Source: Janibacter alkaliphilus (GTDB lineage Bacteria; Actinomycetota; Actinomycetes; Actinomycetales; Dermatophilaceae). From it: a stretch of DNA of 64,000 nucleotides. The stretch is taken from NCBI RefSeq assembly GCF_013408565.1, contig NZ_JACBZX010000001.1, positions 682,001 to 746,000 on the forward strand, given 5' to 3'. The translations under genes were made by a program, and so were the position numbers. Positions 1-64,000 of the stretch are shown in pieces; within the stretch, counting starts at the first letter, position 1; each line of letters starts with the position of its first letter. Below the pieces are notes generated by a model. The model was not told the origin of the DNA, did not search any database, and saw nothing but the letters and a program-made list of their open reading frames with translations.

Positions 1-1019
1 TGGCCGGAGGCGAGGAAGGACGCGGCGAACATCGCCAGCACGAGCATGGTCACCGGCACCGAGGTGGACTGCACGTCCTCGGTCCGCGAGGCCAGCGCCC
101 CGGCCACCGCGAAGAGCGTGGCGACCAGGGTGAAGCCGACGAGGAAGAAGGCGACGAACCACACCAGCCCGGAGGTGAGGTTGGGCAGCATCCCGCCGAA
201 GTCGGTGAAGCTCACCCCCACCAGGGCCACCGCGATGTACAGCGCCAGCTGCAGCATCGCCAGCGTGATGTTGCCGACCAGCTTGCCGACGAGCAGCTGC
301 CGCACCGGGATCGAGGTGGCGATGATCTCCACCACCCGGGACTGCTTCTCCTCGACGACGCTCATCGCCAGCGTGCTGCCGAAGAGCACCGCCGAGACGT
401 AGAAGAGCGCGGCCATGATGATGCCGACCACGGTCGCCGCCACCGCCTGGTCCGAGCTGCCCTCGATCTGCGAGGTGGTCAGGGTGGTGCCCTGCTGCAG
501 CGCCGCCAGGTCGACCCCCTGCTGCTCGGCGTTGTCGGCCAGGGCGATCTGCTGCAGCACCGGCTCGACGGCCCCGGTGAGGGTGCCGTCCACCTCGCTC
601 TGCCCGGTGAGCACCCACTGGTCGCCGTCCTGGTGCAGCCAGGCGTCGGCGGACTCGTCGGCCAGCGCGGCCCGGGCCGCGTCCTCGTCGGCAACCTCGA
701 CCGGGACGAAGCTCACCTTGTCGTCGACCGAGGGCACCCGCTCCTCGAGGCTGCCGGCGAGGCTGCTCGCCGAGGAGGTCACCGCGACGTCGTAGCTGCG
801 GTCGCGCTCGGCGTTCCACGCCTGGAAGGCGAACGCCGCGACCATCACCGCCAGGGACAGCAGGGTGCCGAAGATGAAGGCCTTGTCCCGCAGCTTGACC
901 GACACCTCGCGCTGGGCGACCAGCGTCCAGGCGCGGGCGGTGGAGATCCGACCGGTCTGCGGAGCCTCGGGGGCGGGGGTGTTGCGGTCGGTGCCGGTGG
1001 TCGGGGCCGTGGTGCTCAT
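1..1019 (-). CDS. ABC-2 type exporter permease, NatB-like (3' end outside window)
   Basis: Membrane subunit of an ABC exporter. The start is the ATG at 1019, which overlaps the stop of the upstream ATPase by 4 bp (ATGA), so the two are translationally coupled. The protein has a short cytoplasmic N-terminus, a first membrane helix near residues 45-65, a long extracytoplasmic region rich in Asp/Glu/Ala, and then a run of hydrophobic helices in the last visible third. This is the layout of the ABC-2/NatB (ABC2_membrane_3) family. The C-terminus runs off the left edge of the window. The cargo cannot be read from the sequence. The family exports Na+, drugs or peptides, and the two-component genes next door suggest an induced export or stress function. 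Confidence 0.85.
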   Translation of the reverse strand, partial: MSTTAPTTGTDRNTPAPEAPQTGRISTARAWTLVAQREVSVKLRDKAFIFGTLLSLAVMVAAFAFQAWNAERDRSYDVAVTSSASSLAGSLEERVPSVDDKVSFVPVEVADEDAARAALADESADAWLHQDGDQWVLTGQSEVDGTLTGAVEPVLQQIALADNAEQQGVDLAALQQGTTLTTSQIEGSSDQAVAATVVGIIMAALFYVSAVLFGSTLAMSVVEEKQSRVVEIIATSIPVRQLLVGKLVGNITLAMLQLALYIAVALVGVSFTDFGGMLPNLTSGLVWFVAFFLVGFTLVATLFAVAGALASRTEDVQSTSVPVTMLVLAMFAASFLASG

Positions 1020-1942
1020 GCCGTCGCCTCTCGGTAGATGTCGGACAGCGGGGGGATGATCGGGGTCAGCTCGGTGACGCCGCCGCGGCGGACCCCTTCG
1101 CTCAGCAGGGCGTCCAGGGTGCGCTGCTGCTCGGCCGGGTCGTCCTCGCTCAGCTCGACGACGGCCTGCGGACCGTCGACGTCGAGCACGTGCAGGCCGG
1201 GGGTGCCGCGCACCCAGCCGGCGTCGCCGACGACACCGAGCCGGTGCCGCCTCGGCGCGGAGCCGCGCAGCTCGTCGGGGGTGCCCTGGGCGCGGACCGT
1301 GCCGCCGGAGAGGATGATCAGCCGGTCGCACAGCCGGTCGACGAGGTCGAGCTGGTGGCTGGAGAAGAGCACCGGCACCCCGCGGGCGGTGTGCTCGCGC
1401 AGCAGGTCGGCCATGGCGTCCACCGCGGCCGGGTCCAGCCCGGAGAACGGCTCGTCGAGGATGAGCGCCGCCGGCCGGATCATCAGCGCCGCGATGATCT
1501 GCACGCGCTGCTGGTTGCCGAGGGAGAGCGCCTCGAGGTTGTCGCCGGCGCGGTCGGCCAGGCCGAGCCGCTCCAGGTGCTCCTCGACGACCCGCTTGGC
1601 GGAGCCGGCGTCCATCCCCTTCAGCTGGGCCAGGTAGACCAGCTGCTGGGCGACCTTCTGCTTGGGGTAGAGGCCGCGCTCCTCGGGCATGTAGCCGATG
1701 CTGCGGCGGTCGGCGGTGGTGATCGGCCGGTCGCCCCAGCTCACCTGGCCGGCGTGGATGCCCAGGACGCCCATGATCATCCGCATCGTCGTGGTCTTGC
1801 CGGCGCCGTTGCCCCCGACGAAGCCGGTCATCAGGCCGGCCGGGACGAGGAAGCTGATGTCGTCGACGGCGACGTGCTCGCCGAAGCGACGGGTGAGATG
1901 GTCGACCTGGATCGTGGCCGGCGTGCCCGCTGCTGTGCTCAT
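1016..1942 (-). CDS. ABC transporter ATP-binding protein, NatA-like
   Basis: Cytoplasmic ATPase of the ABC-2 exporter encoded directly downstream. The 308-aa protein has a Walker A motif GGNGAGKT (residues 43-50), an ABC signature LSLGNQQR (about 139-146), and a Walker B LILDEPFSGLDP (about 160-171). It also has the C-terminal extension (about 230-308) seen in DUF4162-type NatA proteins. The signature has LSLGNQQ where the family usually has LSKGMQQ or LSGGQ; this is a mild variant. It lies 120 bp downstream of the response-regulator stop on the same strand, so the exporter is a likely target of that two-component system. Confidence 0.9.
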   Translation of the reverse strand: MSTAAGTPATIQVDHLTRRFGEHVAVDDISFLVPAGLMTGFVGGNGAGKTTTMRMIMGVLGIHAGQVSWGDRPITTADRRSIGYMPEERGLYPKQKVAQQLVYLAQLKGMDAGSAKRVVEEHLERLGLADRAGDNLEALSLGNQQRVQIIAALMIRPAALILDEPFSGLDPAAVDAMADLLREHTARGVPVLFSSHQLDLVDRLCDRLIILSGGTVRAQGTPDELRGSAPRRHRLGVVGDAGWVRGTPGLHVLDVDGPQAVVELSEDDPAEQQRTLDALLSEGVRRGGVTELTPIIPPLSDIYREATA

Positions 1943-2062
1943 GCTCCGAGACTAGGCAGCCCGGCGCTCCGGGGGATCCGCCGAACGGCTGATCTCTGCG
2001 CGCCGGTCAGGTCCCGCCCCTCCCCCTGCGGGGGGAGACGGTCGCCGCGGGAGCCGGGCCCC

Positions 2063-2836
2063 TCAGTCCTCGCGGGGGGCCACCACGCCGGCCTCGTGCG
2101 CGACGATCACCGCCTGCACCCGGTCCCGGACCCCCAGCTTGGCGAAGACGCTGGAGACGTGCGTCTTGACCGTGGCCTCGCCGATGACCAGGTGGGCGGC
2201 GATCTCGGCGTTGCTCAGCCCGGCCCCGACGAGCGCGAGCACCTCGTGCTCCCGGCCGGTGAGCCGGGCGACGAGGTCGCCGTGGCGCTGCGGGGCCGGG
2301 GTCGTCTCGGCCGACGGCCCGGGCGGCGCCTCGGACGGTCCGGACGCACCGGACGCACCGGTCTCGGTCTGGGCCTGCTCGCCGCCGGCGGAGGTCATCC
2401 GGGAGATCACCCGGCGGGTGACCTCGGGCGCCAGCAGCGCGTTGCCCTGACCGACGGTCCGGATGGCCTCGACCACCTGGTCGGCCTCGGCGTTCTTGAG
2501 CAGGAAGCCGCTGGCGCCGGCCCGCAGCGCGTCGAAGAGGTAGTCGTCCCGGTCGAAGGTGGTGAGGATGATGACCCGGGCGAGGTCCTGGGCGACCACC
2601 TCCGCGGTGGCCGCGATCCCGTCGAGCACCGGCATCTGCACGTCCATGACGATGACGTCGGGCGCCAGCTCGCCGGCCAGGCGCACCGCCTCCCGACCGT
2701 CGCCGGCCTCGCCGACGACGACCAGGTCGTCCTCGACCGAGAGCATCATGGCGAAGCCGGAACGGATGATCGGCTGGTCGTCGACGAGCAGCACCCGCAG
2801 GCGCTCGGGCCCGGACTCGGGCAGGGATTCGCTCAT
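2063..2836 (-). CDS. NarL/LuxR-family response regulator
   Basis: DNA-binding response regulator of 257 aa. The receiver domain (residues about 14-130) has the acidic pair LLVDDQP, a phospho-acceptor Asp in VIVMDVQMP (D65), the switch Thr in ILTTFD and the conserved Lys in GFLLKNAEA. A Pro/Gly/Ala-rich linker (about 155-185) leads to a LuxR HTH (about 188-252) with LTGREHEVLALVGAGLSNAE. The start at 2836 gives a 4-bp ATGA overlap with the histidine kinase stop. The two form a cognate pair and probably control the exporter downstream. Confidence 0.93.
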   Translation of the reverse strand: MSESLPESGPERLRVLLVDDQPIIRSGFAMMLSVEDDLVVVGEAGDGREAVRLAGELAPDVIVMDVQMPVLDGIAATAEVVAQDLARVIILTTFDRDDYLFDALRAGASGFLLKNAEADQVVEAIRTVGQGNALLAPEVTRRVISRMTSAGGEQAQTETGASGASGPSEAPPGPSAETTPAPQRHGDLVARLTGREHEVLALVGAGLSNAEIAAHLVIGEATVKTHVSSVFAKLGVRDRVQAVIVAHEAGVVAPRED

Positions 2837-4197
2837 CGGGCCGCCCCGACGTGCTCGGGGCGCGCGACCGGCCTGCGCTCCAACGGGATCCGCAGCCGCA
2901 CCCGGTAGCCGCCGATGGGTCGGGGCCCGATCTCGACGGCGCCCTGGTGCGAGGCGGCCCGCTCGCGCAGCCCGAGGTGCCCCATGCCGGTGCCGCTGCT
3001 GCCGTCGCCGCGCGGCCGGCCGTCGTCGGTGATCTCGACCTCGACGTGCTCGGCCTGCACCCGGACCGCGACGCGCGCGTGGCGGGCCGTGCTGTGCCGG
3101 GCGACGTTGGTCAGCGCCTCCTGCACGGTGCGGTAGAGGGAGTGCCCGACGGCGGCCGGCACGTCGGCCAGCACGGCGTCGTCCTCGACGACCTCCAGGC
3201 TCACCTGCAGACCGAGGCGGCTGCGCTCCTGGGTCAGCGCCCGCAGCTGGTCGAGCCCGGGCGCCGGGGCGTGCCGGTCCTCGCGGCGCTCCACCGAGCG
3301 CAGGGTGCCGAGCAGGTCGCGCATCTGGGTGACCGCCTCCCGGCTGGAGACCTCGATCTGGCCCAGCGCCTGGTGCGCCCCGTCCGGGCTGCGGTGCAGC
3401 ACCCGTCGGGCGGCCGCGGCCTGGACCCCGATCCCGGAGACGTGGTGGGCGACGACGTCGTGCAGCTCGCGGGCGATCCGCAGCCGCTCCTCGACGATCG
3501 CCCGCTCGCGCAGCTCGTCGGACTGGGCGGCGATCGTCTCGGCCTGCTGGCGCAGCCGGTCCCGCTGGCGGGCACCGTTCCAGGCGGCCTGCCCACCGAC
3601 CACGGCCCCGCCGAAGAAGAGGGTGTTGATGGTGGCCATCATCCCGGCGGCGGCGATCGACGGCGGCAGGTGCCAGCCCCGGACGTCGTCCTCGACGATG
3701 GTGTCGGTGAGCACGTTGCCGACGGCGAAGCCCCACACCAGCCAGAGGAACATCGTGACGATGATCCCGCCGACGACGAGCAGCATCTCCCGGCGCGAGC
3801 GGGCCCAGGCGACCCCGCCGAGGATGACCACGAAGTAGGCCACCTGGGTGGAGAGCAGGCTGGCCATCGGCGGGGTGTAGGTGGTCAGGGCGAAGTAGCC
3901 GACGGTGGCGACCAGCGTGACCGTCAGCGGCCAGAGCCGCCGCAGCGCCACCGGGAGCGCGGTGGCGGCGACGAGGGCACGCTGCTGCCACGGCCCGATC
4001 TCCACCGTCTCGAGGTTGCCGATCCCGCGCATCATCTCCAGGACGGCGAGGCTGACCACCCCGATGAGCAGGGTGAGGGCGATGTCGCCCCGGCTGACCC
4101 CGCGCCCGGGGCGCTCCCAGTCGTCGTCGACGGCGAAGAAGCCGCCGAGCCAGGCCACGGCTCCGCCGAGCCGGGAGGCGGCAGGGCGGGACGCCAT
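2833..4197 (-). CDS. Two-component sensor histidine kinase (HisKA_3 type)
   Basis: Membrane sensor kinase of 454 aa. About six hydrophobic segments occupy residues 40-205. They are followed by a coiled dimerisation helix, the phospho-acceptor His in RIARELHDVVAHH (H246), and a HATPase domain with the N-box VQEALTNVARH and the G-box GTGMGHLGLRER. There is no recognisable extracytoplasmic ligand domain, so the signal is probably sensed in the membrane. It lies between the VOC gene (3 bp upstream) and the response regulator (4-bp overlap), so all three are probably co-transcribed. Confidence 0.92.
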   Translation of the reverse strand: MASRPAASRLGGAVAWLGGFFAVDDDWERPGRGVSRGDIALTLLIGVVSLAVLEMMRGIGNLETVEIGPWQQRALVAATALPVALRRLWPLTVTLVATVGYFALTTYTPPMASLLSTQVAYFVVILGGVAWARSRREMLLVVGGIIVTMFLWLVWGFAVGNVLTDTIVEDDVRGWHLPPSIAAAGMMATINTLFFGGAVVGGQAAWNGARQRDRLRQQAETIAAQSDELRERAIVEERLRIARELHDVVAHHVSGIGVQAAAARRVLHRSPDGAHQALGQIEVSSREAVTQMRDLLGTLRSVERREDRHAPAPGLDQLRALTQERSRLGLQVSLEVVEDDAVLADVPAAVGHSLYRTVQEALTNVARHSTARHARVAVRVQAEHVEVEITDDGRPRGDGSSGTGMGHLGLRERAASHQGAVEIGPRPIGGYRVRLRIPLERRPVARPEHVGAAR

Positions 4198-4200
4198 GGC

Positions 4201-4836
4201 TCAGATGGTGACGAGACCGGTGGGGGTGCGCAGGGTGACCGCCAGCAGACCGGGGGTCCCGTGCGGTGCGACGAACTCGAAGGAGATCACCGACGAGGTC
4301 TTGCTCGCCGGCAGACCGAGCCACTCGTGCACCCGCTCGGGGTCGCCGGCGACCATGAGCGACTCGATGGCGACGTCGCTGTGGTTGTCCGTGCTGGGGT
4401 GGTCGCTGCCGTCCTCCCAGCGGATGAAGAAGGGCAGCTGCGGGTCGGACATGAGGCCCTTGATGCCGATCTGCTGCCAGCGGAACTCGCGCCCGTCGGG
4501 CATCCGGCGGCGCCCCTCGACGGACCGACGGGCCAGCCGCTTCTCGATCGGGGCGAGGTCGTCGACGGAGACGACCCAGCCCATCCAGCCGCCACCGGTC
4601 TCGGAGCGGGCCCGGACAGCCTGGCCGAAGGGGGCCTTGTCGGCGCTGGGGTGGTCGAGCACCTCGACGACCTCGATGTAGCGGTCCTCGGCCAGCGGGA
4701 GGATGACGTTGCGCGTCCCGAAGCGGGGGTGCAGGCCTCCGTCGACCGGTCGGACCCCGATCTTCTCGCCCAGTCGCTCGGCCGTCGCCTGGGCGCCGGA
4801 CGCCTCGGCTGCGTAGGAGACATGATCGACGCGCAT
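4201..4836 (-). CDS. VOC/glyoxalase-like domain protein
   Basis: A 211-aa cytoplasmic protein opening with DHVSYAAE, followed by the beta-strand pattern of the vicinal-oxygen-chelate fold (Glyoxalase_3-like). HPRFGTRNVILPL and RYIEVVEVL carry candidate metal ligands (His, Glu). The gene is 3 bp upstream of the histidine kinase and is probably the first gene of the VOC-kinase-regulator unit. The substrate is unknown. Family members range from resistance proteins that bind drugs to isomerases. Placed before a sensor kinase and an ABC exporter, a detoxification or resistance role is possible but unproven. Confidence 0.75.
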   Translation of the reverse strand: MRVDHVSYAAEASGAQATAERLGEKIGVRPVDGGLHPRFGTRNVILPLAEDRYIEVVEVLDHPSADKAPFGQAVRARSETGGGWMGWVVSVDDLAPIEKRLARRSVEGRRRMPDGREFRWQQIGIKGLMSDPQLPFFIRWEDGSDHPSTDNHSDVAIESLMVAGDPERVHEWLGLPASKTSSVISFEFVAPHGTPGLLAVTLRTPTGLVTI

Positions 4837-4910
4837 GCGTGCATCGTGACACAGCCGTTCACCTGCGCAGAAACCGCCCCCGAGCCGCGCAGCCCCCGTC
4901 GTAGGTGGGT

Positions 4911-5708
4911 TCAGGTCCGCTGACGCAACGCTTCGTAGACGACGATCGCGGCCGAGGTGGCGACGTTCAGCGAGTTCACCCGGCCGCTCATCGGGATGCG
5001 CACCCGGGTGTCGGCGGCGGCCAGCGCGGCCTCGCTCAGCCCGTGCTTCTCGGTGCCGACCGCGACCGCCAGACCACCGGCGAGGTCGGCCGCGGTGTGC
5101 AGGGTGTCGGTGTCCGGGGTGGTCGCGACGACCCGCACGCCGTGCCGCCGCAGCCAGGGCCAGGTCTGCTCCGCGGTGGCCGTGGCGACCGGCACCGAGA
5201 AGACGGTGCCCTTGCTGGCGCGCACGACGTTCGGGTTGCCCCAGTCGGTGACCGGGTCGGCAGCGACGACGAGGTCGACCCCGGCGGCGTCGGCGGTGCG
5301 CAGCATCGCCCCGAGGTTCCCCGGCTTCTCCACCCCTTCGCAGACCAGGACCAGCGGGTCCGCTCCCAGCTCCACGTCGTCGAGCCCGGTCCCCGGGGCC
5401 GGGACGAGGGCGAGCACCCCGTCGGGCCCCTCGCGGTAGGCGGCCTTCTCGAAGGCGGCACGGGAGAGCTGGACCACCTCGGCACCGGCCGACCGGGCCC
5501 GCTCGACCACCGGTGGCCCGGCGGCGTGCATCAGCTCGGGGCAGTGCAGCACGACCTGCGGCCGGACGCCGGCCTCCAGCGCGAGGGCCAGCTCCTCGGT
5601 GCCCTCGACGAGGGTGCTGCCGCTCTCCTCCCGGGCGCGGCGGCGGCGCAGCCCGACGAGCTGCTTGATGCGCGGGTTGCTGGGCGAGGTGATCTGCGGG
5701 TCGGCCAT
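4911..5708 (-). CDS. TrmH/SpoU-family RNA 2'-O-methyltransferase
   Basis: SAM-dependent rRNA/tRNA ribose methyltransferase of 265 aa. The N-terminal substrate-binding part opens ITSPSNPRIKQLVGLRRRRA, typical of the TsnR/RlmB-like group. It is followed by the SPOUT motifs: motif 1 VEKPGNLGAMLRTADAAG, motif 2 AVGTEKHGLS and motif 3 IPMSGRVNSLNVATSAAI, which form the knotted SAM site. The ATG at 5708 is chosen because the conserved ITSPSNPRIK begins four codons later. The gene is divergent from the PAP2 gene starting at 5721, so the two promoters must overlap. Confidence 0.9.
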   Translation of the reverse strand: MADPQITSPSNPRIKQLVGLRRRRAREESGSTLVEGTEELALALEAGVRPQVVLHCPELMHAAGPPVVERARSAGAEVVQLSRAAFEKAAYREGPDGVLALVPAPGTGLDDVELGADPLVLVCEGVEKPGNLGAMLRTADAAGVDLVVAADPVTDWGNPNVVRASKGTVFSVPVATATAEQTWPWLRRHGVRVVATTPDTDTLHTAADLAGGLAVAVGTEKHGLSEAALAAADTRVRIPMSGRVNSLNVATSAAIVVYEALRQRT

Positions 5709-5720
5709 GGCGGTCCCAGC

Positions 5721-6458
5721 ATGCCGCAGACTGGGCCGGTGCCGACGCCCTCCCCTGCCGCCGTCCGGGCGACCGGCCTGCCCGGCAGGGCGCGCTCGTG
5801 GGTGTGGCTGGCCCTGCTGCTGATGCTGGTCGCGGCCACGCTGGCCCGGGTCGGTGACCGGTTGCCGGCCCGTCCCGGCCCCGAGACCTGGGAGGGCTCG
5901 AGCGTCGCGGCCGCGGTGGCCGCCAGCGACGCGCGGCCCGGCCTGCGCCAGGCGCTGCTGACCTGGTCGGACCTCACCGAGCCGTGGGTGCTGCTCGCCG
6001 GGCTGACCGCGCTGGCCGTGGCGCTGGTGGCCACCGGTCGACGCTCCCGCGGCGCGCTGCTGCTGCCGGTGCTCGGCCTGCTCGGCTGGGGGCTGGGGAC
6101 GCTGGTCAAGCTCGTCGTGGCCCGTCCGCGACCCGACGAGGCGCTCTACGACGCCTCCGGCTACAGCTATCCCTCCGGTCACGCGACCGGCTCCACCCTG
6201 GCGGCGTCGCTGCTCGTCGTGCTGCTCTGGCCGCTGCTGGGGCGCGCGGGGCGCGTCCTGCTGGTGCTGCTCGCCGGTGCGCTGGTCGTGCTCACCGGCC
6301 TGGACCGGGTCTACCTCGGCGTGCACTACCCCGGGGACGTGCTGGCCGGGGTGATGCTCGGCGCGTCGGTCGTCGCGCTCACCCTGCTCGCGGTCCCCGG
6401 GCTGCGACCGGCGCGGGATCAGTCCAGCGCGGCGAAGCGGGCCCGGGCCAGGCAGTAG
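5721..6458 (+). CDS. PAP2-family phosphatase (membrane)
   Basis: Integral membrane phosphatase of 245 aa of the type that dephosphorylates phosphatidate or undecaprenyl diphosphate. All three PAP2 motifs are present: KLVVARPRP, PSGHATGS and RVYLGVHYPGD. About six hydrophobic helices surround them. The ATG at 5721 is only 12 bp from the divergent methyltransferase start, which leaves little room for a leader, so a leaderless or very short 5' UTR transcript is likely. The last 40 bp overlap the 3' end of the convergent DUF1206 gene. Confidence 0.9.
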   Translation: MPQTGPVPTPSPAAVRATGLPGRARSWVWLALLLMLVAATLARVGDRLPARPGPETWEGSSVAAAVAASDARPGLRQALLTWSDLTEPWVLLAGLTALAVALVATGRRSRGALLLPVLGLLGWGLGTLVKLVVARPRPDEALYDASGYSYPSGHATGSTLAASLLVVLLWPLLGRAGRVLLVLLAGALVVLTGLDRVYLGVHYPGDVLAGVMLGASVVALTLLAVPGLRPARDQSSAAKRARARQ

Positions 6459-7264
6459 ACCCCGAAGCAGACCAGCCCGACGGCCACCGCGGTGAGCAGG
6501 TACGGGCCGTAGGGCTGACCCTTGAGCTGCTTCAGCGCGCCGTCGAGCCCGACCGCCTCCTCCACCGTCTGCTGCCACGCGGCGAGGATGACGAAGACCC
6601 CCACGAGACCGAGCACGGCGCCCTTGGCCGGGTAGCCGATACGGCCGGCGGCGACGGCCCAGGCGCCCGGGTGCTCCTCGAGGTCGCCGAGGAAGCGGGC
6701 CAGCACCCCCTTGCGCACGTAGTAGGCACCGACGGCGAGCACCACCACCCCGCCGGCGGCGACCAGCCACTGCCCGGCCGGCTGGCTCATCAGCGTCCGG
6801 GTGACGCCCTGGGTGCGCTGCTCGCTCGAGGTGCTGCTGGCCGCCCCGAGGGCGAAGCGCAGCGCCAGCCAGGCGATGGCCAGGTAGGCGACGCCCTTGG
6901 TCACCCACTTCGCCCGGTCCAGCCGGGAGGACCACTGCGGGGCGGGCGCGACCGCCTCGGTGAGGTACCACAGCCCGAGGCAGCCGCAGCCGGCGACGAA
7001 GAGCCACAGCAGCGCCAGGCCCACCGGCTGACCGGCCATCGTCGCCAGCGCACCGGACTGGTCGGCCTGCTCGTCACCGGCGCTGCCCCAGGCGATGCGC
7101 AGCACGATGACCGCGATGATGACGTGCAGGGCGCCGTTGACCGCGTGCCCGAGGCGGGCGAGGGTGACGACGACCGGGTGCGAGTTGACCGTGTCGGCCG
7201 CCTCGGTGACCTCCTCTGCGAGCGAGTCGTCCTCTTCCGCCCCGGCGGGCTGCGACGCGCTCAC
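6419..7264 (-). CDS. DUF1206 membrane protein
   Basis: A 281-aa integral membrane protein with an acidic N-terminus (EEDDSLAEEVTEAAD). Three similar modules each carry two hydrophobic helices, and each begins with a conserved Gly-containing segment (ARLGHAVNGALH, DRAKWVTKGVAYLA, GRIGYPAKGAVLG). This is the three-repeat layout of DUF1206. No function is known for the family. Its start overlaps the HAD hydrolase stop by 4 bp, so the two are co-translated. Confidence 0.88.
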   Translation of the reverse strand: MSASQPAGAEEDDSLAEEVTEAADTVNSHPVVVTLARLGHAVNGALHVIIAVIVLRIAWGSAGDEQADQSGALATMAGQPVGLALLWLFVAGCGCLGLWYLTEAVAPAPQWSSRLDRAKWVTKGVAYLAIAWLALRFALGAASSTSSEQRTQGVTRTLMSQPAGQWLVAAGGVVVLAVGAYYVRKGVLARFLGDLEEHPGAWAVAAGRIGYPAKGAVLGLVGVFVILAAWQQTVEEAVGLDGALKQLKGQPYGPYLLTAVAVGLVCFGVYCLARARFAALD

Positions 7265-8067
7265 AGCAGCGAGCGCAGCACGGTCGCGAGACCGTCGTCG
7301 TCGACGTCGCCGGTGACCTCGTCGGCGACCTCCTGGACCTCGGCCGGGGCGTTGCCCATGGCGACCCCGCGGGCCGCCCAGGCGAGCATCTCGAGGTCGT
7401 TGCGCTGGTCACCCACGGCCACCGTGCGCGACGGCTCGACCCCGAGCCGGCGGCGGACGATCTCCACCGCCGACCCCTTCGAGACGCCCTCGGGGTTGAC
7501 GTCGAGCCAAGCGGTGAAACCGACCGCGTAGCCGACCCCGTGCAGACCGGCCCGCTCGACGATCTCGACGAACTCCTCGCTGGTCGCCTCCGGCTGGCGG
7601 AGGGTCACCCGGGTCGTCGGGTGGGCCAGCAGCTCCTCCCAGGGGACGACGGTCTGCTCGCCCTGCAGCTCGTCGGCCGGGTAGGGCGCGCTGAGCCGGA
7701 AGCCGACCCCCAGCTCCTCGACCGCCACCAGCGCGTCCGGCAGCACCTCGCGCAGCCGGGTGAGCACCGGCGCGGGGTCGAAGGTCACGACGTCCTCGTC
7801 GGCGACGCTCCACCCCTGCGGCGCCGACGGGTCGAGCCGGACGGTGACGGCGCCGTTGGAGCAGACCGCCCAGCCGGTGCTCAGCCCGAGGGCCTGCAGC
7901 ACCGGGACCGTGGCCACCACGCTGCGCCCGGTGGCGACGACGACGTGGTGCCCGGCGGCGACCACCGCGGCGACCGCCTCGGCGACCGCGGGCCGCAGCT
8001 CGCCGGCGTGGGTGAGGGTGGTGCCGTCGAGGTCCAGGCAGATCTGGTGGGGCTGCACGAGCCGCAC
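7261..8067 (-). CDS. HAD-superfamily hydrolase (Cof/IIB type)
   Basis: Cytoplasmic phosphatase of 268 aa. Motif I is DLDGTT (residues about 11-16), motif II the Thr/Ser region VATGRSV, and the C-terminal motif IV AVGDQRNDLEML. The Lys of motif III is in GVSKGSAVEIV. The large C2B cap inserted between motifs II and III is typical of Cof/YbiV sugar- or cofactor-phosphate phosphatases. The exact substrate cannot be told. It is followed by the DUF1206 gene with a 4-bp overlap. Confidence 0.88.
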   Translation of the reverse strand: MRLVQPHQICLDLDGTTLTHAGELRPAVAEAVAAVVAAGHHVVVATGRSVVATVPVLQALGLSTGWAVCSNGAVTVRLDPSAPQGWSVADEDVVTFDPAPVLTRLREVLPDALVAVEELGVGFRLSAPYPADELQGEQTVVPWEELLAHPTTRVTLRQPEATSEEFVEIVERAGLHGVGYAVGFTAWLDVNPEGVSKGSAVEIVRRRLGVEPSRTVAVGDQRNDLEMLAWAARGVAMGNAPAEVQEVADEVTGDVDDDGLATVLRSLL

Positions 8068-8088
8068 GCTACCGCCCGGCGACGCCGC

Positions 8089-8967
8089 TCAGCCGCGGGC
8101 CGCCCCGAGCTTCCAGTAGCCGCTGAAGAGCACCCGGTGCTTGTCCATGCCGAGGTCCTTGACCAGGTGGCGCCGGACCCCGGTGGCCAGTCCGGACTCA
8201 CCGCACAGCCAGGCGTAGTCGAGGTCGGCGGTGGCAGTCGGGTCGGCCTCCAGGGCGGCGACCACGCTGCTCCCCGGGGCGGCGCTGCCGCGGTCGTGCA
8301 CCCGGATCTCGCCGGCGGCGACGCGGCGGTCCAGGCCCATCCCGTCGAGCACCTCCAGCCGGGGCACCTCGACGTGCATCCGTAGCCGGTCGGAGCCCAG
8401 TCCGCGGCGGTCCCGCTCGTCGAGCACCGCGGCCAGGGCCGGGACGGCGGTCTCGTCGGCGACAAGCAGCTGCGCCCCGTCGTGCTCGAAGCCGCGATAC
8501 AGACCGCCGCCGGAACGGAAGCCCACCCGGTCGCCGACCTGCGCGGAGAGGGTCCAGGCCGAGCCGGGCCCGTCGGTGCCGTGGGTGATGATGTCGACGT
8601 CGATCTCGCCGGCCGCGGGGCGGTGCGCCCGCACGGTGTACCAGCGCAGCCCGGGGCGCTCCTCCCCCGGCAGGTCGGCGATCGCCGCGCGCACGTTGGT
8701 GCGCTCCGGGTCGGGCATGGTCAGCTCGCCGCCGTCGAGCGGGAAGATCAGCCCGAAGAACTCGTCCGGGGCGGCCAGCGTGAAGTCGCGCAGCTCCGGG
8801 GCGGCGAAGGTGATCCGCCGGGCCGCCGGGTTGAGGTCGAGCACCGCGGCGACGGTCATCTCGTGCTGCACGTGCCCGGTGCGCTCGGCGACCTCGGCCA
8901 TCGTCCCCTTGGAGTACAGCCGGGCGAGCGCGAAGAGCGCCTTGTCCTTGACGACGTCGAGCTTCAT
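8089..8967 (-). CDS. Siderophore-interacting protein (FAD/NAD(P)H ferric-siderophore reductase)
   Basis: A 292-aa cytoplasmic flavoprotein of the ViuB/SIP family that reduces ferric siderophores to release iron. The N-terminal FAD-binding barrel spans residues about 35-165 (LRWYTVRAHRP is the FAD RxYTxR motif). A C-terminal SIP domain with LLVADETAVPAL and DYAWLCGESGLA binds the nicotinamide nucleotide. The ATG at 8967 is chosen because an AGGAGG-like Shine-Dalgarno sequence precedes it. An upstream in-frame ATG at 9060 would put the iron box inside the coding region. The iron box at 9014-9032 places the gene under IdeR/DtxR-type control. Confidence 0.93.
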   Translation of the reverse strand: MKLDVVKDKALFALARLYSKGTMAEVAERTGHVQHEMTVAAVLDLNPAARRITFAAPELRDFTLAAPDEFFGLIFPLDGGELTMPDPERTNVRAAIADLPGEERPGLRWYTVRAHRPAAGEIDVDIITHGTDGPGSAWTLSAQVGDRVGFRSGGGLYRGFEHDGAQLLVADETAVPALAAVLDERDRRGLGSDRLRMHVEVPRLEVLDGMGLDRRVAAGEIRVHDRGSAAPGSSVVAALEADPTATADLDYAWLCGESGLATGVRRHLVKDLGMDKHRVLFSGYWKLGAARG

Positions 8968-9013
8968 GCGGCGGTCCCTCCTGCCGGGCCCTGCTCCTGG
9001 GCACCGGACAACA

Positions 9014-9032
9014 ACGAGTAAGGCTTGCCTAA
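9014..9032. promoter_or_regulatory. Putative IdeR/DtxR iron box
   Basis: ACGAGTAAGGCTTGCCTAA matches the 19-bp IdeR/DtxR consensus (TWAGGTWAGSCTWACCTWA) at most positions of the core and right arm. It has the inverted repeat AGGC-TT-GCCT and is weakest in the left outer arm. It is centred about 55 bp upstream of the siderophore-interacting protein start, where binding of the Fe2+-loaded repressor would block transcription. Confidence 0.7.
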
Positions 9033-9072
9033 GGTACGGGTCCGCCGGGGCGTACGGCAACCGGGGGTCGGC

Positions 9073-9636
9073 TCAGGCGAGACCGAGGTCGGTGAGGTCG
9101 AAGGCGTGCCGGTAGGGCACCTGCGCCTCGGCCTCGATCCGGCGCCCGGCGCCGGTGTCCCGGTCGGCGATCGTGGCCACCGCGACCACCTCGCCGCCGG
9201 CCTCGCGGACCGCCTCGACCGCGGCCAGCGGCGAGTCCCCGGTGGTCGTGGTGTCCTCGACGACGACCACCCGACGACCCTGCACCGAGGGGCCCTCGAT
9301 CCGCTGCTGCAGCCCGTGCGCCTTGCCGGCCTTGCGCACGACGAAGGCGTCCAGCCGCTCCCCCGCCCCGGCGGCCGCGTGCAGCATCGAGGTGGCCACC
9401 GGGTCGGCGCCCAGGGTGAGCCCACCGATCGCGTCGAAGGTCAGGTCGGCGACGAGGTCGCGCATCACCCGGCCGACCAGCGGCGCCGCCTGCCCGTCCA
9501 GGGTGATCCGGCGCAGGTCGACGTAGTAGTCGGCCTCCCGACCCGAGGAGAGCGTCACCCGGCCGTGCACGACCGCCCGCTCCCGGATGATCTCGAGCAG
9601 GCGGGCACGGTCGGCGACGAGGTCAGGGGTTCCCAT
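9073..9636 (-). CDS. pyrE: Orotate phosphoribosyltransferase
   Basis: Pyrimidine biosynthesis: transfers PRPP to orotate to give OMP. A 187-aa type I PRTase with the orotate-binding segment TLSSGREADYYVDLRR and the PRPP-binding loop VVVVEDTTTTGDSPL. The length is normal for the family. Start choice is uncertain: the ATG at 9636 fits homologue length, but an in-frame ATG at 9648 would overlap the SDR stop as ATGA, matching the coupling pattern seen elsewhere here. The gene lies away from other pyr genes. Confidence 0.93.
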   Translation of the reverse strand: MGTPDLVADRARLLEIIRERAVVHGRVTLSSGREADYYVDLRRITLDGQAAPLVGRVMRDLVADLTFDAIGGLTLGADPVATSMLHAAAGAGERLDAFVVRKAGKAHGLQQRIEGPSVQGRRVVVVEDTTTTGDSPLAAVEAVREAGGEVVAVATIADRDTGAGRRIEAEAQVPYRHAFDLTDLGLA

Positions 9637-9644
9637 GCGGCCCA

Positions 9645-10430
9645 TCATGCCCGGCTGGCCGGCGGGTCCGCCCGGTGCCTGCGCCGGACCGGGCCGGAGC
9701 GCAGCACCCGGCGCGGCAGGTGGCGCAGCAGGTGCACCACCGCCCGGTACTGCGGGCTGGGCACCGAGATCACCCGGCCGGCGGCCGCGTCGGCCAGCGC
9801 CTCCCGGGCGGTGCGCTCGGCGTCCAGCCAGAAGGGGCCGCGGCGCTCCCCCTTCGCGATCCCGGCCCGCTCGTGGAACTCGGTGCGCACGTAGCCGGGG
9901 CAGACCACCGTGGCAGTGACCCCGGTGCCGGCGAGCTGGCCGGCCAGCGACTCGGTGAGCACGGTGAGGTAGGACTTCGCCGCGGCGTAGCTGCCGCTGG
10001 CCATGAAGCCGGCCACCGAGGAGATGTTGACGACCCGGCCGCGGCCGCGGGCGGTCATCGCGCCCACGGCGGCGTGGCTGAGCACCATCGGGGCCCGCAC
10101 CAGCGCGTCCAGCAGCGCCTCCTCCTGGGCCAGCGTGGTCCGGTCGAAGGGGGAGCCCAGCCCGAAGCCGGCGTTGTTGACGAGCACGTCGACGGGACGG
10201 TCCGGGTCGGCCACCCGGTCGGCGACGGCGGCGAGCGCGTCCCGGTCGGTGAGGTCGGCGGTGAGCACCTCGACGTGCACCCGGTGGCGCCCGCGGATCT
10301 CCTCGGTGGCCCGCTCCAGCCGGTCGGTGGTCCGGGCGACGAGCACGAGGTCGTGGCCCGCTTCGGCCAGCTGCTCGGCGAGCTCGCGGCCCAGGCCGGC
10401 GGTGGCTCCGGTGACGAGTGCGGTGGGCAT
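9645..10430 (-). CDS. SDR-family NAD(P)-dependent oxidoreductase
   Basis: Classical short-chain dehydrogenase of 261 aa. The cofactor motif TGATAGLG is near the N-terminus, followed by NNAG, the catalytic Ser in NISSVAG and the YxxxK motif in SYAAAKSYL. A basic residue at the end of beta-strand 2 (LVARTTDRL) suggests NADP(H) preference. The substrate is unknown. The start at 10430 puts TALVTGATAG at residue 3. It ends at the pyrE start region, so the two may be one transcript. Confidence 0.85.
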   Translation of the reverse strand: MPTALVTGATAGLGRELAEQLAEAGHDLVLVARTTDRLERATEEIRGRHRVHVEVLTADLTDRDALAAVADRVADPDRPVDVLVNNAGFGLGSPFDRTTLAQEEALLDALVRAPMVLSHAAVGAMTARGRGRVVNISSVAGFMASGSYAAAKSYLTVLTESLAGQLAGTGVTATVVCPGYVRTEFHERAGIAKGERRGPFWLDAERTAREALADAAAGRVISVPSPQYRAVVHLLRHLPRRVLRSGPVRRRHRADPPASRA

Positions 10431-10468
10431 GGACCGCACGGTACGTGCCGCTGCGTAGGGTGACCGGC

Positions 10469-11257
10469 GTGCGTATCGCCACCTGGAACGTCAACTCCAT
10501 CCGCTCCCGCATCGACCGGCTCGAGGCGTGGCTGCAGCGCAGCGACGTCGACGTGCTGGCGATCCAGGAGACGAAGGCGCGGGAGGACCAGTTCCCCCAC
10601 GACCGGGTCCGCGCCCTCGGCTACGAGGTCGCCCACCACGGGCTGAACCAGTGGAACGGGGTGGCCGTGCTCTCCCGCGTCGGGATCGAGGACGTCACCG
10701 TCGGCTTCGAGGGCGACCCCGGCTGGGGCGACCCGGTCGCGCCGGAGGCCCGGGCCATCGGCGCCACCTGCGGCGGGGTGCGGATGTGGAGCCTCTACGT
10801 GCCCAACGGGCGCGGGCTCGACGACCCGCACATGGACTACAAGCTGGCCTGGCTGGACGCGCTGCGCGCCCAGGCCGCCGGCTGGGCGGCCGACGGGGCG
10901 CAGGTCGCGCTCTGCGGCGACTGGAACATCGCGCCGCAGGACGAGGACGTGTGGTCGATGGAGTACTACCAGGACAAGAGCCACGTCAGCCCGGGCGAGC
11001 GGGCCGCCTTCCAGGCGGTGCTCGACGCCGGCTACACCGACCTGGTGCGACCGCACGCCCCGGGACCGGAGGTCTACACCTACTGGGACTACCAGCAGCT
11101 CGCCTTCCCCAAGCGGCGCGGGATGCGGATCGACTTCGTCCTCGGCTCGGCCGCGCTGGCGCAGCGGGCCACAGGCGCGGCGATCGACCGCGAGGAGCGC
11201 AAGGGCAAGGGCGCCAGCGACCACGCGCCGGTCGTCGTCGAGCTGGCGGCGTCGTGA
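10469..11257 (+). CDS. xth: Exodeoxyribonuclease III (AP endonuclease, ExoA/Xth family)
   Basis: Base-excision repair enzyme cleaving 5' of abasic sites and resecting 3' ends. The 262-aa protein carries the Mg2+/active-site motifs ATWNVNSI, AIQETKA, NGRGL, CGDWNIAP and the final SDHAPVV. The GTG at 10469 is preferred: it places RIATWNVNSI at the N-terminus and is preceded by AGGGTGA. It is divergent from the SDR gene (38 bp between starts) and overlaps the alpha/beta-hydrolase start by 4 bp. Confidence 0.95.
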   Translation: MRIATWNVNSIRSRIDRLEAWLQRSDVDVLAIQETKAREDQFPHDRVRALGYEVAHHGLNQWNGVAVLSRVGIEDVTVGFEGDPGWGDPVAPEARAIGATCGGVRMWSLYVPNGRGLDDPHMDYKLAWLDALRAQAAGWAADGAQVALCGDWNIAPQDEDVWSMEYYQDKSHVSPGERAAFQAVLDAGYTDLVRPHAPGPEVYTYWDYQQLAFPKRRGMRIDFVLGSAALAQRATGAAIDREERKGKGASDHAPVVVELAAS

Positions 11258-12156
11258 ACCGGCCCGCGCAGGTGATGGCCCAGGGCACCGCGGTGCGGCT
11301 GCTCAGCGCCGCGCTGCCCGACGGCTCCGAGGTGGCCGTCCGGGAGCACCCGGGCGAGCCCGGCGGCCCCACCCTGGTGCTGGCGCACGGCTGGTGCCTC
11401 GCCCAGGAGAGCTGGGACCCGGTGGTCACCGAGCTGCGCCGTCGCCGCCCCGGGCTGCGGGTGCTGACCTACGACCAGCCCGGCCACGGCGCGTCCTCGC
11501 CGATCCACGGCGACCGGATCGAGGTGCGCGACCTGGGCCGGGCGCTGGGCGCGGTGCTCGCCGAGCACGCGCCCGAGGGGGAGCTGGTGCTCGGCGGGCA
11601 CTCCATGGGCGGGATGACCGTCATGGCGCTGGCCGGTCTGCAGCCGGACCTGGTGCGTGAGCGGGTGCGCGGGCTGCTGCTGGCGGCGACCATGGCCCGG
11701 CCCGACCCGCGGCGGCGAGGCATCCCCGGGGAGCGCCTCGTCATGGGCCTCATGGCCCGGTTCCCGGACTCCTGGCCGGGGCTGCCGACGACGCCCGCGA
11801 TGACCGCCCGCAACCTCTTCGGCGCGGACCCCGACCCGGAGGCGGTCGAGGCGACCAGCGCGCTCACCGCGGCGACCGGCGGCCGGACCACCGGGCTCTG
11901 CTACGGCGCGATCATGCGGCACGACGAGGTCGACGCCCTCGGCGGGCTGTCCGGCGTGCCCACCTTCGTCGTCACCGGGAGCCGGGACCGGCTCACCCCG
12001 GTCCGGCGCGGCCGGCACGTGGCGGCGCACGCCCCGGGCAGCACCTTCTGGTCGGTGCCGGGCGCGGGGCACATGCTCGCCTGGGAGGCCACCGACCTGC
12101 TCGTCGACCGGCTGGAACGGCTGCTCGACGCGACGCCCGCGGCGGCGCGTCCCTGA
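11254..12156 (+). CDS. Alpha/beta hydrolase
   Basis: Cytoplasmic serine hydrolase of about 300 aa. The oxyanion HGWCLAQESW follows strand 3. The nucleophile elbow is GHSMGG. The likely acid is the Asp in TGSRDRLTP and the catalytic His is in GAGHMLAWE. The GTG at 11254 gives a GTGA overlap with the xth stop; an in-frame ATG at 11275 is an alternative. The fold is shared by esterases, epoxide hydrolases and C-C hydrolases, so the substrate is open. Confidence 0.88.
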   Translation: MNRPAQVMAQGTAVRLLSAALPDGSEVAVREHPGEPGGPTLVLAHGWCLAQESWDPVVTELRRRRPGLRVLTYDQPGHGASSPIHGDRIEVRDLGRALGAVLAEHAPEGELVLGGHSMGGMTVMALAGLQPDLVRERVRGLLLAATMARPDPRRRGIPGERLVMGLMARFPDSWPGLPTTPAMTARNLFGADPDPEAVEATSALTAATGGRTTGLCYGAIMRHDEVDALGGLSGVPTFVVTGSRDRLTPVRRGRHVAAHAPGSTFWSVPGAGHMLAWEATDLLVDRLERLLDATPAAARP

Positions 12157-12199
12157 CCGATCCGCGGGTCCGCAGCGCGTCCTGGGAGGGAGGCGGGGC

Positions 12200-13207
12200 T
12201 CAGGTGCGCCGCGGGAGCCGCGCCGTCGCGAGGTGCATCATCGCGCCGGAGGTGACCCGCAGCGCCTGGCCCACGACGATTCGGCGTCGCTGGTATGCGG
12301 CCGGTCCGCACTCCGGACCGTGCCGGTGCAGCGCGTCCGCCAGGGCCAGCGCGTCGAGCACCGCCTCCGCGGCGCCGCGGCCGAGGTTGGGCGTCATCGC
12401 GTGCGCGGCGTCCCCGAGCAGCACCGTCCGCCCGGCGACGAGCGAGCGCATCGGGGGCGCGACGTGGATCCGTTGGGCGAGCACGGCCTCCGGCTCGGCG
12501 TCGGCCAGCAGCGCGCTGACCCGAGGGTCCCAGCCGGCGTAGCCCGCGCGGGCCTCGGCGAGCGCGGCCGCCGGGTCGAGGTCGCGACCGGGCAGCGCCG
12601 AGCGCCAGGCGAGGAACCAGTAGGTGCCGCCGGGCACGGGCGAGATGCCGGCCAGCCGGCCGCGGCCCCACCACTCCCCCGAGACCTCGGGGGCGGTCGC
12701 GGTGGTGCCGCGGACCGCCACCCACGGGGTGGGGCGCTCGACGGCCCGTGGCCAGGCGGACCGGCGGACGGCGCTGCGCACCCCGTCGGCGCCGACGAGC
12801 AGGTCGGCCCCGAGCCGGTCGGCCAGGGCCTGCGGGTCGGCAACCTCCTCGGTGCGCCGCGCCACCTGCTCCGGGACCGCCCGCTCCAGGGCCTCCAGCA
12901 GGGCCGGGCGGGCGACCAGCCGCAGCCCGCTGCGCCCGGCCGGCAGGTGGACCAGGGCCCGCCCGTCGGGGCGCCGCAGGGCTCCGTCGGTCGGGGCGAC
13001 GCTGTCCCGGCGCAGGCCCTCACCGACGCCGAGACGGTCCAGCGCCCGCAGCGCACCCGGCCACAGCGCCAGGCCGGCGCCGGCCCCGGCGCGCTCGGGA
13101 CGCCCCTCGACGAGGGTCACCCGCCAGCGCTCGGGGTCCAGCGCGGCGGCCAGGCTCAGCCCGGCGATCCCGCCGCCGACGACGAGGACGTGCGGCCGCT
13201 GGGTCAT
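12200..13207 (-). CDS. FAD-dependent monooxygenase (PHBH/salicylate hydroxylase-like)
   Basis: Group A flavoprotein hydroxylase of 335 aa. The FAD dinucleotide motif VVGGGIAGLSLAAAL is near the N-terminus, the DG region GADGVRSAVR in the middle, and the second FAD motif LLGDAAHAMTPNLGRG near residue 275. The last motif and FAD contacts match UbiH/kynurenine 3-monooxygenase-like enzymes, which hydroxylate aromatic rings. It stands alone between the alpha/beta hydrolase (convergent) and clpB, separated from clpB by a strong hairpin. Confidence 0.85.
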   Translation of the reverse strand: MTQRPHVLVVGGGIAGLSLAAALDPERWRVTLVEGRPERAGAGAGLALWPGALRALDRLGVGEGLRRDSVAPTDGALRRPDGRALVHLPAGRSGLRLVARPALLEALERAVPEQVARRTEEVADPQALADRLGADLLVGADGVRSAVRRSAWPRAVERPTPWVAVRGTTATAPEVSGEWWGRGRLAGISPVPGGTYWFLAWRSALPGRDLDPAAALAEARAGYAGWDPRVSALLADAEPEAVLAQRIHVAPPMRSLVAGRTVLLGDAAHAMTPNLGRGAAEAVLDALALADALHRHGPECGPAAYQRRRIVVGQALRVTSGAMMHLATARLPRRT

Positions 13208-13240
13208 CGCACCAACCTAGCCACCGCCCTGGACAGCGGA

Positions 13241-13272
13241 CGACCCCTCACGGGAGGTCCCGTGAGGGGTCG
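13241..13272 (-). terminator. Hairpin terminator downstream of clpB
   Basis: Perfect 15-bp inverted repeat (13241-13255 and 13258-13272) with a 2-nt loop, placed 25 bp after the clpB stop and before the monooxygenase gene on the same strand. No T-run follows, as is common in GC-rich actinobacteria. Confidence 0.7.
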
Positions 13273-13296
13273 TGGGCATGCCGCGGGGGCCGTCGG

Positions 13297-15882
13297 TCAG
13301 CGCAGCGCCAGGCCGCTCCCGTCGTCGGCGACGTCCACGGTGACGGTGGAGCCGTCGCGCACGTCGCCGGCGAGCAGGGCGGTGGCCAGCCGGTCGCCGA
13401 TCTCCTTCTGCACCAGGCGGCGCAGCGGGCGGGCGCCGTAGGCCGGGTCGTACCCCTTCTCCGCCAGCCAGGTCCGGGCCGGCCCGGTGACCTCGAGGCT
13501 GATCCGGCGGTCGGCCAGCCGGGTGGCCAGCTCGCGCACCTGCAGCTCGACGATGTCGCCGAGCTCGTCCTGGGTCAGCGGCTCGAAGACGACGATCTCG
13601 TCGAGCCGGTTGAGGAACTCGGGCTTGAAGGCCTGGCGCACCGTGGCCATCACCGAGTCCACCCGCTGCTCCTGGTCGAGCGAGGGGTCGACGAGGTACT
13701 GGCTGCCGAGGTTGCTGGTCATCACGAGGATGACGTTGCGGAAGTCGACGGTGCGGCCCTGACCGTCGGTCAGCCGACCGTCGTCGAGCACCTGCAGCAG
13801 GATGTCGAAGGTCTCCGGGTGGGCCTTCTCCACCTCGTCGAGCAGGACCACCGAGTAGGGGCGGCGGCGCACCGCCTCGGTGAGCTGACCGCCCTCCTCG
13901 TAGCCGACGTAGCCGGGCGGGGACCCGATGAGCCGGGCCACCGCGTGCCGCTCGGCGTACTCCGACATGTCGATCCGGACCATCGCCCGCTCGTCGTCGA
14001 AGAGGAAGTCGGCCAGCGACTTCGCCAGCTCGGTCTTGCCGACCCCGGTGGGGCCGAGGAAGAGGAAGCTGCCGGTGGGCCGGTCCGGGTCGGCGATGCC
14101 GGCCCGGCTGCGACGCACCGCGTCGCTGACCGCGCGCACCGCGGCGGCCTGCCCGATGAGCCGGGAGCCGATGATCGACTCCATGCTGAGCAGCTTCTCG
14201 GTCTCGCCCTGCAGCAGCCGGCCGGCCGGGATGCCGGTCCACGCCGAGATGACCTCGGCGATGTCGTCGGCACCGACCCGCTCCTTGACCATCGGCGAGC
14301 CCTCGTCGGTCGCCGCGCTGGCGGCGTCCTCGGCGGCCTCGGCCTCGGCGACCTGCTGCTGCAGCTGCGGGATCTGGCCGTAGAGCAGCCGCGAGGCGGC
14401 CTCGTAGTCGCCCTCGCGCTGCAGCCGGTCGGCCTGGGTGCGCAGGTCGTCGAGCCGGGCCTTGAGGTCACCGACCGCGTTCAGCCCGGCCTTCTCCGAC
14501 TCCCACCGGGCGGTGAGCTCGGCGAGCAGCTCGCGCTTCTCGGCGAGGTCGTCCTCGAGCCGGGCCAGCCGGTCGCGGCTGGCGTCGTCGGACTCCCGCT
14601 CGAGGTGCAGCTTCTCCATCTCCAGCCGGGCCACGGCGCGCTGCAGCTCGTCCACCTCGACCGGGCTGGAGTCGATCTCCATGCGCAGCCGGCTGGCCGC
14701 CTCGTCGACGAGGTCGATCGCCTTGTCCGGCAGCTGACGGCCGGTGATGTACCGGTCCGAGAGCGAGGCCGCGGCCACCAGCGCGGTGTCCTCGATGGCC
14801 ACCTTGTGGTGCGCCTCGTAGCGCTCCTTGAGGCCGCGCAGGATGGCGATGGTGTCCTCGACGCTGGGCTCGCCGACGAAGACCTGCTGGAAGCGGCGCT
14901 CCAGGGCGGGGTCCTTCTCGATGTGCTCGCGGAACTCGTCCAGCGTGGTGGCGCCGACCAGCCGCAGCTCGCCGCGGGCGAGCATCGGCTTGAGCATGTT
15001 GCCGGCGTCCATGGCGCCCTCGCCGGAGGCCCCGGCGCCGACGACCGTGTGCAGCTCGTCGATGAAGGTGACGATCTGACCGTCGCTGGCCTTGATCTCC
15101 TCCAGGACCGCCTTGAGGCGCTCCTCGAACTCGCCGCGGTACTTCGCGCCGGCGACCATCGCCCCGAGGTCGAGGCTGACCAGCTGCTTGTCCCGCAGCG
15201 ACTCCGGCACGTCGCCGTCGACGATGCGCTGGGCCAGGCCCTCGACGACCGCGGTCTTGCCGACGCCGGGCTCACCGATGAGCACCGGGTTGTTCTTGGT
15301 GCGCCGGGAGAGCACCTGGACCACCCGGCGGATCTCGGAGTCCCGGCCGATCACCGGGTCGAGCTTGCCGTCCCGAGCCATCTGGGTGAGGTCGGTGCCG
15401 TACTCGGCCAGCGACTCACCCCCTTCGACCGGGGTCTGCGAGGTGACCGTCCGGCCGCCGCGCAGCTCGTCGATCTTCGCCTCCATGTCGGCGGCGCCAC
15501 GCTTCTCCACCGCGGCCAGGTGGCCGGTCTCGGCGAGCGCGAGCATGAGGATGTCGAAGGCGAGGAAGGTGTCCCCCTTCGCCTTCATCAGGGTGTCGCC
15601 CTGCTGCAGCACGGCCAGGGCGGACCGGCCGAAGGTGGGCGGCTGGGCGGCGCCGCTGGTGGTGGGCAGCGCGGCGATCGCCGCGTCGGCCTGGCCGAGC
15701 ACGTGCTGGGCGCCGGTGCCCGCGGCCTGCAGCAGGGTTTCGGCCTGCGGGGTGTCGACCCGGATCAGGCTGCTGACCAGGTGGTCCGGGGTGATCTCGG
15801 GGTGGCCCTCGGTCTGCGCGGCCCGCTGGGCCAGCGCGAGGGCCTCGGCGACCTTGGTGGTCGGCGTGAGCTCCATGGGCAT
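13297..15882 (-). CDS. clpB: ATP-dependent disaggregase ClpB
   Basis: Hexameric AAA+ chaperone that, with DnaK/DnaJ/GrpE, pulls proteins out of aggregates. The 861-aa protein has the expected layout: an N-terminal Clp repeat domain, AAA-1 with Walker A GEPGVGKT (about residue 205), the ClpB-specific coiled-coil middle domain (about 410-525, Glu/Arg/Leu-rich), AAA-2 with Walker A GPTGVGKT (about 609), and the C-terminal D2-small domain. The ClpP-binding loop (IGF/L) is absent, as expected for ClpB. The HAIR operator 54 bp upstream puts it in the HspR regulon together with the dnaK operon in this window. Confidence 0.97.
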
Positions 15883-15935
15883 TCGTCTCCTGAGGTGCGT
15901 GGGTCCAATCTCTCACCAGAGACAACCTTGTCACA

Positions 15936-15956
15936 GTTGAGTCTATTCCGCTCAAC
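15936..15956. promoter_or_regulatory. HAIR element (HspR operator) of clpB
   Basis: GTTGAGT-N7-GCTCAAC, the HspR-associated inverted repeat (consensus CTTGAGT-N7-ACTCAAG), with arms GTTGAG/CTCAAC fully symmetric. It lies 54-74 bp upstream of the clpB start, overlapping its likely promoter. The divergent peptidase gene starts 111 bp away on the other side. Confidence 0.9.
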
Positions 15957-16066
15957 TCTGTGCGACGAACGGTCACCCCGCAAGCCCCACCGTGGGGTGC
16001 CGGGCTCCTATGGTCGTCCGCACGTGACCTGGGACACCCCCGGGCCCGACCCCTGAAGGAACCACC

Positions 16067-17578
16067 ATGCGCACCCCACGCCGAGCCGCCACGACCGCGG
16101 CCGTCGCCACCGCCGCACTGGCGCTCACCACCGCCGCCGCCTCCCCCGCCGCGGCCGGCAACATCAACAACCCGAAGAAGATGACCCGGGCGATCACCAC
16201 CGAGAACGTGATGGATCACCTCGAGACCTTCCAGGACATCGCCGACGAGCACGGGGACCGGGGCGCTGGCACCCCCGGCTACGAGGCCTCCGCGCGCTAC
16301 GTCGAGCAGACGCTCCAGGAGGCCGGCTACGAGACCGAGCGGCAGTACTTCGACTTCTTCTACGAGGAGATCAGCGCCGAGTCGCTGAGCGAGGTCAGCC
16401 CGGACGCCCGGGACCTCGAGCACGCGCCGATGTCCTACTCCCCCGGCACCGGCACGACGCCGGTGACCGGCACCCTGGCCGGCCCGCAGACCGTCACCGG
16501 CTGCGAGATCGGGGACTACGCGGGCGCCGACCTCACCGGGCAGATCGCCCTGGTCAGCCGCGGCGTGTGCAGCTTCGCCCAGAAGTCCCAGGTGGCCAAC
16601 GAGGCCGGCGCCGAGGCCGCGATCATCTACAACAACGTCGACGGGGCGCTCAACGGCACCCTCGGCGAGGTGCTCGACGACGTGGTGCCGACCACCGGCG
16701 TCTCGCAGGCGCTCGGCCAGGAGCTGGCGGCGAAGGCGGCCGACGGGCCGGTCGAGGTCAGCTTCCTGCTCGACAAGACCCAGGAGGTGCGCGAGACCTT
16801 CAACGTCATCGCCGAGACCGAGGCCGGTCGCGACGACAACGTCGTCATGGTCGGCGCCCACCTCGACGGCGTGCACGACGGCCCGGGGATCAACGACAAC
16901 GCCTCGGGCTCGGCCGGCATCCTCGAGACCGCCGTCCAGCTGGGCAAGGCGAAGAAGCTCAACAACAAGGTGCGCTTCGCCTGGTGGGGCGCCGAGGAGC
17001 TCGGCCTGGTCGGCTCCGACCACTACGTCGAGGACCTCGTCGCCAACGAGCCGGAGGCGCTGGCAGACATCGCCACGTACCTCAACTTCGACATGATCGG
17101 CTCGCCCAACCACATCATCGGGGTCTACGACGCCGACGAGTCGACCTACGAGGCCCCGGTCGAGGTGCCCGAGGGCTCGGCGGCCACCGAGGAGGTCTTC
17201 ACCGACTACTTCGACGGCATCGACCAGCCGTGGGTGGACACCGAGTTCTCCGGCCGGTCCGACTACTCCGCCTTCATCGCCAACGGCGTCCCGGCCTCCG
17301 GCCTCTTCACCGGCGCCGACGGCGTGAAGACCGAGGAGCAGGCCGCGCTCTTCGGCGGCGAGGCCGGGGTGACCTACGACCCGAACTACCACACCCCGCA
17401 GGACGACATCAGCAACATCGACGTCGAGGCGCTGGGCACGATGAGCGACGCCATCGGCTGGGCGACGATGTCGCTGGCGCTGGACACCAGCGAGATCAAC
17501 GGCAAGCGCAGCGCCGGCAAGTCCGGCAAGCCGCACCCGAAGGGGCCGCGACCGGTCGGCGAGCAGGACGCCGCCTGA
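16067..17578 (+). CDS. Secreted M28-family metallopeptidase with PA domain
   Basis: Exported zinc aminopeptidase of 503 aa. The first about 31 residues form a signal peptide (Arg-rich start, Ala/Thr-rich core, cleavage after ASPAAAG). A protease-associated domain (about 135-235, with VSRGVCSFAQKSQVA) precedes the catalytic M28 domain. Zinc ligands are visible in GAHLDGVHDGPGINDNAS (His, Asp), WWGAEELG (Glu-Glu), the Asp in LNFDMIGSPN and the His in NYHTPQDD. This order matches Streptomyces/yeast aminopeptidase Y-type enzymes. A GC-rich hairpin follows the stop. It is divergent from clpB. Confidence 0.92.
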   Translation: MRTPRRAATTAAVATAALALTTAAASPAAAGNINNPKKMTRAITTENVMDHLETFQDIADEHGDRGAGTPGYEASARYVEQTLQEAGYETERQYFDFFYEEISAESLSEVSPDARDLEHAPMSYSPGTGTTPVTGTLAGPQTVTGCEIGDYAGADLTGQIALVSRGVCSFAQKSQVANEAGAEAAIIYNNVDGALNGTLGEVLDDVVPTTGVSQALGQELAAKAADGPVEVSFLLDKTQEVRETFNVIAETEAGRDDNVVMVGAHLDGVHDGPGINDNASGSAGILETAVQLGKAKKLNNKVRFAWWGAEELGLVGSDHYVEDLVANEPEALADIATYLNFDMIGSPNHIIGVYDADESTYEAPVEVPEGSAATEEVFTDYFDGIDQPWVDTEFSGRSDYSAFIANGVPASGLFTGADGVKTEEQAALFGGEAGVTYDPNYHTPQDDISNIDVEALGTMSDAIGWATMSLALDTSEINGKRSAGKSGKPHPKGPRPVGEQDAA

Positions 17579-17597
17579 GCTCACCCGCAGCCTGACC

Positions 17598-17633
17598 GGA
17601 CGCCCCCGTCGCCACCCGGCGGCGGGGGCGTCC
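17598..17633 (+). terminator. GC-rich hairpin after the M28 peptidase gene
   Basis: A 16-bp stem with one mismatch (17598-17613 with 17618-17633) and a 4-nt loop, starting 19 bp after the stop codon. No T-tract follows. Confidence 0.6.
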
Positions 17634-17752
17634 GCCTGGGCACGCCCGGCGCCCACCTCGTCGCGACCGACCCGCCCCGGGCCGGCGGACCGGTCGGCGA
17701 CAGGTCCCGGACACCCCTGGCCCTGAGCCGGATTTGGAGATAGGTTCAGGTC

Positions 17753-18928
17753 ATGCAACGACGCCTGTCCGAGGAGGACGCTGCCTTCCGGCAGCGCATG
17801 CGCGACTACTTCCGCACCGAGTACCCGGCCGACCTGCGGGACAAGGCCGCCTCGTCCGCCCACCTGGATCCCGACGACGTGCGCCGCTCGCAGGCCGCGC
17901 TCGCCGAGGCCGGGATGGCCGTGCCCGGCTGGCCCGTGGAGTGGGGCGGCCAGGACTGGACCACCCTGCAGAAGCACATCTGGAGCAGCGAGATGCAGGC
18001 CGCCGGGGTCCAGCCCCCGCTGCCCTTCAACGCCTCCATGGTCGGCCCGGTGATCGCCGCCTTCGGCTCCGAGGAGCTCAAGCAGCGCTTCCTGCCGAGG
18101 ACCGCGACCGCCGAGATCTGGTGGTGCCAGGGCTTCTCCGAGCCCAACGCCGGCTCCGACCTGGCCTCGCTGCGGACCACCGCCGTCCGCGACGGCGACG
18201 AGTACGTGCTCAACGGGCAGAAGACGTGGACCACCCTCGGCCAGCACGCCGACTGGATGTTCGTCCTGGCCCGCACCGACCCGGACGCCCCGAAGAAGCA
18301 GATGGGCATCTCCTTCCTCCTGCTGGACATGCGCAGCGAGGGCGTGACCACCCGACCGATCCGCACCCTGGACGGCGGCGTCGAGGTCAACGAGGTCTTC
18401 TTCGACGACGTGCGCGTCCCTGCCGACCAGCTCGTCGGCGAGGAGAACAAGGGCTGGGACTACGCCAAGTTCCTCCTCGGCAACGAGCGGGTCGGGGTCG
18501 CCGCCACCGGCACCATCCGCCGCTGGCTGGCCGACCTCAAGGAGCACGCCGGCCAGGTCCGCGACGGCGAGGGCACCCTGCTCGACGACCCGGCGACGGC
18601 CGCCCGCTTCGCCGAGCTGGAGGCCGATCTCATGGCCCTCGAGCTCACCGCGATCCGGGTCTCCGGCGGCTCCACCGACGGCCGGCCCGACCCGGCCTCC
18701 TCGATCCTCAAGCTGCGCGGCTCCGAGCTGCAGCAGGAGGTCCAGGAGCTGGCCATCGACGTGGCCGGCCCGATGGCGCTGGTCTGGGACGACCTGGAGT
18801 CGGTCCCGGACTGGGCGGCCAGCACCGTGCCGACCTTCCTCAACTACCGCAAGGCGACGATCTACGGCGGCTCCAGCGAGGTGCAGCGCGGCATCGTCGC
18901 CTCGACCATCCTCGGACTGAAGGGCTGA
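17753..18928 (+). CDS. Acyl-CoA dehydrogenase
   Basis: FAD-dependent desaturase of 391 aa. The mid-domain FAD/substrate motif WWCQGFSEPNAGSDLASL and the C-terminal FAD-contact motif IYGGSSEVQRGIVAS are clear. The sequence resembles the FadE pairs of actinobacterial steroid and branched-acid catabolism, which act as heteromers of two different subunits. The second acyl-CoA dehydrogenase begins 3 bp after its stop, consistent with such a heteromer. First gene of the plus-strand trio. Confidence 0.9.
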   Translation: MQRRLSEEDAAFRQRMRDYFRTEYPADLRDKAASSAHLDPDDVRRSQAALAEAGMAVPGWPVEWGGQDWTTLQKHIWSSEMQAAGVQPPLPFNASMVGPVIAAFGSEELKQRFLPRTATAEIWWCQGFSEPNAGSDLASLRTTAVRDGDEYVLNGQKTWTTLGQHADWMFVLARTDPDAPKKQMGISFLLLDMRSEGVTTRPIRTLDGGVEVNEVFFDDVRVPADQLVGEENKGWDYAKFLLGNERVGVAATGTIRRWLADLKEHAGQVRDGEGTLLDDPATAARFAELEADLMALELTAIRVSGGSTDGRPDPASSILKLRGSELQQEVQELAIDVAGPMALVWDDLESVPDWAASTVPTFLNYRKATIYGGSSEVQRGIVASTILGLKG

Positions 18929-18931
18929 ACC

Positions 18932-20020
18932 ATGGACTTCACCCCCACCGACGAGCAGCGTGCCCTGGCCGACGCCGTGAAGGGCGTGCTCGCCCGCCGC
19001 GGCTCCCCGGCCGCCGAGCAGGGCGCCCCGGCCGCGCCGGCCGCCCACGACGCGACCCTCTGGCAGGCGCTGGTCGAGGTCGGCGTGCCCGCCCTCCCCT
19101 GGTCCGAGCAGGACGGCGGCGTGGGCGCGGGCTTCACCGACCTGGCCGCCGCCGCCACCGAGATCGGCCGCTCCCGGCTGCAGGTGCCGCTGGCCGAGGT
19201 CGTCGTGGCCGGCAGCGTCGTGGCCCGCACCGGTGACGACGCGCTGCGCACCGAGATCCTCGGCGGCCTCAGCGAGGGCGAGGTGCTGCTCGTGCCGGCG
19301 CTGGCCGAGCCGATGCGCGCCTTCTCCCCCACCCCGGTCGAGGTCACCGCGACCCGCTCCGGGGACGGCTGGGCGCTGACCGGGACCAAGGCGCCGGTGC
19401 GCTACGCCCCGGCCGCCACCCATCTCGTGGTCTCCGCGGCCACCGACACCGGCGCCGGCCTCTTCCTCCTCGACGCGGCCGACATCAGCAGCGAGGAGGT
19501 CGTCCTCGACGGCGCCGTCGCCCGCGAGCTGGCCGTCGGCGACGCCGCCGAGGAGGCGCTGCGCCAGGCGCTGGCGCTGGGCGGCGCGGTGCTCAACGCC
19601 GAGGCGCTCGGGGCCATGGAGGAGGCGCTGCGGATGACCACCGAGTACCTGCGCACCCGTGAGCAGTTCGGCCGGCCGCTGGCCTCCTTCCAGGCGCTCA
19701 CCCACCGGGCCGCGGACATGTACGCCCAGCTGGAGCTGGCCCGCAGCGCCACCCTCTACGCGGCGATGGTCGCCGACGAGGACCCGATCGACGTCGACGC
19801 GATCGAGCGCAGCCGGGCCGTGGTCGACAAGTCTGCGCGGCTGGTCGGCCAGGAGGCCGTCCAGATGCACGGCGGGATCGGCGTGACCGCGGAGTACCCG
19901 GTCGGGCACCTCACCGCGCGGCTGACCGCCATCTCGCGCACCTGGGGCACCCCACGGGCGCGGCTGTCGGACCTGGGCACCAGGGTCGCCGACCACGCCG
20001 ACGTCGACGTCCTCGCCTGA
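18932..20020 (+). CDS. Acyl-CoA dehydrogenase, second subunit type
   Basis: A 362-aa acyl-CoA dehydrogenase-like protein. It is shorter and more Ala-rich than its neighbour, with LRTREQFGRPLASFQALTHR (the FAD-contact RxQFGxPxxxFQ motif) and a C-terminal VQMHGGIGVTAEYPVGHL. The active-site loop of the usual mid-domain (TEPxxGSD) is replaced by a degenerate stretch. This is typical of the partner subunits of heteromeric FadE enzymes, in which one subunit supplies FAD contacts and the other the catalytic base. It follows the first dehydrogenase directly. Confidence 0.85.
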   Translation: MDFTPTDEQRALADAVKGVLARRGSPAAEQGAPAAPAAHDATLWQALVEVGVPALPWSEQDGGVGAGFTDLAAAATEIGRSRLQVPLAEVVVAGSVVARTGDDALRTEILGGLSEGEVLLVPALAEPMRAFSPTPVEVTATRSGDGWALTGTKAPVRYAPAATHLVVSAATDTGAGLFLLDAADISSEEVVLDGAVARELAVGDAAEEALRQALALGGAVLNAEALGAMEEALRMTTEYLRTREQFGRPLASFQALTHRAADMYAQLELARSATLYAAMVADEDPIDVDAIERSRAVVDKSARLVGQEAVQMHGGIGVTAEYPVGHLTARLTAISRTWGTPRARLSDLGTRVADHADVDVLA

Positions 20021-20133
20021 GGGCGCCGCTCCCGCTCCACCTGCTCCAGCCGCTCCGTCCGCCGGCCGGCCCGGTCGGCGGTCCCTGAGAAGACACGTCC
20101 CGAGAAGACACCACCCGTGAAGGAAGGTCCCCC

Positions 20134-21276
20134 GTGAGGGAAGCCGTCATCGTCAGCGCCGTCCGCAGCCCCGTCGGGAAGCGTGGTGGGGTCTTCGCCG
20201 ACCTGCACCCGGTCGACCTCGGTGCCCAGGTGCTCACCGGGCTCGTCGAGCGGGTCGGGGTCGACCCGGCGGAGATCGAGGACGTCATCTGGGGGTGCGT
20301 GAGCCAGACCGGTGAGCAGACCGGGGACATCGCCCGGACCACGGTGCTGGCCGCGGGCTGGCCGCTCAGCGTCCCCGGGGTCACCGTGGACCGGCAGTGC
20401 GGCTCGTCCCAGCAGTCGCTGCACTTCGCCGTCGCCGGCGTCGTCGCCGGGCACTACGACGCCGTGGTCGCCGGCGGGGTCGAGTCGATGACCCGGGTGC
20501 CGATGGGCTCCTCCCGCGGCGACGCCGACCCGTACGGCCCGACGGCGATGGAGCGTCTCGGGGTGCGCCCGAACCAGGGCGTCGGCGCCGAGATGATCGC
20601 CGAGCAGTGGCAGCTCTCCCGGACCCAGCTCGACGAGCTCTCCCTGGACAGCCACGCGAAGGCCGCCGCCGCCCAGGACTCCGGGGCCTTCGACGAGCAG
20701 ATCGTGCCGATCACCACCCCGGACGGGACCGTGGTCACCCAGGACGAGGGCATCCGGCGCGGCGGCACCCTGGAGACGATGTCCACCCTCAAGACCGTCT
20801 TCCGCGAGGACGGCGTGGTCACCGCCGGCAACTCCTCGCAGATGTCCGACGGCGCGGCCGCGCTGCTCGTGATGACCCGGGAGAAGGCCGAGGCCCTGGG
20901 GCTGACCCCGCTGGCCCGGGTGCACACCGCGACCGTCGTCGGCTCCGAGCCGGTGGTCATGCTCACCGGCCCGATCCCAGCCACCCAGAAGGCGCTGGAG
21001 CGCTCCGGGCTGTCCATCGACGACATCGGTACCTTCGAGGTGAACGAGGCCTTCGCCCCGGTGCCGCTGGCCTGGCTCACCGAGCTCGGCGCCGACCCAG
21101 CCCGGCTCAACCCCGAGGGCGGCGCCATCGCCCTGGGCCACCCGCTCGGCGGTTCCGGCGCGCGGCTGATGACCACGCTCATCCACCGGATGCGTCGCGA
21201 GGGGCACCGCTACGGGCTGCAGACGATGTGCGAGGGCGGCGGCCAGGCCAACGCCACCATCCTCGAGGCCCTCTGA
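20134..21276 (+). CDS. Acetyl-CoA C-acyltransferase (thiolase)
   Basis: Degradative thiolase of 380 aa. The acyl-accepting Cys is in DRQCGSSQQS (C89). NEAFAPVP, GHPLGGSGA and the second catalytic Cys in TMCEGGGQAN are all intact. It resembles the FadA5/FadA6 group that cleaves beta-ketoacyl-CoA in steroid or branched-chain degradation. Start GTG at 20134 follows the purine-rich AAGGAAGG. It is in line with the two dehydrogenases, with a 113-bp gap, and ends just before the 58-bp palindrome. Confidence 0.92.
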   Translation: MREAVIVSAVRSPVGKRGGVFADLHPVDLGAQVLTGLVERVGVDPAEIEDVIWGCVSQTGEQTGDIARTTVLAAGWPLSVPGVTVDRQCGSSQQSLHFAVAGVVAGHYDAVVAGGVESMTRVPMGSSRGDADPYGPTAMERLGVRPNQGVGAEMIAEQWQLSRTQLDELSLDSHAKAAAAQDSGAFDEQIVPITTPDGTVVTQDEGIRRGGTLETMSTLKTVFREDGVVTAGNSSQMSDGAAALLVMTREKAEALGLTPLARVHTATVVGSEPVVMLTGPIPATQKALERSGLSIDDIGTFEVNEAFAPVPLAWLTELGADPARLNPEGGAIALGHPLGGSGARLMTTLIHRMRREGHRYGLQTMCEGGGQANATILEAL

Positions 21277-21318
21277 CCCTCCCCCCTTCGCTCGTCCCGG
21301 GACACCCACCGGCACGAC

Positions 21319-21376
21319 CGCGGGCTACCACGCAGTACGTGTCGTGATCACGACACCTACTGCGTGGTAGCTCGCG
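21319..21376. repeat. 58-bp near-perfect palindrome between convergent operons
   Basis: A loopless palindrome centred between 21347 and 21348. Of 29 base pairs, 27 are Watson-Crick; the exceptions are a C:C pair (21338/21357) and a G:T pair (21323/21372). The inner 18 bp (21339-21356) are fully symmetric around GATC. It lies between the thiolase stop (+) and the stop of the broken ligase gene (-). A bidirectional terminator is the simplest reading, but a hairpin terminator normally has a loop; an operator or a mobile palindromic repeat is also possible. Confidence 0.75.
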
Positions 21377-21427
21377 TGGGGTGCAGGCGCCTGGCGGGGT
21401 CGAAGGGCGTGCGGGCCGGGGGCGGGG

Positions 21428-21986
21428 TCAGAGCTGGTCGCGCAGCACGGTCTTGAGGATCTTGCCGGTGCCCGAGCGCGGGTAGTCCTCGCGCACGACG
21501 AGGTCCTTCGGCAGCTTGTAGCGGGCCAGCCGGCCGTCGCAGAAGTCGCGGACCTCCGCCAGCGTCGGCGGGTCGGCCGGGTCCACCGGCACGACGACCG
21601 CCACCGGCACCTCGCCCCAGCGCTCGTCGGCGCGCCCGACGACGGCGACCTGAGCCACCTTCGGGTGGTCCGCGACGACGTTCTCCAGCTCGGCGCAGTA
21701 GATGTTCTCACCGCCGGAGATGATCATGTCCTTGAGCCGGTCGACGACGTAGAGGAAGCCCTCCTCGTCCTGGCGCACCAGGTCCCCGGAGTGGAACCAG
21801 CCGCCCCGGAACGCCTCCGCGGTGGCCGCCTCGTTGCGCCAGAAGCGGGACATCACCCGCCTCCGGTCCGTCCTGCACCGCGACGGCGTCGCCGTAGGCG
21901 GCGGCCATGCCCTCGGCGAGGTCGGCGACGGTGGCCTGCGGGTAGTCGAGGCGGTGGGGCACGCCCTCGGGCCAGTAGCCGGTCAT
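21428..21986 (-). pseudogene. Acyl-CoA synthetase (AMP-forming ligase), internally deleted
   Basis: Two ends of one adenylate-forming ligase joined with the middle missing. The N-terminal part (MTGYWPEGVPHRLDYP, about 40 residues, 21986 to about 21870) matches FadD-type N-termini. Out of frame with it follows a C-terminal ligase domain of about 140 residues (WFHSGDLVRQDEEGFLYVVD, RLKDMIISGGENIY, SGTGKILKTVLR). The P-loop (YTSGTTGxPKG) and most of the adenylate-binding core, roughly 340 residues, are gone, and the junction near 21866-21873 changes the reading frame. No active enzyme can be made. It is the last gene of the minus-strand catabolic run. Confidence 0.85.
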
Positions 21987-22019
21987 CGGGTCTCTCCTGT
22001 CATGCGTTCCCCCGGCGGT

Positions 22020-23222
22020 TCATGCGATCACCCCGGCCGCCCGCACCGCGGCGCGCTCGTCCTCCGAGACGCCGTGGGCGGCGAGCACCTCGTCGGTGTC
22101 CCGACCGACCGCGGGCGCGGGTGCCGGAGCGACCGTCGGGGTGCTCGAGAAGCGGGGCACCGGCGCCGGCTGGGTCACCTGGGCGACGTCGACGAAGGCC
22201 CCCCGGGCCTGGTTGTGCGGGTGCTGCGGCGCCTCGACGAGGTCGAGCACCGGGCTGACGCAGGCGTCGGTGCCGGCGAAGACCGCCTCCCAGTGGTCCC
22301 GGGGACGGGCGGCGAGGGCGGCGCCGATGAGCTCGCGCTGGGCGGGCCAGGTCTGCGGGTCGCGCTGCCGGGCGGCGTCGATCTGCCCGGTGAGGCCGAG
22401 CCCGTCGAGGAGCTGGGCGAAGAACTGCGGCTCGATCGCGCCGACCGCGACGTAGCGCCCGTCGGCGCAGCGGTAGGTGTCGTAGAAGGGGGCGCCGGTG
22501 TCCAGCAGGTTGGTGCCCCGCTCCAGGCTCCAGGCACCCTGGGCGTGGAAGCCGTAGATCATCGCCATGAGCGCGGCCGAGCCCTCGACCATCGCGGTGT
22601 CGACGACCTGGCCGCGGCCGGTGCTGCGGGCGCTGAGCACCGCCGAGACGACCCCGAGGGCGAGCAGCATCCCGCCACCGCCGAAGTCCCCGACGAGGTT
22701 GATCGGCGGGGTCGGCGGCTGCCCCTGCCGGCCCGAGGCGCCGAGCGCCCCGGAGAGGGCGATGTAGTTGATGTCGTGCCCGGCGCGGTCGGCCAGCGGC
22801 CCGTCCTGGCCGTAGCCGGTCATCCGGCCGACGACCAGCGCCGGGTGGTTGGCGAGCAGCTCGTCGGGGTCGAGGCCGAGGCGCTCCAGCACGCCGGGCC
22901 GGTAGCCCTCGAGGAGCACGTCGGTGCCCTCGAGCAGCCGGTGCACGAGGTCGATGCCGCGCGGGTCCTTGAGGTCGACGGCCACCGAGCGCCGGCCGCG
23001 GTCGAGCACCGGGTTGGGCGGGGCGCTCTCGCCGACCCGGTGCACCCGGACCACGTCGGCGCCGAGGTCGGCCAGCAGCATCGCGGCGAAGGGGCCCGGG
23101 CCGATGCTGCTCAGCTCGAGCACCCGCACCCCGGCCAGCGGACCGGACGCGGTGCCCTGGCTCGCGGCCTGGGTCTCGCCCTCGGGCGCGCCCGCTCCGT
23201 CGGCGCGCTCGCCCGTGCTCAT
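22020..23222 (-). CDS. Alpha-methylacyl-CoA racemase / class III CoA-transferase
   Basis: CaiB/BaiF-fold enzyme of 400 aa. The segment GHDINYIALSGALG matches the active-site Asp region of alpha-methylacyl-CoA racemases (MCR/AMACR), which epimerise 2-methyl-branched acyl-CoAs so that (S)-specific dehydrogenases can act. LDLKDPRG, DVLLEGYRPGV and PTPPINLVGDFGGGG are also racemase-like. Start ATG at 23222 overlaps the enoyl-CoA hydratase stop by 4 bp. Its presence argues for an alpha-methyl-branched substrate for the cluster. Confidence 0.85.
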   Translation of the reverse strand: MSTGERADGAGAPEGETQAASQGTASGPLAGVRVLELSSIGPGPFAAMLLADLGADVVRVHRVGESAPPNPVLDRGRRSVAVDLKDPRGIDLVHRLLEGTDVLLEGYRPGVLERLGLDPDELLANHPALVVGRMTGYGQDGPLADRAGHDINYIALSGALGASGRQGQPPTPPINLVGDFGGGGMLLALGVVSAVLSARSTGRGQVVDTAMVEGSAALMAMIYGFHAQGAWSLERGTNLLDTGAPFYDTYRCADGRYVAVGAIEPQFFAQLLDGLGLTGQIDAARQRDPQTWPAQRELIGAALAARPRDHWEAVFAGTDACVSPVLDLVEAPQHPHNQARGAFVDVAQVTQPAPVPRFSSTPTVAPAPAPAVGRDTDEVLAAHGVSEDERAAVRAAGVIA

Positions 23223-24001
23223 CGGCCCTGCCACTGCGCCGGCCGCTTCTCGGCGAAGGCGCGGGCACCCTCCTTCGCGTCCTGCGACGCCAGCACCGGC
23301 TCGGCGATCTCGATCTGCCGCTGCCCGCGCTCCTCGTCGCTCCAGCCGGCGCTCTCCACCATGATTTGCTTGCTGGCAGCGACCGCCAGCGGGCCGTTGG
23401 CGGCGATCCGCCCGGCCAGCTCGAGGGCACCGGCGAGCGCGCCGCCGTCCTCGGTGAGGTGGTTGACCAGGCCGAGGTCGTGCAGCCGCTGCGCGGGGAC
23501 CATGTCGCCGGTCAGGGCCAGCTCCATGGCGACGTTGCGCGGGATCCGCTGCGGCAGCCGCTGCAGCCCGCCGGCCGCGGCGACCAGGCCGCGCTTGACC
23601 TCCGGGATGCCGAAGCGCGAGCCGTGGGCGGCGACGACGACGTCGCAGGCGATGGCCACCTCGCAGCCCCCGGCCAGGGCGTAGCCCTCGACGGCGGCGA
23701 TGACCGGCTTGCGCGGCGGGCGCTCGGTGATCCCGGCGAAGCCGCGGCCGGGGATCGAGGGACGCTCGCCCTCGAGGAAGACCTTGAGGTCCATCCCGGC
23801 GCAGAATGTGCCGCCGGCGCCGGTGATGATCGCGACGGTGAGGTCGTCGCGGGCGTCCAGCTCGTCGAGGGCCGCGGCCACCCCCTCGGAGACGGCGAGG
23901 GTGACCGCGTTCTTGGCCTGGGGGCGGTTGATGGTGATGACCAGGACGCCGGAGCGCTCCTCGGTCAGCACCTCCTGGGTGCGCGGCGCGGTGCTGGTCA
24001 T
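23219..24001 (-). CDS. Enoyl-CoA hydratase/isomerase (crotonase)
   Basis: A 260-aa crotonase-fold enzyme that hydrates trans-2-enoyl-CoA. Oxyanion-hole segments are GTFCAGMDLKVF and VEGYALAGGCEVAIACD. The usual second catalytic Glu position falls in the GIPEVKRGLVAAAGG region. The ATG at 24001 is preceded by AAGGAG at good spacing. It overlaps the racemase start and follows the frameshifted acyl-CoA dehydrogenase by 26 bp. Confidence 0.9.
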   Translation of the reverse strand: MTSTAPRTQEVLTEERSGVLVITINRPQAKNAVTLAVSEGVAAALDELDARDDLTVAIITGAGGTFCAGMDLKVFLEGERPSIPGRGFAGITERPPRKPVIAAVEGYALAGGCEVAIACDVVVAAHGSRFGIPEVKRGLVAAAGGLQRLPQRIPRNVAMELALTGDMVPAQRLHDLGLVNHLTEDGGALAGALELAGRIAANGPLAVAASKQIMVESAGWSDEERGQRQIEIAEPVLASQDAKEGARAFAEKRPAQWQGR

Positions 24002-24027
24002 GCGGGTCTCCTTGGTCGGCGGGAGCG

Positions 24028-25187
24028 TCAGCGGGCGAGGTCGAGGGACTTGGCGACGATCGTCTTCATGACCTCGCTGGTGCCGCCGTAGATGCGGCTG
24101 ATCCGGGCGTCGGCGTAGAGCCGGGCGATCGGGTACTCGGTGATGTAGCCGTAGCCGCCGTGCAGCTGCAGGCATCTGTCGACGACCCGGGCCTGGACCT
24201 CGGTGGTGAAGAGCTTGAGCTTGGCGGCGTCCACGGCGTCCAGCTCGCCGCGGTCGTGGGCGGCCAGCGCCTGGTCGAGCATGGCCTGGGCGGCGGCGAC
24301 CTCGGTGGCGCACTCGGCGAGCACGAACTTGGAGTTCTGGAAGGTGGCCAGCGGGGCGCCGAAGATGCGGCGCTCGTTGGCGTAGCCGGTGGCCAGCTCG
24401 ACGGCGCGGGCGGCCGCGGCGACCGCGGCCACGGCGATGGTCAGCCGCTCCTGCGGCAGGTTGTGCGCGAGATAGCCGAAGGCGGCGCCCTCTTCGCCGA
24501 GCCGGTCCTCGACCGGCACCCGGACCCCGGAGAAGGACAGCTCGACGGTGTCCTGGGCGTGCAGCCCGATCTTCTCCAGGGTGCGACCGACGGTGAAGCC
24601 GGGCGAGGTGTTGTCGACGACGAGGATGGACAGCCCGCCGCGGCGGTCGTCGGCGTCCGCGGTCCCGGTGCGGCAGACCACGAGCACCCGGTCGGCGTTG
24701 CGCCCGCCGGTGATGAAGGTCTTGCCGCCGTCGAGCACGTAGTGTGGTCGCCCTCGCGACGGGCCGTGGTGGAGATGCCGGCGAGGTCGGAGCCGGTGCC
24801 CGGCTCGGTCATGGCGATGGCCAGCACCATCCGGCCGGCGGCGACCTCGGGCAGCCAGCGCGCCTGCTGATCGTCGCTGGCCAGGTGCAGCAGGTAGGGC
24901 AGGCAGACTTCGGAGTGCACCCGCATCGAGCCGAGGTTGACGTCGGCGGCCACCGTCTCCTCGATGAAGGCGGCGTTGAAGAGGTAGCTGTCCTCGCCGG
25001 CGCCGCCGAACCGCTCCGGGATCTGCATGCCGATGAAGCCGTGCTCGGCGGCCTTGCGGTAGATCTCCTTGCCCGGGGCCCCGGCCCGCTCCCAGTCGCG
25101 GTAGTGCGGGGCGATCTCGCGGGCGACGAAGGCCCGGACGGCGCGGCGGAAGGACTCGTGGTCCTCGCCGTAAACGGTGCGGCGCAC
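24028..25187 (-). pseudogene. Acyl-CoA dehydrogenase with frameshift
   Basis: Full-length acyl-CoA dehydrogenase (about 385 codons) split over two frames. The N-terminal half (GTG start at 25187; VRRTVYGEDHESFRRAVRAF, then AMTEPGTGSDLAGIST) runs in frame to EGDH. The rest (YVLDGGKTFITGGRNADR through RIYGGTSEVMKTIVA) is in another frame. The cause is an extra GT dinucleotide within 24742-24745 (minus strand GACCACACTAC where GACCACTAC is expected). All catalytic and FAD motifs are otherwise intact, so the mutation is recent or a sequencing error. Confidence 0.85.
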
Positions 25188-25198
25188 GACGACCCCGC

Positions 25199-26248
<1,050 letters not shown>

Positions 26249-27055
26249 TCAGAGCTGCCAGCGGCCCTCGAAGACCGGGTCGGTCTTGTCGAGGAAGGCC
26301 TGCTTGGCCGCCGGGGCGTCGGTGCCGAAGTTGATGACCTGGGAGCGGGCCTCGTTGGCCAGCGCCTCGGCGAGGGTCTGGGTGCCGGCCTCGTGCAGCA
26401 TCTGCTTGTTCAGGCCCATGGCCACCGGCGGCCCGTCGGCCAGCCGCCGGGCGAGATCGGTGACGACGGCGTCGATCTCGTCCTCCGGGCTGACCCAGGT
26501 GACCATGCCGATCCGCTCGGCCTCGGCGGCGTCGATGATCTCGCCGAGCAGGGCCAGCCGCTTGGCCTGCTGCATGCCGACCACCCGCGGCAGCAACCAG
26601 CTGCCGCCGAAGTCGAGGGAGAGCCCACGGCGGACGAAGATCTCGGAGAAGCGGGACCGGGGGGTGGCCACGACGAGGTCGGCACCGATGGCCAGGTTGC
26701 AGCCGGCGCCGACGGCGACGCCGTCCACCTTCGCCACGACCGGCTTGGGCATCTCGTAGAGGTCGAGGGCGATGTCGGTGAAGCGGCCCATCCGGTCCAG
26801 CGGGTGCCTGCCGTCGGCCGCTCCGCCGAGGTCGGCCCCGGCGCAGAACTCGCCGCCGGCGCCGGTGAGCACCACCGCCCGCACGTCCGGGTCGGCGCGC
26901 ACCTGGGCCACCCGCTCCCCCAGCAGCGACCACGAGGCGACGGTCATGGCGTTCTTGCGGGTCGGGCGGTTCAGGGTGATCGTGGCCACCCCGTCGACCG
27001 TCTCGAGCAGCACCTCGTCCCGGCCGTCGGCCTGGGCGTGCACGGTGTCCGTCAT
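26249..27055 (-). CDS. Enoyl-CoA hydratase/isomerase (crotonase)
   Basis: Second crotonase in the run, 268 aa, distinct from the one at 23219. Oxyanion segments are GEFCAGADLGGAADG and GVAVGAGCNLAIGADLVV. The SLDFGGSWLLPRVVG stretch is typical of enoyl-CoA hydratases active on bulky or branched acyl-CoAs. ATG at 27055 is chosen over an upstream ATG at 27124 because the intervening stretch is Arg-rich and unlike crotonases. 54 bp separate it from the nitronate monooxygenase gene. Confidence 0.88.
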   Translation of the reverse strand: MTDTVHAQADGRDEVLLETVDGVATITLNRPTRKNAMTVASWSLLGERVAQVRADPDVRAVVLTGAGGEFCAGADLGGAADGRHPLDRMGRFTDIALDLYEMPKPVVAKVDGVAVGAGCNLAIGADLVVATPRSRFSEIFVRRGLSLDFGGSWLLPRVVGMQQAKRLALLGEIIDAAEAERIGMVTWVSPEDEIDAVVTDLARRLADGPPVAMGLNKQMLHEAGTQTLAEALANEARSQVINFGTDAPAAKQAFLDKTDPVFEGRWQL

Positions 27056-27215
27056 CGTCGACGTCCTCGTCTCTCTCGTGGTCCGGCCTCGGTGCCGGGT
27101 CCGGCGGTGGAGCGATGCTGCCATCCAAGGCGAGCGGCTCCCGGGGGGTCAAAGACCCGGCCGCGATCCGGCCGATAGGCCGGGCCTATACCTCCTGGCC
27201 GGCGCGGGTGCCCGC

Positions 27216-28148
27216 TCATCCCGCGCTCCCGGCGGGCGTCGTCGGTGCCGGGGACGTGGCGAGCGGGGCGATCCGGCCGCTGGCGGTCACCCGGCCGGCG
27301 GCGTCCCGGACCTGGGCGCCGTGGGCCAGGCCGTCCTCGCCGGGCTCGGCGACGAGCCGCTGGGTGCCGACGGCGGGCCGGCGCAGCCGGTAGTCCAGCT
27401 CGTGCCCGACCAGGCCCGGACCGCTGCGGCGCAGCAGCTCCCCGAGCAGCAGCACCTGCAGCGGGCCGTGCACGACGAGCCCGGGATAGCCCTCGTGGGC
27501 GGCCCAGCCGGTGTCGTAGTGGATCCGGTGGGCGTTGTAGGTCAGCGCGCTGAACCGGAAGAGCAGGGTCTCGTCGACCTCCAGCGCGAGGGTCGGCCCC
27601 TGCGTCGTGCCGGGCTGCGCGGGCGCCTCGGGCGGGGGCGGCGCGGGCGGGGGCGGCGCGGGCGGGGGCGGCGCGGCACCGTCGGCGCCCGTCGCGCCGT
27701 CGCGGTAGACGATGTCCGCCTCCTCGACGAGGGCCACCTCGTGGTTCTGGAGGTAGGTGTGCTCGACGGTGACGAAGGTGAGCCGGCCGCTGCGGCCGTC
27801 CTTCTCGGCGGTGCGCAGCACCCGAGAGCGCCGGGTGGCTGGCTCCCCGGTGCGCAGCAGGGTGTGGGTGCGCACCCGGCCACCGGCGAACATCCGTCGG
27901 CGACCCGGTCCGGGCGGGGTGACGACGCCACCGTGCAGCGGGTGCCCGTCCGGCCCGATGGCGGCCTGGACGGGCCGGTCCAGCAGGTGGGTGCAGTGCC
28001 ACAGCGGGGGCAGCCGGCCGGGCGGAAGCCCGCCGGTGTCGAGGTCGAGCAGGCCGGCCAGTGCGTTCACCGGTCCGGGGGCCAGGACCTCGGTCAGCTC
28101 GTGGACGTCGTCCCGGGGGTCGCCGCCGGGGGGCTGCGGCGCGGTCAT
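27216..28148 (-). CDS. MaoC/HTD2-like 3-hydroxyacyl- or mesaconyl-type CoA hydratase
   Basis: A 310-aa double hot-dog protein with an N-terminal FAS1-like dehydratase domain and a C-terminal domain. In the latter, FRFSALTYNAHRIHYDTGWA is the hydratase motif (Asn/His, Tyr) followed by YPGLVVHGPLQVLLLGELL. This is the layout of fungal-mitochondrial HTD2 and of mesaconyl-/itaconyl-CoA hydratases. The two domains are joined by a Pro/Ala linker encoded by three perfect 15-bp repeats. Its start overlaps the CitE-like lyase stop by 4 bp, which pairs a hydratase with a CoA-ester lyase, as in C5-dicarboxylate (itaconate/mesaconate) breakdown. Confidence 0.8.
   Translation of the reverse strand: MTAPQPPGGDPRDDVHELTEVLAPGPVNALAGLLDLDTGGLPPGRLPPLWHCTHLLDRPVQAAIGPDGHPLHGGVVTPPGPGRRRMFAGGRVRTHTLLRTGEPATRRSRVLRTAEKDGRSGRLTFVTVEHTYLQNHEVALVEEADIVYRDGATGADGAAPPPPAPPPPAPPPPEAPAQPGTTQGPTLALEVDETLLFRFSALTYNAHRIHYDTGWAAHEGYPGLVVHGPLQVLLLGELLRRSGPGLVGHELDYRLRRPAVGTQRLVAEPGEDGLAHGAQVRDAAGRVTASGRIAPLATSPAPTTPAGSAG
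27631..27675. repeat. Three tandem 15-bp repeats inside the HTD2-like gene
   Basis: Three identical in-frame copies of GGCGGGGGCGGCGCG (plus-strand view), encoding an APPPP-type Pro/Ala linker between the two hot-dog domains. Copy number may vary by slippage without breaking the frame. Confidence 0.9.
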
Positions 28149-28948
28149 CCGGCCCGCTCCCGGACCGCCCGGGCCCGGGCGACCACCGGCGCGTCGATCA
28201 TCTGCCCGTCGACGACGGCCACCCCCTCGTCGGCGACCGCCAGGACACGGTCGGCCCAGGCCAGCTCCTCGTCCGTCGGGGTGAAGGCGGCGGCGACCGG
28301 GGCGACCTGGTCGGGGTGGATGCACAGCTTGCCGCCGAAGCCGCCGGCGCGGGCGGCGGCCGCCTCGGCGGTGACCCGGGCGAGGTCGCGCACGTCCGGG
28401 GTGACCCCGTCCACCGGCGCCGCGCTGCCGGCCGCGCGGGCCGACAGCACGATCTCGTGGCGGGCGTGCTGCAGCAGCGGGTCGTCCGGGTCGGCACCGA
28501 GGTCGGCGGCCAGGTCGAGGTGCCCGACCCCCAGCCGGGCCACGGCGGGCACGGCGGCCAGCTCGCCGGCCGCTCGCACCCCGCGGGCGGTCTCCACCAG
28601 CGCGAGCAGGGCCACCCCGGGGAGGGCGGCAGCCACCTCGGCGAGGTCCCGCGGGCGCTCGGCCATCGGCACGAGCACCCCGGCCAGGCCGCTGAGCCCG
28701 GAGAGAGCGGCCAGGTCGTCGGCGTGCTCGGCGGTGCCGGGCGCGTTCACCCGCACCGCGGCCCGCCCGCCCTGGCCCAGCCAGTCGACGACGGCCTCCC
28801 GGGCGGCGTGCTTGGCGCCGGGGGCGACCGCGTCCTCCAGGTCGCAGACGACGAGGTCGGCGCCGGCGGCGGCCGCCTTCGCGAAGCGCTCCGGGCGCGA
28901 GCCGGGCACGAAGAGCAGGGTGCTCGCCGCGGTCAGCCCGAGGGTCAC
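28145..28948 (-). CDS. CitE-like CoA-ester lyase (HpcH/HpaI aldolase family)
   Basis: Mg2+-dependent C-C lyase of 267 aa. TLLFVPGSRPERFAKA is the classic CitE N-terminus. DLVVCDLEDAVAPGAK carries the metal-binding Asp/Glu and VRVNAPGT the Arg. LVETARGVRAAGELA has the second metal-ligand Glu. Mycobacterial relatives (Rv2498c) cleave 3-hydroxyacyl-CoA or citramalyl-CoA. Overlaps of 4 bp with both neighbours tie it to the dehydrogenase upstream and the hydratase downstream. Confidence 0.88.
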   Translation of the reverse strand: MTLGLTAASTLLFVPGSRPERFAKAAAAGADLVVCDLEDAVAPGAKHAAREAVVDWLGQGGRAAVRVNAPGTAEHADDLAALSGLSGLAGVLVPMAERPRDLAEVAAALPGVALLALVETARGVRAAGELAAVPAVARLGVGHLDLAADLGADPDDPLLQHARHEIVLSARAAGSAAPVDGVTPDVRDLARVTAEAAAARAGGFGGKLCIHPDQVAPVAAAFTPTDEELAWADRVLAVADEGVAVVDGQMIDAPVVARARAVRERAG

Positions 28949-30117
28949 GGGGCGACGCTCCCCCGCTTGACGAGCTGGGCGGCGATGACGTTGCGCTGGA
29001 TCTCGTTGGTGCCCTCGCCGACGATCATCAGCGGCGCGTCCCGGAAGTAGCGCTCCACGTCGAACTCGGTCGAGTACCCGTAGCCGCCGTGGATGCGCAC
29101 CGCGTCGAGGGCGATCTCCATGCCGGCCTCCGAGGCGAAGAGCTTGGCCATGCCGGCCTCCATGTCCGAGCGCTCGCCGCGGTCGTAGGTGCGGGCCGCG
29201 TGCAGGGTGAGCTGGCGCGCCGCGGAGAGCTTGGTGGCCATGTTCGCCAGGTAGTTGCCGATGCTCTGGTGCTTCCAGATCGGCTGGCCGAAGGACTCAC
29301 GCTCCTGGGCGTAGCGCAGCGCGTCCTCCAGGGCGGCGCGGCCGACCCCGAGGGCCCGGGCGGCCACCTGCAGCCGGCCCACCTCGAGCCCGCGCATCAT
29401 CTGCGCGAAGCCGGCGCCCTCGTCGCCGCCGAGCACCTGCGCGACCGGTACCCGCAGGTCCTCGAAGACGAGCTCGCAGGACTCCACGCCCTTGTAGCCG
29501 AGCTTGGGCAGGTCCCGGGAGACGGTGAGTCCGGCACCGACCTGCTCCTTGTCGACGAGCACGATCGAGATGCCCCGGTGCGCCGGCTGCGCCTGCGGGT
29601 CGGTCTTGCACAGCAGCGCGATGAGCGAGGAGCGGCGGGCGTTGGAGATCCACGTCTTGCCGCCGCTGATCACCAGCTCCTCGCCGTCGCGCCGGGCGAC
29701 GGTGCGCATCGCCTGCAGGTCGGAGCCGCCGCCGGGCTCGGTGAGCGCCATCGTGGCGCGCACCTCGCCGGTGGCCATCCGCGGCAGGTAGCGCTCCTGC
29801 TGCTCCGGGGTGCCGAAGTCCTGCAGCAGCTTGGCGACCACGGTGTGCCCGCCCATCGCCCCGGCCAGGCTCATCCAGCCGCGGGCCAGCTCCTCGGTGA
29901 CCAGCACGTAGCACTCGGTGCTGACCCGGCCGGGGCCCCACGGCTCGTCGATCGCGAGCCCATAGATCCCGATCTCCTTCATCGTCTCGATGAAGGCCTC
30001 CGGGTAGGTGTTGGCGTGCTCGAGCTCCTGGACGTCAGGCTTGACCTGGCGGTCGACGAAGTCCCGGACGACCTTGACGAGCTCGCGCTCCTCGGCGCTG
30101 AGCTGCTCGGTGCTCAT
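28945..30117 (-). CDS. Acyl-CoA dehydrogenase
   Basis: A 390-aa FAD enzyme with complete motifs: MALTEPGGGSDLQAM in the mid domain, RESFGQPIWKHQSIGNYLANM for FAD contacts, and HGGYGYSTEFDVERYFRD with MIVGEGTNEIQRNVI at the C-terminus, which holds the probable catalytic Glu. The family is that of isovaleryl-, glutaryl- and FadE19-type dehydrogenases. The gene order dehydrogenase-CitE-hydratase parallels the mycobacterial Rv2500c-Rv2498c block. Confidence 0.92.
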   Translation of the reverse strand: MSTEQLSAEERELVKVVRDFVDRQVKPDVQELEHANTYPEAFIETMKEIGIYGLAIDEPWGPGRVSTECYVLVTEELARGWMSLAGAMGGHTVVAKLLQDFGTPEQQERYLPRMATGEVRATMALTEPGGGSDLQAMRTVARRDGEELVISGGKTWISNARRSSLIALLCKTDPQAQPAHRGISIVLVDKEQVGAGLTVSRDLPKLGYKGVESCELVFEDLRVPVAQVLGGDEGAGFAQMMRGLEVGRLQVAARALGVGRAALEDALRYAQERESFGQPIWKHQSIGNYLANMATKLSAARQLTLHAARTYDRGERSDMEAGMAKLFASEAGMEIALDAVRIHGGYGYSTEFDVERYFRDAPLMIVGEGTNEIQRNVIAAQLVKRGSVAP

Positions 30118-30176
30118 CTGGCCCCTTCCTCAGGGTCGGTTCCGGCGACGCCGGTGTCGGCTGGTGTCAGCGGGTG

Positions 30177-30650
30177 TCAGCCGGTGACGAGGGTGATCTG
30201 GGTGGCCACGCAGGCCGGCCGCTCCTGGCCCTCGATCTCGACGACGTAGGCGGTGGTGACCTGGACCCCCTTCGGGGTCTCCTTGACGTCCTCGATCGTG
30301 GCCCGGCCGCGCACCCGCGAGCCGACCCGCACCGGCATCGGGAAGCGCACCTGGCCCAGCCCGTAGTTCAGCCGGGCGCCGCCGAAGTCCATGGTGAAGA
30401 TCTGCACGGCGAAGGAGGGGATCAGCGAGAGCGTGAGGAAGCCGTGCGCGATCGTCCCGCCGAAGGGCGAGGCCGCGGCCCGCTCCGGGTCGACGTGGAT
30501 CCACTGGTGATCGCCGGTGGCGTCGGCGAAGGTGTCCACCTGCTCCTGGGTCACCTCCACCCACGGTGAGACGCCGACCTCCTGGCCGACGAGCGCGGTC
30601 AGCTCCTCGAGCGAGCCGATCTGACGGGGGGTGCTGGGTTCGTTGCTCAT
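30177..30650 (-). CDS. MaoC-family (R)-specific enoyl-CoA hydratase
   Basis: Single hot-dog hydratase of 157 aa. The hydratase-2 motif is complete: FADATGDHQWIHVDPERA (catalytic Asp/His) followed by FGGTIAHGFLTLSL. Length is normal for PhaJ/MaoC proteins. Start ATG at 30650 overlaps the thiolase stop by 4 bp. Confidence 0.92.
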   Translation of the reverse strand: MSNEPSTPRQIGSLEELTALVGQEVGVSPWVEVTQEQVDTFADATGDHQWIHVDPERAAASPFGGTIAHGFLTLSLIPSFAVQIFTMDFGGARLNYGLGQVRFPMPVRVGSRVRGRATIEDVKETPKGVQVTTAYVVEIEGQERPACVATQITLVTG

Positions 30651-31870
30651 GACTCCACCTTCTCGAAGATCGCGGCGAGGCCCTGGCCTCCGCCGATGCA
30701 CATCGTGGCCAGCCCGTACCGGCCGTCCCGCCGGTGCAGCTCACGGGCGAGCGCACCGACCATCCTGCCGCCGGTCGCGCCGACGGGGTGCCCGAGCGAG
30801 ATGCCCGAGCCGTGCACGTTGGTGCGCTCGTGGTCGGCCTCGGTGAAGCCCCACTCGCGCATGACGGCCAGCGCCTGCGCGGCGAAGGCCTCGTTGAGCT
30901 CGATGACGTCCATGTCCGCCAGGCTCAGCCCGGCGGCGGTGAGCGCCTTGGCGGTGGCCGGGACCGGGCCGATGCCCATGGTCTTGGGGGCCACCCCGGC
31001 GACCGCCCAGGAGACCAGCCGCAGCATCGGGCGCAGCCCCTGCGCCTGCGCGGTCTCGCGGTCGGCGACGACGGCCATCGCGGCGGCGTCGTTCTGCCCG
31101 GAGGCGTTGCCGGCGGTGACCGTGGCCTCCGGGTCGGCCTTGGCCATGATCGGGCGCAGCCCGGCGAGCGAGTCCAGCGAGACGTCGGGGCGGATGTGCT
31201 CGTCGCGCTCCAGCACCAGGGGGTCGCCCTTGCGCTGCGGCACGCTCACCGGGACGATCTCGTCGGCCAGCAGGCCGGCTTCCTGGGCGGCGGCGGCGCG
31301 CTGGTGCGACTGCACCGCCAGCTCGTCCTGCTCCTGACGGGAGATGCCGTAGTCGCGGCGCAGGTTCTCCGCGGTCTCGATCATGCCGCCGGGCACCGGG
31401 TGGTGGACGCCGCCGGCGGTCTCCCGACCGCGGCCCATCATGTCGTGCACGGTCACCCCGCGGGGGGCGCCCCAGCGCATGTCGAGGGAGTAGAAGGCGG
31501 CGTTGCTCATCGACTCGGCGCCGCCGGCGACGACGCACCGGTTGGCCCCGGTGACGACCTGCATGACGCCCTGGAGGATCGCCTGCAGGCCGGAGCCGCA
31601 GCGGCGGTCCAGCTGCATGCCGGTGGTGGTGATCGGCAGCCCGGCGTCGAGGGCGACGACCCGGCCGATCGCCGGGGCCTCCCCGCTGGCGTAGCAGTGG
31701 CCGAGGATGACGTCCTCGACGACGTCCGGGTCGAGCCCGGTGCGCTCGATCATCCCGGTCAGCAGCTGGGTGCCGATCTGGTGGGCCAGCAGCGGGCGCA
31801 GCGAGCCGCCGAAGCCGCCGACCGCGGTGCGGTAGGGCGAGCAGACGTAGACGTCGGTGAGGTCACGCAT
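30647..31870 (-). CDS. Acetyl-CoA C-acyltransferase (thiolase)
   Basis: Second thiolase in the window, 407 aa, of the FadA/PcaF type. Nucleophile Cys is C91 in DRRCGSGLQAIL. NEAFAAQALAV, GHPVGATGGRM and the C-terminal TMCIGGGQGLA are intact. It closes the beta-oxidation cycle encoded around it and overlaps the MaoC gene. Confidence 0.93.
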   Translation of the reverse strand: MRDLTDVYVCSPYRTAVGGFGGSLRPLLAHQIGTQLLTGMIERTGLDPDVVEDVILGHCYASGEAPAIGRVVALDAGLPITTTGMQLDRRCGSGLQAILQGVMQVVTGANRCVVAGGAESMSNAAFYSLDMRWGAPRGVTVHDMMGRGRETAGGVHHPVPGGMIETAENLRRDYGISRQEQDELAVQSHQRAAAAQEAGLLADEIVPVSVPQRKGDPLVLERDEHIRPDVSLDSLAGLRPIMAKADPEATVTAGNASGQNDAAAMAVVADRETAQAQGLRPMLRLVSWAVAGVAPKTMGIGPVPATAKALTAAGLSLADMDVIELNEAFAAQALAVMREWGFTEADHERTNVHGSGISLGHPVGATGGRMVGALARELHRRDGRYGLATMCIGGGQGLAAIFEKVES

Positions 31871-31918
31871 CGGTGCTTCTCCTCGGGTCGGGGGTGGGTG
31901 CGGACGTGCTCGGGCGGC

Positions 31919-32713
31919 TCACATGAACCGCCCGCCGGTGACCTCGAGGACGGTCCCGGTCATGTAGGAGGACAGGTCGCTGGCGAGGAAGAGGGCGACC
32001 CCGGCGACCTCGTCCGGCTCGCCGGCGCGCTGCATCGGGATCTCGGCCATCTTCTGGTCCCAGGCCTTCTGCGGCATCGCCTCGGTCATCGCCGAGCGGA
32101 TCAGGCCGGGCTGGATGGCGTTGACCCGCACCCCGTGGTGGGCCATCTCCTTGGCGGCGGCCTTGGTCATCCCGACGATCCCCGCCTTCGCCGCGGAGTA
32201 GTTGGTCTGGCCGACCATGCCGACCTTGCCGGAGAGGGAGGAGATGTTGACGATGGCGCCGGAGCGCTGCTCGCGCATCACCGCGGCGGCCCGGCGGGTG
32301 CCGTTCCAGCAGCCCTTGAGGTGGACCGAGATGACCTGGTCGAAGTCGTCCTCGCTCATCGTGCGCATCGTCGCGTCCCGGGTGATGCCGGCGTTGTTGA
32401 CCATGACGTCGAGGTGGCCGGTGCGCTCCTGCGCGGCGGCGAGCAGGGCCTGGACCTGGGCGTCGTCGACGACGTCGCAGGCCATGCCGAGCATGTCCGG
32501 GCCGAGCGAGGCGGCCGCCTCCTGGGCGCGGTCGCCGTCAAGGTCGCCGATGACGACGTCGGCACCGGCCGCGGCGAAGGAGCGGGCCATCGCCAGGCCG
32601 AGGCCCTGGGCGCCTCCGGTGATGACGGCGACCCGGCCCTGCAGCAGGCCGGCTCCGGTCGGGGCGGGGCTGGTCTCGGGGGTCGTGGTCTCGGGGGTGG
32701 TGGGCGGGGTCAT
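31919..32713 (-). CDS. SDR-family 3-hydroxyacyl-CoA / 3-oxoacyl reductase (FabG-like)
   Basis: A 264-aa classical SDR. After a Thr/Pro-rich N-terminal tail of about 25 residues, ITGGAQGLG binds the nucleotide, with NNAGITRDA, the catalytic Ser in [10 protein letters not shown], and YSAAKAG. An Asp after beta-2 (IGDLDGDR) points to NAD+, so it probably works in the oxidative direction as a 3-hydroxyacyl-CoA dehydrogenase. Start at 32713 overlaps the truncated CoA-transferase stop by 4 bp. Confidence 0.88.
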
Positions 32714-33267
32714 GCGCTCCTCCTGGTGGGGGTGTCCGGGGCGCCGATGGCGCTCGTCTGGTGCAGCCGGGCGGTGGTGTCCGCGCCGAGGGCGGCGGTG
32801 ACCACCTCGTCGGTGTGCTGGCCGACCCGGGGCGCCGGGCGGGGGTCGGTGCGCTCGCCGTCGACGACCAGCGGGCTGCCGGGGGCACGGTGGCGGCCGA
32901 TGCCCGGCTGGTCGAGCTCGGCGAAGAGCGGGTGCTCGCCGAGCTCGGCGGCGGCCTGGTCGAAGGAGCGGTAGGGCGCGTTGGCGACGACGACGTCCGC
33001 GCCGCCGGCGAGGTCGGCCACCGCCTGGCGGCCGTCGTCGCTGCCGAGATCGATCTCGACGGCCCGCTTGCCCTTGTTCAGCCCGGTCCAGTAGTAGCTG
33101 GTGCCGCCGGGAGCCAGCGGCAGCCGGGTACGGTCCGGGGCGCCGCCCGGAGGCTCGACCCGGACGACGTCCGCGCCGAGCTGGGCCAGGGTCAGGCCGC
33201 ACAGCGGGGTGGCCACGTAGCTGGAGAGCTCCAGCACGCGCACCCCCGCCAGCGGCTGCTCGGTCAC
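32710..33267 (-). pseudogene. Class III CoA-transferase with internal in-frame deletion
   Basis: An open frame of 185 aa that joins the N-terminus of a CaiB/BaiF enzyme ([48 protein letters not shown]) directly to its C-terminal tail ([29 protein letters not shown]). The family is about 400 aa. Roughly residues 100-320, including the catalytic Asp, are missing, and the junction is near residue 100. The frame is kept, so a stable small protein might be made, but not an active transferase. GTG start overlaps the dehydrogenase stop. Confidence 0.75.
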
Positions 33268-34412
33268 GCCCGGGCACCCCGGATCATCTGCGTGGCGATG
33301 ATCGTCCGCTGGATCTCGCTGGTGCCCTCGTAGAGCCGGAAGAGGCGGGCGTCCCGGTAGAAGCGGGAGACCTTGACCTCCTGCATGTAGCCGAGCCCGC
33401 CGTGGATCTGCACCGCCCGGTCGGCCACCCGGTCGACCATCTCGGTGCAGAAGAGCTTGGCCGCGGACGGGCCCATCCGGGTGTCGCTGCCGTCGTCGTA
33501 GCGGCGGGCCGCCTCGAGCACCATCGCCCGGCCGGCGTAGGCCTCGGTGCGGCTGTCGGCGAGCATCGCCTGCACCAGCTGGAAGTCGGCGATCGGGGTG
33601 CCGCCCTGGGTCTGGCTGGTGGCGTGCGCCAGGGAGTCCTTGACGAGCCGCTCGGCCAGGCCGACGCACAGCGCGCCGATGTGCAGCCGGCCCTTGGCCA
33701 GCGAGCGCATCGCGGTGGCGAAGCCCTCCCCCTCGACGCCGCCGATGAGCGCCTCGGGACCGACCCGGACCTCGTCGAGGAAGACCTCGGCGGTGTGCGC
33801 CCCCTTCTGCCCCATCTTGGCGTCAGAGGGGCCCACCGTGACCCCGTCGAGGTCGGCCTCGACGGCGAAGACGGAGATCCCCTTGGTGCCCTCGGTGGAC
33901 TCCCCGGTGCGGGCGAAGACCATGAAGAGGTCGGCCTCGGGAGCGTTGGTGATGTAGCGCTTCTGCCCGGAGATCCGGTATCCGTCGCCGTCCTTGACGG
34001 CGCGGGCGCGCATCCCGGAGGGGTCGGAGCCGGCGTCCGGCTCGGTGAGCGCGAAGGAGGCGACGAGCTCGCCGGCGGCCAGGCCGGGCAGGTAGCGCTC
34101 CTGCTGCTCGGGGGTGCCGAGGTTGACGAGCACCTGGCCGGCGATGCCGTTGTTCGTGCCGAACATGGACCGGAAGGCGGGGGTGGTGCGTCCGACGGTC
34201 ATCGCCAGCTGCACCTCCTCGGTCATGGTCAGGCCGAGACCGCCGTGCTCCTCGGGGAGGGCGTAGCCGAAGAGGCCCATCCGGGCGGCCGCGTCGCGGA
34301 TCCGCTGCGGGATCGCGTCGGTCTCCTCGATCTCGTCCTCGGCGGGGACGACCTCCTTCTCCACGAACGTGCGCACGGCATCCAGGACGGATGCGAACTC
34401 CGATGCCTCCAT
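33264..34412 (-). CDS. Acyl-CoA dehydrogenase
   Basis: A 382-aa FAD enzyme. [19 protein letters not shown] is the mid-domain motif, and [16 protein letters not shown] and [18 protein letters not shown] with [14 protein letters not shown] follow, all intact. It sits between two class III CoA-transferase genes, suggesting that a CoA-activated dicarboxylate or branched acyl-CoA is its substrate. 64 bp separate it from the upstream CoA-transferase. Confidence 0.92.
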
Positions 34413-34476
34413 GGGCGGTACCTCTCTTCGTCGAGACGGGTCGGGACGGTTCGGGTGCTGGCGTGGCCGGCGAGGG

Positions 34477-35685
34477 TCACTGGACGGTGCGGCGCTCCCG
34501 CAGCCGGTCGATCTCGCCCTCGTCGAGGCCGAGCCGGGTGAGCAGGTCGGTGGTGTGCTGACCGAGCGCCGGGACGTCGCCCATCGGCAGCTCGACGTCG
34601 CGGAAGGTCATCGGCGGCAGCAGCGCGGGCACCGGGCCGACCTCGGTGGCAACGTCGCGCCAGCGGTCGCGCTCGCGCAGCTGCGGGTGCTCGACGACAC
34701 CGGCCAGGTCGTTCACCTGAGCCGCGGCCACCCCGGCCGCGGCGAGCGCGTCCTCAAGCTCGGTGGTGGTCATCCGACGGGTGCGGCGGGCGACCTCGAC
34801 GTCCAGCTCGGCGCGGTGCGCGACCCGGGCGACGTTGCTCTCGAAGCGGGGGTCGCCGGCGAGCTCGGCGTCGGCGAAGACGCGGTGGCACAGCAGCGAC
34901 CAGCCGCGGTCGTTCTGGATGCCGATGAGCACCTCGCCGTCGGTGGTCGGGTAGGCGTCGTAGGGGGCGATCGCTGCATGGCTCAGGCCCATCCGCGGGA
35001 TCTGCCGGTGCTCGTAGAGCTGGACGTAGAGGGGGTGGCCCATCCACTCGACCGTGGCGTCGAACATCGCCACGTCGACGACCGCGCCCTCGCCGGTGCG
35101 CTCGCGGCGGTAGAGCGCGGCCAGCACGGAGGAGAAGGCGTACATGCCGGCGGCGATGTCCGAGGTGGGGATCCCGGTCTTGGCCATGTGCTGCGGGGTG
35201 CCGGTGATCGCGACCAGCCCGGCCTCGGCCTGGACGAGCATGTCGTAGGCCTTGCGGTCGCGGTGCGGGCCGCTGGTGCCGTAGCCGCTGAGCCCGACGA
35301 CGACCAGCCGGGGGTGGCGCCGGTGCAGCTCGTCGGGATCGAGCCCGAGGCGCTCGGCGGCTCCGGGGGCGAGGTTCTGCACGAGCACGTCGGCGTCGGC
35401 GACGAGGCGGTGCAGCAGGTCCCGGCCCTCGTCGGCCTTGAGGTCGACGGCCAGCGACTCCTTGCCGCGGTTGAGCCAGACGAAGTGGGAGGCCTGGCCG
35501 GCCACCGCGGAGTCGTAGGCGCGGGCGAAGTCCCCTTCGCCCACCCGCTCGATCTTGATGACCTCGGCGCCGAGGTCGGCCAGGTGCCGGGTGGCCAGCG
35601 GCGCGGCCACCGCCTGCTCCAGCGCGATCACCCGGACCCCGGCGAGCGGCAGCCCGGGGCTCTCGGCGGCGGGCGGCGTCGTCAT
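34477..35685 (-). CDS. Class III CoA-transferase (CaiB/BaiF family)
   Basis: Full-length 402-aa formyl-CoA-transferase-fold enzyme. GVRVIALEQAVAAPLATRHL, GAEVIKIERVGEGDFAR, SHFVWLNRGKESLAVDLK and the catalytic Asp region RKAYDMLVQAEAGL are present. It probably transfers CoA from succinyl-CoA or another thioester to a dicarboxylate, which would start the pathway. First gene of the minus-strand run. Start ATG 35685 has only a weak Shine-Dalgarno; an in-frame ATG at 35709 (eight codons earlier) falls on the palindrome. Confidence 0.9.
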   Translation of the reverse strand: MTTPPAAESPGLPLAGVRVIALEQAVAAPLATRHLADLGAEVIKIERVGEGDFARAYDSAVAGQASHFVWLNRGKESLAVDLKADEGRDLLHRLVADADVLVQNLAPGAAERLGLDPDELHRRHPRLVVVGLSGYGTSGPHRDRKAYDMLVQAEAGLVAITGTPQHMAKTGIPTSDIAAGMYAFSSVLAALYRRERTGEGAVVDVAMFDATVEWMGHPLYVQLYEHRQIPRMGLSHAAIAPYDAYPTTDGEVLIGIQNDRGWSLLCHRVFADAELAGDPRFESNVARVAHRAELDVEVARRTRRMTTTELEDALAAAGVAAAQVNDLAGVVEHPQLRERDRWRDVATEVGPVPALLPPMTFRDVELPMGDVPALGQHTTDLLTRLGLDEGEIDRLRERRTVQ

Positions 35686-35708
35686 GACGTCGATCTTGGG
35701 GCAGCGCA

Positions 35709-35722
35709 TTGATGAGCATCAA
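35709..35722. promoter_or_regulatory. Operator-like palindrome upstream of the CoA-transferase run
   Basis: TTGATGAGCATCAA: two perfect 6-bp arms with a 2-bp spacer, 24-37 bp upstream of the annotated start in a stretch that is clearly more AT-rich than its surroundings. Its position suggests a regulator site at the promoter of the catabolic run. Confidence 0.5.
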
Positions 35723-35764
35723 GCACCTTCTCGATATGAGATTGCTACCCCCCACGCATCAATC

Positions 35765-36034
35765 CGCAACTGCCCGGGCAAATCACACTTCGGTGCGCAA
35801 CTGCCCGGGCAAATCACCGATCCTGCGCAACTGCCCGGGCAAATTTCGCCCGTCCCCCGCAACTGCCCGGGCAAATCACCCCACCCGGCGCAACTGCCCG
35901 GGCTTCTGCGCACCCACCCCCGCAACTGCCCGGGCAAATCACCCCACCCGGCGCAACTGCCCGGGCTTCTGTGCACCCACCCCCGCAACTGCCCGGGCAA
36001 ATCACCGATCCTGCGCAACTGCCCGGGCAATTTC
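35765..36034. repeat. Array of nine 15-21-bp repeats with about 31-bp period
   Basis: The 393-bp gap between tesB and the CoA-transferase gene holds nine copies of CGCAACTGCCCGGGC, starting at 35765, 35796, 35826, 35858, 35889, 35921, 35952, 35984 and 36014 (steps of 30-32 bp). Six copies continue AAATC or AAATT, two continue TTCTG, and the last continues AATTT. Most copies contain the 10-bp palindrome TGCCCGGGCA. Units 4-5 and 6-7 are near-identical 63-bp duplicates. No gene is convincing here: the open frames through it follow the repeat and have no homology I recognise. Confidence 0.9.
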
Positions 36035-36078
36035 GCCCTACCCCGCAGAACAGGACGGGAGGGAGGGGTGGGCTCGGG

Positions 36079-36951
36079 TCAGGAGGAGAGCTTGACCAGG
36101 GCGAGCTGGCTCATCGAGGCCACGTGCCGCCCCGCGACGTGCATCTCGCCGACGCCGAGGGCACGGCCGTGGGCCAGGCTGGGCACCGCGCAGTCCATCT
36201 GCACCCAGCCGGTGAGGTCGACCAGCTCGTGGAAGGCCATCGTGTGGGTGAGGCTGAGGATCCGGCTCCCACCGGCGTGCCGGGCGCTGCCGGTCATCCG
36301 GAAGGCCGGCTCGATGAGGCTCATGTCCGAGGCGTAGGCCATGACCGCCGCGGTGCGCACCGGGTCCCCGACCACCTCCCCGTCGTCGAGGCGCCACCAC
36401 AGGCTCTGCTCGCTCGCCCGCTCGGGGACCGGGGTGAGGAAGGTGGGCGGCTCGACGTGACGAAGGTCGACCGGGCGCCGGATCCGCCACCAGGCCGGCA
36501 GCCGCTCGTCCCCGCCGTAGCGCTCGGCCAGCGGCACCAGCCCGTCCGGTCCGGGGACCTGCCGCGGGGTCACCGTGCGGTAGGACGGCAGGTCCGCCCG
36601 CACCTCGCCGAGCCGGACCGTCGCGGTGAAGCCCACGTCCCCGTGCTCGTCGAGCAGGCTGACCCGCCGGGTGGCCATCCGCCGACCGCCGCCGAGGGCG
36701 CGCACCCGCCAGGTGTTGCTGCCGGTGACCGGCACCCCGGAGAGGAAGTCAGCGTTCAGCGCCAGCGGCACCACCCCGGCCGGCAGGTCGTGGCCCGCAG
36801 CGGCGACCGCCTGGGCGAGCAGCAGACCGCCGAAGACCCGGTCGGTCGGCTGGCCCTGGTCGGGCGCGGTGAGCAGCAGCTCGCCGCCCTCCTCGCCGTC
36901 GGGGCGCAGGGTCAGCATCTGCCACAGCTGCTCCACGGTGATGCGCTCCAC
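36079..36951 (-). CDS. tesB: Acyl-CoA thioesterase II (TesB family)
   Basis: Double hot-dog thioesterase of 290 aa that releases free acids from acyl-CoA. The N-terminal RVFGGLLLAQAVAAAGHDL contains the conserved GG motif. The second domain has YASDMSLIEPAF with the catalytic Asp, followed by LTHTMAFHELVDLTGWVQMD. The GTG at 36951 is preceded by AAGGGG. The gene is upstream of the repeat array on the same strand, so the array separates it from the catabolic run. Confidence 0.9.
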   Translation of the reverse strand: MERITVEQLWQMLTLRPDGEEGGELLLTAPDQGQPTDRVFGGLLLAQAVAAAGHDLPAGVVPLALNADFLSGVPVTGSNTWRVRALGGGRRMATRRVSLLDEHGDVGFTATVRLGEVRADLPSYRTVTPRQVPGPDGLVPLAERYGGDERLPAWWRIRRPVDLRHVEPPTFLTPVPERASEQSLWWRLDDGEVVGDPVRTAAVMAYASDMSLIEPAFRMTGSARHAGGSRILSLTHTMAFHELVDLTGWVQMDCAVPSLAHGRALGVGEMHVAGRHVASMSQLALVKLSS

Positions 36952-37165
36952 GCCAACCCCTTCGTCGTCCGGTGCGTCGACCTTACGGTGCGCCGACGGT
37001 AATGATCCGGGCCCCGGTGATGCGGTTGTGTCATCAGTCGTGCCGCAACAGGTATTGGACCTGCCCGCGTCCGCGGCGCCATGGTGGCGGGGACGACGGC
37101 GTGGCGTCGACGGCGCCCGTCGCACCCCGATCAACGGCGATCAGGACGAAGAAGGTGACCCCGCC

Positions 37166-38287
37166 GTGCGACGCAGACACTTCCTCGGGCTCGGGCTGGC
37201 CGGAGCGGTCGGCGCCCTGACCGCCTGCGGCGAGCCGAAGGGCGCGGCCTACGTCGACGGCCGCCTCTCGATGGCCGTGGTGACCACCTACGGGACCGGC
37301 ACCGCCACCTACGCGGACATGGCCGCCGTGGCCGACGCCGTCACCCAGGAGAGCGGGATCCGCACCCGGATCATGACCTCGGACACCGCGATCGGACGGC
37401 TCACCCCGCTGCGCGAGGGACTGGCCACCTTCTCCCGCACCGGTGACGAGTACATCTTCGCCCGGGAGGCGCAGCACGAGTTCCTCAGCCGCGACTGGGG
37501 GCCGCAGCCGACCCGGGTGGTGTGGGCCCCGACCGCCCCGCACGGGCTGCTCACCCGCGAGGACACCGGGATCGTCGACCTGGCCGACCTGCGCGGCAGG
37601 CGCATCCCGGACATCACCGCCAACCCCTCGGTGAACGGCAAGATCGAGGTCGCCCTCATCGCTGCCGGGCTGACCCGCGAGGACGTCCAGCTCGTGCCGA
37701 TCTCCTACGGCGAGCAGGCCGAGGGACTGAAGTCCGGGAAGATCGACATCCTCTTCCAGCAGGTCTACGGCTCCTCCCTCTTCGAGCTGGAGAGCTCCAC
37801 CCCGGTGCGCTGGGTGCGGATGGAGAAGGGCGACGAGGCGCTGCGGGCGGCGATCGACGAGGTCAACCCGTCGCTCACCCTGGGCGACTTCACCGGCGCC
37901 CCCGGCCAGGAGGAGGGCAGCTCCGACGTCGGCTACGTCTACGCCATCCCGATCATCACCTACGCCGGCACCGACGAGGCGACGGTGCACGAGTTCGCGT
38001 CCGCGATCGTCGACTCCTTCGAGATCTACCAGGACGCCACCAGCACCTCCCGGGACTGGGCGCCGGAGAGCGCGGTCACCACCCCGCAGCAGGTGCCCTT
38101 CCACGCCGGGCTGGTCCGGCTGCTGCGCGAGCGCGACCTGTGGTCGCCGCAGGCGCAGCAGATCCAGGACCAGCTGCTCGAGCGCGAGGAGCGGCTCGTG
38201 GCCGGCTGGGAGCAGGTCACCGCCGCGCATCCCGAGGGCGACCTCACCGGTCCGTGGACCGAGTGGAAGGAGCAGAACCTTGACTGA
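37166..38287 (+). CDS. TAXI-family TRAP transporter solute-binding lipoprotein
   Basis: Extracytoplasmic binding protein of 373 aa. The N-terminus RRRHFLGLGLAGAVGALTAC has twin-arginine-like basics, a hydrophobic core and a lipobox ending at C21, so it is a lipoprotein. YGTGTATYADMAAVADAV and IRTRIMTSDTAIGRLTPLREG follow the TAXI pattern. The GTG at 37166 has a GAAGGTGA Shine-Dalgarno. The stop overlaps the fused permease start by 8 bp. TAXI systems take up carboxylates using an ion gradient. Confidence 0.85.
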   Translation: MRRRHFLGLGLAGAVGALTACGEPKGAAYVDGRLSMAVVTTYGTGTATYADMAAVADAVTQESGIRTRIMTSDTAIGRLTPLREGLATFSRTGDEYIFAREAQHEFLSRDWGPQPTRVVWAPTAPHGLLTREDTGIVDLADLRGRRIPDITANPSVNGKIEVALIAAGLTREDVQLVPISYGEQAEGLKSGKIDILFQQVYGSSLFELESSTPVRWVRMEKGDEALRAAIDEVNPSLTLGDFTGAPGQEEGSSDVGYVYAIPIITYAGTDEATVHEFASAIVDSFEIYQDATSTSRDWAPESAVTTPQQVPFHAGLVRLLRERDLWSPQAQQIQDQLLEREERLVAGWEQVTAAHPEGDLTGPWTEWKEQNLD

Positions 38288-40388
38288 TCCCGCCGCGACC
38301 CCCGCCACCACCACCGACGCCTCTGCCACCACCGGGCCCGGTCCCCGCGCCCACCGGCTCGGCCCCCGCGAGCAGGTGTGGCGGGGCGTCTCCCTGCTGC
38401 TCACCCTCGCCGGGATCGCGGTCGTGCTCAGCCAGGTCTTCCTGTGGAACCCCTTCGGCCCGACCCTGCTGACCAACCAGTTCCTCTACGTGGTGCTGGC
38501 CTTCTTCCTCTCCCAGGTCTTCCTCTACCTGCGCTGGCGCCGTCCGTCGCCGACGCCTGCCGCGGCCGATGCCGACGCCAGCACCGACGCCGGCGCCGAG
38601 CCCGAGGACGTGCGCGGCGAGCGCGACGGCCACGGCGACGTCGACCACGTCACCGAGCCCGGGACCTACGCGGTGCCGTGGTGGGACGCGGTGCTCGTCG
38701 TCGTCACCCTGGCCACCTGCCTCTACCTGGCCAGCCGCGCCGAGGACATGGTCACCCTCGGCTGGGACTTCGCCGCCCCGACCCATGTGGCGGTGCTCGC
38801 CTACCTGCTGTGGGCGCTGGTGCTGGAGGCGCTGCGCCGCAGCGCGGGCCTGGTCGTCACGGTCATCGCGCTGCTCTTCTCGCTCTACCCGATGGTCTCG
38901 GCGTCGATCCCCTTCCCGGTGCTGCAGGGCGTGCAGTACGACTCGACCGGCGCCGCGCTGCAGCACTCCCTGGGCGTGGACTCGATCCTCGGGCTGCCGC
39001 TGCAGACCGCCGCGGTGATCCTCGTCGGCTTCCTCGTCTTCGGGGTGGTGCTGCAGCGCACCGGCGGCGCCGACTTCTTCGTCGACCTGGCCCGGTCGGT
39101 CTTCGGCCGCGCCCGGGGAGGCTCGGCGAAGGTGGCCGTGGCCTCCTCGGCGTCGATGGGCATGATGTCCGGCAGCGCCGTCTCCAACGTGCTGACCACC
39201 GGGCCGATGACGATCCCGGCGATGAAGCGGGCCGGCTACCCCGGCACCTACGCCGGCGGCATCGAGGCGACCGCCGCCACCGGCGGCTCGATCACCCCGC
39301 CGATCATGGGGACGGCCGCCTTCCTCATGGTCTCCTTCCTCGGCATCCCCTACGCCGAGGTGGCCATCGCCGCGTCGATCCCCGCCTTCCTCTACTACCT
39401 GGGGATCTTCACCCAGGTCGACGCCTACGCCGCGCGGCGCGGACTGCGGGGCGAGCCGCGCGAGCTGCTGCCGCGGCTGCTGGCGACGCTGGTCGCAGGG
39501 TGGCCCTACGTCGGGGCCATCGCGCTGCTCACCTTCCTGCTCGTGGTCCGCCGGGACGAGGCCCAGGCCCCCTTCGTCACCGTCGCGGTGATGCTCGTCG
39601 TGGCCGCGGTGCGCCGCCGGGACCGGCTCACCGTCGCCGGGCTGCGCGACATCGTGCTCGCCTCCGGACGGGCGATCAGCGAGATCGTCGGCATCATCGC
39701 CGGCGTCGGGCTCATCGTCGGCGGGCTGTCGATGTCCGGCGTCTCGCTCTCCCTGGCCCGTGAGCTGGTGAGCGCGGTCGGCGACAACGTGCCGCTCATC
39801 CTCGTCGCCGGGGCGCTGACCTGCTTCGTGCTCGGCATGGGCATGACCGTCTCCGCGGTGTACGTCTTCCTGGCGATCGTCATGGCGCCGGCGCTGGTCT
39901 CGCTCGGGGTGGACCCGGTGGCCGCGCACCTCTTCGTCATCTACTGGGCGGCCGCCTCCTACATCACCCCGCCGGTGGCGCTGGCCGCCTTCGCCGCCGC
40001 CGGGATCGCCAAGTCACCACCGATGGCCACCGGCTTCACCGCGATGCGGCTGGGAGCGGTGAAGTACATCATCCCCTTCTGCTTCGCGATCAACCCCGCG
40101 CTGGTCGCCCAGGACTCGCTGCCGCAGGTGCTGCTCGCGCTGGCCCTGTCCACCGTCGGGGTCTTCGCCATGGGCGCCGCCTTCGAGGGGTGGATGCCGC
40201 TGGTCGACCGGCGCATGGGCATGATCGTGCGCGTGCTGACCTTCGCCGCCGGGCTGGCGCTGCTGCTGCCCGAGCTCGCCACCTCGATCTCCGGGCTGGT
40301 GGCCGTGCTGCTCATCGCCGTGCTGCTGCGGCTGCGCCCCGGATCGCCGGGGACGGCGGCACCGACCCCCCGAGGAGCCCTCGCATGA
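38280..40388 (+). CDS. TRAP transporter fused DctQM permease
   Basis: A 702-aa fused small/large TRAP permease with about 15-18 hydrophobic helices and a short acidic insert (about residues 95-125). GMMSGSAVSNVLTTGPMTIPAMKRAGYP and ATAATGGSITPPIMGTAAFLM are TRAP-M signature regions. TTG at 38280 is the likely start, placed a few bases after AAGGAG; this rare start codon gives an 8-bp overlap with the binding-protein gene. Together they form one ion-driven carboxylate importer. The stop overlaps the CoA-transferase A start. Confidence 0.9.
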   Translation: MTDPAATPATTTDASATTGPGPRAHRLGPREQVWRGVSLLLTLAGIAVVLSQVFLWNPFGPTLLTNQFLYVVLAFFLSQVFLYLRWRRPSPTPAAADADASTDAGAEPEDVRGERDGHGDVDHVTEPGTYAVPWWDAVLVVVTLATCLYLASRAEDMVTLGWDFAAPTHVAVLAYLLWALVLEALRRSAGLVVTVIALLFSLYPMVSASIPFPVLQGVQYDSTGAALQHSLGVDSILGLPLQTAAVILVGFLVFGVVLQRTGGADFFVDLARSVFGRARGGSAKVAVASSASMGMMSGSAVSNVLTTGPMTIPAMKRAGYPGTYAGGIEATAATGGSITPPIMGTAAFLMVSFLGIPYAEVAIAASIPAFLYYLGIFTQVDAYAARRGLRGEPRELLPRLLATLVAGWPYVGAIALLTFLLVVRRDEAQAPFVTVAVMLVVAAVRRRDRLTVAGLRDIVLASGRAISEIVGIIAGVGLIVGGLSMSGVSLSLARELVSAVGDNVPLILVAGALTCFVLGMGMTVSAVYVFLAIVMAPALVSLGVDPVAAHLFVIYWAAASYITPPVALAAFAAAGIAKSPPMATGFTAMRLGAVKYIIPFCFAINPALVAQDSLPQVLLALALSTVGVFAMGAAFEGWMPLVDRRMGMIVRVLTFAAGLALLLPELATSISGLVAVLLIAVLLRLRPGSPGTAAPTPRGALA

Positions 40389-41320
40389 GCGGCCGGACCC
40401 CGAAGGTGACCACCCTGCCGGAGGCGGTCGCCGCCCACGTCCACGACGGCGACACCGTGGCCCTGGAGGGCTTCGGGCACCTCATCCCCTTCGCCGCGGC
40501 GCACGAGATCGTCCGCCAGGGGCGGCGCGAGCTCACCCTGTGCCGGATGACCCCGGACATCGTCACCGACCAGCTGCTCGCCGCCGGCTGCGTCTCCCGG
40601 CTGGTCGCCTCTTTCTTCGCCTCCGGCTCTGCCGGGTCGCTCTACGAGATCCGGCGGCGGGTCGAGGACCACGACCCGGAGCCGCTGGAGATCGAGGAGT
40701 ACAGCCACCACGGCATGGTCTGCCGCTACCTCGCCGGCGCCTCCCGGCTGCCCTTCTACCCGTTGCGCTCCTACGTCGGCAGCGACCTGCCGCGGATCAA
40801 CCCGCGGATCCGTCGGGTGGCCAGCCCCTACGGCGACGGGGAGGTCTACGTCGTGCCACCGCTGAACCCGGACGTGACGATCCTGCACGCCCAACGGGCC
40901 GACGAGCTGGGCAACGCCCAGGTCTGGGGCATCACCGGCGCCCAGCAGGAGGCCGCCTACGCCGCCGACCGGGTGATCGTCACGGTCGAGGAGATCGTGC
41001 CCACCGAGGTGGTGCGGGCCGACCCGAACCGCACCCTCGTGCCGGCGCACGCGGTGGACGCGGTGGTCGCCGTCCCGCGGGGCGCGCACCCCTCCTACGC
41101 CCAGGGCCACTACGACCGGGACAGCGCCTTCTACCGGGAGTGGACCCCGATCTCGAAGGACCCGGAGGCGATCCGGAGCTGGGTGGCCGAGATGATCCGC
41201 GGCACCGAGGACCACGCCGGCTACCTGGCGAAGGTGGGTGCCGATCGCCTCTCCGGGCTGGACGTCGCCCCGCGCCCGTCGGGCTCGGTGGACTACGGCC
41301 GACGGGGTGAGGCGCGATGA
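40385..41320 (+). CDS. CoA-transferase subunit A (class I, GctA/IpdA-like)
   Basis: Alpha subunit of 311 aa of a class I CoA-transferase. The N-terminal VHDGDTVALEGFGHLIPFAAAHEIVRQ matches the family GxG region. NPDVTILHAQRADELGNAQVWG is the conserved family-1 motif (HaQxADxxGN). Coupled by ATGA to the TRAP permease and to subunit B. Import and CoA activation of one substrate is the natural reading, though IpdAB-type proteins act as hydrolases in steroid ring opening. Confidence 0.85.
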   Translation: MSGRTPKVTTLPEAVAAHVHDGDTVALEGFGHLIPFAAAHEIVRQGRRELTLCRMTPDIVTDQLLAAGCVSRLVASFFASGSAGSLYEIRRRVEDHDPEPLEIEEYSHHGMVCRYLAGASRLPFYPLRSYVGSDLPRINPRIRRVASPYGDGEVYVVPPLNPDVTILHAQRADELGNAQVWGITGAQQEAAYAADRVIVTVEEIVPTEVVRADPNRTLVPAHAVDAVVAVPRGAHPSYAQGHYDRDSAFYREWTPISKDPEAIRSWVAEMIRGTEDHAGYLAKVGADRLSGLDVAPRPSGSVDYGRRGEAR

Positions 41321-42105
41321 GCCCCGAGGCGTTGAGCGAGGTCGAGCCCGGCAGCACCGAGTTCCTCGCGACCGTGGCCGCCCGCGAGCTGGCCGGGGCC
41401 GGGCGGATCTTCGCCGGCGTCGGGCTGCCGACGCTCGCGGTGGACCTGGCCCGGCGCACCGTGAACCCGCACCTGGAGCTGGTCTACGAGTCCGGGGTCA
41501 GCGGCGCCCACCCCGAGGCGATGGCCGAGGGCATCGCCGACTTCGTCCTCGTCTCCGGCGCGGAGGCGGTGCTGCCGATGCAGGCCCTCTTCGGCTACGT
41601 GCTGCAGGGCGGCAACGTCGACGTCGGCTTCCTCGGCGCCGCCCAGGTGGACCGCACCGGCAGCATCAACACCTCGGTCATCGGCGACCCGCACCGGCCC
41701 ACCGTGCGGCTGCCCGGCTCCGGCGGCGCCACCGACATCGTCGCCAGCGCCCGCGAGTGCCTCGTCGTGCTGCGCCGGCACGACCTCGGCGCGCTGCCCG
41801 AGCGGGTCGACTTCGTCACCTCGCCGAGCCCGGTCCGGGCCGCCGAGGAGAGCGCGGCGCTGCCGCCCACCGGCGGCGGCGTGACCACGGTGATCACCCC
41901 GCTGGGGGTGCTGCGCCGGGCCCCGGAGGGCGAGGAGCTCGAGCTCGCCCAGGTGCACCCCGGGGTGGGCGTCGAGGAGGTCCGGGCCCGGACCGGCTGG
42001 CCGCTGCGCGTGCGCGACGACCTGAGCACCACGCCACGGCCACGGGTCGAGGACGTCCGCCTGCTCCGCGAGGAGATCGACACGGTCCGGCTCTACCTCC
42101 GGTGA
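41317..42105 (+). CDS. CoA-transferase subunit B (GctB/IpdB-like)
   Basis: Beta subunit of 262 aa. FAGVGLPTLAVDLARR, LVYESGVSGAHPE, GGNVDVGFLGAAQVDRTGSINT and RLPGSGGATDIVASAREC are the conserved GctB/IpdB segments. The Glu in the VYESG segment is the usual nucleophile position in class I enzymes. It overlaps both subunit A and the MFS gene by 4 bp. Confidence 0.87.
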   Translation: MSPEALSEVEPGSTEFLATVAARELAGAGRIFAGVGLPTLAVDLARRTVNPHLELVYESGVSGAHPEAMAEGIADFVLVSGAEAVLPMQALFGYVLQGGNVDVGFLGAAQVDRTGSINTSVIGDPHRPTVRLPGSGGATDIVASARECLVVLRRHDLGALPERVDFVTSPSPVRAAEESAALPPTGGGVTTVITPLGVLRRAPEGEELELAQVHPGVGVEEVRARTGWPLRVRDDLSTTPRPRVEDVRLLREEIDTVRLYLR

Positions 42106-43481
42106 CCGTCCGCGCCGACGGGTCGGCCGCCCCGGGACAGACCGCCTACCTGGCGCTGCTCGCGGCGACCACCCTCGGCACGGTCTCGAGCACGGTCATG
42201 TCCGCCCCGCTGAACGAGATCGCGGCGGCGCTGCAGACCGGTGCCCGCGGGATCGTCCTGGCGGTCTCGGTCTTCACCGTGGCCATGGTGCTCACCTCGC
42301 CGGCCGCCGGCTGGCTGGCCGACCGGCTCGGACCGCGCCGCTACCTGCTGCTCTCGCTCGGGCTGATGGTGCTGGGCCAGCTCGGCGCGGCGCTGGCCCA
42401 GGGGCTGGGGAGCCTGGTCGCCGCACGCGGGGTGCAGGGCGTCGCCTGCGCCGGGATCCCGGCCTGCGTGCAGGCGCTGCTGGCCGCGCACTGGCCGCAG
42501 CGACGGCGGCAGGCGATGGCCGCGTGGGCGTCGGCGATCGGGCTCGGGCAGGCGGTCGGGCCGCCGGTCGGCGGTCTGGTCGCCCAGCTGGCCGGGTGGC
42601 GCTGGGTCTTCGGCGCGGCCGCCCTCATCGTCGTCCTCGTCTCGATCGTGCTGGCCCGCCAGCTGCCCGAGGCGCCCGCCGTCGGCGCGCCGATGGACCC
42701 GGTGGCGCTGGTGCTGCTCAGCCTGGGGGCCGGGCTGCTGGCGGTCGGGCTCACCGGTGCCGGGCAGGGCTGGACCGGTCCGTCGCTGCTGCTCACCGCG
42801 GCCGGGGTGCTGCTGCTGGTGCTCGTGCTGCGGCCGGGGCGCCGCCCCTCGGTGCTCGGTGCCGTCGGCCGCGACCCGGAGTACGCGGTGGCCACCCTGG
42901 GCGCCGCCGCGGCGATGGCCGGGATGGGGATCACCCTGGTCAGCGTGCCGGTCTACCTCGGCCGCACCCTGGGTCTGGGGCCGGGGCTGATCGGCCTGTC
43001 GACCCTGGCGATCGCCGGGGGCATGACCACCTTCTCCCCCGTCGCCGGATGGCTGGCCGGCCGGCTGGGCACCCGCCGCACGCTGGCCGCGGGCCTGCTC
43101 GGCCTCGGGGTCGGCGCGCTGGTCCTCGGTGTCGTCGAAGGGCGCGGGCAGGGCCCCGAGGCCCTCGGGCCGGTGCTCGTCGTGCTCGTGCTCATCGGCT
43201 GCGGGATCGCGACGGTGCAGAGCATGTCGGCGGTGCTGCTGCTCGGGGTGCCGGGGATCAGCGGCTCGGCGATGGGCGTGCACAACACCGGCCGTTTCGC
43301 CGGGCTCTGCCTGGGCTACGCCTGGGTCGCGCTGGTGCTGCCGTGGGAGCAGCCGCTGGTCATCCACCTCGGGACGGCGTGCCTCGCCCTCGTCGCGCTC
43401 GGCTGCCTGCTTCTGCTCGCGGTGCGGCGCGCACGGGAGCGTCGGGCGGGGTCGGCAGCACCTGCTCCGACAGGGCGATGA
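42102..43481 (+). CDS. MFS transporter (DHA-type)
   Basis: Integral membrane protein of 459 aa with 12-14 hydrophobic helices. GWLADRLGPRRYLL is the MFS motif A between helices 2 and 3, and AIGLGQAVGPPVGGLVAQ is the motif C antiporter signature. This points to an H+-driven exporter. Placed at the end of the TRAP/CoA-transferase operon, it could export a pathway product or toxic acid. Its last 122 bp overlap the convergent LysR gene. Confidence 0.88.
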   Translation: MTVRADGSAAPGQTAYLALLAATTLGTVSSTVMSAPLNEIAAALQTGARGIVLAVSVFTVAMVLTSPAAGWLADRLGPRRYLLLSLGLMVLGQLGAALAQGLGSLVAARGVQGVACAGIPACVQALLAAHWPQRRRQAMAAWASAIGLGQAVGPPVGGLVAQLAGWRWVFGAAALIVVLVSIVLARQLPEAPAVGAPMDPVALVLLSLGAGLLAVGLTGAGQGWTGPSLLLTAAGVLLLVLVLRPGRRPSVLGAVGRDPEYAVATLGAAAAMAGMGITLVSVPVYLGRTLGLGPGLIGLSTLAIAGGMTTFSPVAGWLAGRLGTRRTLAAGLLGLGVGALVLGVVEGRGQGPEALGPVLVVLVLIGCGIATVQSMSAVLLLGVPGISGSAMGVHNTGRFAGLCLGYAWVALVLPWEQPLVIHLGTACLALVALGCLLLLAVRRARERRAGSAAPAPTGR

Positions 43482-44337
43482 CCCGGGCCAGCGCCGGGCT
43501 GCGGTCCTCCTCCCGCCAGGCGAGGCTGGCGTAGGTGTGCGTCTGCTCCCCGGCCAGCGGCACCACCCGCACCTTGCTCGGGTCCACGGCGGCGAAGGCG
43601 GTGTCGATGGTCAGGCTGACCCCGACCCCGGCCGCGACGAGCGCCATGATCGTCCAGCTGTCCGGGGCCTGCTGCGCGATCCGCGGGACGAAGCCGGCGT
43701 CCTGCGCCATCTCCAGCAGCGCCTCGCGCACCAGCGATCCGCTGCTCGCGCTGAGGGTCACCCAGCCCTCGTCGGCGAGGTCGGCCAGGTGCACCTCGGG
43801 CTCCTCGGCCAGCGGGTGGCTGTCCGGCATGGCCACGACGTAGCGCTCCTCGCGGATGATCCGGGAGGCGAGCCCCGGCGGGGTGGTGGCCAGCCGGACC
43901 ATGGCGACGTCGAGGTCGCCGGCGAGCAGCTGGCCGACGACCTCGGTGCCGTAGGTGACGCTGCTCAGCTCCAGCTCGATGCCCGGGCTGGTCCGGCGCA
44001 CCGTGCGGGCCAGCTCGGAGATCAGCTCGTGCGAGGAGGGCCCGGCGAAGCCCACCCGGACCCGACCGATCTCGCCGGCCTCGGCGTGCGCCACCGCGCG
44101 CTCGGCGTGCTCGACGGCGCGGATGATCTCCTGCGCCGGCCCGATGAGCGCCTCGCCCTGCGGGGTGAGCCGCACCGTGCGGGTGGTGCGCTCGAAGAGC
44201 GGGCAGCCGAGGTGGCGCTCCAGCTGCTTGATGGTGCGGCTCAGCGGTGGCTGGGCCATGTGCAGCCGCTGCGCGGCCCGACCGAAGTGGAGCTCCTCGG
44301 CCACCGCGAGGAACGCCCGGACGTGGTGCAGCTCCAC
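43360..44337 (-). CDS. LysR-family transcriptional regulator
   Basis: A 325-aa regulator with an N-terminal winged HTH (HHVRAFLAVAEELHFGRAAQ, then QPPLSRTIKQLERHLG and LFERTTRTVRLTPQGEAL) and a periplasmic-binding-like effector domain (about 90-295). The GTG at 44337 is preferred for its AGAGGAG Shine-Dalgarno. It faces the TRAP/CoA-transferase/MFS operon and overlaps the MFS gene by 122 bp at the 3' ends. The C-terminal tail is Arg/Ala/Gly-rich, and its low complexity reflects that overlap. Confidence 0.9.
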   Translation of the reverse strand: MELHHVRAFLAVAEELHFGRAAQRLHMAQPPLSRTIKQLERHLGCPLFERTTRTVRLTPQGEALIGPAQEIIRAVEHAERAVAHAEAGEIGRVRVGFAGPSSHELISELARTVRRTSPGIELELSSVTYGTEVVGQLLAGDLDVAMVRLATTPPGLASRIIREERYVVAMPDSHPLAEEPEVHLADLADEGWVTLSASSGSLVREALLEMAQDAGFVPRIAQQAPDSWTIMALVAAGVGVSLTIDTAFAAVDPSKVRVVPLAGEQTHTYASLAWREEDRSPALARVIALSEQVLPTPPDAPVRAAPRAEAGSRARRGRGTPSRGG

Positions 44338-44493
44338 CGTTGGCTCCTCTCTGCCGGTCCGCCCGGTCACCCGCCGCTCCGGGTGCCGGCCGACGAGACG
44401 CCGACCCTGGACCGTTGCGCCTGGTCACCGCCGTTCCAGGCTAGCCCGTGACCCGCTAGGCTTCCTGCGACACAGTCGCTTCTAGGAGGCCTC

Positions 44494-45597
44494 ATGTCGA
44501 CGGTCACGGACCGGCAGGCGCAGCGCTCCCGCTCGTCGTCCGACGACGACCTGGGGCTGCTCTCCCGCCGTCGCCGGGCCATCGGCTGGCTGCTGGGGCT
44601 GACCGCCGGCCTGCTGGTCTCGCTGGTGCTGGCCGTCGGCATCGGCGCGGTGAGCATCCCGCCGGTGACCACCCTGCAGATCGTGCTGCACCACCTCACC
44701 GGGATCGGCGAGGTCTCCTGGAGCATCCCCCGCGACGCCATCGTCTGGGACGTGCGGCTGCCCCGGGTGATCCTCGGCGCCGCGGTCGGTGCGGGCCTGG
44801 CGGTCAGCGGCATGGCGCTGCAGGCCATGGTGCGCAACGTGCTGGCCGACCCCTACCTGCTCGGGGTCAGCTCGGGCGCCTCCAGCGGGGCTGCCGCGGC
44901 GATCCTCTTCGGTGCCGGCGCCGGGCTGGGGCAGCACGCGCTGCCGGTGAGCGCCTTCCTCGGCGCGATGGCCGCCTCCGCGCTGGTGCTGCTGGTCGCC
45001 CGCTCCGGCGGTCGGGTCACCTCGATCCGGCTGCTGCTGGCCGGGGTCGCGGTGGGCTACGCCCTCTACGCCCTGACCAGCTTCCTCATCTTCGCCTCGG
45101 ACTCGGCCGAGGGCTCGCGCTCGGTGCTCTTCTGGCTGCTGGGCTCGCTCGGCCTGGCCGGCTGGGGCGCCCCGCTGGTCATCGCCGTCGCCGTGCCGAC
45201 GCTGACCATGCTCGTGCTGCTGCACGCCGGCCGCCGGCTGGACGCGCTGTCCATCGGCGACGAGACCGCGCAGACCCTGGGCCTGTCCCCCGACCGGCTG
45301 CGGGTGCGCCTGCTCATGCTCGTCGCGCTGTGCATCGGCGTCGTCGTCTCGGCCGCCGGCAGCATCGGCTTCGTGGGCCTGGTCATCCCGCACCTGGCCC
45401 GCCGGGCGGTGGGCTCCAGCCACCGGGTGGCCATCCCGGTGGCGGCGCTGATGGGCGCCGTCTTCCTCGTCTGGGCCGACGTCGTCGCCCGCACCCTGCT
45501 CGCCCCGCAGGAGATCCCGATCGGCATCCTCACCTCGCTGGTGGGCGCCCCCTTCCTCCTCGTGCTCATCCGCCGGATGCGCGTCTCCACCACCTGA
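44494..45597 (+). CDS. FecCD-family ABC importer permease
   Basis: A 367-aa permease with about 10 hydrophobic helices. RLPRVILGAAVGAGLAVSG, the LGVSSGASSGA stretch and GSIGFVGLVIPHLARRAVG are hallmarks of FecCD/BtuC permeases for ferric-siderophore, haem or corrinoid uptake. It starts an operon with the binding protein, ATPase and a methyltransferase. No cobalamin riboswitch or clear iron box was found in the 156 bp upstream. Confidence 0.92.
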   Translation: MSTVTDRQAQRSRSSSDDDLGLLSRRRRAIGWLLGLTAGLLVSLVLAVGIGAVSIPPVTTLQIVLHHLTGIGEVSWSIPRDAIVWDVRLPRVILGAAVGAGLAVSGMALQAMVRNVLADPYLLGVSSGASSGAAAAILFGAGAGLGQHALPVSAFLGAMAASALVLLVARSGGRVTSIRLLLAGVAVGYALYALTSFLIFASDSAEGSRSVLFWLLGSLGLAGWGAPLVIAVAVPTLTMLVLLHAGRRLDALSIGDETAQTLGLSPDRLRVRLLMLVALCIGVVVSAAGSIGFVGLVIPHLARRAVGSSHRVAIPVAALMGAVFLVWADVVARTLLAPQEIPIGILTSLVGAPFLLVLIRRMRVSTT

Positions 45598-45645
45598 CCC
45601 CGCACCAACCGCTCGTCACCAGCCGACCGCCACCAGGAGCCACCG

Positions 45646-46640
45646 ATGACCCCCACCCGCGCCCGAACCACCCTGCCGGCGGCCGTGCTGGCCGTCGGCC
45701 TGCTGGCCGCCTGCGGATCCGAGGAGCCCGGCACCGGGGCGAGCACGAACGCCGACGACGGCCACTACCCGGTGACCATCGAGAACTGCGGCGAGGAGGT
45801 GACCTTCGAGGCCGAGCCGACGAACGTCGTCATGCTCAAGAACGCCTGGGTCCCCTACCTGGACGACCTCGGCGTGCTGGACCACGTCAGCGCGAAGGCG
45901 GGCGCCTACCCGGAGGGCTACTACGACGGGGAGACCGCCAGCGAGGTGGAGGGCATCGAGAGCCTCACCGACCGGGTGGACTCCACCGGGCACCTGCTGA
46001 TCTCCCGGGAGACCGTCGTCGAGCGGGAGCCGGACCTCGTCCTCGGCATGGTGGACAACCTCGACCGGGCCTCGCTGGAGGAGGTCGGCATCCCGCAGCT
46101 GGAGGTGGGCGGGCTGTGCCCGGAGGGCGCCCCGACGCCCTCCTTCGAGGCCATCGGCGAGGAGATGAGCCAGTACGGCGAGGTCTTCAACCGGACCGCG
46201 GAGGCCGAGGAGGCGACGACCGCGATGATGGAGCGGGTCGAGGAGCTCGAGGCGCAGGTGCCCGAGGACGAGGACCGCACCGCGGCGGTGCTCTACCCGA
46301 CCGTCGGGGGCGGCACCACCTACGCCTACGGCACCGGGTCGATGGCCCACCCGCAGCTCGAGGCCGCCGGGCTGACCAACGTCTACGCCGACGTCGACGA
46401 CCGGATCCTCGAGGTCACCCCGGAGAGCCTGCTCGAGGAGGACCCGGACGTGCTCATCCTGCTCTACTCCGAGGGCGACCCGGCGGCGGTGGAGGAGGCG
46501 ATCACCGAGCTGCCGGGGGCCGAGCGGCTCACCGCGGTGCGCGAGGACGCGATGATGACCCAGCTCTTCAACTACACCGAGCCGGCCAGCCCGCTCGCGG
46601 TGGACGGCCTGGAGCTGATCCTCGACGAGCTCGGCGAGCC

Positions 46641-46644
<4 letters not shown>
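45646..46644 (+). CDS. ABC importer substrate-binding lipoprotein (class III, FepB/BtuF-like)
   Basis: A 332-aa lipoprotein with signal peptide and lipobox GLLAAC (C23). The mature part has ENCGEEVTFEAEPTNVVML near the N-terminus and two lobes joined by a helix. EPDLVLGMVD and DPDVLILLYSEGD are typical of siderophore/cobalamin-type binding proteins. Proteins of this type also occur in proposed F420-0 transporters of Micrococcales, so the ligand is uncertain. Confidence 0.88.
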
Positions 46645-47416
<772 letters not shown>

Positions 47417-47420
<4 letters not shown>

Positions 47421-48127
47421 GCCAGTCCCTGCAGACCCGTATCGACGGCTACTGGACCCGTCGGGCCGGGGCGTACGACGCCGGGCAGCGGCGCCCGGAG
47501 CGCTGGGAGCAGGACGAGCAGATGTGGTCGCGCATCTGGTCCGAGGTGCTGCCGGAGCCGCCGGCCGACGTGCTCGACCTGGGTACCGGCAGCGGGCACG
47601 TCGCGCTCATGCTGGCCCGTCTCGGGCATCGGGTCACCGCGACCGACCACGCCGCCGGGATGCTCGCGGTAGCCCGCCGGCACGCCCGCGAGCAGGCGCT
47701 GCGCGGCGAGCCGGTCCCCCGCTTCGTCCGCGGCAACGCCCGCTCCCCCGAGGTGCCCGAGGGCGGGGTGGACGCGATCACCAACCGCTACCTCGCCTGG
47801 ACCCTGCCCGAGCCGGTCACCGCGATGCGGACCTGGCGGGAGGCGCTGCGCCCGGGCGGGGTGCTCGCGCTGGTCGACAGCACCTGGTTCACCGACGGGA
47901 TCGACGGCACGCCCGAGGACTTCGTGGAGAGCTACGGGCCGGTGCTGGACGACCTGCCGCTGGCCCGCGCGACGTCGATCGAGCCGACGGTGGCCGCGGT
48001 GCGCGAGGCCGGCTTCACCGACGTCACGGTGCGCGAGCTGACCGAGGTGCTGGAGGCGGACACCACCTACGGCGCCTCGCCGGGGCACAGCCCGCGGATG
48101 CAGTACCTGATCACGGGGCGGCGCTGA
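47417..48127 (+). CDS. Class I SAM-dependent methyltransferase
   Basis: A 236-aa Rossmann-fold methyltransferase. Motif I is VLDLGTGSGHVALMLA. Acidic strand 2 is TATDHAAGMLA and motif IV DAITNRYLAWTLPEP. The substrate is unknown. A 4-bp overlap with the ATPase suggests it acts on the imported compound, a linkage seen in siderophore/cofactor uptake operons. It is the last native gene before the IS element. Confidence 0.87.
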
Positions 48128-48159
48128 GCGCGGACGGATTGTAGAGAGGGGCCTAGTTC

Positions 48160-48177
48160 GTACAAACGGCTCTGTAC
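48160..48177. promoter_or_regulatory. Small operator-like inverted repeat left of the IS element
   Basis: GTACA-N8-TGTAC inside an 80-bp AT-richer stretch that contains no gene. It may be what remains of a promoter whose gene was displaced by the insertion. Confidence 0.3.
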
Positions 48178-48207
48178 ATTGTTTCCGGCCAGTTGCGGCG
48201 TGTCGTT

Positions 48208-48233
48208 AGGGACTGCTGCACGGATGGGTGACA
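48208..48233 (+). repeat. IS3 left terminal inverted repeat
   Basis: Begins AGGGACTGCTGCACGGAT and pairs with 49516-49541 over 26 bp with one mismatch. Confidence 0.88.
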
Positions 48234-48268
48234 TCTGATCTGTGGCGTCGAGGGACGCGGCTGGAAGG

Positions 48269-48571
48269 ATGAACACCGTGCCCAAGCCCTACCCCGAAGA
48301 GTTCCGTGACGACGTGGTCCGCGTGGCCAGGAATCGTCAGCCGGGTCAGCAGTTGAAGCAGATCGCTGCTGACTTCGGGATCAGCGAGTCCTGCCTGACC
48401 AACTGGCTCAAGGGGGCCGATGTCGAGGACGGGAACGCGCCAGCCATCACGAGCGAGCAGAACGCTGACCTTCGGGATGCGAAGAGACGCATCCGTTTGC
48501 TGGAGCAGGAGAACGAGGTCCTGCGTCGAGCGGCGGCATACCTGTCGCAGGCGAACCTGCCGGGAAAATGA
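48269..48571 (+). CDS. IS3-family transposase OrfA
   Basis: A 100-aa DNA-binding subunit. The HTH_Tnp_1 domain opens KPYPEEFRDDVVRVARN and includes IAADFGISESCLTNWLKGAD, followed by a leucine-zipper-like coiled coil (KRRIRLLEQENEVLRRAAAYL). Either ATG 48269 or GTG 48278 could be the start; the second has better spacing from the AGGAT sequence. The stop overlaps the orfB start (ATGA) within a GGGAAAATGATG context, where IS3 elements make OrfAB fusions by ribosomal slippage. Confidence 0.9.
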   Translation: MNTVPKPYPEEFRDDVVRVARNRQPGQQLKQIAADFGISESCLTNWLKGADVEDGNAPAITSEQNADLRDAKRRIRLLEQENEVLRRAAAYLSQANLPGK

Positions 48572-49507
48572 TGCTCCCCCGCAAGCGGGAGGTGCCCCCA
48601 CCGCTCGTCCGTGAGCTGGCCGTCGACGGGATCCCCGTGACGGTGACCTGCCGGGTTCTGACGTTCACGCGTGCGCCCTACTACCGGTGGCTCGCTCGTG
48701 CGGTGACCGAGGCCGAGCTGGCCTGGGCGTACCGCGCGAACGCGTTGTTCGATGCGCACCGTGACGACCCGGAGTTTGGGTACCGGTACCTCCACGACGA
48801 AGCCACCGAGGCCGGAGCGGCGATGAGCCAGCGGACCGCTTGGGTGATCTGCTCGCAGCACGGCTGGTGGTCGACCTTCGGCAAGAGGCGCTCGGCCCGG
48901 CCCCGGCCGGGACCGCCGGTGCACGATGACCGCCTCGCGATCGGGGACGAGTCGGGTCGCGTGCGGCACGACTTCACCAGCGCGGCGGCACCGAATCGGG
49001 TGCGGCTGACCGACATTACCGAGCACTGGACCGGCGAGGGCAAGCTCTACCTGTGCGCGATCAAGGACGCCTGCTCCGGGCGGATCGTGGGCTACAGCAT
49101 CGACTCACGGATGACGTCGAACTTGGCTGTCACAGCGCTGAACTCGGCCGCGGCGCGCCGCGCCGCTGACGGTGTTGATGTGGCTGGGTGCATCGTGCAC
49201 AGCGACCGAGGCTCGCAAATTTCGAAGCCGCCGATACGTCCACCGTCTACGGCACCACCAGCTCGTCGGGTCCATGGGCCGGGTCGGCGCCTGCGGTGAC
49301 AGTGCGGCGATGGAGTCCTTCTTCGCGCTCCTGCAGAAGAACGTCCTCAACAGCCGCCGCTGGGACACCCGCGACGAGTTGCGGATCGCGATCGTCACAT
49401 GGATCGAGCGGACCTACCACCGCCGACGACGACAACACCGCCTCGGCCGATTGACGCCGATCGAGTACGAGACCACCATGACCACACCAGCCGACCCGGC
49501 TGCGTGA
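48568..49507 (+). pseudogene. IS3-family transposase OrfB, frameshifted
   Basis: DDE integrase-type catalytic subunit split over two frames. The first catalytic Asp is in the LTDITEHWTGEGKLYL region and the second in IVHSDRGSQ. After that the frame is lost and continues in another frame, RSRRYVHRLRHHQLVGSMGR through DSAAMESFFALLQKNVLN with the catalytic Glu. An extra A in the run CAAATTTCG at 49216-49223 (CAATTTCG expected, restoring GSQFRSRRYVH) explains the break. The element is therefore probably immobile unless helped in trans. Confidence 0.88.
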
Positions 49508-49515
49508 CTACCCAC

Positions 49516-49541
49516 TGTCACCTATCCGTGCAGCAGTCCCT
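49516..49541 (-). repeat. IS3 right terminal inverted repeat
   Basis: Reverse complement of the left end with one mismatch (ATAGG where the left has ATGGG). Confidence 0.88.
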
Positions 49542-49595
49542 CCTCATGTCACGCCGACTCGCCCACCCCGTACCTAACGTCCCGGGTCAGTACAA

Positions 49596-50726
49596 CTAGT
49601 CCTGGGCTTCGCCGAGGCGCGCTTCGGGCGTGAGCTCGCCCCTGAGACCGCCGCCGGTCGCAGCCCGGGCAAGAGCGCGACCCAGCGCAGGTGCCTGCTT
49701 GAACAGATTGTGACCGGCCACAAAAAGGACAGAGCCTGCCTCCCAGACGGCCACGCCGTCCTCGCTCCATGGGAGGTCGGTCACCCAGCAGTGAAGGAAG
49801 TCGCGCGGCTCTGGGTGGAGACCGGGCAGCGCCCGTGTCACGTATTCGCGTGCGCGTTCGTCCAGCGATCGAATCGCCGCAGGGTCGATGAACGTTCCGT
49901 CGTCGCGGACGCCGACGGTTTCGCTGAGCCCGACCGAATAACTGCTGTTGCCCGGTAACGGCGTCGCGTACACGCCGATTTCGCCGAAGACGCCGCTGCT
50001 GTCCTGCAGGCACGCGACTCGTGCCGGGGCGGCGGCTTTCACGTCGAAGGTCAGCCGGACGTGTGCGGCAAGGCGAACCGGCAGCGACAGGCCGACGCTG
50101 CGGGCCAGGCGGGCGGTTTCGCGGCCGGCGCACACGACGACCTTGGAGTAGACAGCCCGGTCGGCGACGCTGCGCACCTCGACCGTCCCATCGGCGCGGG
50201 GATCGATGGAGATGACCTCTGCGGTGGTGACGGCATCTTCGAGGGCACCCGCGAGTGCCGTGATCGCGGTGCGGGTGCGGATCGCGCCGCCCGACTCGTC
50301 GAGCATCGCTGGCCCCGAGTACCCAGCGAGCAGCGGCATTCGCTGGGCGAGCTCGGCTGCATCGATCTCGTGCGCTTCCACGCCGCCGACCTGGTCGATC
50401 ACCCGCAGCCGCGCCAGAGCGCTGTCGCCGATCGCCACGACACCGTCTGATGAGACCAGCTCGACGTCGAAGTGTTCGGCCCACTCATCCCATATGCCGC
50501 GGCTTTCGCGCGCGAGAGCGACGAGTCGCGGGTCGTCGTGGGCATGCCGGAAGATCCGCGACTCGCCTGCGGACTGACCCGTGCCGGGCACACCGGCCTC
50601 GTACAAGCGCACCGGAACGCCCTGCTCCCGCAGCGCGTACGCCGTCGACAGACCGACGATCCCGCCCCCGATCACTGCTACCTCGGGTGAACGCGTCGTG
50701 GCAACGTCGTCGTCAGTTCCTGTCAT
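49596..50726 (-). CDS. Monomeric sarcosine oxidase / N-methyl amino acid oxidase-like flavoenzyme
   Basis: DAO-fold oxidase of 376 aa. The FAD motif VIGGGIVGLSTAYALRE lies near residue 20 and ESRIFRHAHDD matches the MSOX/MTOX substrate-region motif. The HCWVTDLPWSEDG stretch places a Cys where monomeric sarcosine oxidases bind FAD covalently, and GHNLFKQAPALG closes the FAD site. Enzymes of this family oxidise N-methyl amines to formaldehyde and H2O2. Start ATG at 50726. Base composition is less GC-rich than the flanking core genes. Confidence 0.82.
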   Translation of the reverse strand: MTGTDDDVATTRSPEVAVIGGGIVGLSTAYALREQGVPVRLYEAGVPGTGQSAGESRIFRHAHDDPRLVALARESRGIWDEWAEHFDVELVSSDGVVAIGDSALARLRVIDQVGGVEAHEIDAAELAQRMPLLAGYSGPAMLDESGGAIRTRTAITALAGALEDAVTTAEVISIDPRADGTVEVRSVADRAVYSKVVVCAGRETARLARSVGLSLPVRLAAHVRLTFDVKAAAPARVACLQDSSGVFGEIGVYATPLPGNSSYSVGLSETVGVRDDGTFIDPAAIRSLDERAREYVTRALPGLHPEPRDFLHCWVTDLPWSEDGVAVWEAGSVLFVAGHNLFKQAPALGRALARAATGGGLRGELTPEARLGEAQD

Positions 50727-50771
50727 CGCGGTTCCTCGATCTGTTAGGGATGTGCGATATGCCGTAAGAAA

Positions 50772-50835
50772 AGGGGTCGCTGCCACGACGTCAACGGACT
50801 GTGTCAGCCCGAAGTCACCGCGGGCAGCGACCCCT
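50772..50835 (-). terminator. Terminator of the formaldehyde dehydrogenase operon
   Basis: A perfect 13-bp inverted repeat (50772-50784 with 50823-50835). Read on the minus strand, it is followed by a T-rich stretch (CCCCTTTTCTTAC), the classical intrinsic terminator form and rare in this GC-rich genome. It ends transcription after the ABM gene and stands before the oxidase gene. Confidence 0.65.
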
Positions 50836-50867
50836 CATGTCCGGGTCAGTACTCCCGGTCTGTGGTG

Positions 50868-51170
50868 TCAGGCGGGCAGCTTGGAGCCCAACACGTCGAG
50901 CTTCTCGATCGTCGGTTCGGAGAACAACGCACCGGTCTGCTCGCCGAGAGCTGCCGCAACAGCGCCGGACAGGTGAGCGTCACGTCCGGCGTCGTCGGGG
51001 AACACGTCGAAGATCCCGAAGGAGGAGGGCCCGAGGCGGATCGCGAACCACGCGGTGGTCGCCGACTCTTCCTCAACAAGCGCACGGCCGCTGTCAAGGA
51101 ACTCCTTCACGTCGTCCTCCTTGCCGGGCAACGCGTCAAACCTGACCAGCAATCCCTTGGTCACACTCAT
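50868..51170 (-). CDS. Antibiotic biosynthesis monooxygenase (ABM) domain protein
   Basis: A 100-aa single-domain protein of the dimeric alpha-beta barrel fold. KGLLVRFDALPGKEDDVKEF and GPSSFGIFDVFPDDAGRDAH match the YgiN/quinol monooxygenase-like ABM family. The start overlaps the DJ-1/PfpI stop by 4 bp. Such proteins oxidise quinols or act in oxidative-stress responses without a cofactor. Confidence 0.85.
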   Translation of the reverse strand: MSVTKGLLVRFDALPGKEDDVKEFLDSGRALVEEESATTAWFAIRLGPSSFGIFDVFPDDAGRDAHLSGAVAAALGEQTGALFSEPTIEKLDVLGSKLPA

Positions 51171-51736
51171 GACTTCTCCTCGTCCTTTGTCGTGGTGCCC
51201 GCGAGTTGGGACACGACCGCCTCGGAGAACGCCGGCAGGTCCTCCGGCGAGCGGCTGGTGATGAGATTCTTGTCGACCACGACCTCCTGGTCAACGACGT
51301 TCGCGCCGGCATTGCGCAGATCCGTGCGGATGCTCGGGAAGGACGTCAGGGTGCGACCGGTGGCCACGCCGGCCTCGATCAACGTCCACGGTCCGTGACA
51401 GATCGCCGCCACCGGCTTGCCACTCTCGACGAAGTCCCGGACGAAGGCGACAGCGTCCTCGTCGAGCCGGAGCTTGTCGGGGTTCACCGTGCCGCCCGGA
51501 AGCACCAAGGCGTCGTAGTCGGCCACCGAGGCCTCAGCCACCAGCCCGTCGACGCCGAACGTCCCTACCGGATCCAGGTCGTTCTCGCGGGCCTGGATCT
51601 CGCCCTCATCGACCGAGAGGACCTCGGTCCGAGCGCCGGCCCTGTCCAGGACCTCGCGGGGTTGCTCGAGTTCGACGCGCTCGACCCCGTCCGCGGCGAG
51701 GATCGCGACTCTCGTGCCCTGCAGATCTGCTGCCAT
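51167..51736 (-). CDS. DJ-1/PfpI family protein (type 1 glutamine amidotransferase fold)
   Basis: A 189-aa protein. The nucleophile elbow AAICHGPWTL has Cys113 followed by His114, and the acidic partner is in the AILAADGVERVELEQP region (Glu near residue 24). This is the PfpI/YhbO type, linked to glyoxalase/deglycase activity or protein repair under aldehyde stress. Location one base after the formaldehyde dehydrogenase stop supports a carbonyl-stress role. Confidence 0.87.
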   Translation of the reverse strand: MAADLQGTRVAILAADGVERVELEQPREVLDRAGARTEVLSVDEGEIQARENDLDPVGTFGVDGLVAEASVADYDALVLPGGTVNPDKLRLDEDAVAFVRDFVESGKPVAAICHGPWTLIEAGVATGRTLTSFPSIRTDLRNAGANVVDQEVVVDKNLITSRSPEDLPAFSEAVVSQLAGTTTKDEEKS

Positions 51737-51737
51737 G

Positions 51738-52904
51738 TCAGTTTGCCTTCTTTCCGTCGGACATGCCCGGCTTGATGACGACCTTGGTCCAGCCCTCGGA
51801 CCTGGAGTCGAAGTTCCTGTAGGCGTCGGCGGCCTGGTCCAGCGAGATCTCGTGGGAGACGATCCAGGACGGCTTCGCCTTGTCAGCCGCGATAAGGTCA
51901 CGCAGCCGGCGGTTGTACCGCTTGACCGGGCACTGACCGTTGCCCATGGTCTGTCCCTTGAACCAGTGGGTGCCGAAGTCGATGGCCGCCTTGCCCTGCT
52001 TGGCCAATTCGCCCTTGGCCCCCGGGTCCTCGGGGACGAACACGCCGACGGTGCCGATCCCGCCGGTAAAACGCACCGAGTTGATGAGCATGTTCAAGGT
52101 GGCAGCCGGGTCTTCGTTGCCCTGCGGGTCGTGGGCCTGGTAGCCCACGCACTCGCAGCCACGGTCGGCTCCGAGCCCCATGGTCTGGTCCAGCACAGCC
52201 TGCACGGGGTCGGTCTTGGAGTCGTCGATGGCGATCGCTCCGATCTGCTCGGCCAGCGCGAGCCGGTCGGGGTGGCGATCGACCACCATGACCTTCGCGG
52301 CGCCCTTGATCGTCGCGGACAGCGCAGCCATCAGACCCACCGGACCGGCTCCAGCGATCACGACGCTGTCGCCCGGGATCACGCCAGCCATCTCGGTGGC
52401 GTGGTAACCGGTGGGGAAGATGTCGGAGAGCATGACGTAGTCATTCTCCTTCTCCTCCGCGTCCTCGCCCAGGCGCAGTGCGTTGTGGTCGCCGAAGGGC
52501 ACCCGGAGCAGCTCGGCCTGGCCGCCGCCGTACGGGCCCATCTCGGCAAATCCGTAGGCCGCACCGGCGGCAGACGGGTCAGGCTGGGTGGTGAGGCAGT
52601 AGTTCGTGAGCCCGCGCTCGCAGTTCTTGCAGAACCCGCACGAGATGTTGAAGGGCAGCACGACCCGGTCGCCGACCTGGACCTTCTCCACGCCCTTACC
52701 GATCTCTACCACCTCCCCCATGTTTTCGTGGCCGAAGGTGCGGCCCTCCTCGAAGGAGGTCCGTCCCTCGTACATGTGCAGGTCCGAGCCGCAGATATTG
52801 GTCGTTGTCATCCTGACCAGCACATCGGTGGGGCGCTCGAGCTTCGCGTCCGGAACATCCGTGACCGCGACATCTCTGGGCCCCTGATAGACGACAGCCT
52901 TCAT
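51738..52904 (-). CDS. fdhA: Glutathione-independent formaldehyde dehydrogenase (zinc MDR)
   Basis: A 388-aa zinc medium-chain dehydrogenase resembling Pseudomonas putida FdhA, which oxidises formaldehyde to formate with tightly bound NAD+. Catalytic zinc ligands C38 (NICGSDLH) and H59/E60 (FGHENMGEV) are visible, as is the structural zinc set C89, C92, C95 and C103 (SCGFCKNCERGLTNYC). The nucleotide motif is VIAGAGPVGLMAA. The CECVGYQAHD and PFNISCG segments match the dismutase/FdhA subgroup. It heads the FDH/PfpI/ABM operon. Confidence 0.9.
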   Translation of the reverse strand: MKAVVYQGPRDVAVTDVPDAKLERPTDVLVRMTTTNICGSDLHMYEGRTSFEEGRTFGHENMGEVVEIGKGVEKVQVGDRVVLPFNISCGFCKNCERGLTNYCLTTQPDPSAAGAAYGFAEMGPYGGGQAELLRVPFGDHNALRLGEDAEEKENDYVMLSDIFPTGYHATEMAGVIPGDSVVIAGAGPVGLMAALSATIKGAAKVMVVDRHPDRLALAEQIGAIAIDDSKTDPVQAVLDQTMGLGADRGCECVGYQAHDPQGNEDPAATLNMLINSVRFTGGIGTVGVFVPEDPGAKGELAKQGKAAIDFGTHWFKGQTMGNGQCPVKRYNRRLRDLIAADKAKPSWIVSHEISLDQAADAYRNFDSRSEGWTKVVIKPGMSDGKKAN

Positions 52905-53029
52905 GGCGAGTCTCCAATCGTGGTGCGTGGTGAGCTTCTGACTCCTTCACACTCACAGCGCGTCACGGCCGAGTCAAGCGCGTGTCACCGAACCCGACAT
53001 GCCGACCGGACTTCCCCTAGCCTTCGGCC

Positions 53030-53509
53030 GTGGGCCCCACCGATCCGGACCGTCCGCGGTGGCGCCAAGTCATGCCCCCCGCGGTCGCGATGGTGCTCGC
53101 CGTCGTCGTGGTCGCCGAGATCGCTTGGGCCGCCTTTGTCCTCGCGGGGTCCGACGACCTGCGTCCGCACGCTGTGCCCGCGGTGGTCGCCGCCGACCCG
53201 GTCGTCGCCGAGAGCGTGGCCCGGCAGTACGACAACCTGCCGGGCGACCCCTTCGACCTGCGTGCGGTGACCAACGAGGACACGGCACGCGCGGCACTCG
53301 ACGACGGGTCTGCGCGGGCCGCGCTCATCGTCGATCTCGAGGGGTCCGTCGGCACTTGGACGTCGATGACCACGGGGAGCCATTCCTGTTCGCCGGCGGT
53401 GAGTTGGCGGACTGGAAGAGTTGGAACGGGAACTCATGGTGTTGACCCCACGAACCCGGACCTGGCATGTCGACCAGGACATCGCGGTGGAGCGTTCGGT
53501 CCCACGTAG
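53030..53509 (+). pseudogene. Truncated membrane protein (YhgE/Pip-like N-terminus)
   Basis: GTG at 53030 opens a frame whose first about 105 residues look genuine: an N-terminal helix (PPAVAMVLAVVVVAEIAWAA), then an extracytoplasmic domain ending RAALIVDLEG, similar to the start of ABC-2/YhgE-type proteins (hundreds of residues long). After about 53340 base use changes, the helical core never comes, and the rest is not protein-like. This is a 3'-truncated remnant at the edge of the atypical block. Confidence 0.6.
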
Positions 53510-53530
53510 CCGGCCAAGCCTGTGGAGCCG

Positions 53531-53576
53531 CTACTTTGCACAGTTGCGCCAACCAGAGGCGCTCTGTGCAAAGTAG
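53531..53576. repeat. 13-bp inverted repeat with 20-nt loop
   Basis: CTACTTTGCACAG (53531-53543) and its exact complement (53564-53576), between the truncated gene and the LCP stop. It may be the terminator of the LCP gene, or the end of a mobile or integrated element, because it marks where base composition changes. Confidence 0.5.
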
Positions 53577-53670
53577 GCCGCGTGTCGTGTGCAATCTGCG
53601 CTGCATCTCGACAGCGGTGGGCACCGGGCAGGGCATCGCTCGCCCCGCGCCGGTCAGCGCCCCGTAGGCC

Positions 53671-55239
53671 TCAGCAGGTCGCGCTGAGGTCGCTCAGCTG
53701 GTCCTCGGAGGACGAGGAGCTGCTCGAGGGCTCGGTCGCCGGCGCCTCGGAGGTCGGCGCGGTGCTCGTCGGCGCCTCGGTGCTGGAGCTGCTTGGGGCC
53801 TGCTCCTCGCCGTCACCTTCCGGCGAGGCGCTGCTGGAGGAGCTGCTCGGCTCCTCGGGCGCGATCGCGTCGTCGACCATCGCGTGGATCTTGTCGTAGT
53901 CGGGGTCGAGGGTGTCGATGTTCTGGTTGGTCAGCGGCAGCGACTGCATCGAGCCGGTGTCCTGGATGCGCAGCACCAGCTCGGCCCAGGCCGGCAGCTG
54001 CTCCTGCGGGATGTCGGTGCTGACGTTGTCCTTGAGCACGTCGGCCAGGTCGGGGTAGCGGGCCAGCATGTTCATCGGGTTCACCTGGTTGACCAGGGCG
54101 CCGACCATGCAGCGCTGCCGCCGCATCCGGCTGAAGTCGCCGTCCTGGGCCTGGGCCCGGGAGCGCGAGTACCAGAGCGCGTAGTAGCCGTTGAGGGTCT
54201 GCTTGCCCGGTTCGATGTACCGCTCCTCGCCCTGGGCGAAGACGACCTGACCGGCGCTGTTGATGCTGCAGCCGACGCAGACCCGCTCCTGGACGTCGAT
54301 CTCGACCCCGCCCATGGCGTCCACGAGGGCCTGGAAGCCGGCCAGGTTGACCACCGCCGAGTAGTCGATGTCCAGCCCGAGCAGGGTGGAGGCGGCGTCC
54401 TTGGTGGCGGTCAGGCCGGGGTTCGGGTCGTCCGGGAAGCGGGCGGCGTGCTTCTCGCCGAGGGTCCAGACATGCTCCATGAGGCAGGCGTCGCCGCAGT
54501 TGAAGCCGTCCGGGTACTGCTCCTTCAGCGCCCCGGAGAACTGCACGTTCTGCAGGTTCCGCGGGATGCCGAAGAGGACGGTGTCGCCGGTCTGGGTATC
54601 GATGCTGGCGACCATGAGCGAGTCGGGACGGATCCCGGTGCGGTCCTTGCCGGCGTCGGAGCCGACGAGCATGACGTTGACCCGCTCGGTCCCGGCCCAG
54701 GGGTCGTCGCCGTCGCCCGGCGTGGTCGCGCCGTCCGGGGCGAGCGAGGGGAAGACGGTGTCCAGCACCGAGCGCTGGATGACGGCGTAGCGGGCGGACT
54801 GGGCGGCCGGGGCGAGCACCAGCACGCAGGCCAGCGCGGCGAAGGTGATCATCGCCACCTTGGGGGCGCCGGAGGTGCCCTCGGGCAGGTTGTCCCGGGC
54901 GGTGCAGACGATGCCGTAGATCCACAGGGCGGCCAGCGCGAGCACGGCGGGGATGAGCCAGAGCAGGGCGCGCCTGCTGACCCCGACGCCGATGGCGGAC
55001 TGGGCGAAGCCCTGGGTGAGCCCGTAGATCAGCAGCGCCAGCAGCGTGACGCCGAAGATGGCGAGGATGATGAAACCCTGCTGCAGCCGGGTCCGGGTCA
55101 GCCCCAGACCGGGGACGAGGGTGCTCGCGGCGGTGAGGAGGTAGAAGCGGCGGGACGCCCGGGCGCGGCGCCGCGCGGCGATGCCGCGGGGGCCGGCAGG
55201 TGCGTCCTCGGACGCACCGGTGTCCGCGTTCGAGCTCAC
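53671..55239 (-). CDS. LytR-CpsA-Psr (LCP) family protein
   Basis: Cell-wall glycopolymer ligase family, 522 aa. Unlike the usual single anchor, the N-terminal 150 residues carry about four hydrophobic segments. The LCP domain follows with VNVMLVGSDAGKDRTGIRPDS, MVASIDTQTGDTVLFGIPRN and LWYSRSRAQAQDGDFSRMRRQR, the Asp/Arg residues that bind polyprenyl pyrophosphate. The last about 70 residues are a Ser/Pro/Thr/Ala/Glu-rich tail with runs of seven Ser, ending in SDLSATC. The tail is low-complexity and probably extracellular. Confidence 0.88.
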   Translation of the reverse strand: MSSNADTGASEDAPAGPRGIAARRRARASRRFYLLTAASTLVPGLGLTRTRLQQGFIILAIFGVTLLALLIYGLTQGFAQSAIGVGVSRRALLWLIPAVLALAALWIYGIVCTARDNLPEGTSGAPKVAMITFAALACVLVLAPAAQSARYAVIQRSVLDTVFPSLAPDGATTPGDGDDPWAGTERVNVMLVGSDAGKDRTGIRPDSLMVASIDTQTGDTVLFGIPRNLQNVQFSGALKEQYPDGFNCGDACLMEHVWTLGEKHAARFPDDPNPGLTATKDAASTLLGLDIDYSAVVNLAGFQALVDAMGGVEIDVQERVCVGCSINSAGQVVFAQGEERYIEPGKQTLNGYYALWYSRSRAQAQDGDFSRMRRQRCMVGALVNQVNPMNMLARYPDLADVLKDNVSTDIPQEQLPAWAELVLRIQDTGSMQSLPLTNQNIDTLDPDYDKIHAMVDDAIAPEEPSSSSSSASPEGDGEEQAPSSSSTEAPTSTAPTSEAPATEPSSSSSSSEDQLSDLSATC

Positions 55240-55352
55240 CGCACCAAGTCCCTTCTCCGTCTCACCGTCCGGACATCGAGGGTTCGTCTGTCGGTGATCG
55301 TCTCGTCATCCTGACACACCCGGTGCTGCCGGGTCACAACGAGCGGCACGGA

Positions 55353-55622
55353 TCAGGCGCCGTCCGGGTCGGTCTCGTACCAGCCGTCGTGCTCCTCGGC
55401 GAGCGCCTCGAACCGCCGACGCAGGCCCGCCGCGGCGGGCGAGAGGTCGTCGTCGACCATCGCCTCTCGGACGTAGACGACCCACTGGTGGTCCTCGTCG
55501 TCCTCCTCGCCGGCGAGGGCCTCGCGGACCACCCGCACCTCGGTGAAGCCCTCCTCGCGCAGCTCCTCGGCGATGCGGTCGGCGTCGTCCCGGTCCGGGA
55601 AGACCATGAGGTGCTCGCTCAT
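55353..55622 (-). CDS. RraB-like (RNase E inhibitor B) domain protein
   Basis: An 89-aa acidic protein. FPDRDDADRIAEELREEGFTE and EDDEDHQWVVYVREAMVDDD followed by RRRFEALAEEHDGWYE match the RraB fold. The start is the ATG at 55622, which leaves 68 bp to the divergent SRPBCC start. A role in RNA degradation is inferred from the family only. Confidence 0.7.
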   Translation of the reverse strand: MSEHLMVFPDRDDADRIAEELREEGFTEVRVVREALAGEEDDEDHQWVVYVREAMVDDDLSPAAAGLRRRFEALAEEHDGWYETDPDGA

Positions 55623-55690
55623 GCCCCCTAGGGTGACAGAGCGACGCGCCGCGGGTGGACAGCACGCGCCGAGCATGGTTGCGTCGAGGG

Positions 55691-56158
55691 ATGACCACCG
55701 ACGACACCAGCATCTCCGTCCAGCGCACCATCGACGCCCCGGCCAAGGACATCTTCGAGGTCCTCACCAACCCGGAGCGTCACGCCGAGCTCGACGGGTC
55801 CGGCTTCGTGCGCTCCGACGAGCGCACCAACCGGATCGGCAAGGTCGGCGACGTCTTCACGATGAACATGGAGGGCGACCACATGGGCGGCGAGTACCAG
55901 ACCGACAACCACGTCACCGCCTTCGACGAGAACAAGATGGTCGGCTGGCAGACCGCCCCGGCCGGCACCGAGCCCAAGGGCTGGGAGTGGCTGTGGGAGC
56001 TGGAGCCGCAGGGCCCGGACAGCACCCTGGTCACGCACACCTACGACTGGGGCAAGGTCACCGACGAGGCCCTGCTGGCGAAGAACCTCTTCCCGCTGGT
56101 CAGCGAGTCCCAGCTCGAGGACAGCCTCAACAACCTGGCCGGCGCCTCCGCCTCCTGA
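55691..56158 (+). CDS. SRPBCC-family protein (polyketide cyclase/START fold)
   Basis: A 155-aa helix-grip protein. RTIDAPAKDIFEVLTNPERHAEL at the N-terminus is the SRPBCC hallmark, followed by strands with GKVGDVFTMNMEGDHMGG and a C-terminal helix. These proteins bind hydrophobic ligands in a deep pocket. Ligand unknown. ATG 55691 closely follows the purine-rich GAGGG. Confidence 0.82.
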   Translation: MTTDDTSISVQRTIDAPAKDIFEVLTNPERHAELDGSGFVRSDERTNRIGKVGDVFTMNMEGDHMGGEYQTDNHVTAFDENKMVGWQTAPAGTEPKGWEWLWELEPQGPDSTLVTHTYDWGKVTDEALLAKNLFPLVSESQLEDSLNNLAGASAS

Positions 56159-56216
56159 GGCCGACCCGACCCGGCGGGCACCGCACGCACTGCGGGCACC
56201 GCCGGCAACCGCACGA

Positions 56217-56780
56217 TCAGCGCGCGTCCCGCCCGAACCGGGCGAGGACGCGCGCTTCGTGCGTCGCCTCCGGCCCGACCTCGACCGCCGGGGCGCAGAT
56301 CCCCTCGGCGTAGAGCTGGTCGCCCCAGCCCTGGGCCAGCGTGTCGATCTGCTCCAGCTCGGCCTCGGTGAGCCGGGCGTCCAGGCCGGCGGCCCGGGCG
56401 ATGTCCCACCGGTGGACGATCATGTCGAAGCCGTAGAAGTCGTTGAGCACGGCGCCCACCGTCGAGGTGCCGAAGGGGGTCTCGTGCGGGGCCTCGCCGA
56501 TCCGCGGGTCGGCGAGGTTGCGCGCCGTCGCCTCGGCGTGGGTGCGCCAGGCGTCGGCCGGGCCGCGGGCGACGACCGGCGCCGGGTCGGGCATCTCCGC
56601 GCCGGCCTTGAGCATGAAGTCGCGCTGGGTGTCGATGAGGTGCTGCAGCACGTCGGCGGCGCTCCACCCCGCGCACGGCGAGGGTGCGTCCCACACCTCC
56701 GCCGGGACGGCGTCGACGACCCTCGTCAGCGGGGTCAGGGTGCGGTCGTAGCGGGAGGCGGGGTCCATCGGCTTCGGCAT
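56217..56780 (-). CDS. TIGR03086-type / DinB-fold mycothiol-dependent protein
   Basis: A 187-aa four-helix metalloprotein. SPCAGWSAADVLQHLIDTQRD contributes the first metal His, and FYGFDMIVHRWDIARAAGLDA a second conserved His in the C-terminal helix. This group uses mycothiol and Zn2+ in actinobacteria, e.g. as maleylpyruvate isomerase or thiol transferases. The start ATG at 56780 gives the normal length. It is divergent from the SGNH hydrolase gene. Confidence 0.82.
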   Translation of the reverse strand: MPKPMDPASRYDRTLTPLTRVVDAVPAEVWDAPSPCAGWSAADVLQHLIDTQRDFMLKAGAEMPDPAPVVARGPADAWRTHAEATARNLADPRIGEAPHETPFGTSTVGAVLNDFYGFDMIVHRWDIARAAGLDARLTEAELEQIDTLAQGWGDQLYAEGICAPAVEVGPEATHEARVLARFGRDAR

Positions 56781-56942
56781 GGCCCCAGCCTGCCAGCGAC
56801 CGCCGACAACCGTGGGGCGAGCGTCTGCCCGAGCCGCAGCGAGACGCGTGCGGATCGTCCCGGTGTCCGGCGGGCGAACCCTTGGTGACATGCCTGCCCG
56901 GCCCCTTGCCGGACGGGATCGGGTGCGGTGCCATGCCTCTCG

Positions 56943-57794
56943 ATGGCTGGACTGCTCGTCGCGATCGGCGACTCCTTCACCGAGGGCGTGGGTGACCCGC
57001 ACCTGCACTACCCGAACGGGGTGCGTGGCTGGGGCGACCGGCTGGCCCGCCAGCTGGGTCGGGCCGACCCGGCGTGGCGCTACGCCAACCTCGCGATCCG
57101 CAGCAAGTTCCTCGACCAGGTGGTGGCCGACCAGCTCGAGCCGGCGCTGGCGATGGAGCCGACCCACGTGAGCTTCTACGCCGGGGGCAACGACCTGCTC
57201 TCGCTGCGCGCCGACGTCGACGGGCTCATGGGCCGCTACGAGGCGGCGCTGCGCCGGCTGACCGGCTCGGGCGCCCAGGTGGTGGTCTTCACCGCCTTCG
57301 ACCCCCGGACCTCACGGCTGCTGGAGCCGCTGCGTCGCCGGGTGCTGGCCTTCAACGACGGCGTCCGCGACCTCGCGGCGACGCACGGCGCGGTGCTCGT
57401 CGACCACGCGGCGCTGCGCGAGTTCGAGCACCCGATGCTGTGGGCGCCGGACCGGATCCACATGTCCCGGCACGGGCACAAGCGGATGGCCGCGGTGGTG
57501 GCCGAGCGGATCGGGGTGCCGCACACGCTGCGGCTGCGCGACCTCGTGCCGCACGAGCGCCGCCCGTGGCGGCAGGTGGCCGCCGACGAGGCCACCTTCG
57601 TCCGCGCCGAGGTGCTGCCGCTGGTGCGGCGGCGGCTGCGCGGGGAGTACGACGGCGACCGGATCACCCCGAAGTGGCCGCAGCCGGTGCACCCCGCCGA
57701 CGGGATGAAGCGGCTGGCCGCCTCCCGGGCCACCGGACCTGTCCCGGGCCGCGACCTGCAGGGCGCGGGCAGCGGCTCAGAGCAGGGTTCCTAG
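56943..57794 (+). CDS. SGNH/GDSL hydrolase
   Basis: A 283-aa esterase-like protein. The nucleophile Ser is in LVAIGDSFTEGVGD, the oxyanion Asn in FYAGGNDLLSLRAD and the catalytic pair Asp/His in APDRIHMSRHGHKRMA. There is no signal peptide, so it acts in the cytoplasm. The C-terminal about 100 residues lie beyond the SGNH core. The ATG at 56943 places the nucleophile at about residue 11. Its last 18 bp overlap the convergent GAP-family gene. Confidence 0.9.
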   Translation: MAGLLVAIGDSFTEGVGDPHLHYPNGVRGWGDRLARQLGRADPAWRYANLAIRSKFLDQVVADQLEPALAMEPTHVSFYAGGNDLLSLRADVDGLMGRYEAALRRLTGSGAQVVVFTAFDPRTSRLLEPLRRRVLAFNDGVRDLAATHGAVLVDHAALREFEHPMLWAPDRIHMSRHGHKRMAAVVAERIGVPHTLRLRDLVPHERRPWRQVAADEATFVRAEVLPLVRRRLRGEYDGDRITPKWPQPVHPADGMKRLAASRATGPVPGRDLQGAGSGSEQGS

Positions 57795-58463
57795 CCCGTC
57801 ACCGACGAGAGAGGCCCCTAGGACGACGAAGAGGATGAGCATCACCGTGGCGCTGTTGGCGGCCAACCAGCCGCGCAGCGCCTCCAGCAGGGGCCGGGCC
57901 CGGTCACCGGCCAGCCGGCCCGTGGCGGCCACGGCGAGCATGACGCTCGAGCCCAGCAGCACGAAGGCGAGGACCGCAACAGCGGTCTGCCCGGCCGGCA
58001 GCCCGGCGGCACCGATGGTGGACCCGGCGGCGACGGTGAGCCCGAGGTTCTTGGGGTTGACCGCGGCGAGCAGCGCACCGAGCCCGCAGCAGCGCCACCA
58101 GGAGAGGTCCGCGACCGCGGAGAGCCAGCCCGGCTCCTCGGGTTCTTCTCCGGGGCCGGGTCGCGAGCGCCACTCCCGGACCGCGAGCCACCAGAAGAGC
58201 GCGCCGACGGTCAGCTGGAGGACGCCGACGACGGGTCGTGGGTCGTCGCCGGTGGCGATCGGCCCGAGCGTGGCGAAGAGCGTGCTCACGACGGCCAGGC
58301 CGACGCACCAGCCGGCGACCAGGCAGAGGGCCTAGCGCCCTCCGGCGGGTGCCTGCAGCATGACGATGACGGCGATGAGGGGCAGCGGGCTGGCGGCGAC
58401 CCCGACCGCAGGGCCGACGAGCTCGCCCAGCAGCTGACCCAGGCCGTCCGACGATCCGTCCAT
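57777..58463 (-). pseudogene. GAP-family (LysE-like) membrane protein with in-frame amber stop
   Basis: A 228-codon frame with about six hydrophobic helices. It starts at 58463 behind a strong AGGAGGGG Shine-Dalgarno. LGELVGPAVGVAASPLPLIAVIVM is the GAP/Sap-family start. A TAG codon at 58332-58334 (codon 44) interrupts the frame between helix 1 and helix 2, after QAPAGGR; the protein continues in the same frame with ALCLVAGWCVGLAVV. Reinitiation at the GTG 58289 would give a 170-aa fragment lacking helix 1. GAP proteins export peptidoglycolipid or amino acids in actinobacteria. Confidence 0.8.
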
Positions 58464-58573
58464 GATCCCCTCCTGGCTCCGGCCGGAGGAGCACGGCGCT
58501 CGGGGCACCGGGGTCAGGTCGTCCAGCTACCGCTCCCGGTTGCCTCTGGTCGGTCCTCGGACCCGCCGTGGGG

Positions 58574-59029
58574 TCAGCGGTCGCCGCGCCCCCACAGGAC
58601 CATGGCCTGGCCCGGCCGAGAGGCGCGGGGACGCTGGCCGGGGCGCAGCGGCACGACGTCGCCGGCCGGGGTGACCGCGAAGAAGCGTCCCCCCTCGCCG
58701 GCGGCCGTGCGCAGCGTCTCCACCTCGTCGGTGAGCTCGCCGACCCGGTGGCGCAGCGCGTCCACCTGGGCCTCGAGCTCGAAGATCCGCTGGATCGCGG
58801 CCAGCGAGACCCCTTCGTCCTGGGAGAGGCGCTGGACCTCCCGCAGCCGGGCGACGTCGGCGGCGCTGTAGCGCCGCCCGCCGCCACGGGTGCGGGAGGG
58901 GGTGACCAGCCCGAGCCGGTCGTACTGGCGCAGCGTCTGGGCGTGCATCCCGGCGAGCTCGGCCGCGACCGAGATGACGAAGACCGGGGTCTCGTGGTCC
59001 GCGCTGAAGCCGGAGATGCGCACGGTCAT
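58574..59029 (-). CDS. hspR: HspR, MerR-family heat-shock repressor
   Basis: A 151-aa repressor. The MerR winged HTH begins VISVAAELAGMHAQTLRQYD and includes SRTRGGGRRYSAADVARLRE, followed by a coiled-coil. HspR binds HAIR operators with DnaK as co-repressor. The gene ends the dnaK operon, overlapping the dnaJ stop by 4 bp. Three HAIR sites lie in this window (one at clpB, two at dnaK). Confidence 0.95.
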   Translation of the reverse strand: MTVRISGFSADHETPVFVISVAAELAGMHAQTLRQYDRLGLVTPSRTRGGGRRYSAADVARLREVQRLSQDEGVSLAAIQRIFELEAQVDALRHRVGELTDEVETLRTAAGEGGRFFAVTPAGDVVPLRPGQRPRASRPGQAMVLWGRGDR

Positions 59030-60060
59030 CGCTGCGCCGCCGCCATGAGCTCGGCCCGCGGGTCGACCGGGTCGCTGTCGCGGAGGGTCTCCACGGCGGT
59101 GCGCTGGTCGTCGGTGAGCTCGGTGGGCACGACCACCTCGAGGGTGGCCAGCAGGTCGCCGGTGCCCTTCTTCGCGGGGACGCCGCGGCCGCGCACCCGC
59201 AGCACCCGGCCGCTCGGGGTGCCCGGGGCGACCCGCACCTTGACGGTGCCGCCGTCGAGCGTCGGCACCGGCACGGTGGCCCCGAGGGTGGCCTCGGCGA
59301 AGGTGACCGGCAGCTCGACGGTGAGGTTGTCCCCGTCCCGACCGAAGACCGGGTGCGGGGTCACCGTGACCGTGAGGATGAGGTCGCCGCGGCCGGCCTC
59401 GCCCTCGCCGCCCTTGCCGCGCAGGCGGATCTTCTGACCGTCCTTGACCCCGGCCGGGATCTTGGTGGTCACCTTCTCCCCGGCGACGTCGAGGCTGATC
59501 GTCGAGCCGGTGACGGCGTCGCGGAAGTCCAGCGTGGTGCGGGCGGTGAGGTCGGGCCCCTTGCGGGGTCCCTGCGGCGCCCGGAAGCCGGTGCCGCCGT
59601 AGGGGGACCCGCCGGGGGCGCCGCCCTGGCCGAACATCGCGAGGATGTCCTCCAGGTCCGGCTCGCCACCGGCCTGCCCGGCGCCGAAGGGGGAGCCGCC
59701 GCCGGTCGAGTAGCGCACCCGGCTGCCGCCCCCTCCCCCGCCGCCGAACATCGAGCTGAAGACGTCCTCGAAGCCGCCGTTGCCGCCCTGGCCGGGGCCG
59801 CCGGCGGTGAACCGGGCGCCGCCGCGGGCCATCTGCCGGATGGCGTCGTACTCCTGGCGCTGCTCCGGGTCGGAGAGGACGGCGTGCGCCTCACCGATCT
59901 CCTTGAACTTCTGCTCGGCCGAGGCGTCCCCGGTGTTGCGGTCGGGGTGGTACTGCTTGGCGAGCTTGCGGTAGGCCTTCTTGATCTCGGTCTCGTCAGC
60001 GTCCTGGCTGACGCCGAGGGTCGCGTAGAAGTCCTTCTCGAACCAGTCCTGGCTGGCCAT
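59026..60060 (-). CDS. dnaJ: DnaJ co-chaperone (zinc-finger-less, type II)
   Basis: A 344-aa J-protein: J domain (about 9-75, HPD in KQYHPDRN), a Gly/Phe-rich stretch (about 85-150, including a run of seven Gly), then two substrate-binding domains (CTD-I/II). No CxxCxGxG motifs and no Cys at all are present, so it is of the CbpA/type II kind and lacks the zinc finger found in type I DnaJ. It stimulates DnaK ATPase. Spacing to grpE is 33 bp. Confidence 0.93.
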   Translation of the reverse strand: MASQDWFEKDFYATLGVSQDADETEIKKAYRKLAKQYHPDRNTGDASAEQKFKEIGEAHAVLSDPEQRQEYDAIRQMARGGARFTAGGPGQGGNGGFEDVFSSMFGGGGGGGSRVRYSTGGGSPFGAGQAGGEPDLEDILAMFGQGGAPGGSPYGGTGFRAPQGPRKGPDLTARTTLDFRDAVTGSTISLDVAGEKVTTKIPAGVKDGQKIRLRGKGGEGEAGRGDLILTVTVTPHPVFGRDGDNLTVELPVTFAEATLGATVPVPTLDGGTVKVRVAPGTPSGRVLRVRGRGVPAKKGTGDLLATLEVVVPTELTDDQRTAVETLRDSDPVDPRAELMAAAQR

Positions 60061-60093
60061 CCTCTCCTCCTCTCCGGTGCGTCGGGGTCGGGG

Positions 60094-60761
60094 TCACTCG
60101 GGGTCGGCCACGGCCACCCGGGCGGCGCGCAGCACGCGTCCGCCGGCGAGGTAGCCGGGCTGCAGCACGGTGACCACGGTGGTGCTCGTGGCGTCGGTCG
60201 GGACCTCCGGGTCGTCGGCCGGCCACGGGGCGTTCATCAGCGCCTCGTGCCGGGCCGGGTCGAAGGCCTCGCCCTTGCCGCCGAAGCGCTCCAGGCCGTA
60301 GCGGCCCAGCGCGCCCTCGAGCTTGTCGGCGATCGAGCGGAACGGCCCGTCGGCCAGGTCGCCGTGCTCCCGGGCGAGGTGGATCTCGTCGAGGGTGGGC
60401 AGCAGGGTCTCGAGGACCTCGCCGACGGCGCGGTCCTTGAGGGCCTCTCGGTCGCGGTCGACCCGGCGCTTGTAGTTGACGTACTCGGCCTGCAGGCGCT
60501 GCAGGTCGGCCAGGCGCTCGGCGGCCAGCACGGTGTCCGGGTGGGCGTCCGGGTCGGCGGCGGCCTCGTCGGCCTCGGCCTGAGCCGCCTCCGGGTCGGC
60601 CGGCTGTTCGCCGGCCGCGGGGGCGGCCCCGGGCGTGCTGCCCGGGGCCGCCTGGCCGTCACCGGCCGACGGGGCGTCGTTGACCGCCTCGACGTTCACC
60701 TGGTCGCCGTCGACGTCGCTGGCGATGTCGTCGGTCCCCTGGTCGTGCGTCGGCTGGTCGG

Positions 60762-60765
<4 letters not shown>
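60094..60765 (-). CDS. grpE: GrpE nucleotide exchange factor
   Basis: A 223-aa dimeric exchange factor for DnaK. A disordered Ala/Pro/Asp/Glu-rich N-terminal region of about 75 residues precedes a long coiled-coil helix ([20 protein letters not shown] is the GrpE signature region) and a C-terminal beta-wing ([20 protein letters not shown]). The start overlaps the dnaK stop by 4 bp. Confidence 0.95.
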
Positions 60766-62657
<1,892 letters not shown>

Positions 62658-62708
62658 GTGGGTGTCTCCTTCGTGTTCGCGGCGCCGGACGGGTCTCGCC
62701 GGGCCGGG

Positions 62709-62729
62709 GTTGAGTCCTTGACGCTCAAT
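62709..62729. promoter_or_regulatory. HAIR element, dnaK proximal
   Basis: GTTGAGT-N7-GCTCAAT, 52-72 bp upstream of the dnaK start. One outer base deviates from full symmetry, giving a weaker site than the distal one. Confidence 0.85.
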
Positions 62730-62770
62730 CTAGGAACCGGGGCGAGCGTGCGCAAGTCCACGGCTGGAAA

Positions 62771-62791
62771 GTTGAGTTCACTATGCTCAAC
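62771..62791. promoter_or_regulatory. HAIR element, dnaK distal
   Basis: GTTGAGT-N7-GCTCAAC, fully symmetric in the outer arms, 114-134 bp upstream of dnaK. Its centre is 62 bp from that of the proximal site, close to six helical turns, which would allow co-operative HspR binding on one DNA face. Confidence 0.88.
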
Positions 62792-62826
62792 TCTTGGGTG
62801 GCGGAGTTTGTTCCCGGGGGCGCTGG

Positions 62827-63444
62827 TCAGTCCTCGTCGAGGTAGCGCAGCACCCGCGCCGGCACCCCGGCGACGACCGCCCGGGGCGGGACGTCCTTCG
62901 TCACGACGGCACCGGCGGCGACGATGGCACCGTCGCCGATGCTCACGCCGGGGGTGACGGTGACGGTCGCACCGAGCCACACCTTCTCGCCGATGGTCAC
63001 CGCGGCCGGGGTCATGTCGGCCCGGCGGGAGGGCTGCTCACCGTGGTTGAGGGTGGTGATCGTCGAGCCGTGCCCGATGAGCGATCCTGGGCCGATGGTG
63101 ATGCCACCGGTGTCCTGGAAGCGGCAGCCGATGTTGATGAAGACGTCCTCGCCGAGCACGAGACCCTTGCCGAACTCGCTGTAGATCGGCGGGAAGACCG
63201 CCACCGACTCCGGCACCTCCCGCCCGGTCAGCTCGCTCAGCAGCGCCCGCAGCTCCTCCGGGGTGACGTAGCCGGAGTTGATCCGGGCGGTCACCTGCAG
63301 CGCCTCCTGGCTGGCGCCGTGCATGAAGCGATGCATCGGCGAGCCGCCGGCGATGGTCTCGCCGCGGGCGACGTGCGCCTGGAACTCCTCAAGGGTGGGC
63401 AGCTCGTCGGTGGGGTCCGGGGCGGTCCGTGCGTCGTCGGTCAT
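62827..63444 (-). CDS. Sugar O-acetyltransferase (maltose-acetyltransferase-like, hexapeptide repeats)
   Basis: A 205-aa trimeric left-handed beta-helix enzyme. About 75 N-terminal residues are followed by hexapeptide repeats from [22 protein letters not shown] through [22 protein letters not shown] to [29 protein letters not shown] contains the catalytic His of LbH_MAT_GAT acetyltransferases. The start overlaps the EamA gene stop by 4 bp. Confidence 0.85.
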
Positions 63445-64000
63445 GCCCCGATCCTGGCAGTCGCCTCCTCGGGAAGGGCGCCGTCCGGCGCCGCGGCGTC
63501 GGCCGTCCCGCGCGACCCGAGTCCCTGCAGCAGCAGCCCGAGCAGCAGCAGACCCACGCCGACGGCGCTGAGCAGGCTGAGGCGTTCGTCGAGCACGCTC
63601 ACCCCGAGCAGGGTGGCGACGACCGGCTCGGCGAGCATGAGCGTGGTCACCGGCCCGGCCGGCAGCCGGGAGAGCCCGCGGACGAAGAGCAGGTAGCCGA
63701 GGGTGATCGTCACCAGCCCGAGGTAGAGCGCCAGCGCGACCCCCGACGGCGCGGCCAGCCAGCCGGTGGGCTGGGTGAGCAGCACCGGCACGAGGACCAG
63801 GCCGCCGAGGCCGAAGGCGGAGGCCATCACCGTGGCCGGCCGGTGCCCGCCGTCGAGCTGCCGCTTGGCGATGACCGTGTAGCCCGCGTAGGCCGCCGCC
63901 GAGACCAGGGCCAGGCCGACGCCGAGCGGGTCGATCTGCCCTCCCCCTTCGCCGCCCCCGACGAGCAGCACGAGCCCGGCCAGGCACAGCCCGGTCGCGG
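63441..64000 (-). CDS. EamA/DMT-family transporter (5' end outside window)
   Basis: The C-terminal half of a drug/metabolite transporter. Four to five hydrophobic helices form the second EamA repeat: [33 protein letters not shown] and [20 protein letters not shown], the last being the DMT signature. The N-terminal repeat runs off the right edge. Confidence 0.85.

Follow-up and report, generated by a model that had tools for sequence, protein, structure and literature searches.

No link between short repeats and a single gene is better known than that of REP elements with the RAYTs that accompany them. Parts of the literature on REPs and REPINs (PMC3116915, PMC3733652, PMC1525189) describe palindromes that gather in clusters, have a cognate gene and are targeted by insertion sequences, and in part of one of these sources GTAG or CGTC tags define the palindrome ends (PMC3733652). 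The dRS3 repeats of Neisseria (CGTC-1 REPs) appear in the same partial account as clustered short palindromes without a transposase gene of their own, and no cognate gene is reported for them in that part (PMC3733652).

Our best reading of the sequences compared here is that a nine-unit array found in the window (the whole stretch of 64,000 nucleotides of Janibacter alkaliphilus DNA that was analysed) would be part of a REPIN-like, nuclease-associated repeat family whose gene and repeats appear to evolve together. As in REP/REPIN-RAYT systems, the repeats are short intergenic palindromes, many per genome, lineage-specific in sequence and grouped in tandem clusters; cognate copies stand beside a nuclease-type gene, although the enzyme is a different one, and repeats are used as targets by insertion sequences. 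As in dRS3, short palindromic repeats without a transposase gene of their own form mostly large clusters, but the sequence differs. The gene stands between repeats; in an insertion sequence, a transposase gene is enclosed by terminal inverted repeats with a duplicated target. In contrast with REP/RAYT, this bracketed gene codes for a predicted AbiEi-Vsr fusion and not for a tyrosine transposase, the units mostly follow each other in direct orientation, spaced at nearly whole helical turns, and neither a GTAG nor a CGTC tag was seen by eye at the ends of the unit consensus. Identity with REP/RAYT was rejected because RAYT (Y1_Tnp, PF01797) had no match in the 16 genomes of the genus, including the window's own, the control giving matches in 5 of 14 named genomes.

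The array in the window

The array sits between two minus-strand genes that look, by eye, like a thioesterase and a CoA-transferase gene. The features are as follows (window coordinates).

34477 to 35709, minus strand: CoA-transferase-like gene (identity by eye); a functional link to the array is unsupported by the present evidence
35710 to 35763, minus strand: promoter-proximal region between array and CoA-transferase start, similar by eye to the array-less gap of three genus-mates
35765 to 36035, plus strand: whole array, nine units of a 20–22-bp near-palindrome (CGCAACTGCCCGGGCAAATCAC type) with short spacers, one of 67 examined arrays (repeat search, TRF)
35765 to 35786, plus strand: unit 1, CGCAACTGCCCGGGCAAATCAC (units 1 to 9 all by exact-copy search)
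35796 to 35817, plus strand: unit 2
35826 to 35847, plus strand: unit 3, right arm AAATTTC
35858 to 35879, plus strand: unit 4
35889 to 35910, plus strand: unit 5, variant right arm TTCTGCG
35921 to 35942, plus strand: unit 6; together with unit 7 it duplicates units 4 and 5, 63 bp further on (also by TRF)
35952 to 35973, plus strand: unit 7, variant right arm TTCTGTG
35984 to 36005, plus strand: unit 8
36014 to 36035, plus strand: unit 9 (array-final), right arm AATTTCG
36079 to 36951, or longer, minus strand: thioesterase-like gene (identity by eye), its stop codon 43 bp past the array

Nine exact copies of CGCAACTGCCCGGGC occupy positions 35765–36028, starting at 35765, 35796, 35826, 35858, 35889, 35921, 35952, 35984 and 36014, that is, in steps of 31, 30, 32, 31, 32, 31, 32 and 30 bp. 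This confirms the nine copies at 30–32 bp of the preliminary description; a shuffled window is expected to hold a mean of 0.00 copies, and none occurred in 100 shuffles. The palindromic core matches that description as well, and the duplicated 63-bp pair of units is real: TRF reports period 31 with a score of 258 and period 63 with a score of 341 (35796–36028). No Rfam match was found in the window.

The 79 bp previously given between array and CoA-transferase holds for the second ATG, the distance from the first (35709) being 55 bp, and this gene does not quite head the minus-strand run, as had been thought, because the same-strand thioesterase-like gene lies beyond the array. A position 55–79 bp upstream of the start would suit an operator array of the CoA-transferase operon, the role first proposed. 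Nevertheless, the motif is found genome-wide and the array is missing at three orthologous loci, which makes this role scarcely credible, and an operator of the catabolic operon was rejected on these two grounds. In G154, G117 and G101, which have orthologs of both genes, the alignments leave a gap of 78–113 bp without any array, and the promoter-proximal part is similar by eye to that of the window. The general idea of a protein-binding array fares better than its link to the operon and is supported, as an interpretation, by what follows.

A dispersed family of intergenic arrays

CAACTGCCCGGGCA has 504 matches with at most one mismatch in the window's own genome (G000), 264 + 240 on the two strands, palindromic units being perhaps counted on both, and its reversed control has one. 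Intergenic arrays of two or more units number at least 67 and comprise 382 units; 67 is a minimum, obtained from 51 stretches round arrays among the matches listed, plus the window. According to our own simple, unvalidated gene caller, all 67 examined arrays are intergenic, with 27 in convergent, 30 in tandem and 10 in divergent gaps.

Across the 315 inner units, one base accounts for at least 0.92 at each position between -7 and +8 relative to the core, a conservation partly built in because core and left arm served to pick the units. Of these inner units, 149 have AAATCAC or AATTCAC as right arm; in 30 of the 67 array-final units the palindrome is instead completed by a right arm AGTTGCG or AGCTGCG. 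Adjacent units follow each other in steps of 29–35 bp (mean 31.4). A period scan of the spacing did not single out 10.5 bp; the argument for helical phasing comes from separate step classes near 20–21, 30–32 and 40–44 bp, with exceptions at 34 and 35 bp (once each in G000) and at 28 bp (in G154). The spacing close to whole helical turns that had been noted in the window is supported.

Spacers, by contrast, are 80% identical inside arrays and 36% across arrays (31% when letter-shuffled), and only 5 of 17,425 spacer pairs across arrays are identical, against none after shuffling. This implies that arrays grow locally by duplication, in agreement with the tandem duplication suggested earlier, and that the loci are not copies of one array; what arrays have in common is motif and spacing. 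CRISPR spacers are unique and about 26–72 bp long. Those of the arrays, at 7–13 bp and frequently repeated inside arrays, are too short, as was seen at the outset, and CRISPR was rejected.

Alike spacers inside arrays, together with the avoidance of called genes, might also be expected of a neutral tandem repeat grown by slippage in intergenic DNA, the fallback of the preliminary description, for which the bracketed gene would be a coincidence. We consider this very improbable. Spacers differ across arrays (36% against 31%) while the motif stays, the bracket test presented below beats its controls and further copies of the gene's flanking motif exist in the genome that carries it; relatives with other motifs at similar steps, and a candidate binding gene elsewhere in the genome, make the neutral repeat the poorer reading.

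A bidirectional transcription terminator acting as an RNA hairpin would fit the 57 of 67 arrays that have a gene end on one side or both. It would also fit the folding energy of the perfect palindrome (-17.4 kcal/mol) and that of three units taken together, which on either strand is better than in shuffled sequences (z -2.6). However, an inner unit by itself (-3.3 kcal/mol) is no more stable than shuffled sequences, the 10 arrays in divergent gaps are at odds with termination, and in tandem gaps the motif is oriented with the genes in 16 arrays and against them in 14, so that we regard a terminator as improbable.

We rate as unlikely, though less so than a terminator, that the nuclease-like protein described below is a regulator or nucleoid protein and occupies the arrays to act as roadblock, insulator or chromosome organiser; its nuclease domain would then serve another purpose, and host selection would keep the arrays. 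Their wholly intergenic location, their spacing and their frequency in convergent gaps (27 of 67 arrays, where convergent pairs make up 92 of the 515 pairs of adjacent genes in these stretches, those with arrays counted in) speak for it, as does the lack of polarity against replication. Against it stand the near absence of the motif from genus-mates, sampled array sites that mostly differ across species, the invariant acidic residues of the nuclease and the palindromes that also lie downstream of its gene.

A replication-oriented polarity, hinted at by the matches listed, was tried and rejected (22+/24- and 9+/12-, with the origin assumed at coordinate 1). TetR-type genes were seen by eye beside one array each in G000, G138 and G101 and were rejected as a general binder, since each concerns one locus only. 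Noc sites contain a CCCGGG core, and a Noc/ParB-like binder was considered because this core is common to both. By eye, a second CCCGGG-centred element (ACCCGGGTGAACGCGAAGGGGG type) adjoins some arrays (e.g., L088, L102 and L072), and CCCCCTTCG/CGAAGGGGG array flanks are reminiscent of terminators.

Different motifs in related genomes

The genome-wide search for the unit called for by the preliminary description extends to 15 genus-mates, in which CAACTGCCCGGGCA has 1–10 matches each and its controls 0–5; G144 keeps a degenerate pair of G000-type units. A two-unit pattern occurs in 2 of 149 genomes of the host's family (216 pairs in G000, 1 in G074), and out of 396 genomes in the order 3 contain the exact 16-mer (164 in G000, 4 in G074 and 1, inside an apparent coding region, in G454). 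The lone array of G074 has steps of 31, 21 and 21 bp. An origin from phages or plasmids was rejected, since phages, plasmids, viral contigs and contigs of named genomes gave no match, the own genome being perhaps excluded from these. Repeats that are scattered, lack a promoter link and are absent from close relatives had been named beforehand as evidence against a functional array, and for the operator idea this is the pattern found.

When 100 kb of each of four genus-mates were scanned blindly for repeats, arrays of 30–31 bp with a different core, CCTTAAGG, emerged in G138 and none of this kind in G144, G154 and G126. At no more than one mismatch, the CCTTAAGG motif has 228 matches in G138, 65 in G155, 27 in G101 and 0–9 in the other genus-mates. 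G138 steps are mainly 20, 30–32 and 41–44 bp, in tallies to which near-palindromic arrays contribute on either strand and which also contain a single step of 51 as well as multiples of 63–64 and 93–94; the step classes of G138 and G074 correspond roughly to two, three and four turns of the helix. Despite its 65 matches, G155 shows no subfamily gene in its 79% complete assembly; in G101, the motif at the subfamily gene differs from the one in the arrays. Only 1 of 21 units is exact in the degenerate G138-motif arrays of G101, compared with 62 of 133 in G138, a comparison biased by G138 stretches mostly chosen from exact hits; the G101 arrays perhaps fit the decay of orphan arrays.

Between G000 and the G138/G101 sample, one array site is common with both neighbours orthologous and a few with one, an overlap that we judge, by rough estimate, to be near chance. 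At the former site, a convergent gene pair holds a GCCCGGGC-type array in G000 (C1:1651551) and a two-unit CCTTGAGG-type array in G101 (L158).

A putative AbiEi-Vsr fusion as candidate partner

Comparison of array neighbours across species revealed one gene family adjoining arrays in G000, G138 and G074. In G000, the gene (C1:154854-155828, 325 aa) has arrays of the G000 motif on both sides, and its neighbours look, by eye, like a MerR-type regulator and a methyltransferase. The protein matches AbiEi_4 and the MTES_1575 REase, both below Pfam cut-offs; MTES_1575 is presented in part of PMC3710099 as a novel Vsr-type REase domain. In a structural model of high confidence (pLDDT 92.6), residues 21-217 match the AbiEi antitoxin (rmsd 7.5), giving an N-terminal AbiEi fold, and residues ~220-323 match I-Bth0305I and Vsr, with a Vsr-like fold that retains conserved acidic residues; these matches come from a second-look aligner starting from Foldseek's ranking. 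The modelled protein is therefore predicted to be an AbiEi-like part fused to a Vsr/EDxHD (homing-endonuclease)-like nuclease part, the acidic residues of which are invariant.

A homing endonuclease gene interrupts its own recognition site and copies itself into vacant ones, and I-Bth0305I (EDxHD/Vsr-type, PDB 3r3p) is an intron-borne homing enzyme. The gene described here has whole copies of its presumed site, not half-sites, on either side, and the sites, rather than the gene, would have multiplied; other family genes of G000 have other motifs. Likewise, unlike the AbiEi type IV antitoxin (PDB 6y8q; Rv2827c, 1zel), the candidate partner carries a fused nuclease domain, and palindromes occur on both sides of its gene as well as genome-wide. 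The family has matches in 179 of 186 genomes of the host's taxonomic family, and the database entries seen for it bear no other name than very-short-patch-repair endonuclease, AbiEi-domain or hypothetical protein.

Gene and motif appear to change together

Relatives of this gene in the genus, about 52% identical, stand beside 20-bp near-palindromes that are their own and unlike that of G000, with the pattern GCA-N14-TGC: GCATTCCCCTAGGGCAATGC in G117, GCAAGACCCTAGGGTTTTGC in G153, GCATTGCCCTACGGCAATGC in G151 and GCAAGAGCCTAAGCAGTTGC in both G154 and G149, the one of G138 being seen on one side only. More distant members are often flanked by palindromes too. We quantified this bracketing by the longest exact word common to both 350-bp flanks of each family gene, in 48 of 49 loci (L223, a gene fragment, was left out). 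This word reached 17 nt in 24 of the 48 loci, or in 22 of 45 without the three loci that had suggested the idea; among twenty further loci, 7 reached at least 17 nt and 12 at least 14 nt. Overall, 31 of 68 family loci have a common word of at least 17 nt and 37 do not. Controls reached 17 nt in 0 of 129 genes of four other genomes, in 0 of 133 genes of G000 with near-array genes excluded (5 reached 14) and in 1 of 177 stand-alone genes (5 reached 14), a sample from which the nuclease gene itself, drawn by chance, had been taken out. The single positive is a D-serine-dehydratase-like gene (L247:13409-14540, G117) between two 39-nt copies of another repeat, CGCTCCCTGAGGAGGTTGCGCAGCAACCGTCTCGAAGGG, in one or other orientation. 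If two mismatches are allowed, 7 of 120 controls also have a common 18-mer in their flanks.

The motif read beside each gene was also counted in samples of its own genome at no more than 4 mismatches in 20. Own motifs occur 3 (G149), 2 (G117), 5 (G153) and 13 (G138) times per 100 kb, 11 times in 200 kb of G154 and 9 times in the window; non-own motifs occur 0–2 times in those samples, and both sites of G117 agree just as well with the sister motifs of G150, G101 and G151. New copies found in pairs or more lie 31, 32 or 40–41 bp apart. G144 and G126, which have no 52% relative (best 40% and 37%), hold 2 and 0 copies of any tested motif. The motif at the gene is thus also dispersed in six genomes (G000, G138, G154, G149, G117 and G153), and the motifs of distant paralogs (at most 42% identical) were not enriched in samples of their own genomes. 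Motif distance follows protein distance (Mantel r 0.52, p 0.0015, n=11, with G100, whose register is unclear, left out; r 0.47, p 0.009 without G149).

Other family genes of G000 show further palindromes. A second one, TTATCGGGTAACCCGATAA, lies 3' of the gene at C1:2805016 (L276), with about 9 matches of this type at no more than two mismatches in 566 kb of G000, and similar palindromes bracket paralogs in G154, G117, G151 and G144. The genes at C1:3122337 (L275) and 1529500 (L210) are bracketed by palindromes of types GACAGTCCTAGGACTGTC and CAACTGCCTAGGCAGCTGG.

A model for array formation

The window array is probably one of many dispersed intergenic copies, its unit being the cognate site of an AbiEi-Vsr protein encoded elsewhere in the genome. 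A dimer of this protein would bind the 20-bp near-palindrome, and with units spaced by whole turns neighbouring dimers would lie on one face of the DNA. More speculatively, the protein might nick or cut its site, and the ensuing repair might seed and enlarge arrays, so that repeats might spread in trans, much like the dependence on RAYTs proposed for REPINs; inside one locus, growth proceeds by tandem duplication. Several points weigh against this reading. Site dispersal may be limited to one subfamily, the co-divergence of motif and protein could reflect shared descent without contact, most relatives were covered by genome samples only, and the model offers no explanation for how a cell survives with hundreds of sites despite the nuclease.

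A broader, more tentative proposal, which may well not hold, is that the AbiEi-Vsr family, widespread in actinobacteria, forms a new class of site-specific nucleases that write and maintain their own palindromic sites. Lineages would re-specify protein and site together, one subfamily would expand its sites into helically phased arrays genome-wide, and arrays would decay where the cognate gene is lost or replaced, perhaps as in G101. No report of such a nuclease gene paired with a repeat family was found in the open-licence literature. An unrelated enzyme class appears to have arrived at an arrangement like that of REPs and RAYTs, and the pairing offers a testable function for a common, vaguely named gene family. 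As many family genes carry their own site alongside, genomes list candidate protein-site pairs from which a recognition code could be read and tested.

Arrays as landing sites

The arrays also serve as landing sites for insertion sequences. An ISL3-family element of 1433 bp in G138 lies inside the CCTTAAGG core in all 6 of its copies (L168, L177, L185, L188, L190 and L191), this 8-bp core being the target duplication. Two neighbouring copies are separated by 50 bp, equal to one 42-bp unit plus the duplicated core. Related ISL3 elements of G155, G151 and G149 are inserted in different targets, and partial ISL3 transposase matches are present in G000 at C1:986257-986796 and 1876953-1877719.
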